DNA from: Caproicibacterium sp. BJN0003
GTDB taxonomy: Bacteria > Bacillota > Clostridia > Oscillospirales > Acutalibacteraceae
Assembly: GCF_026314295.1 (NCBI RefSeq)
Contig: NZ_CP111108.1
Coordinates: 62,001 to 126,000, forward strand
Reading direction: 5' to 3'
Length of the DNA: 64,000 nt
Below the pieces are notes generated by a model, which was not told where the DNA came from, did no database searches, and saw nothing but the letters and a program-made list of their open reading frames with translations. The translations under genes were made by a program, and so were the position numbers. Below, in pieces: positions 1 through 64,000 of this stretch (positions are counted from its first letter, which is position 1; each line of letters starts with the position of its first letter).

Positions 1-96
1 GCTTCTGAAAGTACGGAAGCCTTTAAAAAATCACCGCAAATAGTCAAGACCAAAAATGAGAAAAAAGGTGAAAAAGATGAGTCAGAATCGCAATAA
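1..96 (+). CDS. C-terminal tail of an upstream gene (partial)
   Basis: Frame 1 is open from the first base of the window to a TAA at 94-96, giving 31 residues that are very polar and rich in Lys, Glu and Ser (ending DESESQ). The next gene starts at 77 inside this tail, an overlap typical of translationally coupled genes in one operon. The fragment is too short and too low in complexity to identify. By synteny with other Clostridia it could be the end of a gene of the nadD/yqeK/rsfS neighbourhood, but that is a guess. It may also simply be a chance open frame. Confidence 0.4.
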   Translation, partial: ASESTEAFKKSPQIVKTKNEKKGEKDESESQ

Positions 97-1120
97 TCGG
101 TCTTATCGGCCCGATACATACGAATCCCGTTCTTCATCAAAGCGAAAAAAGATGCCGATTTCAGCGGGCAGAGCAGTGCTTTTAACGCTTTCAATTTTGT
201 TTGTTGTATTGGGAACCATTACTGTGGTTGCTTACCAGTATATGTTTGCACCACTTACCGTTAAGGCGATTGACCGCAGTGCTTCGGCATTGGGCATTGC
301 CTCAAATGCGCAGGACGATATGAAAGAAACCGGTGTGACTAATATCGCTTTATTTGGTGTGGATTCCAGAGACGAAAGCTCCGACGATGGCCGTTCAGAT
401 TCGATGATCATTCTCTCCATCGATAAAACACATTCTAAAGTGAAACTAACCTCCATTTTACGCGATAGCTATGTGCCGATTGATGGTCATGGAAAAGAGA
501 AAATTACGCATGCTTATGCTTATGGCGGGGCTCCTCTTGCAATTCGCACTTTAAATGAGAATTACAATATGGATATTCAGGATTATGTGACAGTTAATTT
601 TGCACAATTTGCGGATCTGATTGATTCCGTCGGTGGAATTGATATGGATATCTCTGATACCGAAATGAAGGAAATGAATGATGTAATCTGGGGTTCAGAA
701 ACCGAACAGGAGAGAAATACTCAGATGATTAAAACAACAGGTCAACAGCATTTAAACGGCAATCAGGCAGTTGTTTATGCTCGAATCCGTGAAGATGACA
801 GCGATAATGCCCGTGCAGACCGTCAGCAAAAAGTGCTCGGCTATCTTTTGGACAAAGTAGAAGCAATGCCTATGACGGAATATCCAGCGCTGGTGCGCAC
901 CGCTATGGGAATGTGCGAGACAAGTCTTTCTCAGGATACCATTTTGAGTTATGTGCCATTCTTGGGCAGTAAACCGTCGTTAGAGAAAATTACAGTCCCA
1001 GATATTAAGTATGAGACTGATGTACAGTCTGGTATTTATGGGGATGCCGGATGGGTTTGGCGCTATAATTTGAGCAATGCCGGCAAACGAATTCGTTCTT
1101 TTATTTATAACGAGACATAA
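77..1120 (+). CDS. LytR-CpsA-Psr (LCP) family cell-wall glycopolymer ligase
   Basis: LCP proteins transfer teichoic-acid-like or other glycopolymers from a lipid carrier to peptidoglycan on the outer face of the membrane. The protein (347 residues from this start) has a basic, Ser/Arg-rich cytoplasmic N-terminus and one membrane segment at about residues 31-55. The LCP domain follows, with the arginine/aspartate signatures LFGVDSRD, RSDSMIILS and TSILRDSYVPI, and later VVYARIREDD and RADRQQKVL. I prefer the ATG at 77, because AAGGTG at 65-70 is a well-spaced ribosome binding site; an ATG at 56 in the same frame lacks one. A strong terminator follows at 1131. The glycopolymer handled cannot be told from sequence. 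Confidence 0.92.
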   Translation: MSQNRNNRSYRPDTYESRSSSKRKKMPISAGRAVLLTLSILFVVLGTITVVAYQYMFAPLTVKAIDRSASALGIASNAQDDMKETGVTNIALFGVDSRDESSDDGRSDSMIILSIDKTHSKVKLTSILRDSYVPIDGHGKEKITHAYAYGGAPLAIRTLNENYNMDIQDYVTVNFAQFADLIDSVGGIDMDISDTEMKEMNDVIWGSETEQERNTQMIKTTGQQHLNGNQAVVYARIREDDSDNARADRQQKVLGYLLDKVEAMPMTEYPALVRTAMGMCETSLSQDTILSYVPFLGSKPSLEKITVPDIKYETDVQSGIYGDAGWVWRYNLSNAGKRIRSFIYNET

Positions 1121-1130
1121 GAAAGAAAAT

Positions 1131-1169
1131 AAAAAGCTGCTGCTCCAATTTGGAGTGGCAGCTTTTTTG
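1131..1169 (+). terminator. Rho-independent terminator after the LCP gene
   Basis: AAAAAGCTGC...GCAGCTTTTTT forms a long stem extended by CTCC/GGAG around an AATT loop and ends in a T run at 1161-1167. Confidence 0.85.
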
Positions 1170-1193
1170 CAGCCGTTTTTGTAAGGATGAAAA

Positions 1194-1228
1194 AGGCCCT
1201 GCATCGAAATTTTTCCGATGCAGGGCCA
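1194..1228 (-). terminator. Terminator for the 50-residue membrane peptide gene
   Basis: A perfect 12-bp stem (GGCCCTGCATCG at 1195-1206 with CGATGCAGGGCC at 1216-1227) is followed on the minus strand by a T run (AAAA at 1191-1194 on plus). Confidence 0.75.
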
Positions 1229-1250
1229 AAATTGAAAATACTGATTTAAA

Positions 1251-1403
1251 TTACTGGATGGAGCAGTCTAAATAATGATCCAACTCTTCTTCATCTTTTT
1301 TCTTTTTTTCAAAGAAGAGGACCACTGCGACAGTGGCAGCGGCAATCGCTGAAACTGCTGAGATAATTGCGATCAGTACAGAGTATTTATTTTCTGTTCT
1401 CAT
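1251..1403 (-). CDS. 50-residue single-pass membrane peptide
   Basis: A short ORF with an ATG at 1401-1403 and a strong ribosome binding site (GGGAGGTG on the minus strand, just upstream) encodes 50 residues. After a polar start (MRTENKYS) comes one hydrophobic, alanine-rich membrane segment at about residues 8-31. A charged cytoplasmic tail follows (FFEKKKKDEEELDHY), so the N-terminus is probably outside. A good terminator lies directly downstream at 1194-1228, so the gene forms its own short transcription unit or follows rpsT on the minus strand. I do not recognise a family; no function is proposed. Confidence 0.7.
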   Translation of the reverse strand: MRTENKYSVLIAIISAVSAIAAATVAVVLFFEKKKKDEEELDHYLDCSIQ

Positions 1404-1485
1404 AATGGACACCTCCCGATAGTCGATTCATTTCTTTTATCATATCCATTTGATGGAGAAAAGTCAAGTGTTCGTTGTCGAGGGA

Positions 1486-1526
1486 AAAAAGCAAAAAGAA
1501 AAAGCAAAGCCAAAGCTCTGCTTTTA
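1486..1526 (-). terminator. rpsT terminator
   Basis: On the minus strand AAAGCAGAGC pairs with GCTTTGCTTT (plus 1501-1524) around a TTTG loop, followed by a T-rich stretch. Confidence 0.65.
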
Positions 1527-1538
1527 GATTCTTTTAAA

Positions 1539-1802
1539 TCAAGCATTTACAGCATTCAGCTTGCGATTCAAGCTGGACTTTTTGCGGGCAGCGGTATTCT
1601 TTTTCAAAATGCCCTTTGCAGCTGCTTGGTCGATAGCTTTTACGGCGACACGCACGGCCTCGGCACGATCTTCTGCTTTGGCGTCAACGGCGGCATTTGC
1701 TTTCTTTATATCGGTCTTAAGTTCAGAATTAATCGACTTGTTGATCATCGTTTTTGTAGCGATAACCTTTACGCGCTTCTTCGCGGATTTAATGTTCGGC
1801 AT
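1539..1802 (-). CDS. rpsT: 30S ribosomal protein S20
   Basis: Small basic protein (87 residues) of the small ribosomal subunit that binds the 5' and 3' minor domains of 16S rRNA. The start MPNIKSAKKRVKV and the tail AARKKSSLNRKLNAV are typical of bacterial S20, and the length matches the family. The ATG at 1800-1802 is preceded by AAAAGGAGGTG; an upstream in-frame ATG at 1829 would include the ribosome binding site in the coding region and is rejected. S20 next to gpr, spoIIP and lepA is a conserved Firmicutes neighbourhood. A promoter lies at 1839-1867. Confidence 0.97.
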   Translation of the reverse strand: MPNIKSAKKRVKVIATKTMINKSINSELKTDIKKANAAVDAKAEDRAEAVRVAVKAIDQAAAKGILKKNTAARKKSSLNRKLNAVNA

Positions 1803-1838
1803 AGTTGCACCTCCTTTTACGGTCGTCACATATTATTA

Positions 1839-1867
1839 ATGATAGCATTGTGACCATGAAAAAGCAA
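1839..1867 (-). promoter_or_regulatory. Predicted sigma-A promoter of rpsT
   Basis: On the minus strand TTGCTT (plus 1862-1867), a 17-bp spacer and TATCAT (plus 1839-1844) with a TGC extension just before the -10. Confidence 0.55.
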
Positions 1868-1957
1868 GCAAATTTCTCGAAAAACATTGGTTTTTGAAAA
1901 AATAATCTACAAAAATCCGCACAGACTATAAAAAACAAAGACAGGAGGAAGATTTTA

Positions 1958-2755
1958 ATGGCATATCGAACAGATCTTGCAATGGAACGCAACGGAAAAA
2001 CAACACAAAAAGAAAATTTGCGTGGATTCCCAGTGCGCAGATCAAAAGAAGGAGAAGTCTGTTATGTGACGATTGAAGCACCACGGATTGGTGGTGGAGA
2101 TGATGAAGAAGCGTCTCTAAGACGGCTGATAACGGACGAGCTGCAGAAACTTTTACCCCCAAAAGGAGAAATTTTGGTAGCAGGCCTCGGAAATGCAGAT
2201 ATGACGCCGGATGCACTTGGTCCTATTTGTGCAGATCAAGTTTTTGCGACTCGTCATATCAAAGGTGCAGTCGCACACGAAGTCGGTTTAGGAGAGCTGC
2301 GTTCGGTCGCAGTGGTAAAGCCCGGTGTTTTGGGAACGACGGGAATTGAAACAGCGGAACTTTTGCGCGCATTAGTACAAAAGATTCATCCGGTGGCGGT
2401 AATCGCCGTGGATGCACTGGCGGCAGGCAGACTGCATCGGCTTTGCAAAACGATACAGATTTCTACCGGCGGAATCGCACCTGGTTCCGGCGTGCGCAAT
2501 GATAGGCCGCGCCTTGATGAAGAAACAATAGGGGCTCCGGTGATTGGACTTGGTGTGCCGACTGTGGTGGATGCAGCGACACTCTGCGAGGACCTCTGCA
2601 CCGGAGAGGTAGAAGGTGCCGGCACTATGATGGTAACGCCCCGCGGCATTGATTCGCTTGTGTCACGTGCGGCAGGACTTTTGGCGCTTGCAATCAACTG
2701 TGCGGCAAATGATTCGATCGATCCCGAAACGTATGAACAGCTTATGCTTGCTTAA
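1958..2755 (+). CDS. gpr: Germination protease GPR (SASP-specific endopeptidase)
   Basis: GPR is made as a zymogen in the forespore and degrades the small acid-soluble DNA-binding proteins when spores germinate. The N-terminal TDLAMER (residues 5-11) resembles the autoprocessing/SASP cleavage consensus. The core GLGN (76-79)...TPDALGP (83-89) and VDALA (151-155) carries the aspartates of this aspartic-protease-like family, followed by ISTGGIAPGSGVRN and IGLGVPTVVDA. At 265 residues it is shorter than the roughly 370-residue Bacillus enzymes, and the missing part appears to be C-terminal. AGGAGG lies just upstream of the ATG. Its stop is two bases from that of the convergent spoIIP. Confidence 0.95.
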   Translation: MAYRTDLAMERNGKTTQKENLRGFPVRRSKEGEVCYVTIEAPRIGGGDDEEASLRRLITDELQKLLPPKGEILVAGLGNADMTPDALGPICADQVFATRHIKGAVAHEVGLGELRSVAVVKPGVLGTTGIETAELLRALVQKIHPVAVIAVDALAAGRLHRLCKTIQISTGGIAPGSGVRNDRPRLDEETIGAPVIGLGVPTVVDAATLCEDLCTGEVEGAGTMMVTPRGIDSLVSRAAGLLALAINCAANDSIDPETYEQLMLA

Positions 2756-2757
2756 AA

Positions 2758-3840
2758 TTATCCCGCATCCTGTGCTATTTTTGAAAGTTCCTGTGAAAGC
2801 ACTTGACCAAAGAGATGGCCGGAATAAACCGCTTCATCCAGTGTGTTTACCTCTGTGCCGAATTCACAGAGCAGAGAACCGTTGGTGAGTTCTTCATTGT
2901 AGCGGCGGTTGGTAAAATCGAGTGGACGCATCAGTTTTGAAAATTGTGCGCCGCCTGATTCCAGACGAACTGCTAACTTTAGATTTTCCGCCCAGTTTGG
3001 AAAATTGAGCGTGCCGTCGTCGCATCCTGAAATGATCATGACCTGTGCAGCCCGTTTTCCATTGATGATAGCGGTTGGTTTATAGCGGATTCCATCCTTT
3101 GTCGTCATGGAATCTCGATGAATGTCCAGTGTTACCTGAATGCTGGGATATTGAGCAAGATTTTTTTGAACGGTAGCACAGCTGCGGTCATAACAGCCAT
3201 CATAATTAGGGCTGTCGTGGATTGTGGTATCATGGATGACGCCGATCCCTGCTGCTTTTAATTCTTCGGCAATGGCATCCCCTACCGCCACAACGCTGAG
3301 AGTTGGATCATCGCTGCTGGTAACGCCCGCATATGCTTCGCAGGTGTGTGTATGGTAGATCAATACCATTGGGCTGCCGTCTTTATGAATGTTCAGAGTC
3401 GTTTTTTGTGAAAGAACATCTGCTACATCAACGGAATTCCCGGCAGTTGAATTTTTGATAAAGATTCCATTTTGCTCTGTTCCACCTTGAGAAAGATCAG
3501 TTTCGAGAATGTTTCCGTCTAAAAGAGAATCAGAAAGGGAATCCGAAGGAAGACTTCCAGAAGCAGCTTCAGAAGATTCATTAGTTGCTGCTGATGACTT
3601 GTCTGAAGAAACGCCGGAATTAGAGGAAACCGGCGGAATATAAACGGATTGAGGCAAAGAATTAAGTGCCTCCGGTTCATGTGGATTGACGACTTCATGA
3701 TAAAAACCCAGCGGCAGAGCCGTATCTGCAGCGGCAACGGCAGCCTGCTGAGCGGAAAATTCCGGCAGCCTCGAAAACACACAGGCGAAGGAAAAAATAG
3801 CTAGGAGTGCGGTTCCGGCTGTACGAAGGTATTTGCCCAA
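2758..3840 (-). CDS. spoIIP: Stage II sporulation protein P (cell wall amidase/endopeptidase)
   Basis: SpoIIP works with SpoIID and SpoIIM to degrade septal peptidoglycan and drive forespore engulfment. The 360-residue protein has an N-terminal membrane anchor (about 7-22) and a long Ser/Asn-rich linker (about 70-125). The amidase_3-like catalytic domain follows, with VLIYHTHTCEAY, the VTLDIHRDS motif and the late LLCEFGTEVNT. The start is TTG at 3838-3840, with GGGAGGG well spaced upstream. In Bacillus, gpr and spoIIP point the same way; here spoIIP is inverted relative to gpr and lepA. No terminator is visible in the 2-bp gap to gpr, so each transcript probably runs into the other as antisense. 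Confidence 0.95.
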   Translation of the reverse strand: MGKYLRTAGTALLAIFSFACVFSRLPEFSAQQAAVAAADTALPLGFYHEVVNPHEPEALNSLPQSVYIPPVSSNSGVSSDKSSAATNESSEAASGSLPSDSLSDSLLDGNILETDLSQGGTEQNGIFIKNSTAGNSVDVADVLSQKTTLNIHKDGSPMVLIYHTHTCEAYAGVTSSDDPTLSVVAVGDAIAEELKAAGIGVIHDTTIHDSPNYDGCYDRSCATVQKNLAQYPSIQVTLDIHRDSMTTKDGIRYKPTAIINGKRAAQVMIISGCDDGTLNFPNWAENLKLAVRLESGGAQFSKLMRPLDFTNRRYNEELTNGSLLCEFGTEVNTLDEAVYSGHLFGQVLSQELSKIAQDAG

Positions 3841-3896
3841 TAAGAATCCCTCCCTGTCCTTGTTTTGTTGGAGTATATGGGAAAACTGGGGAAAAT

Positions 3897-4157
3897 ATGA
3901 ATGGGGGAATGGAAATGCGGTCTACTTGGAAAATCGTTTTATGCTCTTGCGGAATAACCCTTTTAGTGCTGGGAACAGGACTTTTGCTGATGACGGTGGA
4001 CGTAAATTGTCGATGGATTGGTTTTGGGGATGCACATACGCTTTATCTTGACAGGGTGCGTCCCATGACAAAACGCCTCGGACCCCTTTCTTTCGCAACA
4101 GATGTATGGTATGATCAATTTGTTGAATTGATATGTCCGGAATCACTGGAATCCTGA
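3897..4157 (+). CDS. Small single-pass membrane protein of unknown function
   Basis: Up to 86 residues. ATGs at 3897 and 3915 are both possible; GGGGGA at 3902-3907 favours 3915 (80 residues). One hydrophobic segment (about residues 8-28 of the shorter form) carries a Cys-Ser-Cys-Gly sequence. The rest is an extracytoplasmic or cytoplasmic domain of about 50 residues ending LICPESLES. It is divergent from spoIIP and 18 bases ahead of a second small membrane protein, with a shared terminator, so the two probably form an operon. I do not recognise the family. The location beside sporulation genes is suggestive but no evidence of function. Confidence 0.6.
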   Translation: MNGGMEMRSTWKIVLCSCGITLLVLGTGLLLMTVDVNCRWIGFGDAHTLYLDRVRPMTKRLGPLSFATDVWYDQFVELICPESLES

Positions 4158-4175
4158 AAGAAAGAAGGCGGCAGA

Positions 4176-4439
4176 ATGAAAAAGCAGGCGGAAATTGGGG
4201 CTTTCGCTTTTGGTACTTTTATGATGTCGCCTTTTTCTGCTGCGGCTGCTGCTCTCGAGGCACCGAAAGATAGCTCTAGAGACCTGCTTTTAAATACGTT
4301 CGGAATTTTAGGCTGGATTTTACTTTTGGTGATTTTGGTCGGGACAATGATTGTGGCGGTTAAAAACCCGTTGAGCCGTCAAGGATTTGTTGCTCGCCGC
4401 CGTTATCATCGTCCGCAGAGAAAAATCCGTAAAAAATAA
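4176..4439 (+). CDS. Small membrane protein with basic C-terminal tail
   Basis: 87 residues. A hydrophobic N-terminal segment (about 7-28) with Ala-rich SAAAAAALEA may be a cleavable signal or a first membrane helix. A clear membrane helix follows at about 42-63 (LGWILLLVILVGTMIVAV), then a strongly basic tail (RRRYHRPQRKIRKK). It follows the 3897 gene closely and ends at a strong terminator, so it is probably the second gene of a two-gene unit between spoIIP and lepA. Unrecognised; no function proposed. The AAGAAAGAAGGCGG stretch upstream gives only a moderate ribosome binding site. Confidence 0.65.
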   Translation: MKKQAEIGAFAFGTFMMSPFSAAAAALEAPKDSSRDLLLNTFGILGWILLLVILVGTMIVAVKNPLSRQGFVARRRYHRPQRKIRKK

Positions 4440-4444
4440 AAAAG

Positions 4445-4482
4445 ACGGAACTGCAAGAGAAGAAAGGCAGTTCCGTTTTTTT
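4445..4482 (+). terminator. Terminator after the small membrane genes
   Basis: ACGGAACTGC (4445-4454) pairs perfectly with GCAGTTCCGT (4467-4476), followed by seven T. Confidence 0.9.
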
Positions 4483-4493
4483 AAGGTTTATGG

Positions 4494-4499
4494 TATAAT
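4494..4499 (+). promoter_or_regulatory. Probable -10 element of lepA
   Basis: Perfect TATAAT about 50 bases before the lepA start; no good -35 is visible at 17-bp spacing because that position falls within the preceding terminator. Confidence 0.4.
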
Positions 4500-4547
4500 A
4501 AAATTTACTTTAATGATTCATTTTAAAAAGAAAAGGAGCGGTGATCT

Positions 4548-6359
4548 TTGAAAATCCCACGGGAAAGAATCCGCAATTTCAGTATTATCGCACATATTGA
4601 CCATGGCAAGAGCACACTTGCCGATCGAATTTTGGAGCAGACAAAATCGGTCCCTCTGCGCGAGATGGAAGATCAGATCTTGGACGATATGGATCTGGAG
4701 CGTGAGCGCGGGATTACCATCAAGGCACATGCGGTTACGCTGGTCTATACAGCAAAAGATGGGCTCGATTATGTCTTTAATTTGATCGACACCCCCGGTC
4801 ATGTAGACTTTAATTATGAAGTCAGCCGATCCTTGACTGCGTGCGAAGGCGCAGTCCTTGTTGTGGACGCTTCACAGGGCATTGAGGCACAAACACTTGC
4901 CAATACTTATCTCGCGGTAGACGCCGGATTAGAGATCGTACCGGTCATCAACAAGATTGATTTGCCGAGCGCCGATCCCGAACGGGTAAAAGCTGAGATC
5001 GAAGATGTGATTGGAATCCCCGCAGAGGATGCACCCTGTATCAGCGCAAAGCTGGGGACAAACATTCCCGCAGTTATGGAGCAGATCGTTTCACTGATTC
5101 CGCCACCGCAGGGAGATGAAACGGCACCGCTGCGGGCACTGATCTTCGATAGCTATTACGATGCATATAAAGGCGTGGTAGCGCATATCCGTATCATGTC
5201 CGGCACCGTAAAGAACGGCGATGTAATCCGTGTAATGTCTACCGGCGGCGAATTTACCGTAGTGGAATGCGGCTATATGCGCGCGACTTCTTTTGAAAAT
5301 GCAGGGGAACTGCAGGCAGGCGAAGTGGGGTATCTGACCGCTTCCATTAAAGAAGTGCGTGAAGCCAGGGTAGGCGATACTATCACGCTGAGAGACAATC
5401 CTGCAAAGGAGCCGCTGCCTGGCTACCGAGCAGCTCAGCCGATGGTTTTCTGCGGTATTTACCCCGCAGACGGCGCAAAATATCCGGATTTGCGAGATGC
5501 ACTCGAAAAGCTGCAGCTCAATGACGCCGCGCTTTCCTTTGAACCAGAGACCAGTGTCGCGCTTGGCTTTGGATTTCGGTGCGGTTTCTTAGGGCTTCTG
5601 CATATGGAGATTATTCAGGAACGGCTGGAGCGGGAATATCATCTTGATTTGGTCACGACAGCGCCCAGCGTTATTTATGAAATTGTCAAAACGGATGGAC
5701 AAACGGTTTATATTGACAATCCGACAAATTATCCAGATCCTTCTCTGATTGCCGAAGCACGCGAACCTATGACGGATGCACATATTTATTCGCCCAGCGA
5801 GTATGTAGGCAATATTATGGAACTATGCCAAGATCGGCGCGGTGTCTTTCAAGATATGCAGTATCTGGATACGGACCGGGTCGATATTCATTACATTTTG
5901 CCGTTAAACGAAATTATTTATGACTTTTTTGACGCACTTAAAAGTAAAACCCGCGGTTATGCGAGCTTTGATTATGAGGTAAAGGGCTATCAAAAGAGCA
6001 GCCTTGTCAAACTCGATATTATGCTCAACGGCGAAGTCGTGGATGCACTTTCTTTTATTATTCATTCCGATAAAGCTTATTCACGTGCGAGGAAAATGGC
6101 AGAAAAACTCAAGGATAAAATTCCTCGCCAACTTTTTGAAATTCCGATTCAGGCTTGTGTTGGCGGGCGTATTATCGCAAGAGAAACGGTTAAGGCGATG
6201 CGTAAAGATGTTCTTGCAAAATGTTACGGCGGTGATATCAGCCGTAAGAAAAAGCTTCTGGAAAAGCAGAAGGAAGGCAAGAAGAAGATGCGCAAACTTG
6301 GCACGGTAGAAGTCCCGCAGGAAGCATTTATGGCAGTCTTAAAATTGGATGATGATTAA
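4548..6359 (+). CDS. lepA: Elongation factor 4 (LepA), ribosome-associated GTPase
   Basis: LepA is a translational GTPase that acts on elongating or assembling ribosomes. The protein is 603 residues, the normal length. G1 is AHIDHGKST (about 15-23), the switch I region [12 protein letters not shown]3 DTPGHVDF and G4 NKIDLP. The LepA-specific C-terminal domain ends with a Lys-rich tail ([18 protein letters not shown]). The start is TTG at 4548, with AAAAGGAG about 10 bases upstream; the usual family N-terminus ([16 protein letters not shown]) begins right after it. In many Firmicutes lepA follows gpr-spoIIP; here that order is kept although spoIIP is inverted. Confidence 0.98.
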
Positions 6360-6405
6360 AAACTGCTTGACTGAGAAATCCTATATGGGATTTAATAATA
6401 AGTTT

Positions 6406-6436
6406 AAAAAGCCCTGCATGTAAAAATGCGGGGCAC
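6406..6436. terminator. Hairpin between lepA and the NSS transporter
   Basis: GCCCTGCAT (6411-6419) pairs with ATGCGGGGC (6426-6434, one G-T). The T run lies on the minus strand (AAAAA at 6406-6410 on plus). It probably terminates leftward transcription and may also stop lepA transcripts. Confidence 0.5.
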
Positions 6437-6470
6437 TTGTGTTGCCGTTTAATCCCATGTTTTAGATAAC

Positions 6471-6501
6471 AAAAAACCGCCCCCAAATTATGAGGACGGC
6501 T
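6471..6501 (-). terminator. Terminator of the NSS transporter gene
   Basis: An 11-bp stem with several G-T pairs (plus 6475-6485 with 6491-6501) ends in a minus-strand T run (6471-6476). Confidence 0.7.
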
Positions 6502-6531
6502 CAAATTACTAAGAATGCATTTTGGAAAAAA

Positions 6532-7890
6532 TTAGATTGTGATGATTCCCAGAGCACTCATAACGCTGGAAATAAGAATTGCTACGATACAGACCGGAGC
6601 GATCCAGCGAATTGTTGCATTGTACATTTTCTTTTCCCGGAATTTTCCGGAAAGGCTGATTTCGTCTTCCACAAACTTTGGACCAACAACATGACCAATG
6701 CAGATGCAGGTAAGCAGAGCAACGATTGGCATCAGAACACTGTTGCTGATAAAATCAAAGAAGTCCAGAATATCCATACCAATGATCTGAACCATTGACC
6801 AAGGGCCAAATCCCAGAGAGGATGGAATCCCAATGGCAATTGCACCCAAAAGAACAACCAGACAGGTTCCGCGACGTTCCCACCCGAGTTTGTCCTGGAA
6901 AATGGAAACGACAGTTTCCATCAACGAGATCGAAGAAGTTAATGCTGCAAATAAAACCAACAAGAAAAAGAGAATACCGGCAACAGTACCAAAGCCCATA
7001 TTCGCAAAAACTTGCGGAAGAGCTTGGAACATTAAACCAGGACCTGCTTTTTTAGGAGCTTCTCCTGTAAAGGCGAAGACAGCCGGAATAATCATCAGGC
7101 CGGCGATAAAAGCAATGCCGGTATCGAAAATATCAATCTGACGGGCAGACTGCACAAGGTCTACATCCCGCTTCATATAGGAGCCATAAGTAATCATGAT
7201 GCCCATAGCAAGACTCAAAGAATAGAAAAGCTGTCCCATAGCACCGAGAACGGTATTGATGGAGAATTTGCTGAAATCGGGCAGCAGATAATATTTAACA
7301 CCCTCCATCGCACCGGGCAAAGTGACAGAGTAGATTGCTACTGCAACGGACAAAACGACCAGTACCGGCATCAGAATTCGACTGGCTTTTTCAACACCTT
7401 TTTGTACACCGAACAGAACAATGATTGCGGTGAGGCCGATAAAGAACAAGAACCAGAGAACCGGTTCAATTGGTTCACTGATAAAGTTGCCGAAGAATTT
7501 TGCCCCAGCAGCTTCATTCCCCTGACCAGCAATGTAGACCGCCAGATATTTCATGACCCAGCCGCCGATTACGCTGTAGTAAGGCAGAATGATGATTGGC
7601 ACCAGAGAAGTAAGAACACCCAGAAATTTAAATTTCTTGTTGATAGCGCCATAGGCTTCGATCGCAGAAAGACCGGTTTTCCGCCCGATTGCAATTTCTG
7701 TGATCATCAGCACAAAACCAAAGGTGACCGCAAGAATAATGTAAACAAACAGGAAAATACCGCCGCCGTATTTTGCGGCAAGATATGGGAAACGCCAAAT
7801 GTTCCCCAGGCCGACTGCACTGCCCGCTGCAGCTAATACAAATCCGACTTTACCGGAAAAAGTGCTGCGGGTTTTTGTTTCTTGATTCAT
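6532..7890 (-). CDS. Sodium-dependent transporter of the neurotransmitter:sodium symporter (NSS/SNF) family
   Basis: LeuT-fold symporters import amino acids or amines with Na+. The 452-residue protein has the NSS N-terminal signature GSAVGLGNIWRFPYLAAKYGG in its first helix (which lines the Na+ and substrate sites) and 11-12 membrane helices. The length suits the bacterial 11-helix branch (LeuT-like, MhsT-like or tryptophan/tyrosine transporters). Substrate cannot be assigned. The ATG at 7888-7890 has a GAGGGGG about 12 bases upstream. The gene is monocistronic, with a promoter at 7968-7996, a perfect inverted repeat in its leader and a terminator at 6471. Confidence 0.93.
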   Translation of the reverse strand: MNQETKTRSTFSGKVGFVLAAAGSAVGLGNIWRFPYLAAKYGGGIFLFVYIILAVTFGFVLMITEIAIGRKTGLSAIEAYGAINKKFKFLGVLTSLVPIIILPYYSVIGGWVMKYLAVYIAGQGNEAAGAKFFGNFISEPIEPVLWFLFFIGLTAIIVLFGVQKGVEKASRILMPVLVVLSVAVAIYSVTLPGAMEGVKYYLLPDFSKFSINTVLGAMGQLFYSLSLAMGIMITYGSYMKRDVDLVQSARQIDIFDTGIAFIAGLMIIPAVFAFTGEAPKKAGPGLMFQALPQVFANMGFGTVAGILFFLLVLFAALTSSISLMETVVSIFQDKLGWERRGTCLVVLLGAIAIGIPSSLGFGPWSMVQIIGMDILDFFDFISNSVLMPIVALLTCICIGHVVGPKFVEDEISLSGKFREKKMYNATIRWIAPVCIVAILISSVMSALGIITI

Positions 7891-7928
7891 AAGATCTATT
7901 TACCCCCTCATTTGAAAAAAAATTAAAA

Positions 7929-7941
7929 TGCTAATTTAGCA
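7929..7941. repeat. Perfect inverted repeat in the NSS leader
   Basis: TGCTAA (7929-7934) and TTAGCA (7936-7941) around a single base. It lies between the predicted transcription start and the start codon of the transporter, where a repressor could bind. Confidence 0.45.
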
Positions 7942-7967
7942 CTTTAAATTTTTGAATAGATAAAATT

Positions 7968-7996
7968 ATTATAGCATTTATTTTGACGAAAAACAA
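7968..7996 (-). promoter_or_regulatory. Predicted sigma-A promoter of the NSS transporter
   Basis: On the minus strand TTGTTT (plus 7991-7996), 17 bp, TATAAT (plus 7968-7973), with the TGC extended -10. Confidence 0.65.
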
Positions 7997-8034
7997 TCGA
8001 TTCTCCCTAAAAATGCAAAACAGGAGCAAATTTT

Positions 8035-11000
8035 ATGAAACTTTTAACCAATGCTTTTCAAAATCTTCCCGAATACACGGCTTTAATAACAGCTTTAAGA
8101 GAAAAAAGGACTCCGATTGCCTGTACAGGACTTACTGGAATTCACAAGGCGGCACTGATTAGTGCACTCTGTGAGCAGAGTGAAAAACCAGCAATCGTCG
8201 TTTGTGGGGATGAGAGTGAAGGGAATCGCCTGCAGTCCGATCTGGAATCATTGGGAATCGAGACCCTTTTTTATCCTGCAAGAGATTTTACATTTCTCAG
8301 TGGAACTGCTTCTCACGAATATGAGCATCAAAGGATCGGAGTGCTTTCTCGCTTTTTGGAAGGATCCTGTAAGGTCTTGGTTTGCAGCATCGAGGGGGCT
8401 TTACAGCTTACCCTGCCGCCGGAAGTTTTAAAAAATCATACCAAAAAATTTTGCTCCGGAGAGGACGTTTCTCCGGAATCTTTGGAATCTTTGCTTTTGT
8501 CCTGTGGTTATGAACGGGCAGAACAGGTGGATGGCTCCGGGCAATTTTCCCGCCGTGGTGGGATCTTGGATCTTTATCCGCCGGAGTCTGTTTCTCCGCT
8601 GCGAATTGAATTTTGGGGAGATCAAATTGATACCATCTCTCATTTTGATGCGGTTACTCAAAGACGTACGGATTCTGTTGAAGAGGTAACCATTGTGCCG
8701 GCGGTAGAAGCTTTAACCGACCATCCAAAAATTTTTGCGAAGACGCTCCAAAAGTTGATGTCATCTCTACGCGGAAAAGCAGCCCCAAAGCAAAAGGTAG
8801 TTTTAAAAGAACAGATTGATGGGCTTATGAATGGAATTCGGCTTTCCTGTATGGATAAATTTCTCCCGATTTTGTATCCGCAGAAAGCAACGCTGCTTTC
8901 TTATCTGCCGGAGGATGGATTTCTCTTTTTAAGCGAACCGGCGCGGCAAAAGGAGCGTCTGCGCGCGCTTACCACACAGTGGGGAGAAGATTTGAAAGCA
9001 TATCTCGCAGAAGGAACGCTCTGCCGTACCCTTGACTCATTTTCTATTTCCTATGAAGATTTGCTTTCTAAAGCAGAGAACAGCAGTTCCGTATTCTTGG
9101 ATGTTTTTGCTCATGGCAGCTATGATGTACCGCTTCGCGTCCTTTTAAATTTTACAGCGCGACAGTTAGCAGCTTGGGGCGGCTCTATGGAGCTTTTGCA
9201 GGAGGACCTTTCGGCGATGCTTCATCAAGGAGAGGCTTGTATAGTCCTAGCGGGTACTGAGCGCAGTGCAAAAACAGTTGCTTCTGATTTGGCAGCACTT
9301 AACATGCCGGCTTATTATTCCGAACAACCAACAGAAGTTCAAAAAAATATGATTGCGGTGATGCCGGGAACTCTTTCTGCAGGCATGGAATGGCCTGGGA
9401 TCGCATTGGGAATCATTACCCACGGAAAACTGATGCAGGGAAATCATCAGCGTGTAAACAGCAAAAAAGATCCGAATAGGCAGGCAATCAGTTCCCTTTC
9501 AGAGCTTTCCGTCGGGGATTACGTGGTACACGATATCCACGGAATCGGCGTCTTTGATGGAATCCATAAAATTGATACACACGGAATTGTCAAAGATTAT
9601 ATCAAGATTCGCTATGCTAAAAATGATATTCTCTATGTGCCTGTTACACAGCTCGATTTGGTGAGCCGGTATATCGGGCCCAGAGAGGATTCTACGGTAA
9701 AGCTCAGCCGTCTAGGCGGCAGTGATTGGCAAAAAGCCAAGACGCGAGTGCGCAGTGCTGTAAAAGATATGGCGAAAGAGCTGATCAAGCTTTATGCTGC
9801 GAGAATGCAGGCCAAAGGGCATGCTTTTTCCAAAGATACCGACTGGCAGCGGGATTTTGAATCCCATTTTGAATTTGATGAGACGCAGGATCAACTGCGC
9901 TGTATTGAAGAAATCAAAGAGGATATGGAACGTCCTGTGCCAATGGATCGACTGCTTTGCGGAGATGTTGGATTTGGAAAGACCGAAGTGGCACTGCGCG
10001 CAGCGTTCAAATGTGTTACAGATGGGAAGCAATGTGCCCTTTTGGTGCCGACTACAATTCTTGCTTGGCAGCATTATCAGACGGTGACGAGGCGAATGGA
10101 AGGGTTCCCTGTCACGATCGAACTGCTGTCGCGCTTTCGTACGCCGAAGCAGCAGGAAGAAATTTTACAGAAATTGAAGCGCGGGGAAGTTGACCTGATT
10201 ATTGGAACGCACAGATTGATCAGTAAGGATGTAAAATTCCGGGATTTAGGGCTGGTCATTATTGATGAGGAACAGCGATTTGGTGTCGCACAGAAGGAAA
10301 AATTAAAAAAGCTTTGTAATAATGTCGATGTGCTGACCCTTTCGGCAACGCCGATTCCCCGTACGCTTAATATGGCGATGTCTGGAATACGGGATATGAG
10401 CGTAATCGAAGAAGCGCCTCATGACCGTCATCCGGTACAGACCTATGTATTGGAATATGATGCGGGAGTTCTCGGGGAAGCAGTGCGTCGGGAGCTTCGC
10501 CGCGGCGGACAGGTTTATTGGCTGCATAATGACGTAGCTTCGATCACTCGGGTGGCCGCTTCTTTAAAGCAGCGGATTCCCGAAGCTAGGATTGGGATCG
10601 GGCACGGAAAAATGAGTGAGCAGGAGCTTTCAGAGCAATGGCGTCAACTAATTGATCATGAGATCGATGTACTTGTCTGCACAACCATTATTGAGACCGG
10701 TGTAGATGTGCCGAATGTCAATACCCTGATTATTGATAATGCAGATCGAATGGGGCTTTCACAGCTGCATCAGATTCGCGGCAGAGTCGGCAGATCAAAT
10801 AGGCGCGCCTATGCTTATCTGACCTTCCGGAAAAATAAAGTTCTCTCAGAGATTGCGCAGAAACGACTTTCGGCTATTCGGGAATTTACGGAATTTGGTT
10901 CCGGCTTTAAAATTGCCATGCGGGATCTGGAAATTCGTGGAGCGGGCTCTATCCTTGGCGGAGAACAGCATGGGCACATGGAAGCGGTAGGCTATGATAT

Positions 11001-11499
11001 GTATTTAAAATTGCTTTCGGATGCAATCGCGGCGGAAAAAGGAGAAGTACCTCAAACAGACGAAGAGTGTGTAGTTGACTTGCAGGTGGAGGCACATATC
11101 CCGGAAAGCTATATCGAAAGTCTTTCCGGCAGATTGGAAATGTACCGCCGCATTGCAGATATCCGCAGCGAAGAGGACGCAATGGATGTGACGGACGAGT
11201 TGATCGACCGTTACGGGGATGCGCCAAAGAGTGTCGGTGGATTGATACAAGTGGCACTTTTGCGCAATCAAGCAGGAAAAATGGGATTTTCCGAGATTAA
11301 ACAGCAAAATGGCGGCTTGTATTTTTACAGCAAAACGCTCGATATGAAATGGATCGGAGAAATCTCTGATCTCTTTAAGGGAAGAGTGCTGGTCGGTGCC
11401 GGCGAAAAGCCGTATGTCAGCTTGAAATTGCAGCCCGGAGACGAAATTCTGGTGGCCCTTAAAAAAGCCCTTTTGGTAGAGAAAAAAACAAAAAATTGA
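8035..11499 (+). CDS. mfd: Transcription-repair coupling factor Mfd
   Basis: Mfd removes RNA polymerase stalled at DNA lesions and recruits UvrA. At 1154 residues it has the expected architecture: a UvrB-like N-terminal module, the RNA-polymerase-interacting domain at about 480-555 (VGDYVVHDIHGIGVF...), and a RecG-like translocase with Walker A CGDVGFGKTEVALR (about 641-654). The DEEQRFGV box lies near 742, SATPIPRTLNM follows, and the motif VI region is QLHQIRGRVGRS. A C-terminal regulatory domain ends the protein. CAGGAG lies 8 bases before the ATG. In many Firmicutes mfd follows pth; here the preceding gene is the divergent NSS transporter, so mfd has its own promoter in the 7890-8035 gap. 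Confidence 0.98.
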   Translation: MKLLTNAFQNLPEYTALITALREKRTPIACTGLTGIHKAALISALCEQSEKPAIVVCGDESEGNRLQSDLESLGIETLFYPARDFTFLSGTASHEYEHQRIGVLSRFLEGSCKVLVCSIEGALQLTLPPEVLKNHTKKFCSGEDVSPESLESLLLSCGYERAEQVDGSGQFSRRGGILDLYPPESVSPLRIEFWGDQIDTISHFDAVTQRRTDSVEEVTIVPAVEALTDHPKIFAKTLQKLMSSLRGKAAPKQKVVLKEQIDGLMNGIRLSCMDKFLPILYPQKATLLSYLPEDGFLFLSEPARQKERLRALTTQWGEDLKAYLAEGTLCRTLDSFSISYEDLLSKAENSSSVFLDVFAHGSYDVPLRVLLNFTARQLAAWGGSMELLQEDLSAMLHQGEACIVLAGTERSAKTVASDLAALNMPAYYSEQPTEVQKNMIAVMPGTLSAGMEWPGIALGIITHGKLMQGNHQRVNSKKDPNRQAISSLSELSVGDYVVHDIHGIGVFDGIHKIDTHGIVKDYIKIRYAKNDILYVPVTQLDLVSRYIGPREDSTVKLSRLGGSDWQKAKTRVRSAVKDMAKELIKLYAARMQAKGHAFSKDTDWQRDFESHFEFDETQDQLRCIEEIKEDMERPVPMDRLLCGDVGFGKTEVALRAAFKCVTDGKQCALLVPTTILAWQHYQTVTRRMEGFPVTIELLSRFRTPKQQEEILQKLKRGEVDLIIGTHRLISKDVKFRDLGLVIIDEEQRFGVAQKEKLKKLCNNVDVLTLSATPIPRTLNMAMSGIRDMSVIEEAPHDRHPVQTYVLEYDAGVLGEAVRRELRRGGQVYWLHNDVASITRVAASLKQRIPEARIGIGHGKMSEQELSEQWRQLIDHEIDVLVCTTIIETGVDVPNVNTLIIDNADRMGLSQLHQIRGRVGRSNRRAYAYLTFRKNKVLSEIAQKRLSAIREFTEFGSGFKIAMRDLEIRGAGSILGGEQHGHMEAVGYDMYLKLLSDAIAAEKGEVPQTDEECVVDLQVEAHIPESYIESLSGRLEMYRRIADIRSEEDAMDVTDELIDRYGDAPKSVGGLIQVALLRNQAGKMGFSEIKQQNGGLYFYSKTLDMKWIGEISDLFKGRVLVGAGEKPYVSLKLQPGDEILVALKKALLVEKKTKN

Positions 11500-11512
11500 A
11501 ATTTATGCAGAC

Positions 11513-11541
11513 TAGACGGAGGGAACGATCCGTGATACAAT
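11513..11541 (+). promoter_or_regulatory. Predicted promoter of the zapA operon
   Basis: TAGACG (11513-11518), 17 bp, TACAAT (11536-11541). An ACGGA/TCCGT inverted repeat overlaps the -35 and spacer. A weak stem-loop with a following T stretch lies at about 11556-11590 and could terminate mfd transcripts or attenuate this one. Confidence 0.45.
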
Positions 11542-11643
11542 AAAATCATCCGTAGGCAGTGAAAATCTGATTTTTCTGCAAATCTTTTTGTAAGGATTAT
11601 TTCTTGCAAAGGAGTAGGATTTTTGGGAAAGGAGAGCCTTCTC

Positions 11644-12150
11644 ATGAGCAAAAACAGTGTCCGGTTAAATATTTGCGGAATTGAATGTGTGGTCGGAGCG
11701 ATGGACAGCGAAACCTATGTAAAAGGAATCGCAAAGGAAGTTGCCGATACGATTGAACATCTTTCGCAAGAGAATGAACACGCTTCCGCAACGGTAACCG
11801 CTACGGTGGCGGCGCTTTCGTACTGTGATGACTATAAAAAAGCTGCGGCTGATGCAGAAAAGCTGCGCGCTCAGATTAAGGACTATCTGGCAGATACTTC
11901 CCGTGCCCGCCTAGAAGCGGAAGAAGCTCAAAAAGAGATTGGACGGCTGAAAAAAGAGGTCGCATCTCTGCGCGCCCGTTTAGGTGAAAAACCGGTTGAC
12001 CAGCCTGCTCCTCGAGCCAATGCACCGATTCAGCGAACCGGGGCTTATACAAAGACAAACGAAGAGATACCGGAGCAGGAAGGCTTTGTAAACCTGTTCC
12101 AAAAAACAGGCTCTAAAAGGAGTAAAGAGGACAAGCATGATAAAACCTGA
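11644..12150 (+). CDS. zapA: Cell division protein ZapA-like
   Basis: ZapA binds FtsZ and promotes bundling of the Z ring. The first about 85 residues match the ZapA fold (SVRLNICGIECVVGAMDSETYV...IAKEVADTI...ALSYCDDY). They are followed by a long coiled coil (about 70-120: ADAEKLRAQIKDY...EEAQKEIGRLKKEVASLRARL) and a disordered Pro-rich tail. It is therefore longer (168 residues) than the roughly 85-100 residue ZapA of Bacillus or E. coli. The start is ATG 11644 behind AAAGGAG; an upstream TTG at 11623 precedes the ribosome binding site. The 3' end overlaps the U32 gene by 14 bases, a pairing conserved in Clostridia. Confidence 0.8.
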   Translation: MSKNSVRLNICGIECVVGAMDSETYVKGIAKEVADTIEHLSQENEHASATVTATVAALSYCDDYKKAAADAEKLRAQIKDYLADTSRARLEAEEAQKEIGRLKKEVASLRARLGEKPVDQPAPRANAPIQRTGAYTKTNEEIPEQEGFVNLFQKTGSKRSKEDKHDKT

Positions 12151-14209
12151 GGTTCTTGCACCCGCCGGAAAAATGGAAACCCTGATTGCTGCGGTACGAG
12201 GCGGTGCCGATGCGGTATATCTTGGTGCGCAGAGCTTTTCTGCGCGGGCAGGCGCCCAAAATTTTACAAAAGATGAACTCTCAGAAGCGGTTAAACTTTG
12301 TCATCAGCGGGGAGTACGAGTTCATTTAACCGTCAATACATTGCTACATGAAGAAGAATTGCCGCAGGCGCTGGAACTTGTAGAGTTTGCTTGCTCTTTG
12401 CCGGTAGATGCCGTTTTGGTGCAGGATTTAGGGCTTTTTTATCTTCTTAGAAAATGCTGCCCAAATTTGCCGCTTCATGCGAGTACGCAGATGAGTATTC
12501 ATACTCCCGCAGGAGTTCGATTCTGTAAAAAGATTGGATTTGAGCGGGTGGTTCTTTCGAGAGAAATGAGTCTTTCGGAAATTGCCGCCTGTAAAAAAGA
12601 AAATCCGCAGATCGATCTGGAGGCGTTTGTGCATGGTGCTCTGTGCATGAGTGTTTCCGGACAGTGCTATTTTAGTGCCATGCTTGGTTCCCGCAGCGGA
12701 AATCGAGGCCAGTGCGCACAAACCTGCCGGCTGCCGTTTTCTGCACCGGGTGGAACCGGACATGATCTGAGCTTAAAAGATCTTTCCATGATTTCGCGGG
12801 TCTCTGATTTAACAAAAGCCGGCGTGATGAGCCTTAAAATAGAAGGACGAATGAAGCGCCCTGAATATGTTGCGGCCTCTTCCCGTGCCTGCCGATTTGC
12901 AGCAGACGGAGAGAAAATTCCGCAGGAGCTCCAAACTGATTTAGAGCAGGTCTTTTCGAGAAGCGGTTTTACAACCGGATTCCCGGATGGCAGGCGTGAT
13001 CGTTCCATGTTTGGGACAAGGCAACCGGAAGATTCCCAAAAAGCGAAGGCGGTTTTTCCAAAACTGCATGAGCTTTATAAAGGGGAATATCCGCGGGTGC
13101 CGGTTTCTTTTTTTCTAAAGATCAAGAAGAACGTTCCGGTGATCCTTTTAGCAGAGGATGAAAATGGGCATCGGGCAAAAGTAGACGGCCCTATCCCGGA
13201 AGATGCAAAAATAAGAGCAATTTCGGAAGAACGCTGCAAAGAGCAGCTTTGTAAAACCGGTGGTTCTCCCTTCTTTGTTAAAAAGATTTCTACCGAAATT
13301 GAAGAGGGTCTTTCGGTCCCAATGAAAGAGCTCAATGCTTTGCGGCGCCAAACCCTTGAAATTTTACTTGATGAGAGAGCGGATTTTCCTAAAATTCCGT
13401 TTGAATATAGATTCCCTCAAAAAATGCCCCATCACGCAGAAAAGGCTTCTTTTCGGGCACATTTTCCGACCGGAGAAGTTCCGCAGGAAGCAGATTGCTG
13501 TGAATTGATCTATGTTCCGTGCGGTGTACCGCAGGAGACCCTTATCGCTCTGCAAAAGCGGGGCTTTCGAGTGGGGATTGAGCTTCCGCGGGGAATGTTT
13601 GGAATCGAAGAACAGCTGAGAAAAGAATTGCAGGAAGCAAAAAAAATCGGAATTCTAGATGTCTTTGCGGGAACACTCAATGCAGTGGCGTTGTCGCAGG
13701 AAGAAGGAATGAGGATTCACGGCGGATATTCACTGAATGTTTTTAATACACAAGCACTCAACTTTTTGAAAGAAGAGGAACTTTGTGATACGGAATTGAG
13801 CTTTGAACTTTCTTTGCAGCAGGCATGCAGCTTAGGAGGACAACTTCCCCGAGGAACGATGGTTTATGGACGGCAGGCATTGATGCTGACTCGGTGCTGT
13901 CCAATCGCAAACGGCGGCTGTCCGGGAAGGAAAAATCCATGGGGCGGCTGCGGGGACCCGCGGACACTTATTGACCGTAAAGAAATTGAGTTTCCTGTTA
14001 GCTGTGTAGGAGCGTGCAGCGAAGTTTATAATTCGGTTCCGCTTTCGCTTCTTGGCAGACAAAGAGAACTTTCCAATTTGGATTTTGTTTCTGTACGTTT
14101 TACGACGGAGACTATAGAGGAAGAATGTAACATTTTGGCGCATTTAAAAGAGGATAAGCCGATTTTAGGTGCGCTGACCCGTGGACTATCTTATCGAGGT
14201 GTTTTATGA
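12137..14209 (+). CDS. Peptidase U32 family protein, RlhA-type (putative 23S rRNA hydroxylation factor)
   Basis: A 690-residue U32 protein: LAPAGKMETLIAAVRGGADAVYLG at the N-terminus, then the signature HGALCMSVSGQC...SGNRGQCAQTC with cysteines 170, 177, 193 and 197 (an iron-sulfur ligand set in U32 proteins). The middle/C-terminal extension matches the DUF3656 architecture of E. coli RlhA. RlhA is needed with prephenate metabolism for hydroxylation of a cytidine in 23S rRNA; classical collagenase activity of U32 members is doubtful. Further Cys clusters near the C-terminus (RCCPIANGGCPG...GGCGDPRT) could bind another cluster. It overlaps zapA by 14 bases and dut by 4, so the three form one operon. 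The rRNA role is inferred from family. Confidence 0.85.
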   Translation: MIKPEVLAPAGKMETLIAAVRGGADAVYLGAQSFSARAGAQNFTKDELSEAVKLCHQRGVRVHLTVNTLLHEEELPQALELVEFACSLPVDAVLVQDLGLFYLLRKCCPNLPLHASTQMSIHTPAGVRFCKKIGFERVVLSREMSLSEIAACKKENPQIDLEAFVHGALCMSVSGQCYFSAMLGSRSGNRGQCAQTCRLPFSAPGGTGHDLSLKDLSMISRVSDLTKAGVMSLKIEGRMKRPEYVAASSRACRFAADGEKIPQELQTDLEQVFSRSGFTTGFPDGRRDRSMFGTRQPEDSQKAKAVFPKLHELYKGEYPRVPVSFFLKIKKNVPVILLAEDENGHRAKVDGPIPEDAKIRAISEERCKEQLCKTGGSPFFVKKISTEIEEGLSVPMKELNALRRQTLEILLDERADFPKIPFEYRFPQKMPHHAEKASFRAHFPTGEVPQEADCCELIYVPCGVPQETLIALQKRGFRVGIELPRGMFGIEEQLRKELQEAKKIGILDVFAGTLNAVALSQEEGMRIHGGYSLNVFNTQALNFLKEEELCDTELSFELSLQQACSLGGQLPRGTMVYGRQALMLTRCCPIANGGCPGRKNPWGGCGDPRTLIDRKEIEFPVSCVGACSEVYNSVPLSLLGRQRELSNLDFVSVRFTTETIEEECNILAHLKEDKPILGALTRGLSYRGVL

Positions 14210-14646
14210 AACTGGTATTTAAAAAATTAAATGAACAGGCGATTTTGCCTACTAGAGGAACAAAAGATTCTGCAGGGCTGGATCTTTATGCTTGTATGGA
14301 AGAACCGGTCACGATTGCGCCTGGAGCGCTCTGTCGCATTCCCACAGGTGTAGCGGTAGCTTTGCCGGAAAATAGTGTTGGCTTGATCTGCGGGCGCAGC
14401 GGATTGGGAGTTCGCCATGGGATTACCCCCTCGAACAGTGTCGGCGTGATCGATTCCGACTATCGCGGAGAGTTGATCGTCGGGCTTTGTAATGTTGGCA
14501 GCGAGCCATGGACCATTGCGCCGAATGAGCGTTTTGCACAGCTTTTGGTGCTCCCGGTTTTGATGCTGGAGCCGGAATTTCGGGAGAAACTAGATGAGAC
14601 CGTCCGCGGAGATCATGGGTTTGGTTCTACGGGAACTTCTGTCTGA
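14206..14646 (+). CDS. dut: Deoxyuridine 5'-triphosphate nucleotidohydrolase (dUTPase)
   Basis: Hydrolyses dUTP to dUMP and pyrophosphate, preventing uracil incorporation and supplying dTMP synthesis. All five trimeric dUTPase motifs are present in 146 residues: DSAGLDLYA (I), GRSGLG (II), GVIDSDYRGELIVGL with the catalytic Asp region (III), ERFAQLLVLPV (IV) and RGDHGFGSTGTS (V). It overlaps the preceding gene by ATGA (14206-14209), indicating translational coupling. Confidence 0.97.
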   Translation: MKLVFKKLNEQAILPTRGTKDSAGLDLYACMEEPVTIAPGALCRIPTGVAVALPENSVGLICGRSGLGVRHGITPSNSVGVIDSDYRGELIVGLCNVGSEPWTIAPNERFAQLLVLPVLMLEPEFREKLDETVRGDHGFGSTGTSV

Positions 14647-14699
14647 AAATACGGTTTTGGCAGAGTTTAATCATATTTTAAGGAGTTCCATCATTTGTT

Positions 14700-14966
14700 A
14701 TGAAGAAAAAATTATTACGCACAATCCTTTTGATTGTGATATTGCTTTTGGCAATTGTGCTCGGAAAAGTCGGCGGAGATTCAGCGCTCACCATCCCGTG
14801 GGTTTCCTTTCTCGGTGCCGGAGCCAGCTTTGGATTGGAACCGACAGTTGTTGATCTTTATATTTTAAAGTTTACGTTTGGACTCACTGTCAACATTAAT
14901 GTTTTACAGGCAATTTTGATTTTGGTTGGCATTCTCCTTTATTCTCATATTAAGATTCATGAATAA
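14700..14966 (+). CDS. DUF4321 family small membrane protein
   Basis: 88 residues with two membrane helices (about 6-22 and 58-82) separated by a Gly/Ser-rich stretch (GKVGGDSALTIPWVSFLGAG...). This organisation and its position directly before maf and mreB fit the DUF4321 family of Clostridia. The function is unknown; its constant association with the maf-mre cell-shape cluster suggests an envelope role (inference). AAGGAG lies 14 bases upstream of the ATG, which is long. Confidence 0.75.
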   Translation: MKKKLLRTILLIVILLLAIVLGKVGGDSALTIPWVSFLGAGASFGLEPTVVDLYILKFTFGLTVNINVLQAILILVGILLYSHIKIHE

Positions 14967-15038
14967 AGAATAAAATAGAAAGATAAAATAGAAAATATTC
15001 GACCGGATTTTCGGTTTTCATCATTTAGAATAAAAACG

Positions 15039-15070
15039 AATTGTAAAGGAAAAAATTCTTTTTACAATTT
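15039..15070 (+). terminator. AT-rich hairpin before maf
   Basis: AATTGTAAA (15039-15047) pairs with TTTACAATT (15061-15069), loop 13 bases. Weak terminator or attenuator between DUF4321 and maf. Confidence 0.35.
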
Positions 15071-15093
15071 TGTCCTGAAAGGAGTACTTTTTG

Positions 15094-15660
15094 ATGTTCA
15101 TATTGGCCTCTTCTTCTCCAAGACGTTCTGATTTGCTGCATCAGGCAGGCTATGACTTTGAGGTAATCCCGGCGCAGGTAAATGAAGCCTGCCCGCATGG
15201 AACCCCTCCAATGCAGCGGGTAGAACAACTGGCACGCCGTAAAGCAATCGCAGTTGCGAAACAGCATCCTGGAGATGCGGTCCTTGCCGCAGATACGCTG
15301 GTGGCTTTTAAAGGGAGAATCCTTGGAAAGCCCCAAACCCCCGAAATGGCAAAAAAGATGCTCGAACTGCTTTCCGGGCAGGTGCATCAGGTCTATACGG
15401 CATTCTGTTTAATTGCAAATAACGAGGTTTATGAGGATAAAGACTGTACGAGTGTAGAATTTTATCGGATTGAACCGGAGGAAATTGAAGCTTATATCGC
15501 TTCGGGCGAACCCCTGGATAAAGCAGGTGCATATGGAATTCAGGGGCGCGGCGCCGTTTTTGTAAAACGAATTGATGGAAGTTTTACCAGCGTGGTTGGA
15601 CTTCCGCTTGGAAAAATTCATAGGATTCTGAAAAAGGTTGGAATCCATCCTGAAAAGTAG
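15094..15660 (+). CDS. maf: Maf-like nucleoside triphosphate pyrophosphatase
   Basis: Maf/YhdE enzymes hydrolyse dTTP/UTP or modified nucleotides to monophosphates. The N-terminal LASSSPRR (residues 4-11 here) is the phosphate-binding signature, and AADTLVAFKGRILGKP carries the catalytic Asp. EPLDKAGAYGIQGRG and SFTSVVGLP complete the family pattern. The length (188-189) is normal. ATG 15094 is preferred over TTG 15091 because AAAGGAG (15078-15084) is then well spaced. It sits directly before mreB, the classical Firmicutes order maf-(radC)-mreB, here without radC. Confidence 0.95.
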   Translation: MFILASSSPRRSDLLHQAGYDFEVIPAQVNEACPHGTPPMQRVEQLARRKAIAVAKQHPGDAVLAADTLVAFKGRILGKPQTPEMAKKMLELLSGQVHQVYTAFCLIANNEVYEDKDCTSVEFYRIEPEEIEAYIASGEPLDKAGAYGIQGRGAVFVKRIDGSFTSVVGLPLGKIHRILKKVGIHPEK

Positions 15661-15686
15661 GATAAGGGAAAGGAGCTTCTCCAATT

Positions 15687-16736
15687 ATGCGCTTGAAGAA
15701 TATTGCGATTGATCTTGGTACGGTCAATACGCTTGTTTATGGAAAAGGCAAGGGAATTATATTGAGAGAGCCATCGGTTGTTGCGGTGGATGTCGAAAGC
15801 GATGTTGTGCTGGCAGTCGGAGAAAAAGCACGGGAGATGATCGGCCGCACGCCGGATACCATTGAGGCTGTTTGTCCGCTTCATGACGGTGTCATCGCAG
15901 ATTTTGACATTACTGCGACCATGCTCAAACATTTTATTCAGGAGACTTTGGGGAAGCCTTCTCATTTTTCCAAACCTAAAATCGTAATTTGTGTGCCATC
16001 CGGGGTTACCGGAGTAGAACGCCGTGCAGTGGAAGATGCGATGGCGGATGCCGGTGTGCGTCAGGTAGAAATCATGACGGAACCGATGGCTGCTGCGATG
16101 GGCGCAGGGTTGCCGGTGATGGACCCGATCGGCTCTATGGTTGTGGATATTGGCGGTGGGACAAGTGAAGTAGCGGTGATTTCTCTTGGAGACATTGTTA
16201 CAAGTACCAGCGTTCGGGTAGCGGGAAATAAATTTGATGAATCCATTAGCCAATATGTGAAAGATAAATATAATCTTTTGATCGGCGAGCGCACGGCAGA
16301 AGAATTAAAATTACAGATCGGTTCGGCCTATCCTACTGAGGAATCAAATGGTCTTTCGCTGAAGGTTAAAGGGAGAAATCTTGCAGATGGTCTGCCTGCT
16401 TATATTACGATTACAGCTGCTGAAATTCGCGAGGCGATCTCTGACCCGCTCTCTGAAATTATTGATGCGGTTCGCAATACGCTGCAGAAGACGGAACCGG
16501 AGCTTGCGGCAGATGTCATTGACCATGGAATCACACTTACAGGCGGCGGTGCACTGCTGCGAGGGATCGACGAATTAATCAAGACAGAGACTTCCCTGCC
16601 GGTTCGGATTGCGGATTCCCCTTTGGATTGTGTGGCGCTTGGGGCGGGGATGCGTTTGCAGGGAATTGAGCAGGCAGAACGGCAGAAGCAACAGCCGGAG
16701 CCGAAGAAAAGCGAGCCGAATGATTCGAAAGAATGA
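15687..16736 (+). CDS. mreB: Rod-shape determining actin homologue MreB
   Basis: MreB forms membrane-associated filaments that steer the elongasome. The 349-residue protein begins with the phosphate-1 motif IAIDLGTVNTLVYGKGKGI. VDIGGGTSEVAVISLG is the phosphate-2 loop, and ITLTGGGALLRGIDELI is the adenosine motif. The C-terminus carries a polar Gln/Lys/Glu/Pro-rich extension of about 20 residues (QAERQKQQPEPKKSEP...) not found in Bacillus MreB. AAAGGAG is 11 bases before the ATG. mreC lies 100 bases downstream, beyond a terminator-like hairpin. Confidence 0.97.
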   Translation: MRLKNIAIDLGTVNTLVYGKGKGIILREPSVVAVDVESDVVLAVGEKAREMIGRTPDTIEAVCPLHDGVIADFDITATMLKHFIQETLGKPSHFSKPKIVICVPSGVTGVERRAVEDAMADAGVRQVEIMTEPMAAAMGAGLPVMDPIGSMVVDIGGGTSEVAVISLGDIVTSTSVRVAGNKFDESISQYVKDKYNLLIGERTAEELKLQIGSAYPTEESNGLSLKVKGRNLADGLPAYITITAAEIREAISDPLSEIIDAVRNTLQKTEPELAADVIDHGITLTGGGALLRGIDELIKTETSLPVRIADSPLDCVALGAGMRLQGIEQAERQKQQPEPKKSEPNDSKE

Positions 16737-16743
16737 GAATTCG

Positions 16744-16803
16744 AAAAAGCAGAAAGACTTCGGACAAACAAGGATCCGCAGATCTTTTCTGCTTTTCTTT
16801 TTC
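16744..16803 (+). terminator. Terminator-like hairpin between mreB and mreC
   Basis: AAAAAGCAGAAAGA (16744-16757) pairs with TCTTTTCTGCTTTT (16783-16796, one bulge), with CGGA/TCCG inside the loop and a T-rich tail. It would separate mreB from mreCD-mrdA, probably as a partial terminator. Confidence 0.6.
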
Positions 16804-16836
16804 CGACTTTTATGATGAAAGAAGGAGGCGGCGGAA

Positions 16837-17730
16837 TTGAAAAAAGAATCTCACAAAAAAGGTCTTGGAAAACTTCTAATGGTATGTGCTTTAATGGGCT
16901 GTTTGATGCTCTCTACCGCCGCATTTAGTTCCAGCGGTGTTGGAGGCGTTGTTAATTTGCTCTTGATGCCAATGCAGCGAGTGAGTGCCGCTTTGTCAGA
17001 GCAAATGACTGCAAACGCAGAGGAAACAGCAGCCTCAAAAGAAGATCTTCTCAGTGAAAATAAGGACCTCAAGGCACAGATTAATGATTTGAACCGTCAG
17101 CTGATCAATTATGATACGCTTAAAAGAGAAAACGAAGAATATAAAAAATATCTGGGGCTTAAAGAAGAAAATCAGGACTATCAGCTTTTGGCAGCAGAAG
17201 TGATTGCAAAAGATCCGGATGACTTGTATGGAAGTATCACGATCGATCAGGGATCTAGAGATGGGGTCTCCAAAAACGATCCGGTCATAACAGATGCAGG
17301 ACTTCTCGGTTGGGTGAGCGAGGTGTTCCCCACTTCCAGCCGCGTGACAACGCTGTTCCATGCGGATGCAAAATTTGGGGCCCGTGACAGCCAAACGCAG
17401 GAAACAGGAATTATGAGTTGTACAGTTCAATCAGCAGATGAAGGATATCTTCGAATGAATTATTTGGATTCCACAACAAAGGTGCAGGAAGGCGACTTGG
17501 TCGTTACGAGCGGTCTTGCAGTAGAAAGCGGATTTGGGGGGCTTTTCCCCAGAAATCTGACGGTGGGAACGGTGAAGTCTGTTAGCCGCAGTGAATCAGA
17601 TGCCTCCCTTTATGCACTTGTGCAGCCTGCAGTAGATTTAAAGAACCCAAAAGATGTGATGGTGATCACTAATTTTGCAGGAAAAAGTGCAGCCGGAGAA
17701 GATACGGCTTCCTCAGGAGGAAACTCATGA
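16837..17730 (+). CDS. mreC: Rod-shape determining protein MreC
   Basis: Membrane-anchored scaffold of the elongasome that binds penicillin-binding proteins outside the membrane. The 297 residues comprise a short cytoplasmic Lys-rich start, one membrane helix (about 12-32), a coiled coil (about 65-110, SKEDLLSENKDLKAQINDLNRQL...) and the double beta-barrel MreC domain (AEVIAKDPDDLYGSITIDQGSRDGV..., GDLVVTSGL). The start is TTG at 16837 behind AAGGAGG (16822-16828). It overlaps mreD by 4 bases. Confidence 0.95.
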   Translation: MKKESHKKGLGKLLMVCALMGCLMLSTAAFSSSGVGGVVNLLLMPMQRVSAALSEQMTANAEETAASKEDLLSENKDLKAQINDLNRQLINYDTLKRENEEYKKYLGLKEENQDYQLLAAEVIAKDPDDLYGSITIDQGSRDGVSKNDPVITDAGLLGWVSEVFPTSSRVTTLFHADAKFGARDSQTQETGIMSCTVQSADEGYLRMNYLDSTTKVQEGDLVVTSGLAVESGFGGLFPRNLTVGTVKSVSRSESDASLYALVQPAVDLKNPKDVMVITNFAGKSAAGEDTASSGGNS

Positions 17731-18242
17731 GACGGGCAGGAGTTCTACGGGGAATGGCTTATGGCGCCGAATTTTTGCTCTTGTATCTATTGCAGCAGGT
17801 TCCAGGACTTTTTCCGGAAATATCTCATTCTCTGCCGGTACTTTTGATTCCGGCGGTCGTTACAGCAGCCTTCTTTGAAGAGGAAGTGCCGGCAATGGTC
17901 TGCGGCCTCTTCTGTGGGTTGCTGATGGATTTTGGCAGCGGCAGCTTTTTGGGAGCAAAAGCATTGGAATTTGCGGTTGGCGGATATTGCGTGAGCTTTC
18001 TCGCCAGTCAATTTTTAAAGACAAATCTTTTGAGCGCTGTCGTTTCCACTTTGGCGTTGGGAGGAATATTAGCACTTTTACAATGGATTTTTACCGCCCT
18101 TTTTCCAGGAAATTCTGGGAGTGGGTATCTGTTGTTTTATCATCTTTTGCCGCGGGTACTCTATACGGCAATATTTGCAGTGCCTCTTTATTATTTGAAT
18201 CGGTTTTTAGCGACAAGGCTGAGAGCACCTGCTGATATTTAA
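17727..18242 (+). CDS. mreD: Rod-shape determining protein MreD
   Basis: 171-residue integral membrane protein with five to six helices, consistent with MreD, a partner of MreC in lateral wall synthesis. Sequence conservation in MreD is low; the call rests on topology, FCGLLMDFGSG...LGAKALEFAVGGY and its place between mreC and mrdA. AGGAGG precedes the ATG, which overlaps the mreC stop (ATGA). Confidence 0.9.
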   Translation: MRRAGVLRGMAYGAEFLLLYLLQQVPGLFPEISHSLPVLLIPAVVTAAFFEEEVPAMVCGLFCGLLMDFGSGSFLGAKALEFAVGGYCVSFLASQFLKTNLLSAVVSTLALGGILALLQWIFTALFPGNSGSGYLLFYHLLPRVLYTAIFAVPLYYLNRFLATRLRAPADI

Positions 18243-18272
18243 TAAAGAATTTCAGAAAGGAAGTGGGATCAC

Positions 18273-20276
18273 TTGAGGTTGTGGAAAAAACAGTTGTCCA
18301 GAAAAAAAGTTTGTATGGGACTTCTTATTTTAGTCTGCGGTATTTTTGCCGTTCGGCTGATAGAGTGGCAATTTGTGGATGGACAAGAGCTTTCGGCTCT
18401 TGCGGAACAATCAGTCAGCACAACACAAACGATTCCCACTGCCCGGGGAGAAATTGTGGATATTAATGGAGTCGGGCTGGCAACCAATAAGATTTCTTAT
18501 GAGATCCGGTTTAATTTGGGAGAAATGTCGGCGGCATCGATTAATAAAATTACAGGAAAATTGATTTCGCTTTTAAAAATGCGCGGAGAATCATGGAATG
18601 ATACTCTGCCTATTTTATATCAAAACGGGGAATATGAGTTTCAAGCAGGTGCAGAAGATGCGATTACATATTTAAAATCCGATCAGTTCTTGAAAGTAGG
18701 ACAAGATGCCGACCCTCAGACTTGTATCGATGCGCTTTCAAAACGATATTTCGCGGGGAGTGGAAACGATGCTTCAGAGTATACTCCTGAGCAATTGCGC
18801 GATATCTTGTCCGTGCGTTACGGCATGACAATGAGCGGATTTTCTCTGGGGGTTCCGTATATCTTTTCCAGCAAGGTCAGTCAGGAAACAGTAGCAATCA
18901 TCAATGAGAACAGTGATGATTTGCCTGGCGTATCTACACAAATCACATCGGTCCGGCAATATCCCGAGCCAACTTTGATGCCTCATATTTTAGGAAATCT
19001 GGGGGCGCTTTCTGAAAAGCAGTATGAATCTTTAAAATCAGAAGGATATACGCTCAATGATACAATCGGAAAATTTGGAATTGAAGCTGCGATGGAATCC
19101 ACACTGCGGGGTTCCGCAGGAGAAAAGAAGATTGAGTACAACAGCAACGGAGAAGTTCAGCAGGAGACTGTGACCAAAGAGCCGCAGGCGGGAAATACCG
19201 TGTTTCTTACCATTGATTCCAAAGTACAGAAGATTGCCGCCGATTCGCTTGCCAAAAATGTACAGGCGGCACATGCGACGACCAAAGATTGTGTCGGCGG
19301 CGGAGTGGTAGCACTGAGAGTTTCTGATTTTTCGGTGCTGGCTGCTGCAAGTTATCCGACTTATGATCTTTCTCAATACAGTAACGCTTCTTATTTTAAT
19401 TCTCTTTTAAAAGACTCTTCCAATCCGCAAGTCGATAGGGCTTTCGGAAGCGCATTTACCCCTGGCTCTGTTTTTAAACCATGCGTTGCACTGGCAGCTT
19501 TGCAAGAAGGAGCCATTACGGATACAACGAAAATTGTTTGTAATCATGTTTATGATCGTTTTAAGCCGAGCTTGATTTTGACCTGTATGGGGTGGCACGG
19601 CCCTATGGATGTTCGTTCTGCCTTGGCACAGTCTTGCAACGTGTTCTTTTGTGAGACTGGATATCGCTTGGGAATCACAAGCATGGATCTGTATGCGAAA
19701 AAACTGGGACTCGGAGTAAAAACCGGAGTAGAGATCGATGAAACGGAGGGAACACTTGCCGGCCCGGAATCCAGAACCGCTGCGGGTGGAACCTGGTACG
19801 ACGGCGATACCGTACAGGCGGCAATCGGGCAGAGCGATAATCAGTTTTCTCCGGCTCAGCTTGCCGATTATGTTGCAACCATTGCAAATAACGGAACTCG
19901 AAAAAAAGTACATTTGGTTGATCATGTAACCGATTATAGCCGTCAGAACACCATTTCTTCAACACAAGGAGAGACACTAGTGGATAATTCTGATTACAGT
20001 TATCTTTCTGCAGAAAATTTAAAGACAGTACAAGAAGGAATGAGAGAAGTCGTGACTTCCGGTACTGCAAGGACACTCTTTTCTAACTATAAGATTGCGA
20101 TTGCCGCTAAAACCGGAACGGCAGAAACAAACGGCAGCGATAACGTTACGTTTATCGCCTATGCGCCTTATGATAATCCTCAAATCGCCGTGGCGGTGGT
20201 GCTGCCGCATGGTGCAGCAGGCACTTATGCTCAAAATATTGCAAAAGATATTTTTGACGCATACTTTCAATCATGA
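18273..20276 (+). CDS. mrdA: Elongasome class B penicillin-binding protein 2 (transpeptidase)
   Basis: Class B PBP that cross-links peptidoglycan during elongation with RodA. Its 667 residues include one N-terminal membrane helix (about 13-30), the dimerisation domain (TIPTARGEIVDINGVGLATN) and the transpeptidase domain. Catalytic S399-V-F-K402 lies in FTPGSVFKP, with S454-C-N456 and K613-T-G-T. The start is TTG at 18273 with AAAGGAAG about 10 bases before it. It completes mreBCD-mrdA. Assignment as PBP2 rather than division PBP3 rests on the mre context. Confidence 0.93.
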   Translation: MRLWKKQLSRKKVCMGLLILVCGIFAVRLIEWQFVDGQELSALAEQSVSTTQTIPTARGEIVDINGVGLATNKISYEIRFNLGEMSAASINKITGKLISLLKMRGESWNDTLPILYQNGEYEFQAGAEDAITYLKSDQFLKVGQDADPQTCIDALSKRYFAGSGNDASEYTPEQLRDILSVRYGMTMSGFSLGVPYIFSSKVSQETVAIINENSDDLPGVSTQITSVRQYPEPTLMPHILGNLGALSEKQYESLKSEGYTLNDTIGKFGIEAAMESTLRGSAGEKKIEYNSNGEVQQETVTKEPQAGNTVFLTIDSKVQKIAADSLAKNVQAAHATTKDCVGGGVVALRVSDFSVLAAASYPTYDLSQYSNASYFNSLLKDSSNPQVDRAFGSAFTPGSVFKPCVALAALQEGAITDTTKIVCNHVYDRFKPSLILTCMGWHGPMDVRSALAQSCNVFFCETGYRLGITSMDLYAKKLGLGVKTGVEIDETEGTLAGPESRTAAGGTWYDGDTVQAAIGQSDNQFSPAQLADYVATIANNGTRKKVHLVDHVTDYSRQNTISSTQGETLVDNSDYSYLSAENLKTVQEGMREVVTSGTARTLFSNYKIAIAAKTGTAETNGSDNVTFIAYAPYDNPQIAVAVVLPHGAAGTYAQNIAKDIFDAYFQS

Positions 20277-20373
20277 ATTTGTTAAAAAAAGTCTTGAGGT
20301 AGAATAAAAAACAGTTATTTTGACTGTATTTTAGCTTGTATTAACAAATATATGTTGATTTTAGATAAAAAAA

Positions 20374-20402
20374 TTGACTATTTAAGAGTCTTGTGATACT
20401 AT
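20374..20402 (+). promoter_or_regulatory. Predicted sigma-A promoter of minD
   Basis: TTGACT (20374-20379), 17 bp, TACTAT (20397-20402), 19 bases before the minD start. A weak hairpin (ACAGT/ACTGT near 20310-20331 plus T-rich tail) upstream may end the mrd transcript. Confidence 0.65.
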
Positions 20403-20420
20403 GAAAATGAGGTTTTTAAT

Positions 20421-21164
20421 ATGGGAGCAGTAACAGTTATTACATCGGGAAAAGGTGGCGCAGGAAAATCCACCACAACAGCGCATGTTGGTCTGGCATT
20501 GGCAGCAAGAGGGCGTCGAGTGCTTTTAGTTGATTGTGATGCGGGGCTAGGATGTCTTGATTTGCTTCTCAATATTGCGCAGGAGCAGGTCTTTGATCTT
20601 TCCGATGTGGTTTCCGGTACTGCCACACCTGCACAGGCGATTTATCCCAGTCCTTATCAGGAAGGCCTTTATTTGATGCCGGCTCCATTTCGGGAAGAAG
20701 ACTTGGTCAGCCCTGAAATCATGCGGGAGCTTATCGGTGCCATCGCATGTTATTTTGATCATGTGTTGATTGATTGTCCTGCGGGGATCGGGGCGGGTTT
20801 TCGCAGTGCTGTTTCGGCGGCAGACAGGGCCCTGGTAGTCAGTACCCCGGATAAAGTTTGCACATTGGCTTCTTTTAAAACCCGTGCGCAGCTTTTAGAA
20901 GCAGGTATAACAGAACAAAGGCTTGTGATCAATCGGTTTTCATCTTCTTTTTTTCGAAAATCGGGATTTTTTACCGATGTAGATGATATGATTGACCAGA
21001 CTGGAATCCAGTTGATTGCAGTAATTCCGGAGGATGAGGAGCTTCGTGCAGCAGCGGTGCGCAGATTGCCTCCGCAGAAATGCCCTGCAGCATTAGCTTT
21101 TGCTCGACTTGCCATGAGGCTAGAGGGACATGAGGTTCCGCTGCCGCCTCTGCAAAAATTTTAA
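20421..21164 (+). CDS. minD: MinD-like septum-site determining ATPase
   Basis: MinD is a deviant-Walker ParA/MinD ATPase that places the division inhibitor MinC. SGKGGAGKSTTT (about 9-20) is the deviant Walker A, VDCDAGLGCLDLLL is the A' region and IDCPAGIGAGF the Walker B/switch region. The protein is 247 residues, shorter than E. coli or Bacillus MinD (about 268-270). It ends VPLPPLQKF without the usual Lys/Phe-rich amphipathic membrane-targeting helix. No minC or minE is adjacent (mrdA before, mgsA after), although the mre-min-mgs order itself is common in Clostridia. It could therefore be a MinD-family protein with changed membrane behaviour. Confidence 0.85.
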   Translation: MGAVTVITSGKGGAGKSTTTAHVGLALAARGRRVLLVDCDAGLGCLDLLLNIAQEQVFDLSDVVSGTATPAQAIYPSPYQEGLYLMPAPFREEDLVSPEIMRELIGAIACYFDHVLIDCPAGIGAGFRSAVSAADRALVVSTPDKVCTLASFKTRAQLLEAGITEQRLVINRFSSSFFRKSGFFTDVDDMIDQTGIQLIAVIPEDEELRAAAVRRLPPQKCPAALAFARLAMRLEGHEVPLPPLQKF

Positions 21165-21205
21165 AAATATCGAAAAATAACAAATGATATAGGAGAGTGT
21201 TAAAA

Positions 21206-21610
21206 ATGAATATTGCATTGATCGCACACGATGCAAAAAAAGAATTGATGGTCCAGTTTTGTATTGCATACTGTGGGATTTTAAGCCGTCATGATTTATG
21301 TGCTACTGGTACGACAGGAAAGCTGGTCAGCGATGCGACTGGTCTTAAAATACAACGTTTTTTAAGCGGGAGTCAGGGCGGAGATCAGCAGATTTCTGCG
21401 CGAATTGCTTGCAATGAAGTGGATATGCTGTTGTTTTTTAGAGACCCGCTTTCTGCAAAACCGCATGAACCCAATGATAATAATATGCTTCGTCTCTGTG
21501 ATACTCATAATATTCCGGTTGCTACAAATATTGCAACGGCGGAAGTTTTGATTCATGGTTTGGAGCGCGGCGATTTGGATTGGCGCAATATTGTAAATCC
21601 ATCCCGCTGA
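21206..21610 (+). CDS. mgsA: Methylglyoxal synthase
   Basis: Converts dihydroxyacetone phosphate to methylglyoxal and phosphate, a bypass of lower glycolysis. [12 protein letters not shown] at the start, CATGTTGKL (phosphate binding), [14 protein letters not shown] with the catalytic Asp, and FFRDPL...[14 protein letters not shown] complete the family pattern in 134 residues. The ATG at 21206 follows AGGAGAG (21191-21197); a GTG at 21197 overlaps that site and is rejected. A strong terminator follows. Confidence 0.97.
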
Positions 21611-21649
21611 TTTTATCAGTGGGCCTCTTTGTGCGAATCATTAAAAAAG

Positions 21650-21697
21650 TCCCGCCTTTGCCGTATCTCTCCGGCAGGGCGGGATTTCTGCTTTTCT
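21650..21697 (+). terminator. Terminator after mgsA
   Basis: TCCCGCC..TGCCG pairs with CGGCA.GGCGGGA (21650-21684), followed by a T-rich tract. Confidence 0.85.
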
Positions 21698-21711
21698 TTT
21701 AGAGAAAGCTG

Positions 21712-21740
21712 TTTTCGGAACGGTCGATTTATGGTATAAT
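21712..21740 (+). promoter_or_regulatory. Predicted promoter of hisS
   Basis: Perfect TATAAT at 21735-21740; a weak TTTTCG lies 17 bp upstream. No T-box leader is visible in the 85-base leader. Confidence 0.5.
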
Positions 21741-21825
21741 AAAAAATAATATTTTTATTTGATAGGAAGGCCGAGGCTTTTATAGCTTTTGATGGCTTTT
21801 GAAATGATGCAGGAGGAAAATTCTT

Positions 21826-23088
21826 ATGGAACTGATTACGCAGGCACCTCGCGGAACGGAAGATATCTTGCCGGGACAGAGCGAAAAATGGCAAACAGTA
21901 GAATCGGTTGCACGAAATGAAGCTGAAAAGAATGGGTTTTCAGAGATTCGTACACCGGTTTTTGAACATACAGAACTTTTTTTGCGCAGTGTAGGAGAAA
22001 CTACCGATGTGGTGCAAAAAGAGATGTATACATTTAAAGATAAAGGTAACCGCAGCATTACCCTTCGCCCGGAGGGAACAGCCGGTGCCGTGCGTGCTTT
22101 TTTGGAGCATGGCTTACTTTCTGCCGGAATGCCGCAAAAGTTCTATTATCTGACCAGCTGCTATCGCTATGAAAAAGCGCAGAAAGGCAGACTGCGGGAA
22201 TTTCATCAGTTTGGAATCGAGATGTTTGGTTCCAATTCTCCTCTTTCGGATGCCGAAGTGATCGGCGTTGGATATTCTGTTTTGCAGAGACTTGGAATTG
22301 ACGGCATTTCGCTTGCGATTAATTCAATTGGCTGCCCTACTTGCCGAGCAGCTTATACAAAGGCACTGAAAGAATATTTTTCTGCTCGCAAAGGAGAACT
22401 ATGTGAAACCTGCTTGTCTCGTCTTGAACGGAATCCGATGCGGATTTTGGACTGCAAAGAGAAAGAATGCCAGGAGATCGCAGCAAATGCGCCGAAGATT
22501 TTGGATTTCCTTTGTGAGGATTGCCAGAAACATTTTGATGGGGTAAAGCATGCGCTGGAGGCAATGGGGATTTCTTATACCATTGATCCTTCTATTGTCC
22601 GCGGATTAGATTACTATACAAATACCGTTTTTGAATTTCTCTATAAAGGAATGGCGATTTGTGCCGGCGGCCGTTATAACGGGCTTGTAGAAGAAATGGG
22701 AGGAACTCCGACACCTGCATTGGGATTTGGAATGGGACTCGAACGCGTAATCCTTGCGATGGAAGAGCAGAAGGTTGAATTTCCACCGAAGAAACGTTGT
22801 GATCTTTTCTTAGCATCTCTTGGGGATGCAGCACGGGAGAAGTCATTCCTTTTGGCGCAGAAGTGCAAGGAATCCGGTCTTTATGCCGAATTTGATGAGA
22901 TTGGGCGTGGACTCAAGGCACAGATGAAATATGCCGATAAAATTGGGGCACGGTTCAGCCTTGTTCTAGGCGATAATGAGATCGAGAGCGGCCGGGTCAT
23001 GATTAAGAATATGGCAAACGGAGAAAAAACGGAAGTTTCTCTGGGAGATGAGTTCTTAAAAGAATTCTGTGTCTTGGAAAACAGCTGA
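21826..23088 (+). CDS. hisS: Histidyl-tRNA synthetase
   Basis: Class II aminoacyl-tRNA synthetase charging tRNA-His. 420 residues, the usual length. It opens with PRGTEDILPGQ; motif 2 is TLRPEGTAGAVRAF with YRYEKAQKGRLREFHQFG. The HisA/histidine motif is RGLDYYTNTVFEF and motif 3 is ALGFGMGLERVIL; a C-terminal anticodon-binding domain follows (DLFLASLGDAA...). AGGAGG precedes the ATG. Monocistronic, between its own promoter and a bidirectional terminator; the frequent partner aspS is elsewhere (48.8 kb). Confidence 0.98.
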   Translation: MELITQAPRGTEDILPGQSEKWQTVESVARNEAEKNGFSEIRTPVFEHTELFLRSVGETTDVVQKEMYTFKDKGNRSITLRPEGTAGAVRAFLEHGLLSAGMPQKFYYLTSCYRYEKAQKGRLREFHQFGIEMFGSNSPLSDAEVIGVGYSVLQRLGIDGISLAINSIGCPTCRAAYTKALKEYFSARKGELCETCLSRLERNPMRILDCKEKECQEIAANAPKILDFLCEDCQKHFDGVKHALEAMGISYTIDPSIVRGLDYYTNTVFEFLYKGMAICAGGRYNGLVEEMGGTPTPALGFGMGLERVILAMEEQKVEFPPKKRCDLFLASLGDAAREKSFLLAQKCKESGLYAEFDEIGRGLKAQMKYADKIGARFSLVLGDNEIESGRVMIKNMANGEKTEVSLGDEFLKEFCVLENS

Positions 23089-23141
23089 TTGTATCGACGC
23101 GAATATCATTAAATTCATTTTTATTGATTTAATTAATTATA

Positions 23142-23175
23142 AAAAAGCCCACGCGAATTTCGCGTGGGCTTTTTT
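23142..23175. terminator. Bidirectional terminator between hisS and mgtA
   Basis: AAAAAGCCCACGCGAA pairs with TTCGCGTGGGCTTTTTT, with A and T runs on both sides, serving both convergent genes. Confidence 0.93.
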
Positions 23176-23188
23176 ATTCTGAAATACC

Positions 23189-25897
23189 TTAAAGTAACTC
23201 TCCATATCTTTTAATATATAATTTTTTGACAATGGTCGCGAGTATCATATAACCGAGAACAATCGCGGAAAGCCATGCAAAATAAATCGGGGGGAGGGGA
23301 GAAAATCCTAAAAATGTTCCCAAAGGAGTAGATACGATCAGTGTTGCCGTTAAAATGGCAAATGCGGTTAGGGACAGCACAGGCGCAGAAGCACGGCTTT
23401 GTAAAAATGGAATTTTAGGGGTGCGGATCATGTGAACCACTAAAGATTGGCTCCACATGGATTCCACAAACCATCCGGATTGAAAAGTCGAGATATAAAG
23501 TAGTTTTAAGGAGGGATCCGTAATTTGAGGAAAGAGCTGTCCGCCGCAGATCATCGGACAAATAACAAAATACATGAGAAGGTAGGTGGCAATATCAAAT
23601 ACCGAGCTGGTAGGTCCAATCCATAGCATGAATTTGCTGATAGAAGAAGCATCCCATTTTCGTGGCTTTTGCAGATATTCCCGATCTACATTGTCCCAAG
23701 GAATCGCGGTGCAGGAAATATCATAAATGAGGTTCAAAAGTAATAGCTGAATCGAGGCCATTGGAAGAAAAGGAAGAAACGCACTGGCGGCCAAAACGGA
23801 AAACATGTTCCCGAAATTAGAAGAAGCAGTCATCTTGATATATTTTATCATGTTTGCGTATGTTTTTCTTCCCTCAATGATTCCGTCTTCCAAAACCATC
23901 AAGTCTTTTTCCAACATAATAACATTTGCAGATTCTTTTGCGATATCTACAGCAGTATCAACAGAAATGCCTACATCGGCAACTTTCATGGCGGCAGCGT
24001 CGTTAATGCCATCCCCCATATATCCGGTGACATGACCATTATCGCGGAAAATTTGGATCACACGTGCTTTCTGAGTGGGAGACAGTTTTGCAAAGACCAT
24101 TGTCTTTTCTGCTTTTTGGGCAAGCTCAGCATCTGTCATATTGTCGAGATCTTTTCCTAAAAGCATACGATTATCAGGAATCCCCACCTGACGGCAGATA
24201 CTGCAGGTAACTTTTTCATTATCTCCGGTCAAAATTTTGACTGCAACACCGTGTTCGTTAAGGGCACGAATTGCTTTGGCAGTTGTCTTTTTCGGTGGAT
24301 CTAAAAAGGCAAGAAATCCAATCAGAACCATGTTGTCTTCGTCTGCTGCTGAAAATTCACCCACTGGGGCAGGATTTGTTTTGTGCGCGACCGCAATCAC
24401 ACGCATGCCGGAGGCGTTTAGTTCGTCAGACTTGGAAATGACGAAGGAACGGACTTCTTTTGTCAGCGGTTTCACTGTCCCGTTAAGTTCAGCATAGGAA
24501 CAGCATTTGAGCATTTCTTCAATGGCACCCTTTGTAATCATTTGCGTTTTTCCGTTTTTATCCGAGACCACAACGCTCATTCTACGACGGTTAAAGTCAA
24601 ATGGGATTTCATCCACTTTTCGATAGTCTTTTTCGATGGGGACAGGCTCTAATTCATTCTGCTTTGAGATAATTGCAAGATCGATTAGATTTTTAAGCCC
24701 TGTTTGAAAGTAGCTGTTTAAAAAAGCATGACGCAGTACACGGGAGTCTTCATTGCCCTCAATATCCAGATGGGACTCTAAAATCACGCGGTCCTGTGTG
24801 AGAGTTCCGGTTTTATCAGTGCAGAGCAAATCGATAGAGCCTAAATTCTGAATGGAATTAAGACTTTTGATGATTACCTTTTTTTGACTCATTGCAACAG
24901 CACCTTTTGCAAGGCAGGTAGTCACAATCATGGGCAGCATTTCCGGTGTAAGACCTACTGCAACGGAAATTGCGAATAAAAATGCTTTGAGCCAGTCACC
25001 CTTTGTAAATCCATTAATGAAAAGGACAATCGGTACCATAACCAGCATAAAACGCAGAAGAACCCATGAAACAGAGTTGACTCCTTTTTCAAAACTGGTT
25101 TTTGGCGGTTTTTCCGTCAGACTTTTTGCGATGCGGCCGAGCATGGTATCATTCCCGGTAGCAACCACAACAGCTTTTGAGCTTCCGCTGATCACGGTGC
25201 TTCCCATAAAAGCAAGATTCGAAATTTCCGTCAAAGAGTTCTGCTCACTTACAGGAGCGCCATATTTTTCAACCGGCTGGCTTTCCCCAGTTAGGGCGGA
25301 TTGGCTGATAAACAGGTCTTTTGCTGAGAGAATCCGCAGATCGGCTGGGATCATATCGCCGGCGGAAAGATAAATTAAGTCGCCGACTACTACATCTTCC
25401 AGGGGAATTTCGTGTTTGCCGGAGTCCTGCCGCTCGACGCAAGTCGTTGTATGGATCATTTTGGAGAGGCTTGCAGCCGCGTTTCCACTTTTCGTTTCTT
25501 GAATAAAGCGCAGGACTCCAGAAATCATGACCATCGTTACGATGATAATGACGGTTGTATAATTTTGCTCACCGGGTTCTGTAAAAAGAATATCAGTAAA
25601 TACCGAGATAATGGCAAGCGTAAATAAAATTGCTGTAAAAGGGTTGATAAAAGCGCTGCAAATTCTTTTAAAAAGAGATTGCTTCTTTTTATGCATGACG
25701 ATGTTGCTGCCAAAAGATTTTCTTGCGGCTTCAACCTCTTCTTCATTTAATCCAGCAGCCTCGGTACCAAGCGTTTGCAAGACTTCTGCTTCATCGTGAG
25801 TTGAAGCAAATAAAAGACGATTTTTAACTTCTGTACTACACGAATCTGCCATAGAAAGATTTTTTTTCGTTAAAACTGTTTTTAGATTTTTTTTCAT
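23189..25897 (-). CDS. mgtA: Magnesium-importing P-type ATPase (MgtA/MgtB, P3B)
   Basis: P3B ATPase that imports Mg2+ at low external magnesium. 902 residues: a cation-ATPase N-terminal domain, TGES in the actuator domain ([14 protein letters not shown]), phosphorylation motif D361-KTGTL, nucleotide-binding KGAIEEML, hinge TGDNEKVTC...[11 protein letters not shown], and ten membrane helices including the FGNMFSVL region typical of MgtA. The start is ATG 25895-25897 with GGAGGT seven bases upstream; the ATG at 25912 overlaps that site. The upstream region holds a promoter, an M-box riboswitch, a terminator and a short leader ORF. The ribosome binding site can pair with CCTCCTTTT in the leader. 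Confidence 0.97.
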
Positions 25898-25905
25898 CGC
25901 TCGTA

Positions 25906-25942
25906 CCTCCATTTTTTCAAATTGACATGTGCTAAAAGGAGG
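25906..25942 (-). promoter_or_regulatory. Hairpin able to mask the mgtA ribosome binding site
   Basis: On the plus strand CCTCC (25906-25910, complement of the mgtA GGAGG) and TTTT (25912-25915) match GGAGG (25938-25942) and AAAA (25934-25937). This gives nine base pairs with one bulge in the RNA. Confidence 0.5.
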
Positions 25943-25963
25943 AAGTATGGCACTTTTTATAGG

Positions 25964-26091
25964 ACGGAGGATCAGCTACAGAGAAGAATGAAATCATGGT
26001 TTGACTTTTTCATGATTTTCATTTGTGATGTAGGCCATCCGTCGGGGACTGTGCCGCTGCTACTCCCAGAGTCCATTCTTCTCACCTCCGT
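25964..26091 (-). promoter_or_regulatory. Long-range stem enclosing the mgtA leader ORF
   Basis: ACGGAGG (25964-25970) is the exact complement of CCTCCGT (26085-26091), and GAGAAGAATG (25981-25990) of CATTCTTCTC (26074-26083). In the RNA this pairs the leader ORF's ribosome binding site and start codon with its own 3' end and the bases just past its stop. A smaller hairpin (AATCATG/CATGATT, 25992-26017) sits inside. Confidence 0.6.
25972..26076 (-). CDS. Putative 34-residue leader peptide of mgtA
   Basis: A short ORF lies between the M-box terminator and mgtA. The ATG (26074-26076) has a near-ideal GGAGGTG five bases upstream, and the TGA stop is at 25972-25974. The 34 residues start [17 protein letters not shown], continue with a Lys/Met-rich middle and end HDFILLCS. 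There is no membrane helix. The start region is complementary to the 3' end of the ORF and to bases past the stop, so translation of the peptide would change the RNA fold ahead of the mgtA ribosome binding site. Leader peptides controlling mgtA are known from enterobacteria (MgtL, Pro-rich), but this sequence is unrelated. I infer a regulatory leader; a short protein with its own role is possible. Confidence 0.6.
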
Positions 26092-26137
26092 TTAAATCAA
26101 AGATTGTTTTCAATTTTTAAAGATGTCAAAACATGCT

Positions 26138-26184
26138 AAAAAATAAAAAGCTCCCATATATTCGGTCAAGAATATATGGGAGTG
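26138..26184 (-). terminator. Terminator of the mgtA M-box riboswitch
   Basis: CTCCCATATATTC (26151-26163) pairs perfectly with GAATATATGGGAG (26170-26182). The minus strand then has CTTTTTATTTTTT. This is the expression platform directly after the aptamer. Confidence 0.9.
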
Positions 26185-26201
26185 TAAAAAAGCACTTCTG
26201 A

Positions 26202-26352
26202 CTTCTTCGTTTGAGCTTTAGCTTTGCAGGGCAGTGAAACTGTATTATGCTACACCTTAGGTTCGATATAGCTTGCTCCAACCTTCTCCATGGTGTCTCC
26301 ACCACTCTGCGGCAACAATCCATATCCCTGCAAAAACCTCACCTACCGAATC
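26202..26352 (-). promoter_or_regulatory. M-box (ykoK) Mg2+ riboswitch aptamer
   Basis: Read on the minus strand, the leader starts GGTAGGTGAGGTTTTTGCAG and contains TTGTTGCCGCAGAG. It ends GCTAAAGCTCAAACGAAGAAG. These are the conserved blocks of the M-box/ykoK family (GGTGAGGC..., GCTGCCGC, GCTAAAGCTC..CGA). M-box RNAs fold when Mg2+ is high and favour the terminator, which here lies immediately downstream. Location upstream of a Mg2+ importer fits. The boundaries are approximate. Confidence 0.9.
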
Positions 26353-26358
26353 TTACTT

Positions 26359-26387
26359 ATTATAAGTATATTCAAATATGATGTCAA
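26359..26387 (-). promoter_or_regulatory. Sigma-A promoter of the mgtA leader
   Basis: On the minus strand a perfect TTGACA (plus 26382-26387), 17 bp, and perfect TATAAT (plus 26359-26364). Transcription would start near 26352, at the first bases of the M-box. Confidence 0.9.
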
Positions 26388-26850
26388 TGGTTTTTGACAT
26401 TTTTTTAAACATTAGAAAAATTTTATACTTTTCTGTCCAAAAAGATCTCCGGCGGAAAATGGTGACTGCCGATAAGAAAGGGCTCCAAGATTGTCTAAAA
26501 GGGAGTTAATCATAATGTACAAACATTCGGGTCCTTTATTAGGTAATTATTTTTTATAAACGAGAAACAAAATGCTTTAAAAAAAATAATCAATAAATAT
26601 CATGAGAAAATTACAGCAATATTATACGAAAACCTTGAAAATAAATTTCACAAAAATCCTATATTTACTATTTATTATATAAAATATGGGCTAAATGGAA
26701 ACAAATAAACAAGGAGTTTCTTGTGAATATTCTGAAAATACTTGTTTTACCTTGTTAAAACGCGATGATATACTTTAGCCAACAAAGCAAGAATCAGGCC
26801 GGCCTCCTGCTTCTTTGGAAATAGATTCCATAATGGAGGAAGCAGATAGG
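26388..26850. other. AT-rich intergenic region between mgtA and the TRAP operon
   Basis: Apart from the micro-ORF at 26723, this stretch holds AT-rich sequence with no convincing sigma-A promoter. There is an inverted repeat GTTTTA/TAAAAC (26744-26761) and an imperfect GC-rich stem-loop at about 26775-26815 (CCAA...AAGCA/TGCTT...TTTGG around AGGCCGGCCT). The latter has no T run and could be an attenuator or operator for the downstream operon. Confidence 0.4.
26723..26758 (+). CDS. Possible 11-residue leader micro-ORF of the TRAP operon
   Basis: A GTG at 26723 stands six bases after a perfect AAGGAG and opens an 11-residue frame (MNILKILVLPC) ending at TAA 26756-26758. It lies about 90 bases before the DUF6282 gene and directly ahead of an imperfect stem-loop. 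Such a short ORF can arise by chance; only the ribosome binding site and position support it. Confidence 0.3.
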   Translation: MNILKILVLPC

Positions 26851-26851
26851 T

Positions 26852-27712
26852 GTGAAAAATTTTGATGATAAAGCAAGTGAATTAATGAAGGGAGGGTATG
26901 ATTTACATATTCATACATTACCCTCGGTGTTTCCGCGGTCGCTGGATTGCTTTCAGCTGGTAAAAGAAGCCAGCGAAGCGGGAATGAAAGGAGTTGTTTT
27001 AAAGAGCCACTATGAATCAACAGTTGCTCGTGCCATCTTGGTGAATCAGTATGGACACGCCGAAGCAAAGGCGTATGGTGCCGTTGCGTTAAATTGGCCC
27101 GTAGGGGGACTAAACGTTTACGCAGTGGAAAATGCACTCAGATTTGGAGCCAAAATTATCTGGATGCCAACACGGGATGCGGCCAACAGTTTGACTTTTG
27201 GAAATATGTCGGGAGACTTTTTTGATCGCCCAGGAATTACGATTCTTGACCAGAAAGGTCATCTTAAAAATTGTGTCTATGAGATTATGGATGTTGTTAA
27301 ACGGTATAATGCAACGTTGGCAAGTGGGCATTTAAGTCCGGAAGAATCCGTTATTCTCTGCAAAGAAGGTAGACGCAGAGGGGTTCGCATGGTTTTGACA
27401 CATCCGGAGTTTTCCCGTACGATTGTTCCGGCGGAGATTCAGGAGGAACTTGCCAAAGAAGGAGTTTTCATTGAGAAGGTTTGGCTTAATGTCGTTCAGA
27501 AATCCGTATCGATCGAGCAAATGGTGAGTACCATTCGCCGAATTGGTTCGGGCAGTGCATTTATTACAACAGATCGTGGACAAAAAGGAAGTCCGCATCC
27601 GACGATCGAAATGCATCGGTTTGTTTGTGCGCTGCTGGAACAAGGATTGAAGGATTCTGAGATCCGGGATTTAATTCATAATGTTCCGGAGGTTATTTTA
27701 GGGTTAGAGTAG
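26852..27712 (+). CDS. DUF6282 family protein, amidohydrolase/PHP-like metal-binding fold
   Basis: 286 residues. D17-L-H19-I-H21 is a metal-binding HxH motif at the end of a first beta strand, as in amidohydrolases and PHP esterases. Further probable ligands are H160 (LASGHLS), H184 (LTHPEFS) and D241 (TTDRGQKGSP). The pattern matches DUF6282. Members often sit next to transporters, and here the gene starts a TRAP transporter operon, with dctP 20 bases after its stop. A hydrolase acting on the imported compound, for example a cyclic amide or lactone, is plausible but unproven. The start is GTG at 26852; GGAGG is 12 bases upstream, so the start is not fully certain. Confidence 0.75.
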   Translation: MKNFDDKASELMKGGYDLHIHTLPSVFPRSLDCFQLVKEASEAGMKGVVLKSHYESTVARAILVNQYGHAEAKAYGAVALNWPVGGLNVYAVENALRFGAKIIWMPTRDAANSLTFGNMSGDFFDRPGITILDQKGHLKNCVYEIMDVVKRYNATLASGHLSPEESVILCKEGRRRGVRMVLTHPEFSRTIVPAEIQEELAKEGVFIEKVWLNVVQKSVSIEQMVSTIRRIGSGSAFITTDRGQKGSPHPTIEMHRFVCALLEQGLKDSEIRDLIHNVPEVILGLE

Positions 27713-27731
27713 AAATGGGGGAAAATCGAAA

Positions 27732-28739
27732 ATGAAACGTTTCATTGCCGCAGTAGTGGTATCTGCTATGGTGTTTAGTCTGGTTGGATGTGGAGAGACA
27801 AGTTCTGCTCCGAAAACAGTACTCAGCATCGGCTATACGACTGCTTCGAATCCAAATGATCCTTATGCGCTCACTGCGCAGAAGTTTAAAGAAGTTGTGG
27901 AAGAAAAAACACAGGGGCGCATTACGGTGAACGATTATCCGAGCAGTCAGCTTGGTTCGGAACCGGAAATGTGGGAAGGAATGCAGATTGGCACCTGTGA
28001 TATGGCCGTTATGACAAACGCGTATGTTTCTACTTATGTTTTGGCAAACGGCGCTTTGGATCTTCCATTTATTTTTTCCGATTCCAAACAGGCAAGAAAA
28101 ATCTTGGACGGCGATTATGGACAGAAGCTGGCAAAAAATGTAGAGAGTGCAGGGGTAACAGTTCTGGGATGGTCTGAAGGTGGGTTCCGTCAGCTGGCCA
28201 CGGGCAAAAGAAGCATTAAGGAGCCGTCCGATCTTGCGGGAATGAAAATTCGCTGCATGGAGACAAAAACATATCTTGCAGCTTATGCTGCTCTGGGGGT
28301 TAATGCGACCCCGATGGCGTGGAGCGAAGTCTTGACCGCTTTACAGCAGGGAACCATTGACGGGTGCGATGCACCATTGAGTGTGCTGTATACAAATGGA
28401 TTCCCGGATGTCAGCAAATACATCAATAATGTAAATTTGTTTTATTCCCCATTGCCGATCTGTATTTCGAGCAGAGTCTTGGAATCTTTCTCTGAAGAGG
28501 ATCAGCAGATTATTCGCGAAGCTGCACAAGAAGCCGTTGCTACCGTTCGCAAAAACAATGATGATTCTGCGGAAACGATGGAAAAGGATTTGATCTCCAA
28601 AGGAATGACCGTGGTTCCCACTAATGAGGTGGATTCAAAGGCCTTCCAGGAAGCCGCAAAGCCTGTCTATCAAAAAATGGAATCTTATATTGGCGGAACA
28701 TGGGTTTCAGATTTGGAGAAGGAAGTTGGAAGCAAATGA
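27732..28739 (+). CDS. TRAP transporter substrate-binding lipoprotein (DctP family)
   Basis: Captures an organic anion outside the cell for the DctQM permease. 335 residues with a signal peptide and lipobox LVGC (Cys20). DctP-family hallmarks follow: GYTTASNPNDPYALTAQKFKE, QLGSEPEMWEGMQIGTCDMAV, then GWSEGGFRQLATGKRSIKEPSDLAGMKIR with the Arg that normally binds the substrate carboxylate, and LQQGTIDGCDAPLS. The substrate is therefore probably a carboxylate or sugar acid; it cannot be named from sequence. GGGGGA precedes the ATG. Confidence 0.93.
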   Translation: MKRFIAAVVVSAMVFSLVGCGETSSAPKTVLSIGYTTASNPNDPYALTAQKFKEVVEEKTQGRITVNDYPSSQLGSEPEMWEGMQIGTCDMAVMTNAYVSTYVLANGALDLPFIFSDSKQARKILDGDYGQKLAKNVESAGVTVLGWSEGGFRQLATGKRSIKEPSDLAGMKIRCMETKTYLAAYAALGVNATPMAWSEVLTALQQGTIDGCDAPLSVLYTNGFPDVSKYINNVNLFYSPLPICISSRVLESFSEEDQQIIREAAQEAVATVRKNNDDSAETMEKDLISKGMTVVPTNEVDSKAFQEAAKPVYQKMESYIGGTWVSDLEKEVGSK

Positions 28740-28751
28740 TGATTTTGAAAG

Positions 28752-28789
28752 GGCTTTTGCAGGGCAGCGCAAAAATCAGAAATTCTGAT
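28752..28789 (+). repeat. Two short hairpins between dctP and dctQ
   Basis: TTTTGC/GCAAAA (28756-28774) and a perfect ATCAGAA/TTCTGAT inverted repeat (28775-28789) in the 76-base gap. Such hairpins often stabilise the upstream binding-protein mRNA so it is made in excess of the permease. Confidence 0.4.
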
Positions 28790-28815
28790 CAGAATGAGAA
28801 GGGGTGGAAATGTAA

Positions 28816-29316
28816 ATGAAAGGGTTAAAACGCGTTTCTCATAGGATTAATCAAGCGGTCAGCTATACGGGAATCGGAATGTTTGTGGTGCTTGTTTTGG
28901 CATGTGTTATGCAGGTGTTCTTCCGCTTTGTGCTGAATAATTCGCTTTCGTGGACAGAAGAATTGGCAAGATATTTATTTGTTTGGATGCATCTGATCGG
29001 CGCATCTCTTTTGATTGAGGATAACGGGCATGCGACTGTGACGGTGATTCTGGACCTTCTTCACGGCAAGGCACGCAAAGCCGTCAATATCCTAATAGAG
29101 GCAATCATTTTGATTGACGGCACTTTGATGCTTTATTCCGGAGTGATTGTATCTTATCGCTCCCGTACAAACGTCAGTACGGCCATGTCGATCCCGATGT
29201 GGGTGATCAATTTGTCGGTAGCCGTAAGCGGCGCACTTCTGATGTTTCAGGCCATTGTGCAGATTGCGGTTTATCTTTCTGATAAAGCAGAAAAGAAGGA
29301 GGGGACTGCAGAATGA
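28816..29316 (+). CDS. TRAP transporter small permease subunit (DctQ)
   Basis: 166 residues with four membrane helices. The DctQ signature VFFRFVLNNSLSWTEELARYLFVWM lies in helix 2 and its flank. It forms the small membrane subunit next to DctM. The stop overlaps the dctM start (ATGA). Confidence 0.93.
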   Translation: MKGLKRVSHRINQAVSYTGIGMFVVLVLACVMQVFFRFVLNNSLSWTEELARYLFVWMHLIGASLLIEDNGHATVTVILDLLHGKARKAVNILIEAIILIDGTLMLYSGVIVSYRSRTNVSTAMSIPMWVINLSVAVSGALLMFQAIVQIAVYLSDKAEKKEGTAE

Positions 29317-30602
29317 CACTCGTATTTATTATCTTGTTTGGACTAATGCTGGTCGGAGTTCCAGTCGCATTCGCAATTATTTCTTCCGGCGTCGCATATC
29401 TTGCCACCAATGGAATGAGTATCCTTACTCTTTCTCAGCGCTTGATTTATGGGCTGAATTCTTTTACGCTTCTGGCAGTTCCACTGTTCATTTTGGTAGG
29501 AAATCTGATGGATTTTGGCGGGATTTCCAAGCGCCTGACCGATTGGGCTAAGAGCCTTTTGGGGTGGATGCCGGGCGGACTCGGGATCGTAACGGTTTTT
29601 AGCTGTGCCATTTTTGCGGCATTGACCGGTTCCGGCCCGGCAACAGTTGCAGCAATCGGCAGTATCATGCTGCCCTCTATGCTCAAGTCCGGCTATTCCA
29701 AAGAGAGCAGCGCCGGTTTGGTTGCTGCGGCAGGTGCTCTGGGACCCATTATTCCTCCGAGTATTCCGATGATTATTTACGGCGTTACCATGAGTTTGTC
29801 CATTCCGGCGATGTTCGCTGCCGGAATTGTTCCCGGCCTTTTAATTGCAGTTGTTCTTTGTTTGGTCAATGTTTATTTTTCTTTTAAAAATCCCGAAGTT
29901 CGTAAACGGGCGGGCGAGGTAAAATTTGATTTTAAATATTCTCTTAAAATGTTCTGGAAAGCTTTGGGTGCTCTCGGATTGCCAGTTCTGATTTTAGGCG
30001 GCATTTACGGCGGGATTTTTACGCCGACTGAATCCGCTGCTGTCGGTATCGTTTATGCGCTGATCCTCGGATTTGCACTTAAGGAACTCAAAATCAAAGA
30101 CATGCCGAAAATTCTGATTTCTTCTCTTAAAACTTCCACAATGGTAAACTTTATCATTGCGGCCGCATCTTTGTTCTCTTGGGTGGTTTCCAGATCTCAG
30201 GTTGGAAAAGTGATTTCGAAAGGCTTCATCAGCATGGTTGGTGGAAACAAAAATGTTTATCTTATTTTGTTAATCCTGATCTTACTGGTTGTTGGATGCT
30301 TAATGGATAACGTGGCTGCCACATTAATCCTTGCTCCAATTTTAATCCCGATTGGCGTTTCTCTCGGATGCAATCCGCTTCATTTAGGCGTACTGTTCTG
30401 CATTTGCCTTGTAGTCGGTTTTGTAACGCCTCCGTTCGGATACAATCTTTTTACGGCTGTTTCTGTATCGGGACTTAAATTCAATCAGGTTGTCAAAGGA
30501 GTTATCCCATATGTGATAACAGAAGTGGTTTTGCTGGTACCTTTGGCATTTTTCCCAGACATTATTTTATGTTTGCCGCGTGCCATGGGATTTAGTTATT
30601 AA
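29313..30602 (+). CDS. TRAP transporter large permease subunit (DctM)
   Basis: 429-residue permease that couples Na+ influx to substrate import. It has about 12 membrane helices with repeated TRAP-specific loops: LTGSGPATVAAIGSIMLPSM, GALGPIIPPSIPMIIYGV and FGTPTESAA-like FTPTESAAVGIVYAL. A C-terminal VTPPFGYNLF follows. AAGGAGG precedes the ATG. A terminator follows at 30656. Confidence 0.95.
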   Translation: MTLVFIILFGLMLVGVPVAFAIISSGVAYLATNGMSILTLSQRLIYGLNSFTLLAVPLFILVGNLMDFGGISKRLTDWAKSLLGWMPGGLGIVTVFSCAIFAALTGSGPATVAAIGSIMLPSMLKSGYSKESSAGLVAAAGALGPIIPPSIPMIIYGVTMSLSIPAMFAAGIVPGLLIAVVLCLVNVYFSFKNPEVRKRAGEVKFDFKYSLKMFWKALGALGLPVLILGGIYGGIFTPTESAAVGIVYALILGFALKELKIKDMPKILISSLKTSTMVNFIIAAASLFSWVVSRSQVGKVISKGFISMVGGNKNVYLILLILILLVVGCLMDNVAATLILAPILIPIGVSLGCNPLHLGVLFCICLVVGFVTPPFGYNLFTAVSVSGLKFNQVVKGVIPYVITEVVLLVPLAFFPDIILCLPRAMGFSY

Positions 30603-30655
30603 AGAATTTTAAAAAGCAATCGATACAAATCATATACATATATAAAGGAATAAAA

Positions 30656-30691
30656 AGGCAGTGCCCTGTTTTTATGCAGGCACTGCTTTTT
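30656..30691 (+). terminator. Terminator of the TRAP operon
   Basis: GCAGTGCC (30658-30665) pairs with GGCACTGC (30679-30686), followed by TTTTT. Confidence 0.9.
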
Positions 30692-30825
30692 CTAAAGGAT
30701 TTCGCAGGCAAAAATCGTGACGATTTCTTATGATTGCGGATGATCAAAAATGATAGTATGATGAAATAAAGAAGTTTTATTTGCATGAATGAAAAGGAGC
30801 TAATTCATATGGAAGGGGATTCTTC

Positions 30826-31791
30826 ATGAAAACAGGATATGAAATCTTTTTGATAACGGCAGAGGAGAAAAATATTTCCCGTGCCGCAGAAAGAGCATTT
30901 GTTACCCAGCAATGTGTCAGTGACCATATCAAGCGGCTGGAAAAAGAATATGGGGTTCAACTTTTTGAACGGAGGCCGAAGTTTAAGCTGACGCCGGCAG
31001 GAGAAGTGATGCTTCAGAATGTTAGAAATATTCAGATCCTAGAAAAACGAATGAACAGTGATTTAAAAGATATGGCACATGGAGAAGTTGGAAAATTTAC
31101 ACTTGGAATCAGTACATCCCGAGCACCGGTGATTCTTCCGGCGGTTTTGTCACACTATCATGAAGCTTTTCCGAAGGTGAAAATTTCTTTTTGTATAGAG
31201 GATACGCAAGTTTTAGAGGAAAGACTGCTGCGTGGGGATATTGATCTTTTTATCGGTGTGAATACAGACCCAAATCCTGAATTTTGCATTCAAACGATTG
31301 CTTTAGATGAAATTGTGTTGGTGATTTCTTCGGAACTTCTGCATAGCTATTTTCGTGTGGAAGAGATTAAAATGATGCAGAAAGGGGTGGATATGGAAAG
31401 GTTCTGTGATGTTCCTTTTACGCTTAGTTTTAAAACAGGAAAAGTAAATCGAGTGATTCAAGAATACCTGAATGACAGAAAGCTTCAGCTAAAGGTCATG
31501 TATAATATCAGCGATAGTGAGACGCAAATCCTTCTTTGTGCAGAGGGAATCTGCGCATCACTCTGCCCCAAAATGCTGCTCACGACTGCCTATCGACATA
31601 ATCTCACCTGTAGTGAAAATAAAAAGCTTTACATGTTGCCCATTAATCATTTGGACCGAAAATTGCACATCGATCTAGTGACGCACAGCCATATGAGTCA
31701 GCCGATGTATGTTCGTGTATTTATTGAAACATTGAGAAAAGAGGTTGCGGAAATTTCCAAAAGAAATTTTTTAGCGATTGGACAAGATTAG
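30826..31791 (+). CDS. LysR-family transcriptional regulator
   Basis: 321 residues. An N-terminal winged helix-turn-helix (about 2-60: YEIFLITAEEKNISRAAERAFVTQQCVSDHIKRLE) is followed by a periplasmic-binding-like effector domain (about 90-300). It lies directly downstream of, and in the same direction as, the TRAP operon. It is therefore not divergent as classical LysR genes are, but probably controls that operon in response to its substrate (inference from position). GGAAGGGG precedes the ATG. Confidence 0.9.
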   Translation: MKTGYEIFLITAEEKNISRAAERAFVTQQCVSDHIKRLEKEYGVQLFERRPKFKLTPAGEVMLQNVRNIQILEKRMNSDLKDMAHGEVGKFTLGISTSRAPVILPAVLSHYHEAFPKVKISFCIEDTQVLEERLLRGDIDLFIGVNTDPNPEFCIQTIALDEIVLVISSELLHSYFRVEEIKMMQKGVDMERFCDVPFTLSFKTGKVNRVIQEYLNDRKLQLKVMYNISDSETQILLCAEGICASLCPKMLLTTAYRHNLTCSENKKLYMLPINHLDRKLHIDLVTHSHMSQPMYVRVFIETLRKEVAEISKRNFLAIGQD

Positions 31792-32070
31792 TTGTTTAAA
31801 AATGTAGAAAACTTAAAATACAATAGATTTTAAAAGTTAGTCAGTTTTTCATCCCATTTTTTGACGGGATCCAGAGAGCTCTTTTCGCCGCTGTTCAAAA
31901 AATATTAGAGCATTACCATAGAATAATTTCATTTCTCCTGCATTTGCACTTTATACCAATTAGAAAAATTCAGATAAATAGGCAGAGTAGAATCCGCGTG
32001 CAACTTGAGCATTTAAGAGCCCTGCACCTTTTTGTCTAGCATAAAAAATACCCCTTCCATACAAACAATT
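31792..32070. other. Intergenic stretch between the LysR gene and ilvC
   Basis: About 280 bases of AT-rich sequence with no ORF carrying a ribosome binding site. The only structure seen is a weak terminator-like element at 31998-32034. Confidence 0.5.
31998..32034 (+). terminator. Weak terminator after the LysR gene
   Basis: GTGCA (31998-32002) pairs with TGCAC (32023-32027), with CTT/AAG inside, followed by CTTTTTGT. Confidence 0.4.
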
Positions 32071-32120
32071 AAAAAAAGGAAGACTCCCAATACCAATTTG
32101 GTACAGGAGCCTTCCTTTTT
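32071..32120. terminator. Terminator of the ilv operon (bidirectional)
   Basis: AAAAAGGAAG.CTCC...ACCAA pairs with TTGGT...GGAG.CTTCCTTTTT, with T runs in both directions. Confidence 0.92.
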
Positions 32121-32158
32121 CACTTTATATAGCGAATTATGCCGCAAATTTTAAAAAA

Positions 32159-33202
<1,044 letters not shown>

Positions 33203-33245
33203 TTATAAACGGAACTCTGAAAAGAGTTGGGTTAACGTAAAAGAA

Positions 33246-33749
33246 TCAGGGATTTACTTTACTCCTTGTGATTTGAGCACCCTTTTCAATTGCGATTGCA
33301 CCGGTTCGGACAATTTCTTTAATTCCATAGGGATGTACCAAATCAATCAAAGTTTGGGTATTTTCCTGTGTATCCGAAATTTCCAAGGTCAGGCTGCTGG
33401 GCGCCACATCTATAATCCGAGCTTTCATTAGCTCAGCAATCTTCATCAGGTCGATCCGGTCCTGTGTGCGGCAATTGACCTTGATGAGAGATAACTCTCG
33501 GGAAAGAAAATTGCCGGGCGTTAACACTTTTACCTTAATAACCTGAATCAGCTTATTTAATTGTTTTTCCACCTGCTCGATGATGGATTCATCGCCGTCC
33601 ACTACGATTGTAATGCGGGAGATGGTGGAGTCTTCCGTAACGCCCACCGCAAGAGAATCAATATTGAATCCCCGCCGGGCAAAAAGGCTGACCACTTTTG
33701 AGAGCAGGCCAGGCTGGTTTTCGACCAGTACAGAAAGTGTAGATTTCAT
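33246..33749 (-). CDS. ilvN: Acetolactate synthase small (regulatory) subunit
   Basis: 167 residues. The N-terminal ACT domain (about 3-75: STLSVLVENQPGLLSKVVSLFARRGFNI) binds valine for feedback inhibition and activates the large subunit; a C-terminal domain follows. AAAGGAGGG precedes the ATG, and the gene starts 15 bases after ilvB. Confidence 0.96.
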   Translation of the reverse strand: MKSTLSVLVENQPGLLSKVVSLFARRGFNIDSLAVGVTEDSTISRITIVVDGDESIIEQVEKQLNKLIQVIKVKVLTPGNFLSRELSLIKVNCRTQDRIDLMKIAELMKARIIDVAPSSLTLEISDTQENTQTLIDLVHPYGIKEIVRTGAIAIEKGAQITRSKVNP

Positions 33750-33764
33750 TAAAACTGCCCTCCT

Positions 33765-35387
33765 TTAAATACTTGGGGTATCCGGATCAACTCGGCATAC
33801 CAAAATATAGGGATCAGGACTTTTGAGCATTCGTGCGGCGGCTTCTTTCGCTTCTCGGTTGGAAAAAGCGTATTCTGCTTTGATTCCATAGCTTTTTGCC
33901 AAAAGAACAAAATCCGGTTCGCCGCCTTTTAACTGTGTTGCAATATAGTGGCTGTGATAAAGTTTATCTTGAAATTCTTTGACCATACCAAGAGTACCAT
34001 TTTGCATGATGATAATTTTAATTGGAATTTGATACTGCATGATGGTGCCAAGTTCGCACATTGCCATCTGAAAGGAGCCGTCTCCGCAGACGGCGACAAC
34101 CTCTCGGTGAGGCTTTGCGAGTTTTGCACCGATTGCCGCTGGAATGGAATATCCCATGGTGCCAAGGCCACCGCTTGTTAGAAATCTGCCCAGCTTTACA
34201 TTAAAATTGCGTGCCGACCAAATTTGATTTTGCCCTACATCAGCGACAAGAATCGCATTTTCTTCCATCATAGAAGAAAGGTCGCGGATAAAGACCCGGG
34301 GTTCTACCGCATCCTCCCGGGGGACTCCACGGAGCGGATACTGATTTTTAAGCTCTAAGACTTCTTCTTTCCACTCTTCCGGAACCGTATCAGTGATTTC
34401 TTCTGCCATCGTGTGCAGAACACCACGGATATCGCCGACAATCGGAATATCTACCTGCATATTCTTTCCAATTTCTGCGGGGTCAATGTCAATATGAATA
34501 ATCACGGCTTTATTGGCGATTTGTTCCGGAGAACTAACAGCACGGTCCCCCACTCTTGCGCCGCATAGAATTACCAAGTCGGCTTTTTTTAGTGCCCGAT
34601 TGGCGCTTTCTCTGCCGTGGGTTCCGATCATTCCGAGATAATGATCACTATTCATCGGAATTACGCCGATCCCCATCATGGTTGCACAGACGGGAATTCC
34701 GCTGTTTGTTGCAAAGGCAATCATTTCTTCTCTGGCGCCCGAAAGCACCACGCCGCCGCCGCAGCAGAGGATGGGGCGCTTTGCTTTACCGATAGCAGTG
34801 AGCGCTTTTTTGATCTGCATAATATGTCCCTGGGTGCGGGGCTTATAACCACGGATCTGTGCTTTTTCCGGATAGTGGAAATCTTCTACCATCTGGTTTT
34901 GAATATCGGTGGGAATATCGATCAAAACGGGACCGGGACGTCCGGTAGAGGCAATATAGAATGCTTCTTTAAAGATATGGGTTAGATCATTTGCGTCTTT
35001 TACAAGATAACTGTGCTTTGTAAAACTTTCACAGGCACCGGTAATGTCGGCTTCCTGAAAAACATCGCGCCCCAAAAGCCATGAATTCACCTGGCCGGTG
35101 ATAATGATCAGTGGAATTGAATCCATATAAGCAGTTGCAATGCCGGTAATTAAATTAGTTGCACCGGGGCCGGAGGTCGCAACACAAACACCAATCTTTC
35201 CGCTGGAGCGGGCATATCCGCTGGCCTCGTGTGCCGCATTCTGTTCTTCCCGACAGAGAATATGCTGGATCTCAGATTCGAAAAGGCAATCATAAAAAGG
35301 GCAGATTGCGGCGCCCGGATAACCGAAAACAAGATTAACATTTTCTTTTTCCAGACACTTTACCATAATCTGTGCGCCGCTAAACAT
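33765..35387 (-). CDS. ilvB: Acetolactate synthase large (catalytic) subunit
   Basis: ThDP-dependent condensation of pyruvate with pyruvate or 2-ketobutyrate, the first step of branched-chain amino-acid synthesis. 540 residues: an N-terminal Pyr domain with FGYPGAAICPFYD and the catalytic Glu in REEQNAAHEASGYAR (about 46-60), a central FAD-like domain, and a C-terminal PP domain with VAVCGDGSFQMAMCELGT and GTLGMVKEFQ. An association with ilvN confirms the anabolic type. GAGGAGG precedes the ATG. The promoter-proximal terminator at 35433-35466 suggests attenuation. Confidence 0.97.
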   Translation of the reverse strand: MFSGAQIMVKCLEKENVNLVFGYPGAAICPFYDCLFESEIQHILCREEQNAAHEASGYARSSGKIGVCVATSGPGATNLITGIATAYMDSIPLIIITGQVNSWLLGRDVFQEADITGACESFTKHSYLVKDANDLTHIFKEAFYIASTGRPGPVLIDIPTDIQNQMVEDFHYPEKAQIRGYKPRTQGHIMQIKKALTAIGKAKRPILCCGGGVVLSGAREEMIAFATNSGIPVCATMMGIGVIPMNSDHYLGMIGTHGRESANRALKKADLVILCGARVGDRAVSSPEQIANKAVIIHIDIDPAEIGKNMQVDIPIVGDIRGVLHTMAEEITDTVPEEWKEEVLELKNQYPLRGVPREDAVEPRVFIRDLSSMMEENAILVADVGQNQIWSARNFNVKLGRFLTSGGLGTMGYSIPAAIGAKLAKPHREVVAVCGDGSFQMAMCELGTIMQYQIPIKIIIMQNGTLGMVKEFQDKLYHSHYIATQLKGGEPDFVLLAKSYGIKAEYAFSNREAKEAAARMLKSPDPYILVCRVDPDTPSI

Positions 35388-35432
35388 AAATATTTCCTCC
35401 TCTTTTGCTGATAAACCGCTAAAATATTCTTA

Positions 35433-35466
35433 ATAAAAAAGCCGATCCGGAGAAAGGATCGGCAAA
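35433..35466 (-). terminator. Terminator hairpin inside the ilvB leader
   Basis: GCCGATCC (35441-35448) pairs perfectly with GGATCGGC (35456-35463); the minus strand then has TTTTTT. It lies about 20 bases downstream of the predicted ilv transcription start and could be an attenuator, or the terminator of the thioesterase gene at 35585. Confidence 0.85.
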
Positions 35467-35489
35467 ACTTTTTCCGAATTTAATTAGTA

Positions 35490-35518
35490 ATTATACGATA
35501 GAATAACAAGAAGGTCAA
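35490..35518 (-). promoter_or_regulatory. Sigma-A promoter of ilvBNC
   Basis: On the minus strand TTGACC (plus 35513-35518), 17 bp, perfect TATAAT (plus 35490-35495). Confidence 0.8.
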
Positions 35519-35584
35519 TAAAAAGTTTAGCAATTTAACTCGGAAAATTTATTTTTTAAATTATTTTTTTCAAAATGGTATTTT

Positions 35585-35962
35585 TTATAGCTTGGAATCG
35601 GCTTTTTCCTGGAAACGGTTGGAAAAAACGGAAACGCGCTGATGAACTCCAGTGGCAACTTCACCTTTATTATCACTCGCAGTCAAAGAGAAATCGAAAA
35701 AGCGTCCCTCATGTTTTGTTAAAACTGCCGTTACGGTAATTTCGGCACCTAAAGGAGAGGGGGCATTGTGATTGACTGTGATGGAACAGCCGACCGTTGT
35801 GGAGCCCTCGTCCAAATATTTGGCAGCGAGATTCATGGAAGCGTTCTCAAAAAGGGCAGCCAGAGTTGGAGTGGCAAGTACCCGCAGACTGCCGGATCCA
35901 ACATTTACAGCGAGCATATCTTCGGTTACGGTTTTTGTGATGGTCAATTTTGTTTCTTGCAT
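35585..35962 (-). CDS. FlK-like hot-dog fold thioesterase
   Basis: 125 residues. The pattern GSGSLRVLATPTLAALFENA...LDEGSTTVGCSITVNHNAP...GRFFDFSLTASDNKGEVATGVHQR matches the thioesterase family that includes fluoroacetyl-CoA thioesterase FlK. The equivalents of its Thr, Glu and His catalytic residues are visible (Thr in TPT, Glu in FENA, His in VNHNAP). Most members hydrolyse unknown acyl-CoAs, so a detoxifying or CoA-recycling role is more likely than fluoroacetate. The start is the ATG at 35960-35962 behind AGGAGGG; an ATG at 35983 precedes that site. Divergent from the GNAT gene. Confidence 0.85.
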   Translation of the reverse strand: MQETKLTITKTVTEDMLAVNVGSGSLRVLATPTLAALFENASMNLAAKYLDEGSTTVGCSITVNHNAPSPLGAEITVTAVLTKHEGRFFDFSLTASDNKGEVATGVHQRVSVFSNRFQEKADSKL

Positions 35963-36035
35963 TGTAATCCCTCCTAGAATCATGTTATACTTACTATATC
36001 ATATTTTCTGAAAAAGGGACAAGGAGAACTGTAAA

Positions 36036-36551
36036 TTGGAGCTGCAAATTGTAAAAGCAGAAGAGGAAGATTTACCTCAGGTTGCTGCTTTAGCAAAAGA
36101 AATCTGGGAAGAACATTTTACGCCGATTATCGGAGAAAAACAGGTGGCATATATGGTGGAAAAATTTCAGTCTCTCACCGCGATGCGCCGCCAGACGAAA
36201 ATGGAAGGATACCGCTATTATCGTTTCTTAAAAGAGAGAGTGCTGATTGGCTATACGGGAGTTGCGGTGAATCCTGGTGACGAAGAACGGCTTTTTTTAA
36301 GTAAACTGTATCTTAAAAAAGAAGAAAGAGGACAAGGCTTTTCCACCAGAGCTTTTGATTTTCTCGAAGATCTTTGCCGAAAAGAAGGACGCCGGTCGAT
36401 TTGGCTTACTGTCAATAAATACAATAAAATTCCCCTTGCAGTTTACCAGCATCGCGGATTTCAGATTACCGACAGCGTTGTCACCGATATTGGCGGCGGA
36501 TTTGTGATGGATGACTACATAATGGAGAAGATTATCTCAAAAACAAAATAA
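36036..36551 (+). CDS. GNAT family N-acetyltransferase
   Basis: 171 residues with the GNAT fold. The acetyl-CoA binding motif is YLKKEERGQGFSTRAFDFLED (R/QxxGxG/A type), and the late strand region is IWLTVNKYNKIPLAVYQHRGFQI. Substrate unknown. TTG start at 36036 with AAGGAG (36021-36026). Monocistronic. Confidence 0.85.
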   Translation: MELQIVKAEEEDLPQVAALAKEIWEEHFTPIIGEKQVAYMVEKFQSLTAMRRQTKMEGYRYYRFLKERVLIGYTGVAVNPGDEERLFLSKLYLKKEERGQGFSTRAFDFLEDLCRKEGRRSIWLTVNKYNKIPLAVYQHRGFQITDSVVTDIGGGFVMDDYIMEKIISKTK

Positions 36552-36588
36552 AACATGCAGAAAAATAATAATTATTATTAAATTTACA

Positions 36589-36617
36589 TTGACTTTCCAA
36601 ATTCTTCATGATATTAT
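36589..36617 (+). promoter_or_regulatory. Sigma-A promoter of ychF
   Basis: TTGACT (36589-36594), 17 bp, TATTAT (36612-36617), 31 bases before the start codon. Confidence 0.8.
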
Positions 36618-36648
36618 AAAAAACGAAAAGACAAAGAGGGATCACCGT

Positions 36649-37743
36649 ATGAAATTAGGAATTGTAGGACTGCCGAACGTAGGAAAGAGCACCTTGTTCA
36701 ACGCGATTACAAATGCAGGAGCACAGAGCGCAAACTACCCGTTTTGTACTATCGAGCCGAATATTGGGGTCGTGGCGGTACCGGATAAGCGTCTTAACTG
36801 GCTTTCGGATCTTTATCATCCGAAGAAGTTTACGCCGGCTAGCATTGAGTTTGTAGATATTGCGGGCCTTGTAAAAGGAGCCAGCAAAGGTGAAGGACTC
36901 GGCAATAAATTTCTTGCCAACATTCGAGAAGTGGATGCAATCGTCCACGTTGTCCGCTGTTTTGAAGATGACGATATTGTTCATGTAGAGGGCAGCATTG
37001 ATCCGAAGCGTGATATTGAAACGATTAATGTGGAATTAATTCTTTCGGATTTGGAAGTCTTGGACCGCCGAATTGATAAGACCCAGAAGATGATTAAAGC
37101 AGATAAAAAATACCAGATTGAACTTGACTTTTTTAAACGGGTCAAAGAAGCTTTAGATGCTGGAAAACCTGCACGCAGTGTCGAATGTAACGAAGATGAA
37201 GCGGCGCTTCTTTCCACCGTCAATCTTTTGACCAATAAACCAATTATCTATGCTGCCAATATGAGTGAGGCGGATTTTAAAGCTGATATTCATCAGAATC
37301 ATTTCCTTGCAGAAGTCGAAACGATTGCAAATGAGGAGCATGCGGCGGTATTGCCGATCTGTGCAGAGATGGAAGCAGAAATGGGCGATATGGAGCCTGA
37401 CGAAAAAGAGTTGTTCCTTGCGGATTTGGGGTTAAAGGAATCTGGGCTGGATCGTCTGATTCGCGCCTGCTATTCCCTCTTAGGCTTGATCAGCTTTTTG
37501 ACTGCCGGAGAACCCGAAGTTCGTGCATGGACCATTAAAAAAGGAACAAAAGCACCGCAGGCTGCGGGAAAGATTCATACGGATTTTGAGCGTGGCTTTA
37601 TCCGTGCCGAGATTGTTTCTTTTAAAGATTTGGTGGAGTGTGGTTCCATTGCCGCGGCAAAAGAGAAAGGTCTCTACCGCAGTGAAGGCAAAGACTATGT
37701 GATGCAAGACGGAGATGTAGTCCTTTTTAGGTTTAATGTTTAA
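36649..37743 (+). CDS. ychF: Redox-regulated ATPase YchF (OLA1/Obg-like)
   Basis: Ribosome-associated P-loop NTPase that prefers ATP over GTP. 364 residues: G1 GLPNVGKST (about 7-15), a switch region [11 protein letters not shown], and G3 [21 protein letters not shown]. The G4 position is altered to NMSE (in place of NKxD), the hallmark explaining ATP preference. A C-terminal TGS-like domain follows ([27 protein letters not shown]). The start is the ATG at 36649; an upstream in-frame ATG at 36589 lies in the promoter. Confidence 0.97.
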
Positions 37744-37772
37744 GGAATTCTTTTTTTGGCAATTCTTTTTGA

Positions 37773-37797
37773 GGAAAAGAAAATTTTTCTTTTCTTT
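37773..37797 (+). terminator. Weak AT-rich terminator after ychF
   Basis: AAAAGAA pairs with TTCTTTT in a T-rich context between ychF and rubrerythrin. Confidence 0.4.
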
Positions 37798-37838
37798 AGA
37801 ATTTGCATAAATCAAAATGAAATTAGGAGGTAATTCGT

Positions 37839-38378
37839 ATGGAATTCAAAGGAAGTAGAACAGAAGCAAATCTGGCGGCTGCATTTGCCGGCGAGAGTCA
37901 GGCACGTAATAAATATACTTACTATGCAAGCCGGGCAAAAAAAGATGGATATGAGCAAATTGCAGCCATCTTTGAAGAAACAGCCAATAATGAAAAAGAG
38001 CATGCAAAACTTTGGTTTAAACTTCTTCATAATGGTGAGATCCCGGATACCATGACCAATTTGGCCGATGCGGCTGCCGGTGAAAATTACGAATGGACCG
38101 ATATGTATAAGCATTTTGCAGAGGAAGCTGATAAAGAAGGTTTTGCGCAAATTGCACAGACGATGCGTGACATTGCGACGGTTGAAAAATCACATGAGGA
38201 GCGCTATCGCAAGCTGCTTTCTAATTTGAAAGAGGATATCGTTTTCAAATGCGACGAAGAAACAGTCTGGGTATGTCGGAACTGTGGTTATATTTATGTT
38301 GGCAAAGAAGCTCCAAAAGTATGCCCTGCTTGTAAGCATCCACAAGCTTATTTTGAGCGCCGCGCAGTTAACTATTAA
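37839..38378 (+). CDS. rbr: Rubrerythrin
   Basis: Non-haem di-iron peroxidase that reduces hydrogen peroxide in anaerobes. 179 residues: a ferritin-like four-helix domain with [17 protein letters not shown] and [15 protein letters not shown] iron ligands. The C-terminal rubredoxin-type iron site has Cys146, Cys149, Cys162 and Cys165 (CRNCGY...CPACKHP). AGGAGG precedes the ATG. Monocistronic with a strong terminator. Confidence 0.97.
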
Positions 38379-38414
38379 TTGATAAATTGAATTTTTAATC
38401 TTACAAAACTTACA

Positions 38415-38450
38415 AAAACCGGCAAACCATTTTTGGCTTGCCGGTTTTTC
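38415..38450 (+). terminator. Rubrerythrin terminator
   Basis: AAAAACCGGCAA pairs with TTGCCGGTTTTT. Confidence 0.9.
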
Positions 38451-38510
38451 TTGTATTTCCATGAAAAAACAGACAGAAAATTAGCACTAAATTTGTGAAT
38501 ATTTAATCCA

Positions 38511-38530
38511 ATGTCCCATTTTTGGGACAT
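38511..38530. repeat. Perfect inverted repeat, probable operator
   Basis: ATGTCCCA and TGGGACAT around TTTT, upstream of the small sigma-like gene pair. No T run follows, so an operator is more likely than a terminator. Confidence 0.6.
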
Positions 38531-38642
38531 GACCCCAAATTGAAAGAATAAATGTTCGAATAATTATTGCGCTTGTCCGCAGAAGCTCATAGAATAAAAA
38601 GAGGAGAGAAAATTTACCCGACCGAGAAATTCAGGAAAGCGA

Positions 38643-38858
38643 GTGGATAAACGAATGGATTATTTAGCATTATCAAACGAATACTTAGGCGAGGCCCAAA
38701 AACTGAAGGAGGCAATCGTACCGATTAAAAATCGACTGAAACAGAAAAGGCTTGGCTTTGAAGAAACGATTTTTCTGCAGCGGCGGCAGGCAATGCTTTA
38801 TCAGATGTATCTGGAGTGCCGGTTTACCGGTCTCTATTTGAAAAGGCATTACGCATGA
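38643..38858 (+). CDS. 71-residue helical protein upstream of a sigma-like gene
   Basis: GTG start at 38643 with AGGAAAG upstream (an ATG at 38655 is also possible). The protein is predicted all-helical and strongly basic in the middle (IVPIKNRLKQKRLGFEETIFLQRRQAMLYQMY). It ends in a 4-base overlap (ATGA) with the next gene, so the two are translationally coupled. I do not recognise the family. A partner or regulator of the downstream HTH protein is the simplest inference. Confidence 0.55.
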   Translation: MDKRMDYLALSNEYLGEAQKLKEAIVPIKNRLKQKRLGFEETIFLQRRQAMLYQMYLECRFTGLYLKRHYA

Positions 38859-39136
38859 GGACAAAGCTGCTTAGTCTGGAGGCCCTAAAAAAGGGAATCG
38901 CAGCACAGGAGCCGGAACAGGAAGACCCCAGAAGAGAAAGGCTTTGTCAAACAGTAAAACTTGCGATGGAGGAGGAACTGACTGAGCGGCAGAGAGAATG
39001 TCTTTGGCGCCGATGTGAGGGTGAAGCAATTAAAAAGATAGCGGAAGATCTGGAGATTACACCGCCGACAGTCGAAAAACATATCGGCGCAGGTTTGCGC
39101 CGTCTACAGCGGATTTTTCGCTATTATCCTTTCTAG
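38855..39136 (+). CDS. Sigma-70 region 4-like helix-turn-helix protein
   Basis: 93 residues from the ATG at 38855. The C-terminal half LTERQRECLWRRCEGEAIKKIAEDLEITPPTVEKHIGAGLRRLQRIF matches a sigma-70 region 4 helix-turn-helix; no region 2 is present. It is therefore not a full sigma factor but a small DNA-binding regulator such as those in mobile elements or ComX/ArpU-like proteins. It is coupled to the preceding 71-residue gene, and an inverted repeat upstream of the pair could be its operator. Confidence 0.7.
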   Translation: MRTKLLSLEALKKGIAAQEPEQEDPRRERLCQTVKLAMEEELTERQRECLWRRCEGEAIKKIAEDLEITPPTVEKHIGAGLRRLQRIFRYYPF

Positions 39137-39167
39137 GAAATTCGACTTTTTAGAACAAGAAAGGCGG

Positions 39168-39196
39168 TAGACAAATTGTGTAAACAAGGCTATAAT
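39168..39196 (+). promoter_or_regulatory. Sigma-A promoter of the lipoprotein gene
   Basis: TAGACA (39168-39173), 17 bp, perfect TATAAT (39191-39196). Confidence 0.7.
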
Positions 39197-39251
39197 GAAA
39201 ACAATTCTAATTTGTTAAAAAAATACAAAATTAATTTTGGAGTGTGAAACT

Positions 39252-40418
39252 ATGAAGTCTAAAAAGATTCTCGCAGCCTTAATGGCGGGTGCAGTGGCGC
39301 TTTGCAGTTCAGGCTGTACGATCGGAGGGGACAAGTCCTGGTGTGCAAAATCGGGAGATACCCAACTTCCGGCAGGCGTTTATATTTATGAACTTTTCAG
39401 TGCTTATAATCAGGCAAAAACAAAGGCGGGATATACCACCTATATGGATATGAAAGCCCAAACAATTGATGGCAAAGATGCATTTACATGGACGAAAGAT
39501 ACCGCTAAGAATAGCATTAATCAGATCTTTGTCATTGATGATATGATGAAAGACCTGAATCTGACCCTTTCTGATGATGATAATAAAACAATTAGCACGG
39601 AGATGGACTCTGCTTGGAATGGCTCTTCTTCCAATGCAGGCTATGGTTCCACCTTGGAGAAATATAATATTGCAAAGTCGTCTTTCCAGATTGCCTATGC
39701 TGAATATTATGTCAAGTATGAGAAGGTCTTTGAAGCAATCTATGGACAAGGCGGAAGCAAAGAAATCAGCGCAGACGATCAGAAGGCATATTTTGAAAAG
39801 AACTTTGCTTCTTTTGAGATGGTTCCTGTTTCTCTTTATAGCATGGATTCCTCAACCGGATCTTACAGTGTTATGAGTGATGATGATAAAGCAAAGATCA
39901 AAGCAGAGCTGGAAGGTTATGCAAATGAAGTAAAAAGCGGCAAAAAGTCCATGTCTGATGTGGGAACGGATTATATGAATGCACACTCCGATACCGTTAC
40001 CGCTTCCCCGTATCAGGATGTAACAACAGATTTGGAAACCAGCGGACTTCCCACAGACGTGGTTACAGGGATTCAGAATATGAACGGCGGAGATGTACAG
40101 GTGCTTGATATTGGTTCCTATTATATCCTTGTCAGCAAGCGCGATATTAAGACCCAAACAGATACAGAACTGCAGAAAGAGCAGACAAAACTTTCTGTTT
40201 TAAATGGACTCAAAGGGGACGAATTCCAGCAGGACATTGAACAGAAAGCGGAAAATTATACGAATGCAACCTATAATATAGCCTGCATCAATGCGTATAC
40301 GCCGGATCTGTTCTATACAGCTCCATCCAGCAGTGCGGCAGCTTCTTCGGAAGATACTTCTTCAGAAGGTACCTCAAGTACTTCTGATGCGGTAAGCAGT
40401 ACCAGCTCTGCAGCATAA
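39252..40418 (+). CDS. SurA/PrsA-like lipoprotein (putative secretion foldase)
   Basis: 388 residues. A signal peptide ends in SSGC (Cys22), a lipobox-like site. It is followed by a helical domain like the N-terminal chaperone part of SurA/PrsA foldases (VYIYELFSAYNQAKTKAGY...). I cannot see a clear parvulin catalytic core. The C-terminal about 30 residues are a Ser/Ala/Thr-rich disordered tail, typical of extracellular lipoproteins in this group. The start is the ATG at 39252 with TGGAG nine bases upstream. Role in folding secreted proteins is inferred from resemblance only. Confidence 0.65.
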   Translation: MKSKKILAALMAGAVALCSSGCTIGGDKSWCAKSGDTQLPAGVYIYELFSAYNQAKTKAGYTTYMDMKAQTIDGKDAFTWTKDTAKNSINQIFVIDDMMKDLNLTLSDDDNKTISTEMDSAWNGSSSNAGYGSTLEKYNIAKSSFQIAYAEYYVKYEKVFEAIYGQGGSKEISADDQKAYFEKNFASFEMVPVSLYSMDSSTGSYSVMSDDDKAKIKAELEGYANEVKSGKKSMSDVGTDYMNAHSDTVTASPYQDVTTDLETSGLPTDVVTGIQNMNGGDVQVLDIGSYYILVSKRDIKTQTDTELQKEQTKLSVLNGLKGDEFQQDIEQKAENYTNATYNIACINAYTPDLFYTAPSSSAAASSEDTSSEGTSSTSDAVSSTSSAA

Positions 40419-40476
40419 CAAAAGAGGACGAATATGGAGCTAGCCTCTATATTATAATGTATAACGGATTTTTATA

Positions 40477-40523
40477 AAAGGCAGCGGCACAAGTAGAAAT
40501 GCTTGTGCCGCTGCCTTTTTATT
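40477..40523. terminator. Bidirectional terminator
   Basis: An 18-bp stem (AAAAGGCAGCGGCACAAG with CTTGTGCCGCTGCCTTTT) between the convergent lipoprotein and 40543 genes. Confidence 0.93.
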
Positions 40524-40542
40524 TTAAAATCACTTTGTCAAT

Positions 40543-41706
40543 TTAGAATAGGACGACCATATCTCCGCGGACTGCACAATCCCCTTCATAACTTTGTGTC
40601 TTTCCGGTTTTTAGATCATAAAGAGAATAAAAAACAAAGGTACTTTTTTCATCCGTCATTTCATAGCGGGCTAAAAGGTAACGGTCATCAAGGCAGGTGA
40701 TAAAATTCCCCATTTCAGTGTTGTAACAGGCATCTACTGAACTGTGGAGAATTCCTTTTACATGAATTCCATCTTTGCCGTGACTAATTTGAAAAACCCG
40801 ACATTCCCCGTCAATCTGAAATTGTGCATCTTTCTCATTCCCGGCAAGAGTTAGGTTCGCGGCAACTGTTTTATGTCCGGTTTCTTTATCAACCGCAATC
40901 AGCCGTTGGTCATTTTTGGGAAAATATAAGGCGCGGAAATAGAGAGATTTTTCGTCCTGACCGGCATAACGAACAAGCCCGTCGGTACCGGCGCGAAGAA
41001 TGCATTCCATCGGCAATTCACTTTTTCCATAATGAATTGCATCCAATATTTCGCTTTGCATCCCAAGCCAAACAGAATCAGAAATATCATCTCCAAGCCA
41101 TCGCTTATCCTGATAGCATTTTCGTTTGTCTTCCTCTGTACCATGAGGCTGCAGCAAAAGAAGCTGCGGAATTTCTCCGCCGATAAATGGAATCAGCGCT
41201 GCACCCGCACAGATCCGCTTATCCCGAATGCTCCGGCAGCGGCTGGTTTCCAAATCGTAAAGATAAGCCGCCCGAGAGTTTCCGGTATGCAGCTGATATT
41301 CATGAAACAGCGCTTCGTCCCGATCGTTTTCTTCCACGTAAAAAAGAATGTGGGATTCATCAATCGCAAAACTACCGGAGTAATTTCCTGCAAAAGTCAC
41401 CTGATCAAAATTCTTTTCTTTGCCTTCTTTACTCAGACGCAGAACCCATGCTTCTCCACTGCCGTTTTCCATTACAACGAGAAAATCAGTGGGAAACGAA
41501 AAGTAGTGCATCATATAGCCAGGTTTTTGTACCAGATAATTTGCGAGTAGATCTTCTTTTTGGGTGGCACTGTTGTAGCGCAAAAGGAAAAGACTCTGTT
41601 TGCCGTCCTCTATTTTTTCTTCCGCATAATAGATTAGATCACCGCAGATATCGATCAAAACATCATTGCAGTTTGTAAAAATGTTGCGTAGGTCAATCAA
41701 TTTCAT
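40543..41706 (-). CDS. Conserved hypothetical protein, possible beta-propeller
   Basis: 387 residues, no signal peptide, no membrane helix. Repeated short strands with aromatic and charged turns (LIYYAEEKIEDGKQSLFLLRYN, ILFYVEENDRDEALFHEYQL, RLIAVDKETGHKTVAANL, YSLYDLKTGKTQSYEG) look like blades of a cytosolic beta-propeller. No catalytic motif is recognised. GGAG stands 12 bases before the ATG. It is monocistronic, divergent from the smr gene. Not identified further. Confidence 0.7.
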   Translation of the reverse strand: MKLIDLRNIFTNCNDVLIDICGDLIYYAEEKIEDGKQSLFLLRYNSATQKEDLLANYLVQKPGYMMHYFSFPTDFLVVMENGSGEAWVLRLSKEGKEKNFDQVTFAGNYSGSFAIDESHILFYVEENDRDEALFHEYQLHTGNSRAAYLYDLETSRCRSIRDKRICAGAALIPFIGGEIPQLLLLQPHGTEEDKRKCYQDKRWLGDDISDSVWLGMQSEILDAIHYGKSELPMECILRAGTDGLVRYAGQDEKSLYFRALYFPKNDQRLIAVDKETGHKTVAANLTLAGNEKDAQFQIDGECRVFQISHGKDGIHVKGILHSSVDACYNTEMGNFITCLDDRYLLARYEMTDEKSTFVFYSLYDLKTGKTQSYEGDCAVRGDMVVLF

Positions 41707-41852
41707 GTTCTGCGGTGCTCCTTTCTAAAAACTTACTTTTCTATTTTATCCTACCTTTCTATCTTTTTCAAGCAAATGGGAAGGACTTTTCCTGAGAAAG
41801 TCAAAAGCCCCTTTGAGATAAAAAAGTTCATACACTTTTTATCTTAAATGTG

Positions 41853-41858
41853 TATAAT
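41853..41858 (+). promoter_or_regulatory. -10 element of the smr-ABC unit
   Basis: Perfect TATAAT 33 bases before the Smr gene. It lies between the arms of an 8-bp perfect inverted repeat GCCCCTTT (41807-41814)/AAAGGGGC (41873-41880), whose second arm is the ribosome binding site. Confidence 0.45.
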
Positions 41859-41890
41859 AATATCAATATGCGAAAGGGGCATCATTTATA

Positions 41891-42139
41891 ATGGTAGAGC
41901 GAGGAAGCGGCCCGGTGGTGGAACTGGATTTTCATAATACACTGGTCAAAGACGCACAGCGGGAGTTGACCTCTTATCTTTCTCATGCGCCGAATTCTGT
42001 CCGCGAGGTGCGCGTAATTCACGGGTATCACGGCGGGACGGCTCTTCGAGATATGATTCGTTACCATTTTCATCACCCTCGCATCAAGACAAAGATGATC
42101 GCGCTAAACCCCGGGGAGACCCGACTGATTTTAAAATAA
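41891..42139 (+). CDS. Small Smr-domain protein
   Basis: 82 residues forming a stand-alone Smr (small MutS-related) domain: LDFHN (LDxH motif, here about 12-16) and RVIHGYHGGTALRDMI (HGxG-type loop). Smr domains are DNA or RNA endonucleases in MutS2 and related proteins. The domain appears complete. Twelve bases after its stop lies an ABC ATPase gene, but a functional link is not obvious. Confidence 0.8.
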   Translation: MVERGSGPVVELDFHNTLVKDAQRELTSYLSHAPNSVREVRVIHGYHGGTALRDMIRYHFHHPRIKTKMIALNPGETRLILK

Positions 42140-42151
42140 CGGGAGAATCAT

Positions 42152-42853
42152 ATGGCTTTTGTAGAATTTCATGATGTGACCAAGTTTTATCAAATGGGTG
42201 AAGTTTCAATCCATGCGGCGGACGGTGTTGATTTTTCCATCGAAAAAGGAGAGTTTGTTATTATCGTTGGTCCAAGCGGTGCGGGAAAGACTACCGTGCT
42301 CAATATGCTGGGGGGCATGGATTCTTGTACGAGTGGAGAGATCCTTTTAGATGGGAAAAATATCAGCAGTTATAATCAAAAACAGCTTACGCAGTACCGG
42401 CGATACGATGTAGGGTTCGTTTTTCAGTTTTATAATCTGGTGCAGAATCTGACGGCGCTCGAAAATGTAGAATTGGCGTCTCAAATCTGTAAGGATCCGC
42501 TGGATGCGATGGAAGTTTTGCGGGAAGTGGGACTCGAAGAGCGGGCGGATAATTTTCCGGCACAGCTTTCGGGCGGCGAGCAGCAGCGGGTTGCGATTGC
42601 CCGCGCTCTTGCAAAAAATCCAAAGTTGCTGCTCTGTGATGAGCCGACCGGCGCACTGGATTACCGCACCGGAAAGGCAGTCCTTCAGCTTTTACAGGAT
42701 ACCTGCCGCAATACCGGGAGAACCGTGATTGTCATTACGCATAATCAGGCATTTACTGCCCTTGCAGATCGGGTGATTCATATTCATTCAGGAAAAGTTC
42801 AGAAAATGGAGCTGAACGAAAATCCAATGAGCGCTGAAAGGATTGAATGGTGA
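42152..42853 (+). CDS. ABC transporter ATP-binding protein (MacB/LolD type)
   Basis: 233 residues: Walker [10 protein letters not shown] (about 39-47), Q-loop [18 protein letters not shown], signature [14 protein letters not shown], Walker [13 protein letters not shown] and the H-loop VIVITHNQ. Sequence type and the adjacent FtsX-like permease place it in the MacB/LolCDE mechanotransmission group, not a classical importer. Confidence 0.95.
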
Positions 42854-42854
42854 G

Positions 42855-45800
42855 ATGAAAGCTTTCAGAACTGAAATCCGCCGTTCCATTTCGCGGTCAA
42901 AGGGTCGATTTTTTGCGATCTTACTAATCGTAGCGTTGGGTGCAGGATTTTATGCCGGCTTGCGGTCAACGGCACCGGATATGCGCAGAACGGTTGACCA
43001 ATATATGAAAGACGGCAACCTGATGGACCTTCAGCTTTTGTCCACCATGGGATTTTCGGATTCGGATGTGGAAGCTGTTTCTCAGGTCGAAGGCGTCGAA
43101 GCGGTAATGCCGACCTATTATACCGATGCCGTCACAACGGTAGATCAGAAAGATATTACGATTAGAATTCATGCGCTCCCACCGTTGGGGGCAGAAGATA
43201 CGTCGACGGAATCGATGAACCGTCCGACTTTGGTCGAAGGACGCTGGCCGCAGAACAGCGGAGAATGTGTTGTTGAAAAAGGGAAAGACATCAAGAATAG
43301 TATCGAGTTAGGCTCAACCATTACAATGCAGTCCTGTACAGGCGGGCTTTCGGATACCTTGAAGACAGATACGTTTACAGTGGTTGGCTATGTGAATTCT
43401 TCGTATTACGTTAGCTTTTCAGTCGGGACGACAACCATTGGGAATGGTCAGCTTGACCGCTACGCCTTTATTTTGCCGGAAGATTTTAAAAGCAGTGCTT
43501 ATTCGACGCTCTATCTCAAGGTAAAGGGCGCAGATTCAGTCAGCACTTTTTCAGATCGGTATGATGAGATTGTCGGTGCGGTGAGTGATCATCTGGAGGA
43601 CATCCGGGAGTCGCGGCAGGATGATCGCTTGCAGGAAGTAAAATCAGATGCAGAGCAGACACTTTCCGATGCTCAGAAAAAATATGATGATGCAAAGGCC
43701 GATACGGATACGCAGCTAAATGAAGCGCAGCAGAAGCTTTTGGATGGGGCGGCGCAGATTGCCAAAAATGAGCAAACACTGGAAGATGCAGAAGCAAAGC
43801 TTGCTGCAGGGAAGCAGGAGTATGAGAGTGGACTTGCGGCTTATCAGGAAAAAGCGGCGGAGATGATTCCGCAGCTAAATGCTGCGCAGGACCAGATTGA
43901 TGCAGGGAAAGAAACCCTAGCAGAAAAAAAGCAGCAGTTAGAGGATGCAAAGAAAAAGCTGGAAGAAGGAAAAGATCAATTCTTTCAGGCAGAACAGCTG
44001 GTGCAAAGTATTCCGCAGCTGGAAACCGGCATCAAGCAGGCACAGCAGACAATCAATGATCTAACCGCAAAACAGAAACCTTTGGAAGCTCAAGTCGCGG
44101 GGCTAAAAGCCCAGGCAGAAACGCTTAATGCACAGATAAATGCGCTGGATCCAAAAGCTTCTGATTACGAAAATCAAAAAACGAAACTGCAAAATCAACT
44201 CGATCAGGTAAATGCAGGGCTTTCTGAGGGGGAAAGCGGTTTGCAGCAAGTGAATGACGGGATAACCGCCGCAAATTCCGAACTGCAAAATTTTAGTGCC
44301 CTTCTTGTGCAGGCAAATACGCTTTCTCCACAGCTCGATTCTATGAGGGCACAGCAGACTTCTGCGGAGCAACAGATTTTAGAGGGACAAGAAGCGATCA
44401 CTTCCGCCGAAACGGAGATCGCTGAGAATCAACAGAAAGTAGATTCCGGATGGGAACAGCTTTCTGCGGCAAAAGAAAAACTTGACAGCGCTCAAAAAGA
44501 GATTTCTGCAAATGAAACACGTTTGGCACAGGGAAGACAGCAGTTGGAAGAAGCCAAAAACAAGCTTTCTGATGGACAGAAATCTTATGACGATGCAAAA
44601 AAAGAGGCAGAAGAAAAGCTTTTAAATGCGAAACAGGAACTCGACGACGGGAAAGCAAAATTAGATGGACTGAAAGCGCCTACATGGTATATCCTTGACC
44701 GCCACAAGAATCTTGGATTTGCAAGCTTTGAAAGCGATGCAGATCGAATGGATTCCATTTCCACCGTGTTTCCGGGTCTATTCTTTTTAGTTGCGGCGCT
44801 TGTCGCACTTACAACAATGACCCGTATGGTGGAAGAGGAGCGGGTCCTTATCGGAACCTATTTTTCTTTGGGATATTCTAAACATACAATCCTGAAAAAA
44901 TATCTGTTCTATGCGGCAGTTGCAGGAGTGGTAGGCTGTGCAGTGGGAATTCCTTTAGGAATGTATGTTTTGCCGCCGATTTGTTGGAACAGCTATCGCC
45001 TGATTTATGTTGCACCGCCTGCGATTTTGGAGTTTAACCTTAAGTATACGGCGATCGGATTTTTTGCTTCTTTGGGAACTTCTTTGGGGGCGACTGCTTT
45101 TGCAGTGGTTTCTTCTCTGAAAGAATCCCCAGCCTCTCTGATGCTGCCAAAGGCACCGTCGCCTGGAAAGCGAATCCTCCTTGAGCGGATTCATCCGATT
45201 TGGCGCCGTATGAAATTTACCAGCAAAGTGACTGCGCGGAATATGTTTCGCTATAAGCGGCGTCTCATTATGACGATTGTTGGAATTGCCGGCGCGACGG
45301 GGCTTCTTTTGACCGGATATGGAATTAAAGACAGTATTTCCGACATCATTACGAATCAGTATAATGTGCTTTATTCTTATAACGTGGTGGCACATCTGAA
45401 AGACGGGAACGTTTCTGAGGAAGCGAAAAAAGTTTTGGAAGATCCCCAAAAGACTTCCGGCTGGATGAAAGATGAGCGCCGTAATATTGATATTGACAAT
45501 GAAAGCGGAAAGAGCATTTCCGGCTACCTTTTTGTACCGGAAACAGCGGATGAACTTCCGAATTTTGTGAACCTGCGTTTGAGAAAAACCCATGAACAAG
45601 TGCCTTTTGGAAGCAATAGCGTTGTTCTTACTGAAAAAGCTGCCGGTCAACTGGGGGTTTCTGTGGGCGGAAAAGTAATCATTAAAAATAATGAGGGAAA
45701 AGAAGTTTCGTTTACGGTAACTGGAATTACGGAAAACTATCTTTATCATTTCCTTTATATTGATCCTGTGCTTTATGAATCTGTCACAGGAGATCAGCCT

Positions 45801-46349
45801 CAATACAATGAATTGTGTATCGAAGCGAATGCTCCGGATAGTGTTGCACAGAAAGCTTATAGCGATGAGCTTTTAAGTAGCGATGGAATTTCTATTGTTA
45901 CGTTTTTGAGGGATACAACAAAAGCATTCGAGAAGATGATCGAATCGCTGAATAATATTATTTTGGTTCTGATTTTCTGTGCTGGGATGCTGGCGTTTAT
46001 CGTCCTTTACAATCTGACGAATATCAATATCACAGAGCGACAGCGGGAACTTGCGACCATTAAAGTCTTGGGATTCTATGATCGTGAAGTCAGTGCTTAT
46101 ATTTATCGGGAGACCAGCTGGCTGACAATCTTAGGGTGCGGAGCAGGACTGCTTTTGGGAATTTTAATGCACGCTTATGTCATTACAACGGTAGAAATAG
46201 ATGTGGTGATGTTTGGCCGTGAAATTGCACCGCAAAGCTTTCTCTATAGTGCTCTCTTAACCCTACTTTTCTCTGTGATTGTTGATTTGTTTATGAACCG
46301 AAAACTCAAACGAATTAATATGGTGGAATCTTTAAAATCGGTTGATTAA
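42855..46349 (+). CDS. Very large FtsX-like ABC permease with extracellular coiled coil
   Basis: 1164 residues from the ATG at 42855 (a TTG at 42843 is also in frame). After one membrane helix (about 16-35, RFFAILLIVALGAGFYAGL) comes an extracellular MacB-like domain. A very long Gln/Ala/Lys/Glu-rich coiled coil follows, spanning roughly residues 255-610. Then come three FtsX helices, a second extracellular domain and a C-terminal helix set (ILVLIFCAGMLAFIVLYN...). Such permeases transmit ATPase motion to the outside, for lipoprotein or peptide export or hydrolase activation. Its overlap with the ATPase gene confirms one transporter. Substrate unknown. Confidence 0.9.
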   Translation: MKAFRTEIRRSISRSKGRFFAILLIVALGAGFYAGLRSTAPDMRRTVDQYMKDGNLMDLQLLSTMGFSDSDVEAVSQVEGVEAVMPTYYTDAVTTVDQKDITIRIHALPPLGAEDTSTESMNRPTLVEGRWPQNSGECVVEKGKDIKNSIELGSTITMQSCTGGLSDTLKTDTFTVVGYVNSSYYVSFSVGTTTIGNGQLDRYAFILPEDFKSSAYSTLYLKVKGADSVSTFSDRYDEIVGAVSDHLEDIRESRQDDRLQEVKSDAEQTLSDAQKKYDDAKADTDTQLNEAQQKLLDGAAQIAKNEQTLEDAEAKLAAGKQEYESGLAAYQEKAAEMIPQLNAAQDQIDAGKETLAEKKQQLEDAKKKLEEGKDQFFQAEQLVQSIPQLETGIKQAQQTINDLTAKQKPLEAQVAGLKAQAETLNAQINALDPKASDYENQKTKLQNQLDQVNAGLSEGESGLQQVNDGITAANSELQNFSALLVQANTLSPQLDSMRAQQTSAEQQILEGQEAITSAETEIAENQQKVDSGWEQLSAAKEKLDSAQKEISANETRLAQGRQQLEEAKNKLSDGQKSYDDAKKEAEEKLLNAKQELDDGKAKLDGLKAPTWYILDRHKNLGFASFESDADRMDSISTVFPGLFFLVAALVALTTMTRMVEEERVLIGTYFSLGYSKHTILKKYLFYAAVAGVVGCAVGIPLGMYVLPPICWNSYRLIYVAPPAILEFNLKYTAIGFFASLGTSLGATAFAVVSSLKESPASLMLPKAPSPGKRILLERIHPIWRRMKFTSKVTARNMFRYKRRLIMTIVGIAGATGLLLTGYGIKDSISDIITNQYNVLYSYNVVAHLKDGNVSEEAKKVLEDPQKTSGWMKDERRNIDIDNESGKSISGYLFVPETADELPNFVNLRLRKTHEQVPFGSNSVVLTEKAAGQLGVSVGGKVIIKNNEGKEVSFTVTGITENYLYHFLYIDPVLYESVTGDQPQYNELCIEANAPDSVAQKAYSDELLSSDGISIVTFLRDTTKAFEKMIESLNNIILVLIFCAGMLAFIVLYNLTNINITERQRELATIKVLGFYDREVSAYIYRETSWLTILGCGAGLLLGILMHAYVITTVEIDVVMFGREIAPQSFLYSALLTLLFSVIVDLFMNRKLKRINMVESLKSVD

Positions 46350-46363
46350 ATAGAATAAAAAAT

Positions 46364-46412
46364 AAAAAGCTGAAACAACTTGACTTGGAGGAAAAGTGTT
46401 TCGGCTTTTTTG
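46364..46412 (+). terminator. Terminator after the ABC permease gene
   Basis: AGCTGAAACA (46368-46377) pairs with TGTTTCGGCT (46397-46406), followed by TTTTTT. Confidence 0.8.
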
Positions 46413-46466
46413 CATAAAGAGCGCTCCAAACGGGAACTTTACAGAAAAAAGGAGCGTGAAAGCAAT

Positions 46467-46901
46467 ATGAATGGAGACGCAGAACTGCTGAACTTTATTT
46501 ATCAGAATTCACAGATGGGGGTGGAAACACTGGGGCAACTGATTCCCATGGTGAAAGATTCTCCGGAATTTGAGAAACAACTCGAAGGACAGAAACGGGA
46601 GTATGATTCGATTCATAAAGAGGTAAAATTACTTCTCGAGAACCACGGAAAAGAGGAAAAAGGGCTGGGTGCTTTTGAAAAAATTCGCACTTATCTGATG
46701 GTGAATTTGGAAACCCTGACTGATCGTTCGGTATCTCATATTGCCGAAATGCTGATGATCGGCAGCAATATGGGGGTAATTGATGCAATCAAAAATCTCA
46801 AAAAATATGAGAGCGGAGTTTCTCCAGAAATAAAAAGTCTAATGGAGCGCCTGAGAAAATTTGAAGAGAATAACGTGGAACGTCTTAAAAAATATCTGTA
46901 A
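46467..46901 (+). CDS. Unrecognised helical protein, 144 residues
   Basis: ATG at 46467 behind AAAAAAGGAG. Soluble and predicted all-helical (ELLNFIYQNSQMGVETLGQLIPM..., SVSHIAEMLMIGSNMGVIDAIKNLKKY), reminiscent of a four-helix bundle. The Glu/His pairs that ferritin-like proteins need are not clearly present. It is monocistronic between two terminators. No family or function recognised. Confidence 0.65.
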   Translation: MNGDAELLNFIYQNSQMGVETLGQLIPMVKDSPEFEKQLEGQKREYDSIHKEVKLLLENHGKEEKGLGAFEKIRTYLMVNLETLTDRSVSHIAEMLMIGSNMGVIDAIKNLKKYESGVSPEIKSLMERLRKFEENNVERLKKYL

Positions 46902-46913
46902 GGATCAAAAATA

Positions 46914-46952
46914 AAAAAACGGCATCGGAAAAAATTCCGGTGCCGTTTTAAG
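46914..46952. terminator. Bidirectional terminator between 46467 gene and mgtE
   Basis: AAAACGGCATCGGAA pairs with TTCCGGTGCCGTTTT around AAAA. Confidence 0.9.
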
Positions 46953-46970
46953 TGTAGCTATAAATAATTT

Positions 46971-48329
46971 TTATACGTGAAGAAGTTGTGCTGCAATCGA
47001 GAAATAAATAATCAAGGAAACCGCATCCACAATCGTCGTAATCAGCGGTGCCGCCATCAGGGCAGGATCCAGATGCAGTGCCTTTGCAATCATTGGCAGT
47101 ACACCACCGATGGATTTTGCCATGATAACGGTGCAGATCATGGCAAGAGATATGGTCAGTGCAATTAAAGGCTGGTCAGGATAAAGAATGATCAGACGAA
47201 TAAAATTGATTGCGCTTAAAATAACGCCCACCATGATACTGACTCGAATTTCTTTCCAGAGAACTTTCCAGAAGTCGTGCATTTGGACTTCTCCAAGTGC
47301 CATGCTGCGAATGATGATGGTACTCGACTGACTGCCGGCATTGCCGCCGGTATCGGTAAGCATCGGGATAAAGGAGACCAGGATCGGCATTGCCGAAAAT
47401 GCAGCCTCGTAGTTATTAAGAATGGACCCGTTAATCATGCCGGAAACCATCAGAATCAGAAGCCATACAATTCGGTTTTTAGCGAGGCGAAAAACGCCGG
47501 TTTTGAGATAGGGCGTCTCTTCTGGCGCCATAGCGCCCATGACCTGCATATCTTCGGTGGCCTCTTGCTCCATGACGTCCATAGCGTCGTCAACGGTGAT
47601 AATGCCTACCAGACGGTTTTCTTTATCGACTACCGGCATGGAAAGAAGGTCGTATTTACTAAAATTATTGGCGACATCTTCTCGATCATCTGTTGTGGTG
47701 GCTTTGATGATATCTTCGTCCATCAGTTCTTCGATCGGACAGTCGTCATTTGAAAGCAATAAATCTTTTACAGTAACAATTCCCTGCAGGATTCGCTGAT
47801 CATCGATCACATAGCAGGTATAAATAGTTTCACTATCTTCTCCTGTACGGCGGATTTTGCGGATGGAATCTTTGACTGTCATATTCCGCCGCAAATCCAT
47901 AAATTCGGCGGTCATAATGCTGCCGGCAGAATTTTCCGGATACTGCAGGAATTTATTGATCAGCGTACGGGTATCTTTAGAAGCGACTTTTAAAACACGT
48001 TTGACCATGTTGGCCGGCAGTTCTTCGACCATATCCACTGCATCGTCAACCGAAAGGTCTTCCAGAATTTCGTGCAGCTCCTGGTCGGTAATGGATTCCA
48101 CCAAATATTGTTGGGTATCCGATTCCAAATTGGAAAAAACTTCGGCTGCTACCTCTTTTGGCAGGGTACGGAATGCAACAATCGATTTTTCAGCCGGTAA
48201 TTTTTCCAACAGTTCAGCAATATCTACTTCGTTTATATCGTCGAGCAGTTTGCGTACGGCTGCAAAGTTGCGCTGGCTTAAAAATTCCAGGAGCTGATTT
48301 TTGAGTTCTTCATTGTTAGAAATGTCCAT
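46971..48329 (-). CDS. mgtE: Magnesium transporter MgtE
   Basis: Mg2+-gated Mg2+ channel. 452 residues: an N-terminal superhelical domain (about 1-130, with LEKLPAEKSIVAFRTLP, LSVDDAVDMVEELPANM) and a CBS pair (about 135-255, SAGSIMTAEFMDL..., GIVTVKDLLLS, GIITVDDAMDVM). The C-terminal pore domain with five helices includes MLTDTGGNAGSQSSTIIIRS. The ATG at 48327-48329 has a GGAGG, but this can fold on CCTCC immediately after it. Upstream lie a terminator and a leader ORF, so expression is probably attenuated. Confidence 0.97.
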   Translation of the reverse strand: MDISNNEELKNQLLEFLSQRNFAAVRKLLDDINEVDIAELLEKLPAEKSIVAFRTLPKEVAAEVFSNLESDTQQYLVESITDQELHEILEDLSVDDAVDMVEELPANMVKRVLKVASKDTRTLINKFLQYPENSAGSIMTAEFMDLRRNMTVKDSIRKIRRTGEDSETIYTCYVIDDQRILQGIVTVKDLLLSNDDCPIEELMDEDIIKATTTDDREDVANNFSKYDLLSMPVVDKENRLVGIITVDDAMDVMEQEATEDMQVMGAMAPEETPYLKTGVFRLAKNRIVWLLILMVSGMINGSILNNYEAAFSAMPILVSFIPMLTDTGGNAGSQSSTIIIRSMALGEVQMHDFWKVLWKEIRVSIMVGVILSAINFIRLIILYPDQPLIALTISLAMICTVIMAKSIGGVLPMIAKALHLDPALMAAPLITTIVDAVSLIIYFSIAAQLLHV

Positions 48330-48332
48330 ATG

Positions 48333-48344
48333 GGAGGTCCCTCC
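48333..48344 (-). promoter_or_regulatory. Self-complementary mgtE ribosome binding site
   Basis: On plus GGAGG-TC-CCTCC. In the RNA, GGAG of the ribosome binding site can pair with CTCC four bases later, masking translation initiation. Confidence 0.45.
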
Positions 48345-48384
48345 TTCGCTTTTTTAAGTAAAGAGACAGAGAACCCCAAACAGC

Positions 48385-48434
48385 GAAAAAATAGCTATGC
48401 GCAAATCACTTTTTAAAAATTGCGCACAGCCATA
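48385..48434 (-). terminator. Leader terminator (attenuator) of mgtE
   Basis: ATAGCTATGCGCAA (48392-48405) pairs along 14 positions with TTGCGCACAGCCAT (48421-48434), two pairs being G-U in the RNA, followed by a minus-strand T run (48387-48392). Confidence 0.85.
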
Positions 48435-48448
48435 ACGAGCCCTTATGG
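48431..48448 (-). promoter_or_regulatory. Candidate antiterminator hairpin of mgtE leader
   Basis: CCATAA (48431-48436) and TTATGG (48443-48448) are exact complements. The first overlaps the outer four bases of the terminator stem (48431-48434), so the two hairpins compete. Confidence 0.5.
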
Positions 48449-48475
48449 AAAACGAACACCAAAGCCGATGATTCA

Positions 48476-48556
48476 TTAAAAAATCAATCGAGCTAAAATG
48501 GTCGTCCATAAAGGAACGTCATCGTCATTTTGGGCGCTTCGGTCATAGATGTCCAC
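48476..48556 (-). CDS. Putative 26-residue leader peptide of mgtE with acidic-Pro stretch
   Basis: GTG at 48554-48556 has a strong AAGGAGGAG seven bases upstream; TAA stop at 48476-48478. The 26 residues begin MDIYDRSAQ, contain NDDDVPLW (residues 10-17) and end ARLIF. Nascent chains with runs of Asp/Glu followed by Pro are known to destabilise translating ribosomes when Mg2+ is low, the mechanism used by enterobacterial MgtL. Placed 28 bases before an antiterminator/terminator pair and upstream of a Mg2+ transporter, this ORF looks like a Mg2+-sensing leader. No M-box is seen here. The sensing role is inference. Confidence 0.62.
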   Translation of the reverse strand: MDIYDRSAQNDDDVPLWTTILARLIF

Positions 48557-48608
48557 TTGGTGCTCCTCCTTATTTTAAATTTTTTTGAATCTCTGCATGA
48601 ACACTCTT

Positions 48609-48617
48609 ATTATAACA
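48609..48617 (-). promoter_or_regulatory. Extended -10 promoter of mgtE leader
   Basis: On the minus strand TGT followed by perfect TATAAT (plus 48609-48614); the -35 region is weak. The leader transcript would be about 270 bases. Confidence 0.6.
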
Positions 48618-48718
48618 CACAGTCTTTTAAAATGTATATAAAATCGTGCAAAATTTTAAAAAAACAGAGTTGAGAAAAGCAGAATTTTGAAAAGTTGATT
48701 TCTTTCTGAAGACGGCTG

Positions 48719-48727
48719 TGCTATAAT
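48719..48727 (+). promoter_or_regulatory. Extended -10 promoter of aspS
   Basis: TGC followed by perfect TATAAT (48722-48727), 65 bases before aspS. No T-box is seen. Confidence 0.55.
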
Positions 48728-48791
48728 AAAAAATGATTTAGAAATGCAGGACTTTTAAAAAAAGATCTGCAATCTTGGAGGGTTATAAACC

Positions 48792-50570
48792 ATGGCAGAA
48801 TTTATGACAGGCTTAAAACGAAGCTGTTACTGCGGTGAAGTGCGCCTGAGTGATGTTGGAAAAAAAATTACGGTTTGCGGCTGGTGTCAGCGTCAGCGCG
48901 ATTTGGGACAACTGATTTTTATTGATTTAAGAGACCGGACTGGTATTTTGCAGCTGGCTTTTGATGAGAGCTGTGATCGGGATGTATTCCAAAAAGCATT
49001 TTCCGTGCGTGCAGAATATGTGTTGGCGGCAGTCGGCGTTGTACGGGAGCGAACCAGCAAAAATAAAGAAATTTCTACCGGCGATGTGGAATTAGAAGTG
49101 CAGGAGCTGCGTATCTTTTCGAAGAGTGAAACGCCGCCTTTTGCGATTGAAGAAAATTCCAATGTAAAAGAAGATACTCGCCTAAAATATCGTTATCTGG
49201 ATTTGCGCCGTCCGGATATGCAGAAGAAAATTATCGGCCGTCATCGGATTGTTAAAGTCGCACACGATTATTATGATGAAAACGGCTTTGTTGAGATTGA
49301 AACGCCGGACCTGATTAAATCCACCCCGGAAGGCGCAAGAGATTATCTGGTTCCTTCCCGGATGTTCCCCGGCAATTTCTTTGCATTGCCGCAGAGCCCA
49401 CAGCTTTATAAACAGCTTTTAATGCTTTCAGGATTTGACCGCTATATGCAAATTGCCCGCTGTTTCCGCGATGAAGATCTGCGTGCAGACCGTCAGCCGG
49501 AATTTACGCAGATCGACTTTGAGATGAGCTTTGTCAATCAGGAAGATGTCATGGGGATTGCAGAGGGCTTTATCGAGAAAGTTTACCGTGAAATTCTTGG
49601 AATTAAAATCCCGCTGCCGCTGCGCAGAATGACATGGCAAGAAGGAATGGAGCGTTTTGGCTCCGATAAGCCGGACCTGCGTTTCGGAATGGAACTAACT
49701 GATGTGAGTGAATGCCTGAAAGACACGGAATTTAAAGTGTTCTCCGGTGCACTGAAGACCGGAAGCGTTCGCGGAATCAATCTGAAGGGACAGGCGCAGG
49801 CACTTTCCCGCAAAGAAATTGATAAACTGGGCGAATGGGTGAAGTCTTATGGAGCAAAGGGTCTTGCATGGACTCGCCTTGCTGAAAAAGAGACAAGCAG
49901 CTTTGAAAAGTTTTTGAAGGCAGAAGAAGTCGAGGCGCTGCGTAAAAAGATGGATGCACAGCCCGGAGATGTACTGTTCTTTGTTGCCGATCCGAAAAAC
50001 AAAGTGGTCTTTGATACGTTGGGCGCTCTGCGCTGTGAGCTTGCGCACAGATTTAACCTGATTGATGACAGCAAGCCATGCCTTTTGTGGATTACTGATT
50101 TTCCGCTCTTTGAGTACAGCGAAGAAGAGGGAAGATTCATGGCAATGCACCATCCGTTTACGATGCCGAATCCACAGGATCTTGATCGGCTCGAAAGCGA
50201 TCCTGGTTCGGTGCGTGCATTAGCTTATGATATGGTTTTGAACGGAAATGAAGTCGGCGGCGGTTCCATCAGAATCAATGATTCCGAACTGCAGCGCCGC
50301 ATGTTTAAAGCACTTGGATTTACACCTGAAGAAGCACAGCGCCGGTTTGGATTCTTGATTGATGCGTTCCGCTATGGAGCACCGCCGCACGGTGGTATGG
50401 CCTTTGGCCTTGACCGCCTTGTCATGCTGATGCTGAACTGCGATTCTATTCGTGATGTGATTGCGTTCCCGAAGGTTGCTTCTTCTGCAGAACTGATGTC
50501 GGAAGCACCTACCGAAGTCGATCAAAAACAGCTGAACGAACTTGGAATTCAGGTTGTAAAACAAAAATAA
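48792..50570 (+). CDS. aspS: Aspartyl-tRNA synthetase
   Basis: Class II synthetase of bacterial type, 592 residues. An N-terminal OB anticodon-binding domain ([26 protein letters not shown]-like) is followed by the catalytic core [29 protein letters not shown] (motif 2) and the inserted GAD domain (about 300-420). Motif 3 is [18 protein letters not shown] precedes the ATG. Whether it is discriminating or also charges tRNA-Asn cannot be decided here. Confidence 0.98.
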
Positions 50571-50633
50571 AGCCGATTTTTCCGAACCTTTTTTGGAGAG
50601 AGGCCGGATCATTTCAGAATAGAGGGATTGATT

Positions 50634-51290
50634 TTGGCGCCAAAAGAAAATTATCAGTTGGTTCTGGATCGAACCTTGCAGAACTTAAATGGCAGAAAAA
50701 AGCTGCTCCTTCATGGGTGCTGTGCTCCCTGCAGCAGTTATGTTCTGGAATATCTCAGCCGCTATTTTGCGATTACGCTTTATTATTATAATCCGAATAT
50801 TTCTCCAAAAGAGGAGTATGAAAAGCGGGTACGGGAAGTAAAGCACCTATTAAAGGAGATGCCGTTTTCGAGCCCTGTGGAATTTTTGGAAGGTCCTTAT
50901 GACCCGGAATGCTTTTTTGAAATGGCGAAAGGGATGGAAAGTCTCCCAGAGGGCGGCGAACGGTGCCATAGATGCTATCGTCTGCGCTTGCTTCAGGCGG
51001 CACAGGTCGCTAAGGAAAACGGCTTTGATTATTTTACAACGACCCTTTCAATCAGCCCATATAAAGATGCGCAAGCTTTAAATGCGATCGGAAAAGAACT
51101 CAGCGAAAAAATTGGGATTCCTTATCTTTTTAGTGACTTTAAAAAGCGCGGAGGATATAGCCGAAGTATTGCCCTTTCTAAGGAATATCACCTTTATCGG
51201 CAAAACTACTGTGGCTGTGTCTTTTCTGCAGCGCAGGCAGAGAAAAAAAGAGAAGAAAAAGCAATTTTACAGAATGCTCAGTCCGAATAA
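50634..51290 (+). CDS. queH: Epoxyqueuosine reductase QueH (DUF208)
   Basis: Reduces epoxyqueuosine to queuosine in tRNA, replacing QueG in many Firmicutes. About 218 residues. LLHGCCAPCSSYVLEYL near the N-terminus holds the first CC and C metal ligands, the middle has HRCYRLRLLQAA and FTTTLSISPYKDAQAL, and the C-terminal half has KRGGYSRS...YRQNYCGCVFS with the CxxC-like C-G-C. All are family hallmarks. TTG at 50634 is preferred since GAGGG (50622-50626) is then seven bases away; TTG 50628 would overlap it. It follows aspS in the same direction. Confidence 0.92.
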   Translation: MAPKENYQLVLDRTLQNLNGRKKLLLHGCCAPCSSYVLEYLSRYFAITLYYYNPNISPKEEYEKRVREVKHLLKEMPFSSPVEFLEGPYDPECFFEMAKGMESLPEGGERCHRCYRLRLLQAAQVAKENGFDYFTTTLSISPYKDAQALNAIGKELSEKIGIPYLFSDFKKRGGYSRSIALSKEYHLYRQNYCGCVFSAAQAEKKREEKAILQNAQSE

Positions 51291-51331
51291 TTTTAGAAGC
51301 TGAATGAAGATTATAAGGAGAAGGATCACAT

Positions 51332-51787
51332 ATGAAAAAAGATAAAGAAAAAAAGAAAAAGCGCAGCCGAGAAGAAACGGCTTCTTCTAAATCTTCCAAA
51401 GACCTAAAAAAGCAGGCGGTACAACAGGAAAAGCAACCGGTTGTTTCTCCTAAAGAAGAGGAAAAAGTTTCGGAAAATGCGGATAATGCAGATTCCCTTT
51501 TGGCACTGGCTCTTTCAAAAGTCGGAGGAAAGTGGAAGCTCCGTATTCTTTTGGCACTGGAGAATTCCGCACAAGACGCTTTGCGCTATGGAGAAATCAA
51601 AAATATAGTTTCCGGTATCACAGATATGATGCTCAGCCAAAGTCTGCGGGAGTTGACTGCAGATGGACTGATTGAGCGCAGACAATACCAGGAGATTCCG
51701 CCAAAGGTTGAGTATCGGCTGAGCCCCTCTGCAAAAGGGGCTGTTCCAGCTGCTCAACAGATGGCAGAATGGGCAAAAACTTTTTAA
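51332..51787 (+). CDS. HxlR-type regulator with Lys/Glu-rich N-terminal extension
   Basis: 151 residues. Residues about 55-150 match the HxlR winged helix (LSKVGGKWKLRILLALE...LRYGEIKNIVSGITDMMLSQSLRELTADGLIERRQY...KVEYRLSPSAKGAVPAAQQM). The first about 50 residues are a highly charged, low-complexity tail (KEKKKKRSREE..., Lys/Glu/Ser/Gln), unusual for the family. HxlR proteins often sense redox or aldehydes through an N-terminal Cys; none is present. Target unknown. GGAG stands upstream of the ATG; a strong terminator follows. Confidence 0.85.
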   Translation: MKKDKEKKKKRSREETASSKSSKDLKKQAVQQEKQPVVSPKEEEKVSENADNADSLLALALSKVGGKWKLRILLALENSAQDALRYGEIKNIVSGITDMMLSQSLRELTADGLIERRQYQEIPPKVEYRLSPSAKGAVPAAQQMAEWAKTF

Positions 51788-51801
51788 AAATAATCTCCAT
51801 T

Positions 51802-51845
51802 AAGATCCGCAGGCGCTAATCAAAAGCGTTTGCGGATCTTTTTAA
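51802..51845 (+). terminator. Terminator after the HxlR gene
   Basis: AAGATCCGCAGGCGC pairs with GCGTTTGCGGATCTT (one mismatch/G-T), followed by T. Confidence 0.85.
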
Positions 51846-51867
51846 TAATCGCTCCTACTTTAAAATA

Positions 51868-51913
51868 GCACAATATATAGATTTATAAACAAAAATATGT
51901 CAATATAAAGTGT
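51868..51913 (+). promoter_or_regulatory. Possible NrdR box pair upstream of nrdD
   Basis: Two similar sites, ACAATATATAGA (51870-51881) and TCAATATAAAGT (51900-51911), about 30 bp (three helical turns) apart just before the -35. This spacing and AT-rich core suit NrdR, the ATP/dATP-sensing repressor of ribonucleotide reductase genes; the match to the consensus is imperfect. Confidence 0.45.
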
Positions 51914-51921
51914 CATACTGC

Positions 51922-51950
51922 TTGACTTCCTAAAAGAGCAGTGCTAAAAT
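51922..51950 (+). promoter_or_regulatory. Sigma-A promoter of nrdD
   Basis: TTGACT (51922-51927), 17 bp, TAAAAT (51945-51950), with TGC just before the -10. Confidence 0.8.
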
Positions 51951-51992
51951 ACAAACTAGTACAGATGAAACAGGAGAGGAGATTTTCGGGAA

Positions 51993-54293
51993 ATGGTCAA
52001 GGAAATTATTAAGAGGAATGGCAGCAAAGTAACTTTTAATGCGGATAAAATCCGTACAGCGATCAAAAAAGCGAATGATGCAGTGTCGTCAGAGACAATG
52101 ACTCCAAAGGCACTGGATGCATTAACTGCTTCGGTACTCAATTCTCTTTCTGAAAAAGAAATACCAAATGTAGAAAAAATTCAAGATTTAGTAGAGGAAA
52201 AGCTGATCAAGGCAGATTATGCGCAAACGGCAAAAGCATATATCCTTTATCGGGCGGAGCACACAAAGATTCGTCAGGCCGAAGGGGATTTGATGAATAT
52301 TTACCGGCAGCTGACCTTTCAGGATGCGAAAGATGCGGATATCAAGCGTGAGAACGCCAATATTGATGCAGATACAGCCATGGGGACGATGCTTAAATAC
52401 GGCAGTGAAGGCAGTAAATACTTTGTCAACAATTATATTCTGCCAAAAGATATCGCTGCGGCACATATGAATGGAGACATTCATATTCACGATGAAGATT
52501 TTTATATGCTGACCGAGACCTGCTGCCAGATCGATCTGCTGAAACTTTTTAAGAACGGATTTTGCACTGGACACGGCAACCTGCGGGAGCCGAACGATAT
52601 TCGTTCCTATGCGGCCCTTGCCTGCATTGCGATTCAGGCAAATCAGAACGAGATGCACGGTGGACAATCTGTTCCGAATTTTGATTATTCAATGGCGCCT
52701 GGTGTTGCTAAAACATACCGAAAATCTTATTTCTATGGGCTGAAAAATTATTTTGAAATTGCTTTTGGGATGAATCAGCAGGATGCGCAGCTCTTGGTTG
52801 AAGATTTGAAAAAGAATCTTATGGAAACAATTTCTATGAGCAACGGAGAAAAAATGGAGAAAGCTCTTTGTGATTATCTGCCGCGCCATCAGGAAGAGAA
52901 TGGATTCCAGAAAATTTCTGAGGAGGAAGCCAAAAAAGCAAACGCTTTTGCAGTGAAGTCCGCATTATCCGATACAGATCGAGCGACTTATCAGGCAATG
53001 GAAGCTTTGATCCACAATCTTAACACCATGAATTCCCGCGCAGGTGCACAGGTACCGTTCTCCAGCCTGAATTACGGAACGGATACAAGTCCCGAAGGGC
53101 GTATGGTCATGAAAAACCTGCTCAAAGCAACCGAGGCGGGGCTTGGCGCTGGTGAGACGCCGATTTTCCCGGTGCAGATTTTTAAAGTAAAAGATGGCGT
53201 CAATTATTCCAAAGGCGACCCCAATTACGATCTTTTCCGGGAATCAATGAAATGCAGCGCAAAGCGCCTGTTCCCCAATTTCAGCTTTCTGGATGCTCCT
53301 TTTAACCTTCAGTATTATGATGGAAGCTATGACAGCGAAGTCGCTTATATGGGCTGCCGTACCCGTGTAATGGGAAATGTGCATGACCGCACAAAGGAAG
53401 TTACCTGCGGAAGAGGAAACTTAAGCTTTACCAGTATTAATCTGCCGAGAATCGGAATTGAATCGAAAGGCAGCGAAAAGAAGTTCTTTGAGATTTTGGA
53501 TCAGCGGATTGACCTTGTGATCCGTCAGCTGCTGCACCGCTTTAAGATTCAGTGCAGCAAAAAAGTTTATCACTATCCGTTCCTGATGGGACAGGGGATC
53601 TGGCTGGATTCCGAGAAGCTTGGGCCTGAGGATAGTGTTGCGGAAGTTTTAAAGCATGGAACACTTTCAGTTGGCTTTATTGGGTTGGCAGAATCGTTGG
53701 TCGCTCTTACCGGAAAACACCACGGAGAAAGTGCAGAGAGCCAAAAGGTGGGACTAAAGATTATTTCTCATATGAGGCAGCGCATGGATGAGGAAAGCGA
53801 GAAAACGCATCTCAATTTTACACTTCTTGCAACGCCGGCAGAGGGACTTTCCGGAAGATTTGTGAAGATTGATAAGGTGAAATACGGAGTGATTCCAGGC
53901 GTTACCGATCGGGAATATTATACCAACAGCTTTCATGTGCCGGTTTATTATCCGATCAGTGCTTTTAAAAAGATTCAAACCGAGGCCCCTTACCATGCGA
54001 TGACGAATGCGGGACATATCTCTTACGTCGAACTCGACGGCGATACCTGCAAGAATCTGGATGCTTTTGAATCGGTGATTCGCTGCATGAAGGAATCGGG
54101 AGTCGGTTATGGCAGTGTCAACCATCCTGTAGACCGTGACCCGATTTGTGGGTATAATGGTGTCATTGATAATGTTTGTCCGCGCTGCGGCCGCCGTGAA
54201 GGAGAGCCGGTCAGTGTTGAACGTCTTAAGGAACTGCGCAAGAAATATCCGGATATGCCGATTATTCCGGGCTGCGGCTGCGATGGATGTTAA
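51993..54293 (+). CDS. nrdD: Anaerobic (class III) ribonucleoside-triphosphate reductase, large chain without glycyl-radical motif
   Basis: Makes deoxynucleotides without oxygen. 766 residues: an N-terminal ATP-cone (about 1-95, VKEIIKRNGSKVTFNADKIRTAI) and the ten-stranded barrel with MNGDIHIHDEDFY, NEMHGGQSVPNFDYSMAPGV, NLNTMNSRAGAQVPFSS and MGCRTRVMGN. A C-terminal zinc site (Cys729, Cys732 and Cys761/763/766) ends the chain. The usual RVCGYL-type glycyl-radical motif, normally just after the zinc site, is absent: the chain stops at PGCGCDGC. That motif is found in the next small ORF. The ATG at 51993 is behind GGAGAGGAG-like sequence; nrdG follows. Confidence 0.95.
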   Translation: MVKEIIKRNGSKVTFNADKIRTAIKKANDAVSSETMTPKALDALTASVLNSLSEKEIPNVEKIQDLVEEKLIKADYAQTAKAYILYRAEHTKIRQAEGDLMNIYRQLTFQDAKDADIKRENANIDADTAMGTMLKYGSEGSKYFVNNYILPKDIAAAHMNGDIHIHDEDFYMLTETCCQIDLLKLFKNGFCTGHGNLREPNDIRSYAALACIAIQANQNEMHGGQSVPNFDYSMAPGVAKTYRKSYFYGLKNYFEIAFGMNQQDAQLLVEDLKKNLMETISMSNGEKMEKALCDYLPRHQEENGFQKISEEEAKKANAFAVKSALSDTDRATYQAMEALIHNLNTMNSRAGAQVPFSSLNYGTDTSPEGRMVMKNLLKATEAGLGAGETPIFPVQIFKVKDGVNYSKGDPNYDLFRESMKCSAKRLFPNFSFLDAPFNLQYYDGSYDSEVAYMGCRTRVMGNVHDRTKEVTCGRGNLSFTSINLPRIGIESKGSEKKFFEILDQRIDLVIRQLLHRFKIQCSKKVYHYPFLMGQGIWLDSEKLGPEDSVAEVLKHGTLSVGFIGLAESLVALTGKHHGESAESQKVGLKIISHMRQRMDEESEKTHLNFTLLATPAEGLSGRFVKIDKVKYGVIPGVTDREYYTNSFHVPVYYPISAFKKIQTEAPYHAMTNAGHISYVELDGDTCKNLDAFESVIRCMKESGVGYGSVNHPVDRDPICGYNGVIDNVCPRCGRREGEPVSVERLKELRKKYPDMPIIPGCGCDGC

Positions 54294-54339
54294 TAGATCA
54301 AATAATTAAATTTCTATATTTTTAAAGGAGGAAATTACG

Positions 54340-54501
54340 ATGACTGGAACAACACAAACAGAAGCAGTCAGAGAAGTAGGAGAGGGCGTTGGATTTGAGC
54401 GGATTCGCAGGATTACAGGATATCTTGTGGGAACACTTGACCGTTGGAACGATGCAAAACTCGCAGAAGAGCGTGATCGGGTAAAGCATGGACTCAAATA
54501 A
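54340..54501 (+). CDS. Separate 53-residue glycyl-radical domain of the anaerobic ribonucleotide reductase
   Basis: A short ORF between nrdD and nrdG with its own AAAGGAGG eight bases before the ATG (54340-54342) and a TAA at 54499-54501. Residues 20-50 (ERIRRITGYL...DRWNDAKLAEERDRVKH) align with the extreme C-terminus of one-chain NrdD enzymes, which reads RxxGYL...FNxGKxxExxxRVKH and carries the radical glycine. Gly27 in R24-I-T-G27-Y-L would be the radical site activated by NrdG. It overlaps nrdG by 14 bases. So the radical domain seems to be a separate polypeptide here, analogous in principle to spare-part proteins of other glycyl-radical enzymes. Confidence 0.8.
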   Translation: MTGTTQTEAVREVGEGVGFERIRRITGYLVGTLDRWNDAKLAEERDRVKHGLK

Positions 54502-55006
54502 GCTGATTCGATTAGCCGGCGTAGAACCGGAATCGATTGTAGATGGGCGAGGATTTCGCTATGTGATTTTTGTACAGGGATGTCCTCACCACTGCCCCGG
54601 CTGCCATAATCCACAGACTCATTCGTTTGAAGGCGGTATTCTGGAATCCCCTGAAAGATTTCTCAGTGAGATGAAGGAAAATCCTTTGCTGCGGGGCGTT
54701 ACTTTTTCCGGCGGAGAGCCATTTTGTCAAGCAGAGGCACTTTCTCATTTGGCAAAAAAGATCAAAGAGGAGACGAATCTTGATTTGACCGTCTTTTCCG
54801 GCTGGACTTATGAAGAGCTGTTAGCCAAAAAAGATTACTGGACGGATCAGCTGCTTGCTCTTTCAGATTATCTGATTGATGGGCCCTTTATTAAGGAACA
54901 GATGGATCTTTCCCTGCAGTTTCGCGGCAGCAGCAATCAGCGAGTGATCGATTTAAATGCGACTAGAAAAGCGGGCTGTGTAGTACTTGACAATTTAGAT
55001 GAATAG
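54488..55006 (+). CDS. nrdG: Anaerobic ribonucleotide reductase activating enzyme NrdG
   Basis: Radical SAM enzyme that installs the glycyl radical on the reductase. 172 residues with the Cx3Cx2C cluster motif Cys32, Cys36, Cys39 (GCPHHCPGCHNP) and the SAM-binding FSGGEPFCQ. It ends in the family's typical LDNLDE. The ribosome binding site is weak, and the start lies inside the preceding 53-residue ORF, suggesting coupled translation of radical domain and activase. A strong terminator follows. Confidence 0.96.
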   Translation: MDSNKLIRLAGVEPESIVDGRGFRYVIFVQGCPHHCPGCHNPQTHSFEGGILESPERFLSEMKENPLLRGVTFSGGEPFCQAEALSHLAKKIKEETNLDLTVFSGWTYEELLAKKDYWTDQLLALSDYLIDGPFIKEQMDLSLQFRGSSNQRVIDLNATRKAGCVVLDNLDE

Positions 55007-55032
55007 AAAACGGTTGCAAAAACTTTTTCTTA

Positions 55033-55069
55033 TGAAAAGCGGTGCAGTGAAAGCTGCACCGCTTTTTTT
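55033..55069 (+). terminator. Terminator of the nrdDG operon
   Basis: AAAAGCGGTGCAG pairs with CTGCACCGCTTTT, followed by T. Confidence 0.93.
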
Positions 55070-55189
55070 GTGTGTGAAAATGGCTGTATGAAAGCGACTT
55101 TTTTATTGGTTGATGTTGTTGGGACACGCATAGAGAGGGAAAGAATTCGCATAAGAATAAAAGGAACTTTTTGAAAGGGGGAAAAGCGA

Positions 55190-55624
55190 ATGGCATTTTC
55201 CGATCGGGAAATTTTGGCACGAATCATTGAGTGCGAAGCCGGTGGCGAAGGAGAAACCGGGATGAAAGCGGTTGCTTGTATCGTGATGAACCGGGTGCAA
55301 ATTACCTATGGGGAATATGCAAGCTTACATACGATTCGGGCGGTCGTTTATCAAAAAGGACAATTTGTTTGTGTGCGCGAAACCCTTTATGGAGCGCAGA
55401 ATCTGCAGAATATTTACAATATGCGTCCAACTGGTGTCCATTATAATATTGCAGATTGGGCAATCGCGGGGAACCGATTGAATAGTCTTGGATTTGCGCT
55501 GTGGTATTTTAATCCATATAACCCGGTCTGTAAAGCCAACTTTCCCTCAAATGTTGGAAGATTTGCAATCCGTATCGGTGATCATTGCTTTTATAATCCG
55601 ACACCTGTTTATGCAACAACCTAA
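55190..55624 (+). CDS. cwlJ: Spore cortex-lytic enzyme CwlJ-type (SleB/CwlJ hydrolase_2 domain)
   Basis: 144 residues consisting of the hydrolase_2 domain alone, as in Bacillus CwlJ (142 residues); no peptidoglycan-binding domain or signal peptide, which separates it from SleB. The catalytic Glu region is LARIIECEAGGEG, followed by AVACIVMNRV and a C-terminal FYNPTPVYA. CwlJ sits in the spore coat and hydrolyses cortex during germination. GAAAGGGGG precedes the ATG. It is followed by a gerQ-like gene, exactly as cwlJ-gerQ in Bacillus. Confidence 0.85.
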   Translation: MAFSDREILARIIECEAGGEGETGMKAVACIVMNRVQITYGEYASLHTIRAVVYQKGQFVCVRETLYGAQNLQNIYNMRPTGVHYNIADWAIAGNRLNSLGFALWYFNPYNPVCKANFPSNVGRFAIRIGDHCFYNPTPVYATT

Positions 55625-55639
55625 AAGGAGGCACTCTCT

Positions 55640-56074
55640 ATGGCTAATACGACAAATAACCAGTCTAGCCAAGTCGCTGGCAGCAGCCGTCAGAAGCAAG
55701 TAGAACAATATGATTGGCATCAAGGGTCTAGTGAAAGTGTAAAGGAACTACTCCAGAATAACCGATTTTATCTTCCGCCACAGGAAAAGTTTGACTCGGA
55801 AGAAATGCGCGGTACCGTGCAAAAGACGCTTTCTGAAAACATCGGTGAATATATCGTTGCCGAGTTCTTGATCGGAACCGATCTAATTATGCGTAAGCAG
55901 GGAGTGCTTGTTCATGTAGGACGTACTTTTATCACTATTTTTGATGATCAGTCCGATTTCTTTATTACCTGCGATATTTTCTCTATCAAGTTTGTTTATT
56001 TCTATCAGCCCGGAAAACGGCCTCAGCATAATTTTAATCATCTACGGGATAATCAACAGCGTAGGTTAATTTAA
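55640..56074 (+). CDS. gerQ: GerQ-like spore coat protein
   Basis: 144 residues. A Gln/Asn/Ser-rich N-terminal stretch (about 1-30) is followed by a compact beta-rich domain (SVKELLQNNRFYLPP...GVLVHVGRTFITIFDDQSDFFITCDIFSIKFVYFY). In Bacillus, GerQ is cross-linked in the coat and required for CwlJ localisation. The call rests mainly on its place 15 bases after cwlJ and on size and fold pattern; sequence similarity to GerQ looks distant. AAAAGGAGG precedes the ATG. Confidence 0.6.
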   Translation: MANTTNNQSSQVAGSSRQKQVEQYDWHQGSSESVKELLQNNRFYLPPQEKFDSEEMRGTVQKTLSENIGEYIVAEFLIGTDLIMRKQGVLVHVGRTFITIFDDQSDFFITCDIFSIKFVYFYQPGKRPQHNFNHLRDNQQRRLI

Positions 56075-56094
56075 ATTTTATTTGTATTTGTATA

Positions 56095-56137
56095 AAAAGG
56101 CAAAGTCTTTTATTTTGGAAAGACTTCGCCTTTTTTT
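56095..56137 (+). terminator. Terminator after the gerQ-like gene
   Basis: AAAAGGC.AAGTCTTT pairs with AAAGACTT.GCCTTTT, then T. Confidence 0.85.
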
Positions 56138-56178
56138 AATGGAAAAAATGCTGAATCAAAAGGATAGATGTGGAATAC

Positions 56179-56207
56179 TTGTTTTTTACGGAAGACTACT
56201 CTATAAT
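56179..56207 (+). promoter_or_regulatory. Sigma-A promoter of the CLC gene
   Basis: TTGTTT (56179-56184), 17 bp, perfect TATAAT (56202-56207). No fluoride (crcB) riboswitch is visible in the 35-base leader. Confidence 0.7.
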
Positions 56208-56240
56208 AAATTTAGAACTTATTAAAGGGGATGCGAGTTT

Positions 56241-57524
56241 TTGCGGATTAGAGAGGAGCATAAAGAATATTTGAAGGAAAAGACCCATCATGTAAAAGAA
56301 TATATGGGAATCTTTTTTCGCTGGGTATTTTTAAGTGTGATTATTGGAGTTTTTATTGGCGGTTTGGTCGGAACGCTTTTTTATTACGCACTCGAATGGT
56401 GCACAGATACAAGAAGTACGCATGAATGGCTGCTGTATTTTTTGCCTCTGGGCGGCCTTCTGATTGTTTGGTTATATCGTTCCTGCGGTGTAGAGAAAAG
56501 CCGTGGGACGAATTTGATACTGCTATCTATTCGAGAGAAAGAACCATTGCCTGCTAAAATGGCACCGCTGATTTTTATTTCGACCAGTATCACTCATTTA
56601 TTTGGCGGTTCTGCCGGCAGAGAAGGCGCTGCATTGCAAATCGGCGGCAGCTTAGGCTATCGCTTGGGACGTTTAATGAAGTTGGACGAGAATGCACTGC
56701 ATGTGGTAACCATGTGTGGAATGGGCTCTGTTTTTTCAGCGCTGTTTGGAATGCCGGTAGTTGCGGCTGTTTTTGCGCTGGAGATAACCAGTGTTGGGGT
56801 AATGTATTATTCGGCATTGGTCCCAGTTTGTATTTCCTGCTTACTGGCATCTGGAATTGCAGAGAGCTTTGGTGCGATTCCAACTCATTTTGTACTGAAC
56901 GCATCGGAGGAAGGGATAAGTTTGCTTCCGGCGTTGCAGATTGCGGTTCTTGCAGGACTCTGTGCTTTGGTCGCAATTCTATTTTGCAGAACGCTTCGTC
57001 TCTTTGGAAAGCTTTATCAGCGCTTTTTTCCGAATCCGTATATCCGCGTAGCAGTCGGAGGAGTTCTTGTTATTTTGGTGACGCTTTTGACAGGCGTTCA
57101 TGATTATGAGGGGGCCGGCGGCGATATTATTGAGCGTGCAATCGGAGGCGAGGCCAGACCGGAAGCGTTTCTATTAAAAATTATTTTGACAGGACTCACC
57201 TTAGGCGCAGGGTTTAAAGGCGGCGAAATTGTGCCAAGTTTTTATATTGGTGCAACCTTCGGCTGTTGGATGGGTGGCCTTTTAGGGATTGACCCAGGGA
57301 TTGGTGCAGCAGTCGGTCTAGTTTGCCTATTCTGTGGCGTAGTGAACTGCCCGATTACAGCTTTGTTTTTAAGCTGTTCTCTTTTTGGATATGATACAGC
57401 CCCGTATTTCTTTCTTGCATGTGCAATTTCGTACATGCTGTCTGGTTATACAGGTCTTTATTCCGAACAGACTATTCTGTATGGAAAATTCCATGCAAAG
57501 TTTATCAATAAAAAAGCAGAATAA
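56241..57524 (+). CDS. CLC-family anion antiporter, CLC-F (fluoride/proton) type
   Basis: 427 residues and about 10-12 membrane helices. GGSAGREGAALQIGG contains the gating Glu (in GREG). The canonical chloride motif GSGIP is absent (region SRGTNLIL), and the third motif reads GAGFKGGEIVPSFYIGATFG instead of GxFxP. The final helix has SGYTGLYSEQ in place of the canonical Tyr motif. These departures characterise the CLC-F clade that exports fluoride. The start is TTG 56241 behind AAAGGGG. Fluoride as substrate is an inference from clade features. Confidence 0.8.
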   Translation: MRIREEHKEYLKEKTHHVKEYMGIFFRWVFLSVIIGVFIGGLVGTLFYYALEWCTDTRSTHEWLLYFLPLGGLLIVWLYRSCGVEKSRGTNLILLSIREKEPLPAKMAPLIFISTSITHLFGGSAGREGAALQIGGSLGYRLGRLMKLDENALHVVTMCGMGSVFSALFGMPVVAAVFALEITSVGVMYYSALVPVCISCLLASGIAESFGAIPTHFVLNASEEGISLLPALQIAVLAGLCALVAILFCRTLRLFGKLYQRFFPNPYIRVAVGGVLVILVTLLTGVHDYEGAGGDIIERAIGGEARPEAFLLKIILTGLTLGAGFKGGEIVPSFYIGATFGCWMGGLLGIDPGIGAAVGLVCLFCGVVNCPITALFLSCSLFGYDTAPYFFLACAISYMLSGYTGLYSEQTILYGKFHAKFINKKAE

Positions 57525-57571
57525 AAAAAGGCACTCTCCTATTGATTACAACGAGGAGAGTGCCTTTTTTA
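57524..57571. terminator. Bidirectional terminator
   Basis: AAAAAAGGCACTCTCCT pairs with AGGAGAGTGCCTTTTTT between convergent CLC and DUF4340 genes. Confidence 0.93.
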
Positions 57572-58990
57572 TTTGCAGGAGGTAAGCGCTTCGATTACAG
57601 GGGTAAAATCAGAACGGTCTAAGTTGCCAAAAACAGTACCGTTTACGGCCACTGTTTCCTGTGAGTCGGAGACTTTATAAAAGGTATAAATAGTTTTGCT
57701 GCCGTCATATCCGGTTAGCGTGAAAGTCCATTCTGGCGTTCCGGAAATAGGAGATCCTTCGTCGGTAATTTTCAGATTCTGAAAACTGCTCCAGAAAGAA
57801 AGGTAATTGTCACTGCTCGAAAGTGTGGTTCCATTTAAAGAATAAGTGTACTTATAAGTGGAATTATCTTCCGTAGAACTGTTTTCATCAATTTCACGGG
57901 CTGCAGAAAAGTTATAGACGGAGCTGTTTCCTTCCGCTTTCAAAGAAGCGGTGTCTTCCTGCTTTTGAGAGATCGGATTTAGCTGCCGATAGGTCAAAGC
58001 AGAAGCAGTAATCCAAGAAGCTCCGCTAGCAGAAAGCTGATAAATAACCGGTCGGTCGTCCATCATCAGAGCATAGCGACTGTCGGCGAGATTCCCGATT
58101 TTAAAGGTGTGGCTTTCGCCGTTGATCGTAAAGGAAACGACGGAAGCAGGGGAATCAAGGCCATAGCTTTTTAGCTGATCTGTTGTGGGATTCATTACGG
58201 TAACGCTGACAGCGGAAGTGTCCCCTAGTTGATTCCCAAGAGCGGCGATCTTATCGTGGTCGCCCGGCTGTCCGTTTACTGTATAGCTATCTCCGGAGGA
58301 AGTAGGCAAAATTTCAATCGTGCCGTTTTTATTTTTAAGATTCAACTTTTGAACGGAGACGGAACTTGATGCAGAAGTAAGATTTGTAAGCTGCTTTGAG
58401 AGAAAAATCGATTTATCCCCAAGGATGGCATCTTCAATTCCGGCAATATAAATAGTATCGCTGCCTTCAAGCTGTACATATCGGCTGGATTCCGAAAGCG
58501 GTGGTTGACCGCCAATCAAAAGGGTGGCACTGGATCCGTCCTCATAAGTCATTTTCATGGTTGCCAGCGGATTTTCCAAACCAAATCCGGAAGTGCCCGA
58601 AGAGCCGGAAGATATATCGATCGCTTTAGAGGCGGAGAGCGCACAGCCATTTTGTGCTGCTGCTTTTACAGCAGTAGAATCAAGATCATAACCGGCGAGC
58701 TCTTTGATTGTAAAGACAGGATCGGTGCTGCCGCCGGATGATGCGGACTGTGCTGCTTCGGTTGCTGATTCGTCACGGACTAACGTATAACTGCCGTTGG
58801 AATTTTGCACCTCTATCTGTTTCAGGTTAGAAAGGCCTTGATTCAAAAGCGAAATTTCGGTGGTGGAAACAGAGGAAGAAGCAGAATTGCCTGAACGGTT
58901 TCCTGAAAAGTTCAGAGCAGCAATTACAGCGATCAAAGCCACCGCCAAAATTCCAAGGATCACAAATTTGTTTTTGGGGGAGGATTTCAC
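57569..58990 (-). CDS. DUF4340 domain lipid- or membrane-anchored protein of a Gld-type ABC system
   Basis: 473 residues with an N-terminal membrane helix (about 9-27). A Ser-rich linker is followed by a large extracytoplasmic DUF4340 region made of repeated units resembling VRDESATEA..., FGLENPLATMKMTYEDGSSATLLIG and YGLDSPASVVSFTINGESHTFKIG. The GTG start is adjacent to the gldG-like stop (TAAGTG), with GAGGAGG upstream. It is the last gene of the four-gene operon and probably works with the GldG-like subunit outside the membrane; function unknown. Confidence 0.85.
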   Translation of the reverse strand: MKSSPKNKFVILGILAVALIAVIAALNFSGNRSGNSASSSVSTTEISLLNQGLSNLKQIEVQNSNGSYTLVRDESATEAAQSASSGGSTDPVFTIKELAGYDLDSTAVKAAAQNGCALSASKAIDISSGSSGTSGFGLENPLATMKMTYEDGSSATLLIGGQPPLSESSRYVQLEGSDTIYIAGIEDAILGDKSIFLSKQLTNLTSASSSVSVQKLNLKNKNGTIEILPTSSGDSYTVNGQPGDHDKIAALGNQLGDTSAVSVTVMNPTTDQLKSYGLDSPASVVSFTINGESHTFKIGNLADSRYALMMDDRPVIYQLSASGASWITASALTYRQLNPISQKQEDTASLKAEGNSSVYNFSAAREIDENSSTEDNSTYKYTYSLNGTTLSSSDNYLSFWSSFQNLKITDEGSPISGTPEWTFTLTGYDGSKTIYTFYKVSDSQETVAVNGTVFGNLDRSDFTPVIEALTSCK

Positions 58991-60571
58991 TTATAGACGC
59001 CTCCTCTTGCGGTAAACCACAATTCCGGCAACGGCAAAGCACATTGGAATCAGGAAGGTAAAGACACCGACTCCCAAGAAATTAATTACACCGGTAGGAA
59101 TCGAAATATCCATGGTGTTTGTTTGTACGGATTTTGTGGGGATCGTGCCGCTGTCATTGCTGCCGGTCATGTAGCGTGCAAGATCAGCGGTCCAGGTTGA
59201 ATTATTAAAGGTACTGGAGTTAACAATCCCATCTACAAAGAAAGGCGAACTGCCAAGGGCTACTACGTTTGCGTGATAATCATTTCCGTTAGAAGAAACA
59301 GTGCTCTGTGCGAGAACGGCAATATCAAATGCCTGTTGGTTGTTTTTCTCCTCACCGGTTGCCTGCTGATCCATGCTCAACGCGTAACAGGTGGATGAAG
59401 TTTTCATGAGCGAATAGGTTTTAATTCCGTTTTGCTCGGAGAAAAGTAAATTAAAAGGAACGCTCGCAGGAGCAATCAAGAGGTTGTAGGAATGGTTGCT
59501 GTTAAGCGTTACACTGTTCTGCGCCTGTGCCAAAAGATAAGTCGGGTCTTGGCTCAAATATTTTTGTGAGTTGCTTTCAGCAACGTAATTGCGCTGCGGT
59601 TCAATCCCCCATTCTTTTAAGAGAGAAGTCAGGTTCGGCATGGCGGATTGATTGGGATAGAATGTTACCGCAAGACCACGGTCGACAGCACGGGAAGAAT
59701 CTTTCAAATAAGACTGCAGTTTTTCGACTTCATCCGCTGTCAGATCGTTTGAAGGAGTTGCGAGAATAATTAATTGAGTATTGTCTGGGATTGCATCCGT
59801 CAAAAGATTGAAAGATTTTGTTTCAAAGTTGCTGCCAGAGAGAATTTTTCCCATTGCGGTAGTATCCAACTGTTCCTGGTGTCCTGTATCAATGGCAACA
59901 ATGGGCAAAGTGTTTGCATTTACATTGTTGATTGCACTGGCTAGTGTAGAATCCACCAGAGAATAAATGGCGGTAGAACCGGTGTAATCAGAGCTGATAT
60001 TGAATAAGTCGGTATAAGCGATATGGCGATATCGGCTCGAAGTTTTAATAATGATATCTCCGGCGGAAAGCTTTTCGCTGGAATATCCGGAAGCAAAGCT
60101 GGGGTCGGTGTCGAGATCCTTATATGAAATCTTGATATTGGGATTCATCTCTGCCATTTTGGCGCAGAGATTTGCAACTTGGCTGTATTTGATGCCATAG
60201 TTTGAGAGAATCTGATCCCCTTTTACTTGAGCTTCCGAAGCTAAAATATAAATATCAGTTTCCTGAGAAACATTTTTCACAACATCTTTTGTGGTGTCGC
60301 TTAGAGAATTAAGACCGCCTGTTGTCATATCTAAATTGAGGCTGGGATATTTTTGAACAAGGGTGCTGGCAAGAATATTCACCAATACCAAAACGATAAG
60401 AAGTCCAACGGTGAATACATTGGCCGCGGTTCCATGGCGAAATTTCGGAGAGCGCAGAGTCTCTTTTAAAGGCTTGTGAAAGGCTTTCTTTTGTGCCTTG
60501 ACCGCTTCTTTTTTTGCTTTCTTAGCTGCCTTCTTTACTGCTTTTTCTTGAGGATCTTTTGTACTTTTCAT
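58991..60571 (-). CDS. GldG-like ABC transporter auxiliary protein
   Basis: 526 residues. A cytoplasmic Lys-rich start (KKAAKKAKKEAVKAQKKAF) is followed by a membrane helix (about 52-72) and a long extracytoplasmic domain resembling GldG/DUF7088. DTGHQEQLD and ILATPSNDLTADEVEKLQSYLKDS are recognisable. A C-terminal membrane helix (IPTGVINFLGVGVFTFLIPM...) and RKRRR end the protein. The ATG at 60571 has GGAGG eight bases upstream; a GTG at 60580 overlaps that site. In Bacteroidetes GldG works with GldA and GldF in gliding; in Clostridia the role is unknown. Confidence 0.85.
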   Translation of the reverse strand: MKSTKDPQEKAVKKAAKKAKKEAVKAQKKAFHKPLKETLRSPKFRHGTAANVFTVGLLIVLVLVNILASTLVQKYPSLNLDMTTGGLNSLSDTTKDVVKNVSQETDIYILASEAQVKGDQILSNYGIKYSQVANLCAKMAEMNPNIKISYKDLDTDPSFASGYSSEKLSAGDIIIKTSSRYRHIAYTDLFNISSDYTGSTAIYSLVDSTLASAINNVNANTLPIVAIDTGHQEQLDTTAMGKILSGSNFETKSFNLLTDAIPDNTQLIILATPSNDLTADEVEKLQSYLKDSSRAVDRGLAVTFYPNQSAMPNLTSLLKEWGIEPQRNYVAESNSQKYLSQDPTYLLAQAQNSVTLNSNHSYNLLIAPASVPFNLLFSEQNGIKTYSLMKTSSTCYALSMDQQATGEEKNNQQAFDIAVLAQSTVSSNGNDYHANVVALGSSPFFVDGIVNSSTFNNSTWTADLARYMTGSNDSGTIPTKSVQTNTMDISIPTGVINFLGVGVFTFLIPMCFAVAGIVVYRKRRRL

Positions 60572-60584
60572 CGAGTACACCTCC

Positions 60585-61289
60585 TTAGTTCCAGCGGCGG
60601 CCTTCGAGACGACGTGCCGTCAGGAAGAGAAAAGCCGCAGCGACCGACAGGAAAAAGACCAGCGAAGAAAGGTCAAAGACGCCGGAAGTAAATGTTTTAT
60701 AACGGGTGTTAAAGGAAATCCAGTTAATAATCTGAGTAACGACTGAATTGCTGACGATCGAACCAATTTGATCGATCACCATCAAAAAGACTGCAACCCC
60801 CATCGAACTGATGGCGGCGACAATCTGATTTTCAGTCAGCGAAGAGAGAAACATACTGATAGCGATCATGGCGGCGCCATAAAAAAGGGTGCCGAGGATG
60901 TCGCCAAAAATAATTGCCCAGTTAGGCGATGAAAAAATACCAATTACGAAGGCGGGAATTAGAGACCCTACTAGAGAAACGGCAAACACCAATAATGCTG
61001 CCAAAAATTTTCCGAAAGCGATTGCATAGGTGCCGACCGGTGCTGTTAAAAGTGCCTGATCGGTTTTGTTCTTTCGCTCTTCACTGAAGCTTCGCATCGT
61101 AATGATCGGAATGACCAGCATGTTAAAAAGAAACATGGAACTGTATACACTGGAGATATAAGTAGAAGTCTGCAAAAGCAAAACATTGTAATAAAAAAAT
61201 CCATAGAGCGCCAACAAAACGCCGATACAGACATAGGCAATCGGAGAATGAAAATAGGAATTCAGTTCCCTTTTAAAAATGGCTTTCAT
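60585..61289 (-). CDS. GldF-like ABC-2 permease
   Basis: 234 residues with six membrane helices, starting MKAIFKRELNSYFHSPIAYVC, the ABC-2 permease opening of GldF/NosY-type proteins, and containing NMLVIPIITMRSFSEERKNKTDQALLTAPV. It overlaps the ATPase gene by 4 bases. Confidence 0.9.
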   Translation of the reverse strand: MKAIFKRELNSYFHSPIAYVCIGVLLALYGFFYYNVLLLQTSTYISSVYSSMFLFNMLVIPIITMRSFSEERKNKTDQALLTAPVGTYAIAFGKFLAALLVFAVSLVGSLIPAFVIGIFSSPNWAIIFGDILGTLFYGAAMIAISMFLSSLTENQIVAAISSMGVAVFLMVIDQIGSIVSNSVVTQIINWISFNTRYKTFTSGVFDLSSLVFFLSVAAAFLFLTARRLEGRRWN

Positions 61290-62308
61290 TCTTTATCGCT
61301 CCCTTCTTTAGAATCGGCAGAAGCATCCGCAGCGGCGGAAGATACAGATGGAGAATCATTTTTTGGCAGTAAATGTCCATCATCATATTCACCGCTTGTC
61401 AGGCGCAGAAAGACTTCTTCCAGACTCTGCTCATGAGAATGAAGCTCCAAAATAGGCCAATCCTGCTCTTTGCAGAGAGAAAAAATCTCCTTGCGAGCGT
61501 CGTCTTTTTCTTCGATTGAGAAAAGGCAAGTGCCGTTTTCCCGACGTTCGGAGCAGACCGCCACTTTTACGGAAGGCAGCTTTCGTAAAGCGGAAAGCGA
61601 TTCGTCACGCGGCGCTTGTAGAATCAGCTGTAAATGAGGCTCTTCCATATTTTCAGAGAGTGATTCCGGATTTCCATCAGCTACAAGACGCCCGTGATTG
61701 ATGACGAGAATTCGAGAACAGGTCGCTTCAATTTCCGGGAGAATATGGGAAGAAAGCAATACGGTATGTTCTTTTCCAAGCTCTTTAATAAAATTTCGGA
61801 TCTCAATAATTTGCTTTGGATCAAGCCCGACAGTGGGTTCATCCAAAATTAAGAGCGGAGGATCACCGAGCAGTGCCTGTGCAAGTCCTACCCGCTGACG
61901 ATATCCTTTGGAAAGGTTCGCAATCAGCCGGGAGGAGACATCCCAAATACCGGATTCTTTGCAGATCTTTTCAATATGTTCTTCTTTTGGCATCCGAATT
62001 TTTTTGAGGTCAAAGATAAAGCTGAGATATTCGCGCACGGTCATATCCATATAGAGCGGGGGCATTTCCGGAAGATATCCAATCAGCGATTTTGCTTGGT
62101 TGGGTTCGTCCAGAATATTATGACCGCCAATAAGAACCGTTCCGTCGGTTGCAGAAAGGTATCCGGTCAAAATATTCATGGTGGTGGATTTTCCTGCACC
62201 ATTTGGACCTAAAAAGCCGACGACACCACTGCCTTCCACTGAAAAGGTGATATCGTCGAGGGCCGTAAAAAGGCCATATCGTTTGGAAAGGTGACTGACG
62301 TTAATCAA
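61286..62308 (-). CDS. GldA-like ABC transporter ATPase
   Basis: About 340 residues: Walker A GPNGAGKST, Q-loop YLPEMPPLY, signature LSKGYRQRVGLAQALLG, Walker B LLILDEPTVGLDP and the H-loop LLSSHILPE. A C-terminal domain and an Asp/Ser-rich tail follow. A GTG at 62318-62320 overlaps the GGAG, so the TTG at 62308 (11 bases after it) is the likelier start. First gene of the gldA-gldF-gldG-DUF4340 operon. Confidence 0.92.
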   Translation of the reverse strand: MINVSHLSKRYGLFTALDDITFSVEGSGVVGFLGPNGAGKSTTMNILTGYLSATDGTVLIGGHNILDEPNQAKSLIGYLPEMPPLYMDMTVREYLSFIFDLKKIRMPKEEHIEKICKESGIWDVSSRLIANLSKGYRQRVGLAQALLGDPPLLILDEPTVGLDPKQIIEIRNFIKELGKEHTVLLSSHILPEIEATCSRILVINHGRLVADGNPESLSENMEEPHLQLILQAPRDESLSALRKLPSVKVAVCSERRENGTCLFSIEEKDDARKEIFSLCKEQDWPILELHSHEQSLEEVFLRLTSGEYDDGHLLPKNDSPSVSSAAADASADSKEGSDKE

Positions 62309-62373
62309 TCTGGAATTCACTCCTTTTTGATGTGGGGAAGCTTTATAAAAGTTTCGGACACAGATTAGTTTCT

Positions 62374-62379
62374 ATTATA
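62374..62379 (-). promoter_or_regulatory. -10 element of the gld-like operon
   Basis: Perfect TATAAT on the minus strand about 65 bases before the ATPase gene; the -35 at 17-bp spacing is poor. Confidence 0.35.
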
Positions 62380-62435
62380 AAAATACTATCTGAACATTAT
62401 GTGAAGATTCCGTGATTCCTAAAGTTGGGTTTTGC

Positions 62436-62464
62436 TTGACGGAAACAGTGTCACCGTTTAAAAT
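62436..62464 (+). promoter_or_regulatory. Sigma-A promoter of the DUF1015 gene
   Basis: TTGACG (62436-62441), 17 bp, TAAAAT (62459-62464). Confidence 0.75.
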
Positions 62465-62507
62465 AGAGTGTATAAAAGTTCAAAAAACAGTAGGAGGGTT
62501 ACAGTGT

Positions 62508-63779
62508 ATGGCAATTATCAAACCATTTCGAGCACTTCGCTATACAGATAAGGCAGGGGAAATTGCGGAATTAACCTGTCCACCTTATGATATCATCAGT
62601 GAGGAGCAGCGAAAAGCCTATCTTGACGAAAATTCCAAAAATGTGATTCGTCTGGAACTGCCCAAAGGTGAAGATCCTTATGGAGAGGCCGGACGCACGC
62701 TTGATACATGGCTCAAAGACGGCATCCTCCGCGAGGATACTCAGCCCGGAATTTATATTTATGAGGAAGAATTTAAAGCTTACGGTGAAACAAAGAAAAT
62801 TAAGGGCCTGATTTGTCGGGTTAAGCTGATTGAATTTGATAAAGGCGTCATTTTACCGCATGAAGAGACGCTCAGCAAGGCAAAAGAGGATCGCTTCCAT
62901 TTGATGAAGGCGACATATTGTAACTTTAGCCAAATTTATTCCCTTTATATGGATGAACAGCACAAAACGAAATCCAGAATCGATGCACTTTCTAAGGATA
63001 CACCGCGGTATGAATTTTCTGATGGAAACGTGACGCACCGGATGTGGATCGTCAATGATCCGGTGGCGATCGAGGCAATTTGCGACGATTTTTCTATGAG
63101 AAAACTCTATATTGCAGACGGTCATCACCGCTATGAAACAGCGCTTAATTTCCGTAACTGGTGCCGGGAGCAGGGTGTGATTTCACCGGAACCGGATTAT
63201 TGCATGATGATGCTGGTGGATATGGAGAATGAAGGCCTAGTCGTTTTCCCGACCCATCGTTTAATCCATGACCTTCCGAATTTTGATGAGAAAAAGCTTC
63301 TAAAGGACTGTGAGCAGGAATTTCGAGTGACCTCTTACGAAAGGACCGACAAAATTCAGGCAACGTTGACTGAGTGCTATCAAAAGGGCGAAAAAGCGTT
63401 TGCTTGCTACTGCGGCGGCGAAAGCTGGAATCTGCTTGTCTTAAAGGATCCTGCCGTGATGAAAACTTATCTGCCGGAAAAATCTAAGGCAAGTCAGGAG
63501 CTTGATGTTGCTGTGCTCCATACGATGATTCTTGAAAAGTATCTTGGAATCGACAAGGAAAATATGGCAAAGCAGATTAATCTATCTTATACTCGTGATC
63601 TGGATGAAGCACTCGAAAGTGTGCGGCAGAAAAAGAGCCAGTGTGCATTTTTGATGAATCCTACCCGTGTAACGGAGATTCGTGACGTAGCGGCTGCCGG
63701 AGAAAAAATGCCCCAAAAATCCACTTATTTTTATCCGAAGCTGATTACCGGCCTTGCGATGAACAAGATGGATTTCTAA
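62508..63779 (+). CDS. DUF1015 family protein
   Basis: 423 residues from the ATG at 62508 (behind AGGAGGG); an upstream in-frame start at 62412 precedes the promoter. Family hallmarks: IKPFRALRYTDKAGEIAELTCPPYDIISEEQR at the start, then LPHEETLSKAKEDRFHLMKAT, LYIADGHHRYETALNF and FPTHRLIHDL. DUF1015 proteins are related to ParB/sulfiredoxin-type folds, have possible NTP or serine-kinase-like (SerK) relatives, and remain poorly characterised. In several Clostridia the gene lies beside serine/phosphoglycerate dehydrogenase genes; not here. Confidence 0.9.
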   Translation: MAIIKPFRALRYTDKAGEIAELTCPPYDIISEEQRKAYLDENSKNVIRLELPKGEDPYGEAGRTLDTWLKDGILREDTQPGIYIYEEEFKAYGETKKIKGLICRVKLIEFDKGVILPHEETLSKAKEDRFHLMKATYCNFSQIYSLYMDEQHKTKSRIDALSKDTPRYEFSDGNVTHRMWIVNDPVAIEAICDDFSMRKLYIADGHHRYETALNFRNWCREQGVISPEPDYCMMMLVDMENEGLVVFPTHRLIHDLPNFDEKKLLKDCEQEFRVTSYERTDKIQATLTECYQKGEKAFACYCGGESWNLLVLKDPAVMKTYLPEKSKASQELDVAVLHTMILEKYLGIDKENMAKQINLSYTRDLDEALESVRQKKSQCAFLMNPTRVTEIRDVAAAGEKMPQKSTYFYPKLITGLAMNKMDF

Positions 63780-63806
63780 TCATGAAAAAATAAAAAGTCT
63801 CTAAAG

Positions 63807-63838
63807 AGCGTGTGTCGATTTTGGCACATGCTTTTTTA
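63807..63838 (+). terminator. Terminator after the DUF1015 gene
   Basis: AGCGTGTG (63807-63814) pairs with CACATGCT (63825-63832, one G-T), followed by TTTTT. Confidence 0.75.
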
Positions 63839-63842
63839 TTTT

Positions 63843-64000
63843 TTAGCCTTTGTCAGATGATTTTGAAGTCTCTTCCCAATAATCCGACATGGTAAATCCG
63901 GGGACTTCGGTGACCTCCCGCCCTAAAAATTCAGGCGGAATAAACGCATTTGCATCTTCTGTTGAAGAAAATTCTACTTCTGCATAGCAGAAAGAAGTTA
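63843..64000 (-). CDS. CYTH domain protein, C-terminal end (partial)
   Basis: The minus-strand frame is open from the window edge to a TAA at 63843-63845 (52 residues). CYAEVEFSSTEDANAFIPPEFLGREVTEV is the last strand region of the CYTH fold (class IV adenylate cyclase/thiamine or inorganic triphosphatase family), ending PGFTMSDYW. Its remaining part lies beyond the window. Confidence 0.75.
   Translation of the reverse strand, partial: TSFCYAEVEFSSTEDANAFIPPEFLGREVTEVPGFTMSDYWEETSKSSDKG

Follow-up and report, generated by a model that had tools for sequence, protein, structure and literature searches.

Does the short open reading frame (ORF) that separates a promoter-like site from the magnesium transporter gene mgtE in Caproicibacterium sp. 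BJN0003 control this gene, and could it do so in the manner of MgtL, the leader peptide of enterobacterial mgtA? Mg2+-sensing leader peptides are established for enterobacterial mgtA and mgtCBR, and an initial annotation of this locus had proposed a leader ORF that would control mgtE in a comparable way. In this study, we followed up the proposal by computation. The window is the whole stretch of DNA that was analysed (64,000 nucleotides, contig NZ_CP111108.1, positions 62,001 to 126,000), and positions are counted from its first letter.

The mgtE leader and its conservation within the genus

The following features were located at the mgtE locus of the window:

48609–48638, minus strand: promoter-like site with extended −10 (TATACA N18 TATAAT, TG before the −10), a consensus match only
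48476–48556, minus strand: mgtE leader ORF, 26 amino acids (MDIYDRSAQNDDDVPLWTTILARLIF), CGA at codons 6 and 23; congeneric conservation and accepted relatives
48529–48549, minus strand: putative 5' arm of the pairing P1, about leader codons 3–10, limits approximate; minimum-energy fold
48430–48448, minus strand: CCATAA/TTATGG hairpin (arms 48448–48443 and 48435–48430), overlapping the 5' arm of the terminator; read from the sequence
48386–48430, minus strand: intrinsic-terminator-like hairpin with T run; −16.8 kcal/mol
48361–48380, minus strand: putative 3' arm of P1, pyrimidine-rich, before the mgtE Shine-Dalgarno (SD) region, limits approximate; fold and analogy with relatives
48332–48347, minus strand: mgtE SD region, self-complementary CCTCCC (GGAGGGACCTCCC at 48344–48332); read from the sequence
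46971–48329, minus strand: mgtE, magnesium transporter; TIGR00400, 483.1 bits (cut-off 232.75)

A short ORF, predicted to be translated and equipped with its own ribosome binding site, thus precedes a Mg2+ transporter gene, which is the single mgtE match in its 2.46-Mb genome. The ORF starts with GTG at 48556, preceded on the minus strand by the ribosome site AAGGAGGAG, and its 26 codons were obtained by reading as well as by computation. Likewise, the extended −10, the strength of the leader ribosome site and the self-complementary ribosome site of mgtE, all described initially, were confirmed by reading or computation. The terminator-like hairpin spans 48430–48394 and is followed by TATTTTTT; a consensus terminator scan allowing loops of 3–8 nucleotides did not list it. 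The fold of the region 48325–48610 is more stable than those of 200 dinucleotide shuffles (z = −3.63). A riboswitch at the mgtE leader was considered and rejected, since an Rfam search of the window gave no match there and placed the M-box (RF00380) at 26195–26357 only.

Four of the eleven genomes of the genus carry mgtE. Among these four, the 81-nt leader ORF differs by 0–2 substitutions, whereas mgtE third positions differ at 61–119 of 452, which implies constraint on both the peptide and the synonymous sites of the ORF. The genus genomes G001, G002 and G010 gave neither an mgtE match nor a strong hit of the leader model R1 introduced below. The CCATAA/TTATGG hairpin overlapping the terminator stem and T run, which had been proposed to compete with the terminator, is present as described, but in L004, one of the four genomes, its CCATAA arm has the sequence AAATAA. 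The terminator pairing is kept in L003 and L004 by one-sided changes, as judged by eye, and the putative contest between the two hairpins was seen in the four mgtE-bearing genomes of this genus, in altered form in one of them.

A leader family upstream of mgtE

We examined the upstream regions of 134 mgtE loci from the family and order (54 with flanks and 80 fetched stretches), and 100 of them yielded a related short ORF that we accepted, in 18 cases by eye at low score; the remaining 34 gave no accepted leader. This comparison with related mgtE upstream regions, the check suggested at the outset, together with the congeneric conservation, supports the proposal of a leader ORF placed to control mgtE and shows it to be conserved. 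Counts for this set rest on the 97 non-redundant leaders among the 100; near-copies (L002–L004) were left out, and L005 (a partial match, not mgtE) and L097 (wrong ORF taken, the likely leader there being LDNGDANPRS) were dropped.

Candidates were scored with a start-anchored matrix that begins 18 nt upstream of the start codon and extends through codon 9; 36 leaders picked by hand from this set served as training data. The best score on the opposite strand, taken as null, was 10.4, which 76 of the 97 leaders exceed, including 41 of the 61 outside the training set; 18 of the 97, accepted by eye, score less than 10 and thus below the null maximum. In a name-linked scan, from which L254 and L283 were dropped as too short, 24 of 78 usable mgtE loci scored at least 12 and none did so on the opposite strand, with leaders found, for example, in Ca. 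Soleaferrea massiliensis, Hungatella hathewayi WAL-18680 and Clostridium sp. MD294.

The N-terminus typically reads MDAGSSGGAVPRER, MDAGSSTGTVPGRSS, MEGNEGSRTGVPVRLS or MDAGHNNSTKPRSIK. The family is characterised by a Met-Asp/Glu start and a Gly/Ser stretch containing an SD mimic; Pro and CGA-encoded Arg are also frequent. At residue 2, 92/97 leaders have Asp or Glu, a figure that is partly circular because hand-picked candidates had been filtered for D, E, S, G or N at this position and because the matrix includes it. Pro occurs within codons 3–18 in 82/97 leaders and Arg within codons 3–20 in 85/97; short Ser runs are common, with up to four Ser in L194. The spacing from the start to Pro and Arg varies by whole codons, and the C-terminal halves vary by eye in length and sequence. 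It should be noted that stop counts in the three frames (1, 57 and 156) were discarded as evidence, since open frames were a condition of selection and the lack of in-frame stops follows by construction.

The window leader starts MDIYD, with Asp directly after Met. It lacks an EPDP-like acidic-Pro repeat in its first five residues and has an acidic-Pro motif only at residues 11–15. The DDDVP stretch found there had initially been taken as the key element, a view that does not hold family-wide. D-x-D-V-P recurs mainly in near relatives, where DSGVP, DSDVP, DKDVS (L032–L034) and DGDVP (L256) are found; its Val-Pro part aligns with the family, while DDD is local. DDDVP was consequently rejected as a family motif, the widely shared part being Val/Ala/Lys-Pro.

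A second leader upstream of mgtA

A DNA model of 42 mgtE leaders (R1), built from sequence only and imposing no ORF requirement, was run on 60 relatives. Its best match in the genome of the window is not the mgtE leader, which reaches only E = 0.27, but a second site in the window, embedded in the following features:

26195–26357, minus strand: M-box (ykoK) riboswitch; RF00380, 91.7 bits (gathering threshold 44)
26134–26180, minus strand: terminator-like hairpin with T run, after the M-box; read from the sequence
25972–26076, minus strand: second leader ORF of the same family, 34 residues, before mgtA; R1 match at 26035–26089, E = 2.4e-5
23189–25912, minus strand: mgtA, Mg2+-translocating P-type ATPase; TIGR01524, 1161.7 bits (cut-off 610.75)

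For mgtA, the ribosome site is better placed with respect to the ATG at 25897. M-box, terminator-like hairpin and leader ORF (25972–26357, minus strand) follow one another, so that a single mRNA carries two candidate Mg2+ controls in series.

Across the 60 relatives, R1 gave 20 hits at E < 0.01, of which 19 precede mgtE (12) or mgtA (7). Ten of the 12 mgtE loci belonged to the training set and none of the seven mgtA loci did; the latter hits correspond to ORFs of 34–36 codons. An M-box lies upstream of all seven mgtA leaders found in the genus (the window and six other genomes). From 200 genomes of the family, 24 mgtA loci were collected. Fifteen have a leader, nine of these below an M-box (L166, L167, L168–L170, L171 and L173–L175), and one was not assessable (L189, 1 nt upstream). 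In the remaining eight no leader was found, two of them offering only 179 and 223 nt of upstream sequence, and rescanning of L186 and L188 returned none.

At class level, 292 genomes gave 27 R1 hits in 26 genomes at E ≤ 0.005: 17 before mgtE (two of them distant, 26–27% identity), two before mgtA and eight before neither. At this level R1 is strict: known leaders, such as those in G158 and G245, escaped it. Hits lacking mgtE or mgtA on the same strand (L153, L156–L158, L160–L165, L207–L209 and L212–L216) were treated as chance. Judged by these matches, the putative leader family spans other Clostridia and two unrelated Mg2+ transporters, MgtE and MgtA. Its occurrence before the unrelated mgtA, under an M-box, points to a Mg2+ signal.

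Near one of the mgtA loci, L175, a 6S RNA match was noted at 712–913 (plus strand).

Leader codons and access to the transporter ribosome site

SD mimics (GGNAGT, GGAGG or GAAGT) occur within the first 60 nt of 63/97 leaders and within the next 60 nt of 9/97, a count that is partly circular as the matrix covers codons 1–9. In aligned groups, the mimic can base-pair with a stretch rich in pyrimidines, for which the true ribosome site is the alternative partner. To this pairing (P1) we applied a swap test, in which codons 2–13 of each leader were added to the downstream region of their own locus and compared with the same part taken from up to 12 other loci; L021 (no mgtE start found) and L040 (too far) were left out of the mgtE set, and L167 and other near-copies out of the 16-member mgtA set, in which the mgtA start of L183 may be wrong. 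The native part raised ln P(SD open) at mgtE by 3.74 on average and the swapped part by 0.22, and native exceeded the swapped mean in 77 of 95 loci (Wilcoxon p = 2e-11), with folding computed at equilibrium and species that are not independent in these statistics. The other 18 loci showed no native advantage. At mgtA, the values were 6.5 for native and 2.2 for swapped leaders, with native ahead in 14 of 16 (p = 1.5e-4). An earlier comparison of leader/downstream duplex energies, superseded by this test, gave a mean rank of 0.32 against swapped leaders over 91 loci, which is suggestive only. In addition, the P1 arms covary by eye at 11 mgtA loci (GGCAC/GTGCC, GGTA/TACC, GGAA/TTCC).

Taken individually, the mgtE copy of the window is a weak case. 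Its leader is undistinctive in the swap test (4.8 vs 3.6, a third of the swaps equalling it), and its SD has little accessibility already in the ribosome-free fold (lnP −11.2). The mgtA leader of the window does somewhat better, with values of 4.7 vs 2.1 and 27% of swaps equalling it.

A ribosome modelled at codons 10–19 closes the transporter ribosome site. With its A-site at codons 12–18, it lowers mean ln P(SD open) by 3.0–3.6, whereas at codons 2–5 or beyond codon 22 the mean hardly falls (92 loci, a profile computed without a swapped control). The closing exceeds 2 at 68 of the 92 loci and stays below 2 at 24. Terminator-like sites are found in 68/97 leader regions, compared with 53/194 shuffles, the strongest hairpin lying inside the ORF in 25 cases, across its end in five and after it in 38. 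The output device thus differs among loci whereas the 5' half of the leader is retained, a pattern resembling that of riboswitches, in which different expression platforms accompany one aptamer.

Proposed mechanism and alternative explanations

Computation supports a conserved ORF, its membership in a family, the association of this family with two Mg2+ transporters and a locus-specific P1 pairing. With some reserve, we lean towards a cis-acting leader-peptide family common to clostridial mgtE and mgtA, which would act as an MgtL-like switch turning transport ON at low Mg2+. The first ~13 codons of the leader would double as an anti-anti-SD: left free, they would pair (P1) with the segment that otherwise masks the transporter ribosome site, and the transporter would be expressed, while a ribosome held at about codons 10–19 would block P1, so that the site is masked and/or the terminator forms (OFF). 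At ample Mg2+, the ribosome would reach and linger on the stretch rich in Pro and CGA-encoded Arg, Pro plus CGA possibly constituting a programmed pause, and transport would be OFF. At low Mg2+, the acidic N-terminus would destabilise ribosomes, and early drop-off would allow P1 to form, turning transport ON. The pause, the drop-off, Mg2+ as the signal and the direction of regulation are what we infer by analogy; the drop-off step is borrowed because of the precedent of MgtL, for which drop-off at an acidic-Pro motif at low Mg2+ is reported to alter the mRNA fold, an effect abolished by changing Glu2 and Asp4 (PMC11282234, in the part of the source available).

Codon usage bears on whether and how the ORF is read. 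Within leader codons 2–18, CGA accounts for 89/147 Arg codons, compared with 60/992 in the mgtE coding sequence (50 loci) and 11/107 in the remainder of the leaders; for Ser, AGT accounts for 124/236, compared with 119/1175 in mgtE. Arg directly after Pro is encoded by CGA in 25/26 cases, and the first Arg within four residues of the first Pro in 44/49. In codons 10–20, which lie outside the selection matrix, CGA makes up 62/112 Arg codons and 19/20 of those directly after Pro, and its counts by frame are 62, 3 and 23. The strongest indication that the predicted leader ORF is read comes from this bias towards one frame. The 16 mgtA leaders contain CGA in 14/34 early Arg codons, vs 25/455 in the mgtA coding sequence. 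The CGA preference is less marked among 21 newer leaders (14/37 early Arg, 3/6 for the first Arg near Pro). The mgtE leader of the window has CGA at codons 6 and 23, neither after its Pro.

CGA is generally read by an inosine-34 tRNA-Arg through weak decoding, and this codon could itself be the sensor, with Mg2+-dependent ribosome speed at Pro-x-CGA setting P1 and no need for drop-off. The frame-specific enrichment after Pro fits such a role, as does the Pro-CGA step of E. coli mgtL (CCT CGA at its last Pro-Arg); moreover, base pairing alone was dismissed as an explanation of CGA, since these codons are no more paired than others (0.57 vs 0.59). However, the mgtA leader of the window has no CGA in its first 20 codons and several other leaders lack an early one, the weaker proximity to Pro in the newer set is unfavourable, and the position of CGA shows no significant link to the SD-closing window locus by locus (rho 0.05 and 0.12), so that CGA is not supported as the setter of this window. 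Slower decoding at low Mg2+ would furthermore switch the importer OFF under the P1 model, an unexpected direction, and we regard CGA as sole sensor as rather doubtful. Hardly less doubtful is a combined version, in which the Pro-CGA step would be a Mg2+-responsive element, the weak inosine-adenosine pair and the acidic N-terminus together reading Mg2+ and the decoy SD converting ribosome position into expression.

The same anatomy, with frequent Pro and Arg and common short Ser runs, would also suit a translation-dependent attenuator that responds mainly to another signal, such as the supply of Ser, Arg or Pro aminoacyl-tRNA or the general translation rate, with Mg2+ acting indirectly. The confident hits precede Mg2+ transporter genes, mgtE and mgtA, often under an M-box, which renders this reading unlikely. 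Nor are the leaders rich in codons of an amino acid made by the downstream operon, as in trp- or his-type attenuators, the downstream genes being Mg2+ transporters. A structured RNA of riboswitch type, in which the open frame is incidental and translation irrelevant, would account for the strong nucleotide constraint, including synonymous sites, and for the long-range P1 pairing; it is very unlikely given that CGA is frame-specific outside the selected codons, Pro/Arg spacing shifts by whole codons, the ribosome sites are strong and Rfam gives no match at the mgtE leader. A small protein made from the ORF and acting in trans on the transporter would explain the conserved N-terminus and is barely credible, since the C-terminal halves diverge in length and sequence and the conserved codons overlap the RNA pairing.

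Relation to known systems

The preferred reading, an MgtL-like switch in cis, rests on several likenesses to enterobacterial mgtL: a short ORF between promoter and Mg2+ transporter gene, an acidic residue after Met, Pro followed by a CGA-encoded Arg (in the E. coli codons) and a switch proposed to depend on translation. By analogy, the family would work like MgtL. We nevertheless class it apart, because the window leader has no N-terminal EPDP, intrinsic-terminator-like hairpins and SD masking stand in place of the Rho site that mgtL uses (PMC11282234, available part of the text), and the Mg2+ response is drawn from analogy. The clostridial leader further differs in carrying a decoy SD inside the ORF, in preceding mgtE as well as mgtA, and in its host class.

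Like the M-box, the leader family is associated with Mg2+ transporter genes, and the M-box itself sits upstream of the mgtA leader. The M-box, in contrast, senses Mg2+ by RNA and not by translation, and RF00380 has no match at the mgtE leader. Closer in logic is the M-box-uORF2 arrangement of M. tuberculosis, where an M-box is followed by a conserved small ORF and SD, anti-SD and anti-anti-SD elements; its peptide is reported to be specific to mycobacteria, its control is Rho-dependent and its downstream genes are others (PMC12810186, as far as the available part goes). The mgtE motif of Thioalkalivibrio also lies upstream of mgtE. Unlike the clostridial leader, it is a riboswitch candidate from a single genus, has its SD within a stem and, in the available part of the source, which includes eight uORF candidates, is not described as a leader peptide (PMC11109978).

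A search of titles and abstracts of the open-access literature returned no clostridial mgtE leader peptide, in agreement with the initial statement that no leader of this type was known for MgtE in Clostridia, and the family is apparently both widespread and previously undescribed. If the proposed switch is correct, a family that spans the Clostridia and precedes the genes of two unrelated Mg2+ transporters, in part below an M-box, would turn Mg2+ sensing by the ribosome into a general strategy, and a defined set of elements (decoy SD, anti-SD and SD) together with a specific codon would become testable.

Further observations

Possible Met-Asp/Glu leaders outside the Clostridia were seen at L247 and L293 (Erysipelotrichaceae MAGs) and L282 (Synergistaceae MAG); two of the three have CGA codons and two are low-scoring, in bins that may be mixed. 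At L020 (G036:C52:6546-8576), a 728-residue MgtE frame is present whose N-terminal part is matched several times in tandem. Finally, Tissierella praeacuta has a low-scoring leader, MDSGPVPSC, which is even more MgtL-like, and leaders of the form MDSGPxP or MDSSPxP lie upstream of mgtE at L229, L243, L263, L267, L269, L271 and L273 (Tissierella-type and similar loci), where they have low matrix scores and look nearer to enterobacterial MgtL than to the leaders of Oscillospiraceae.
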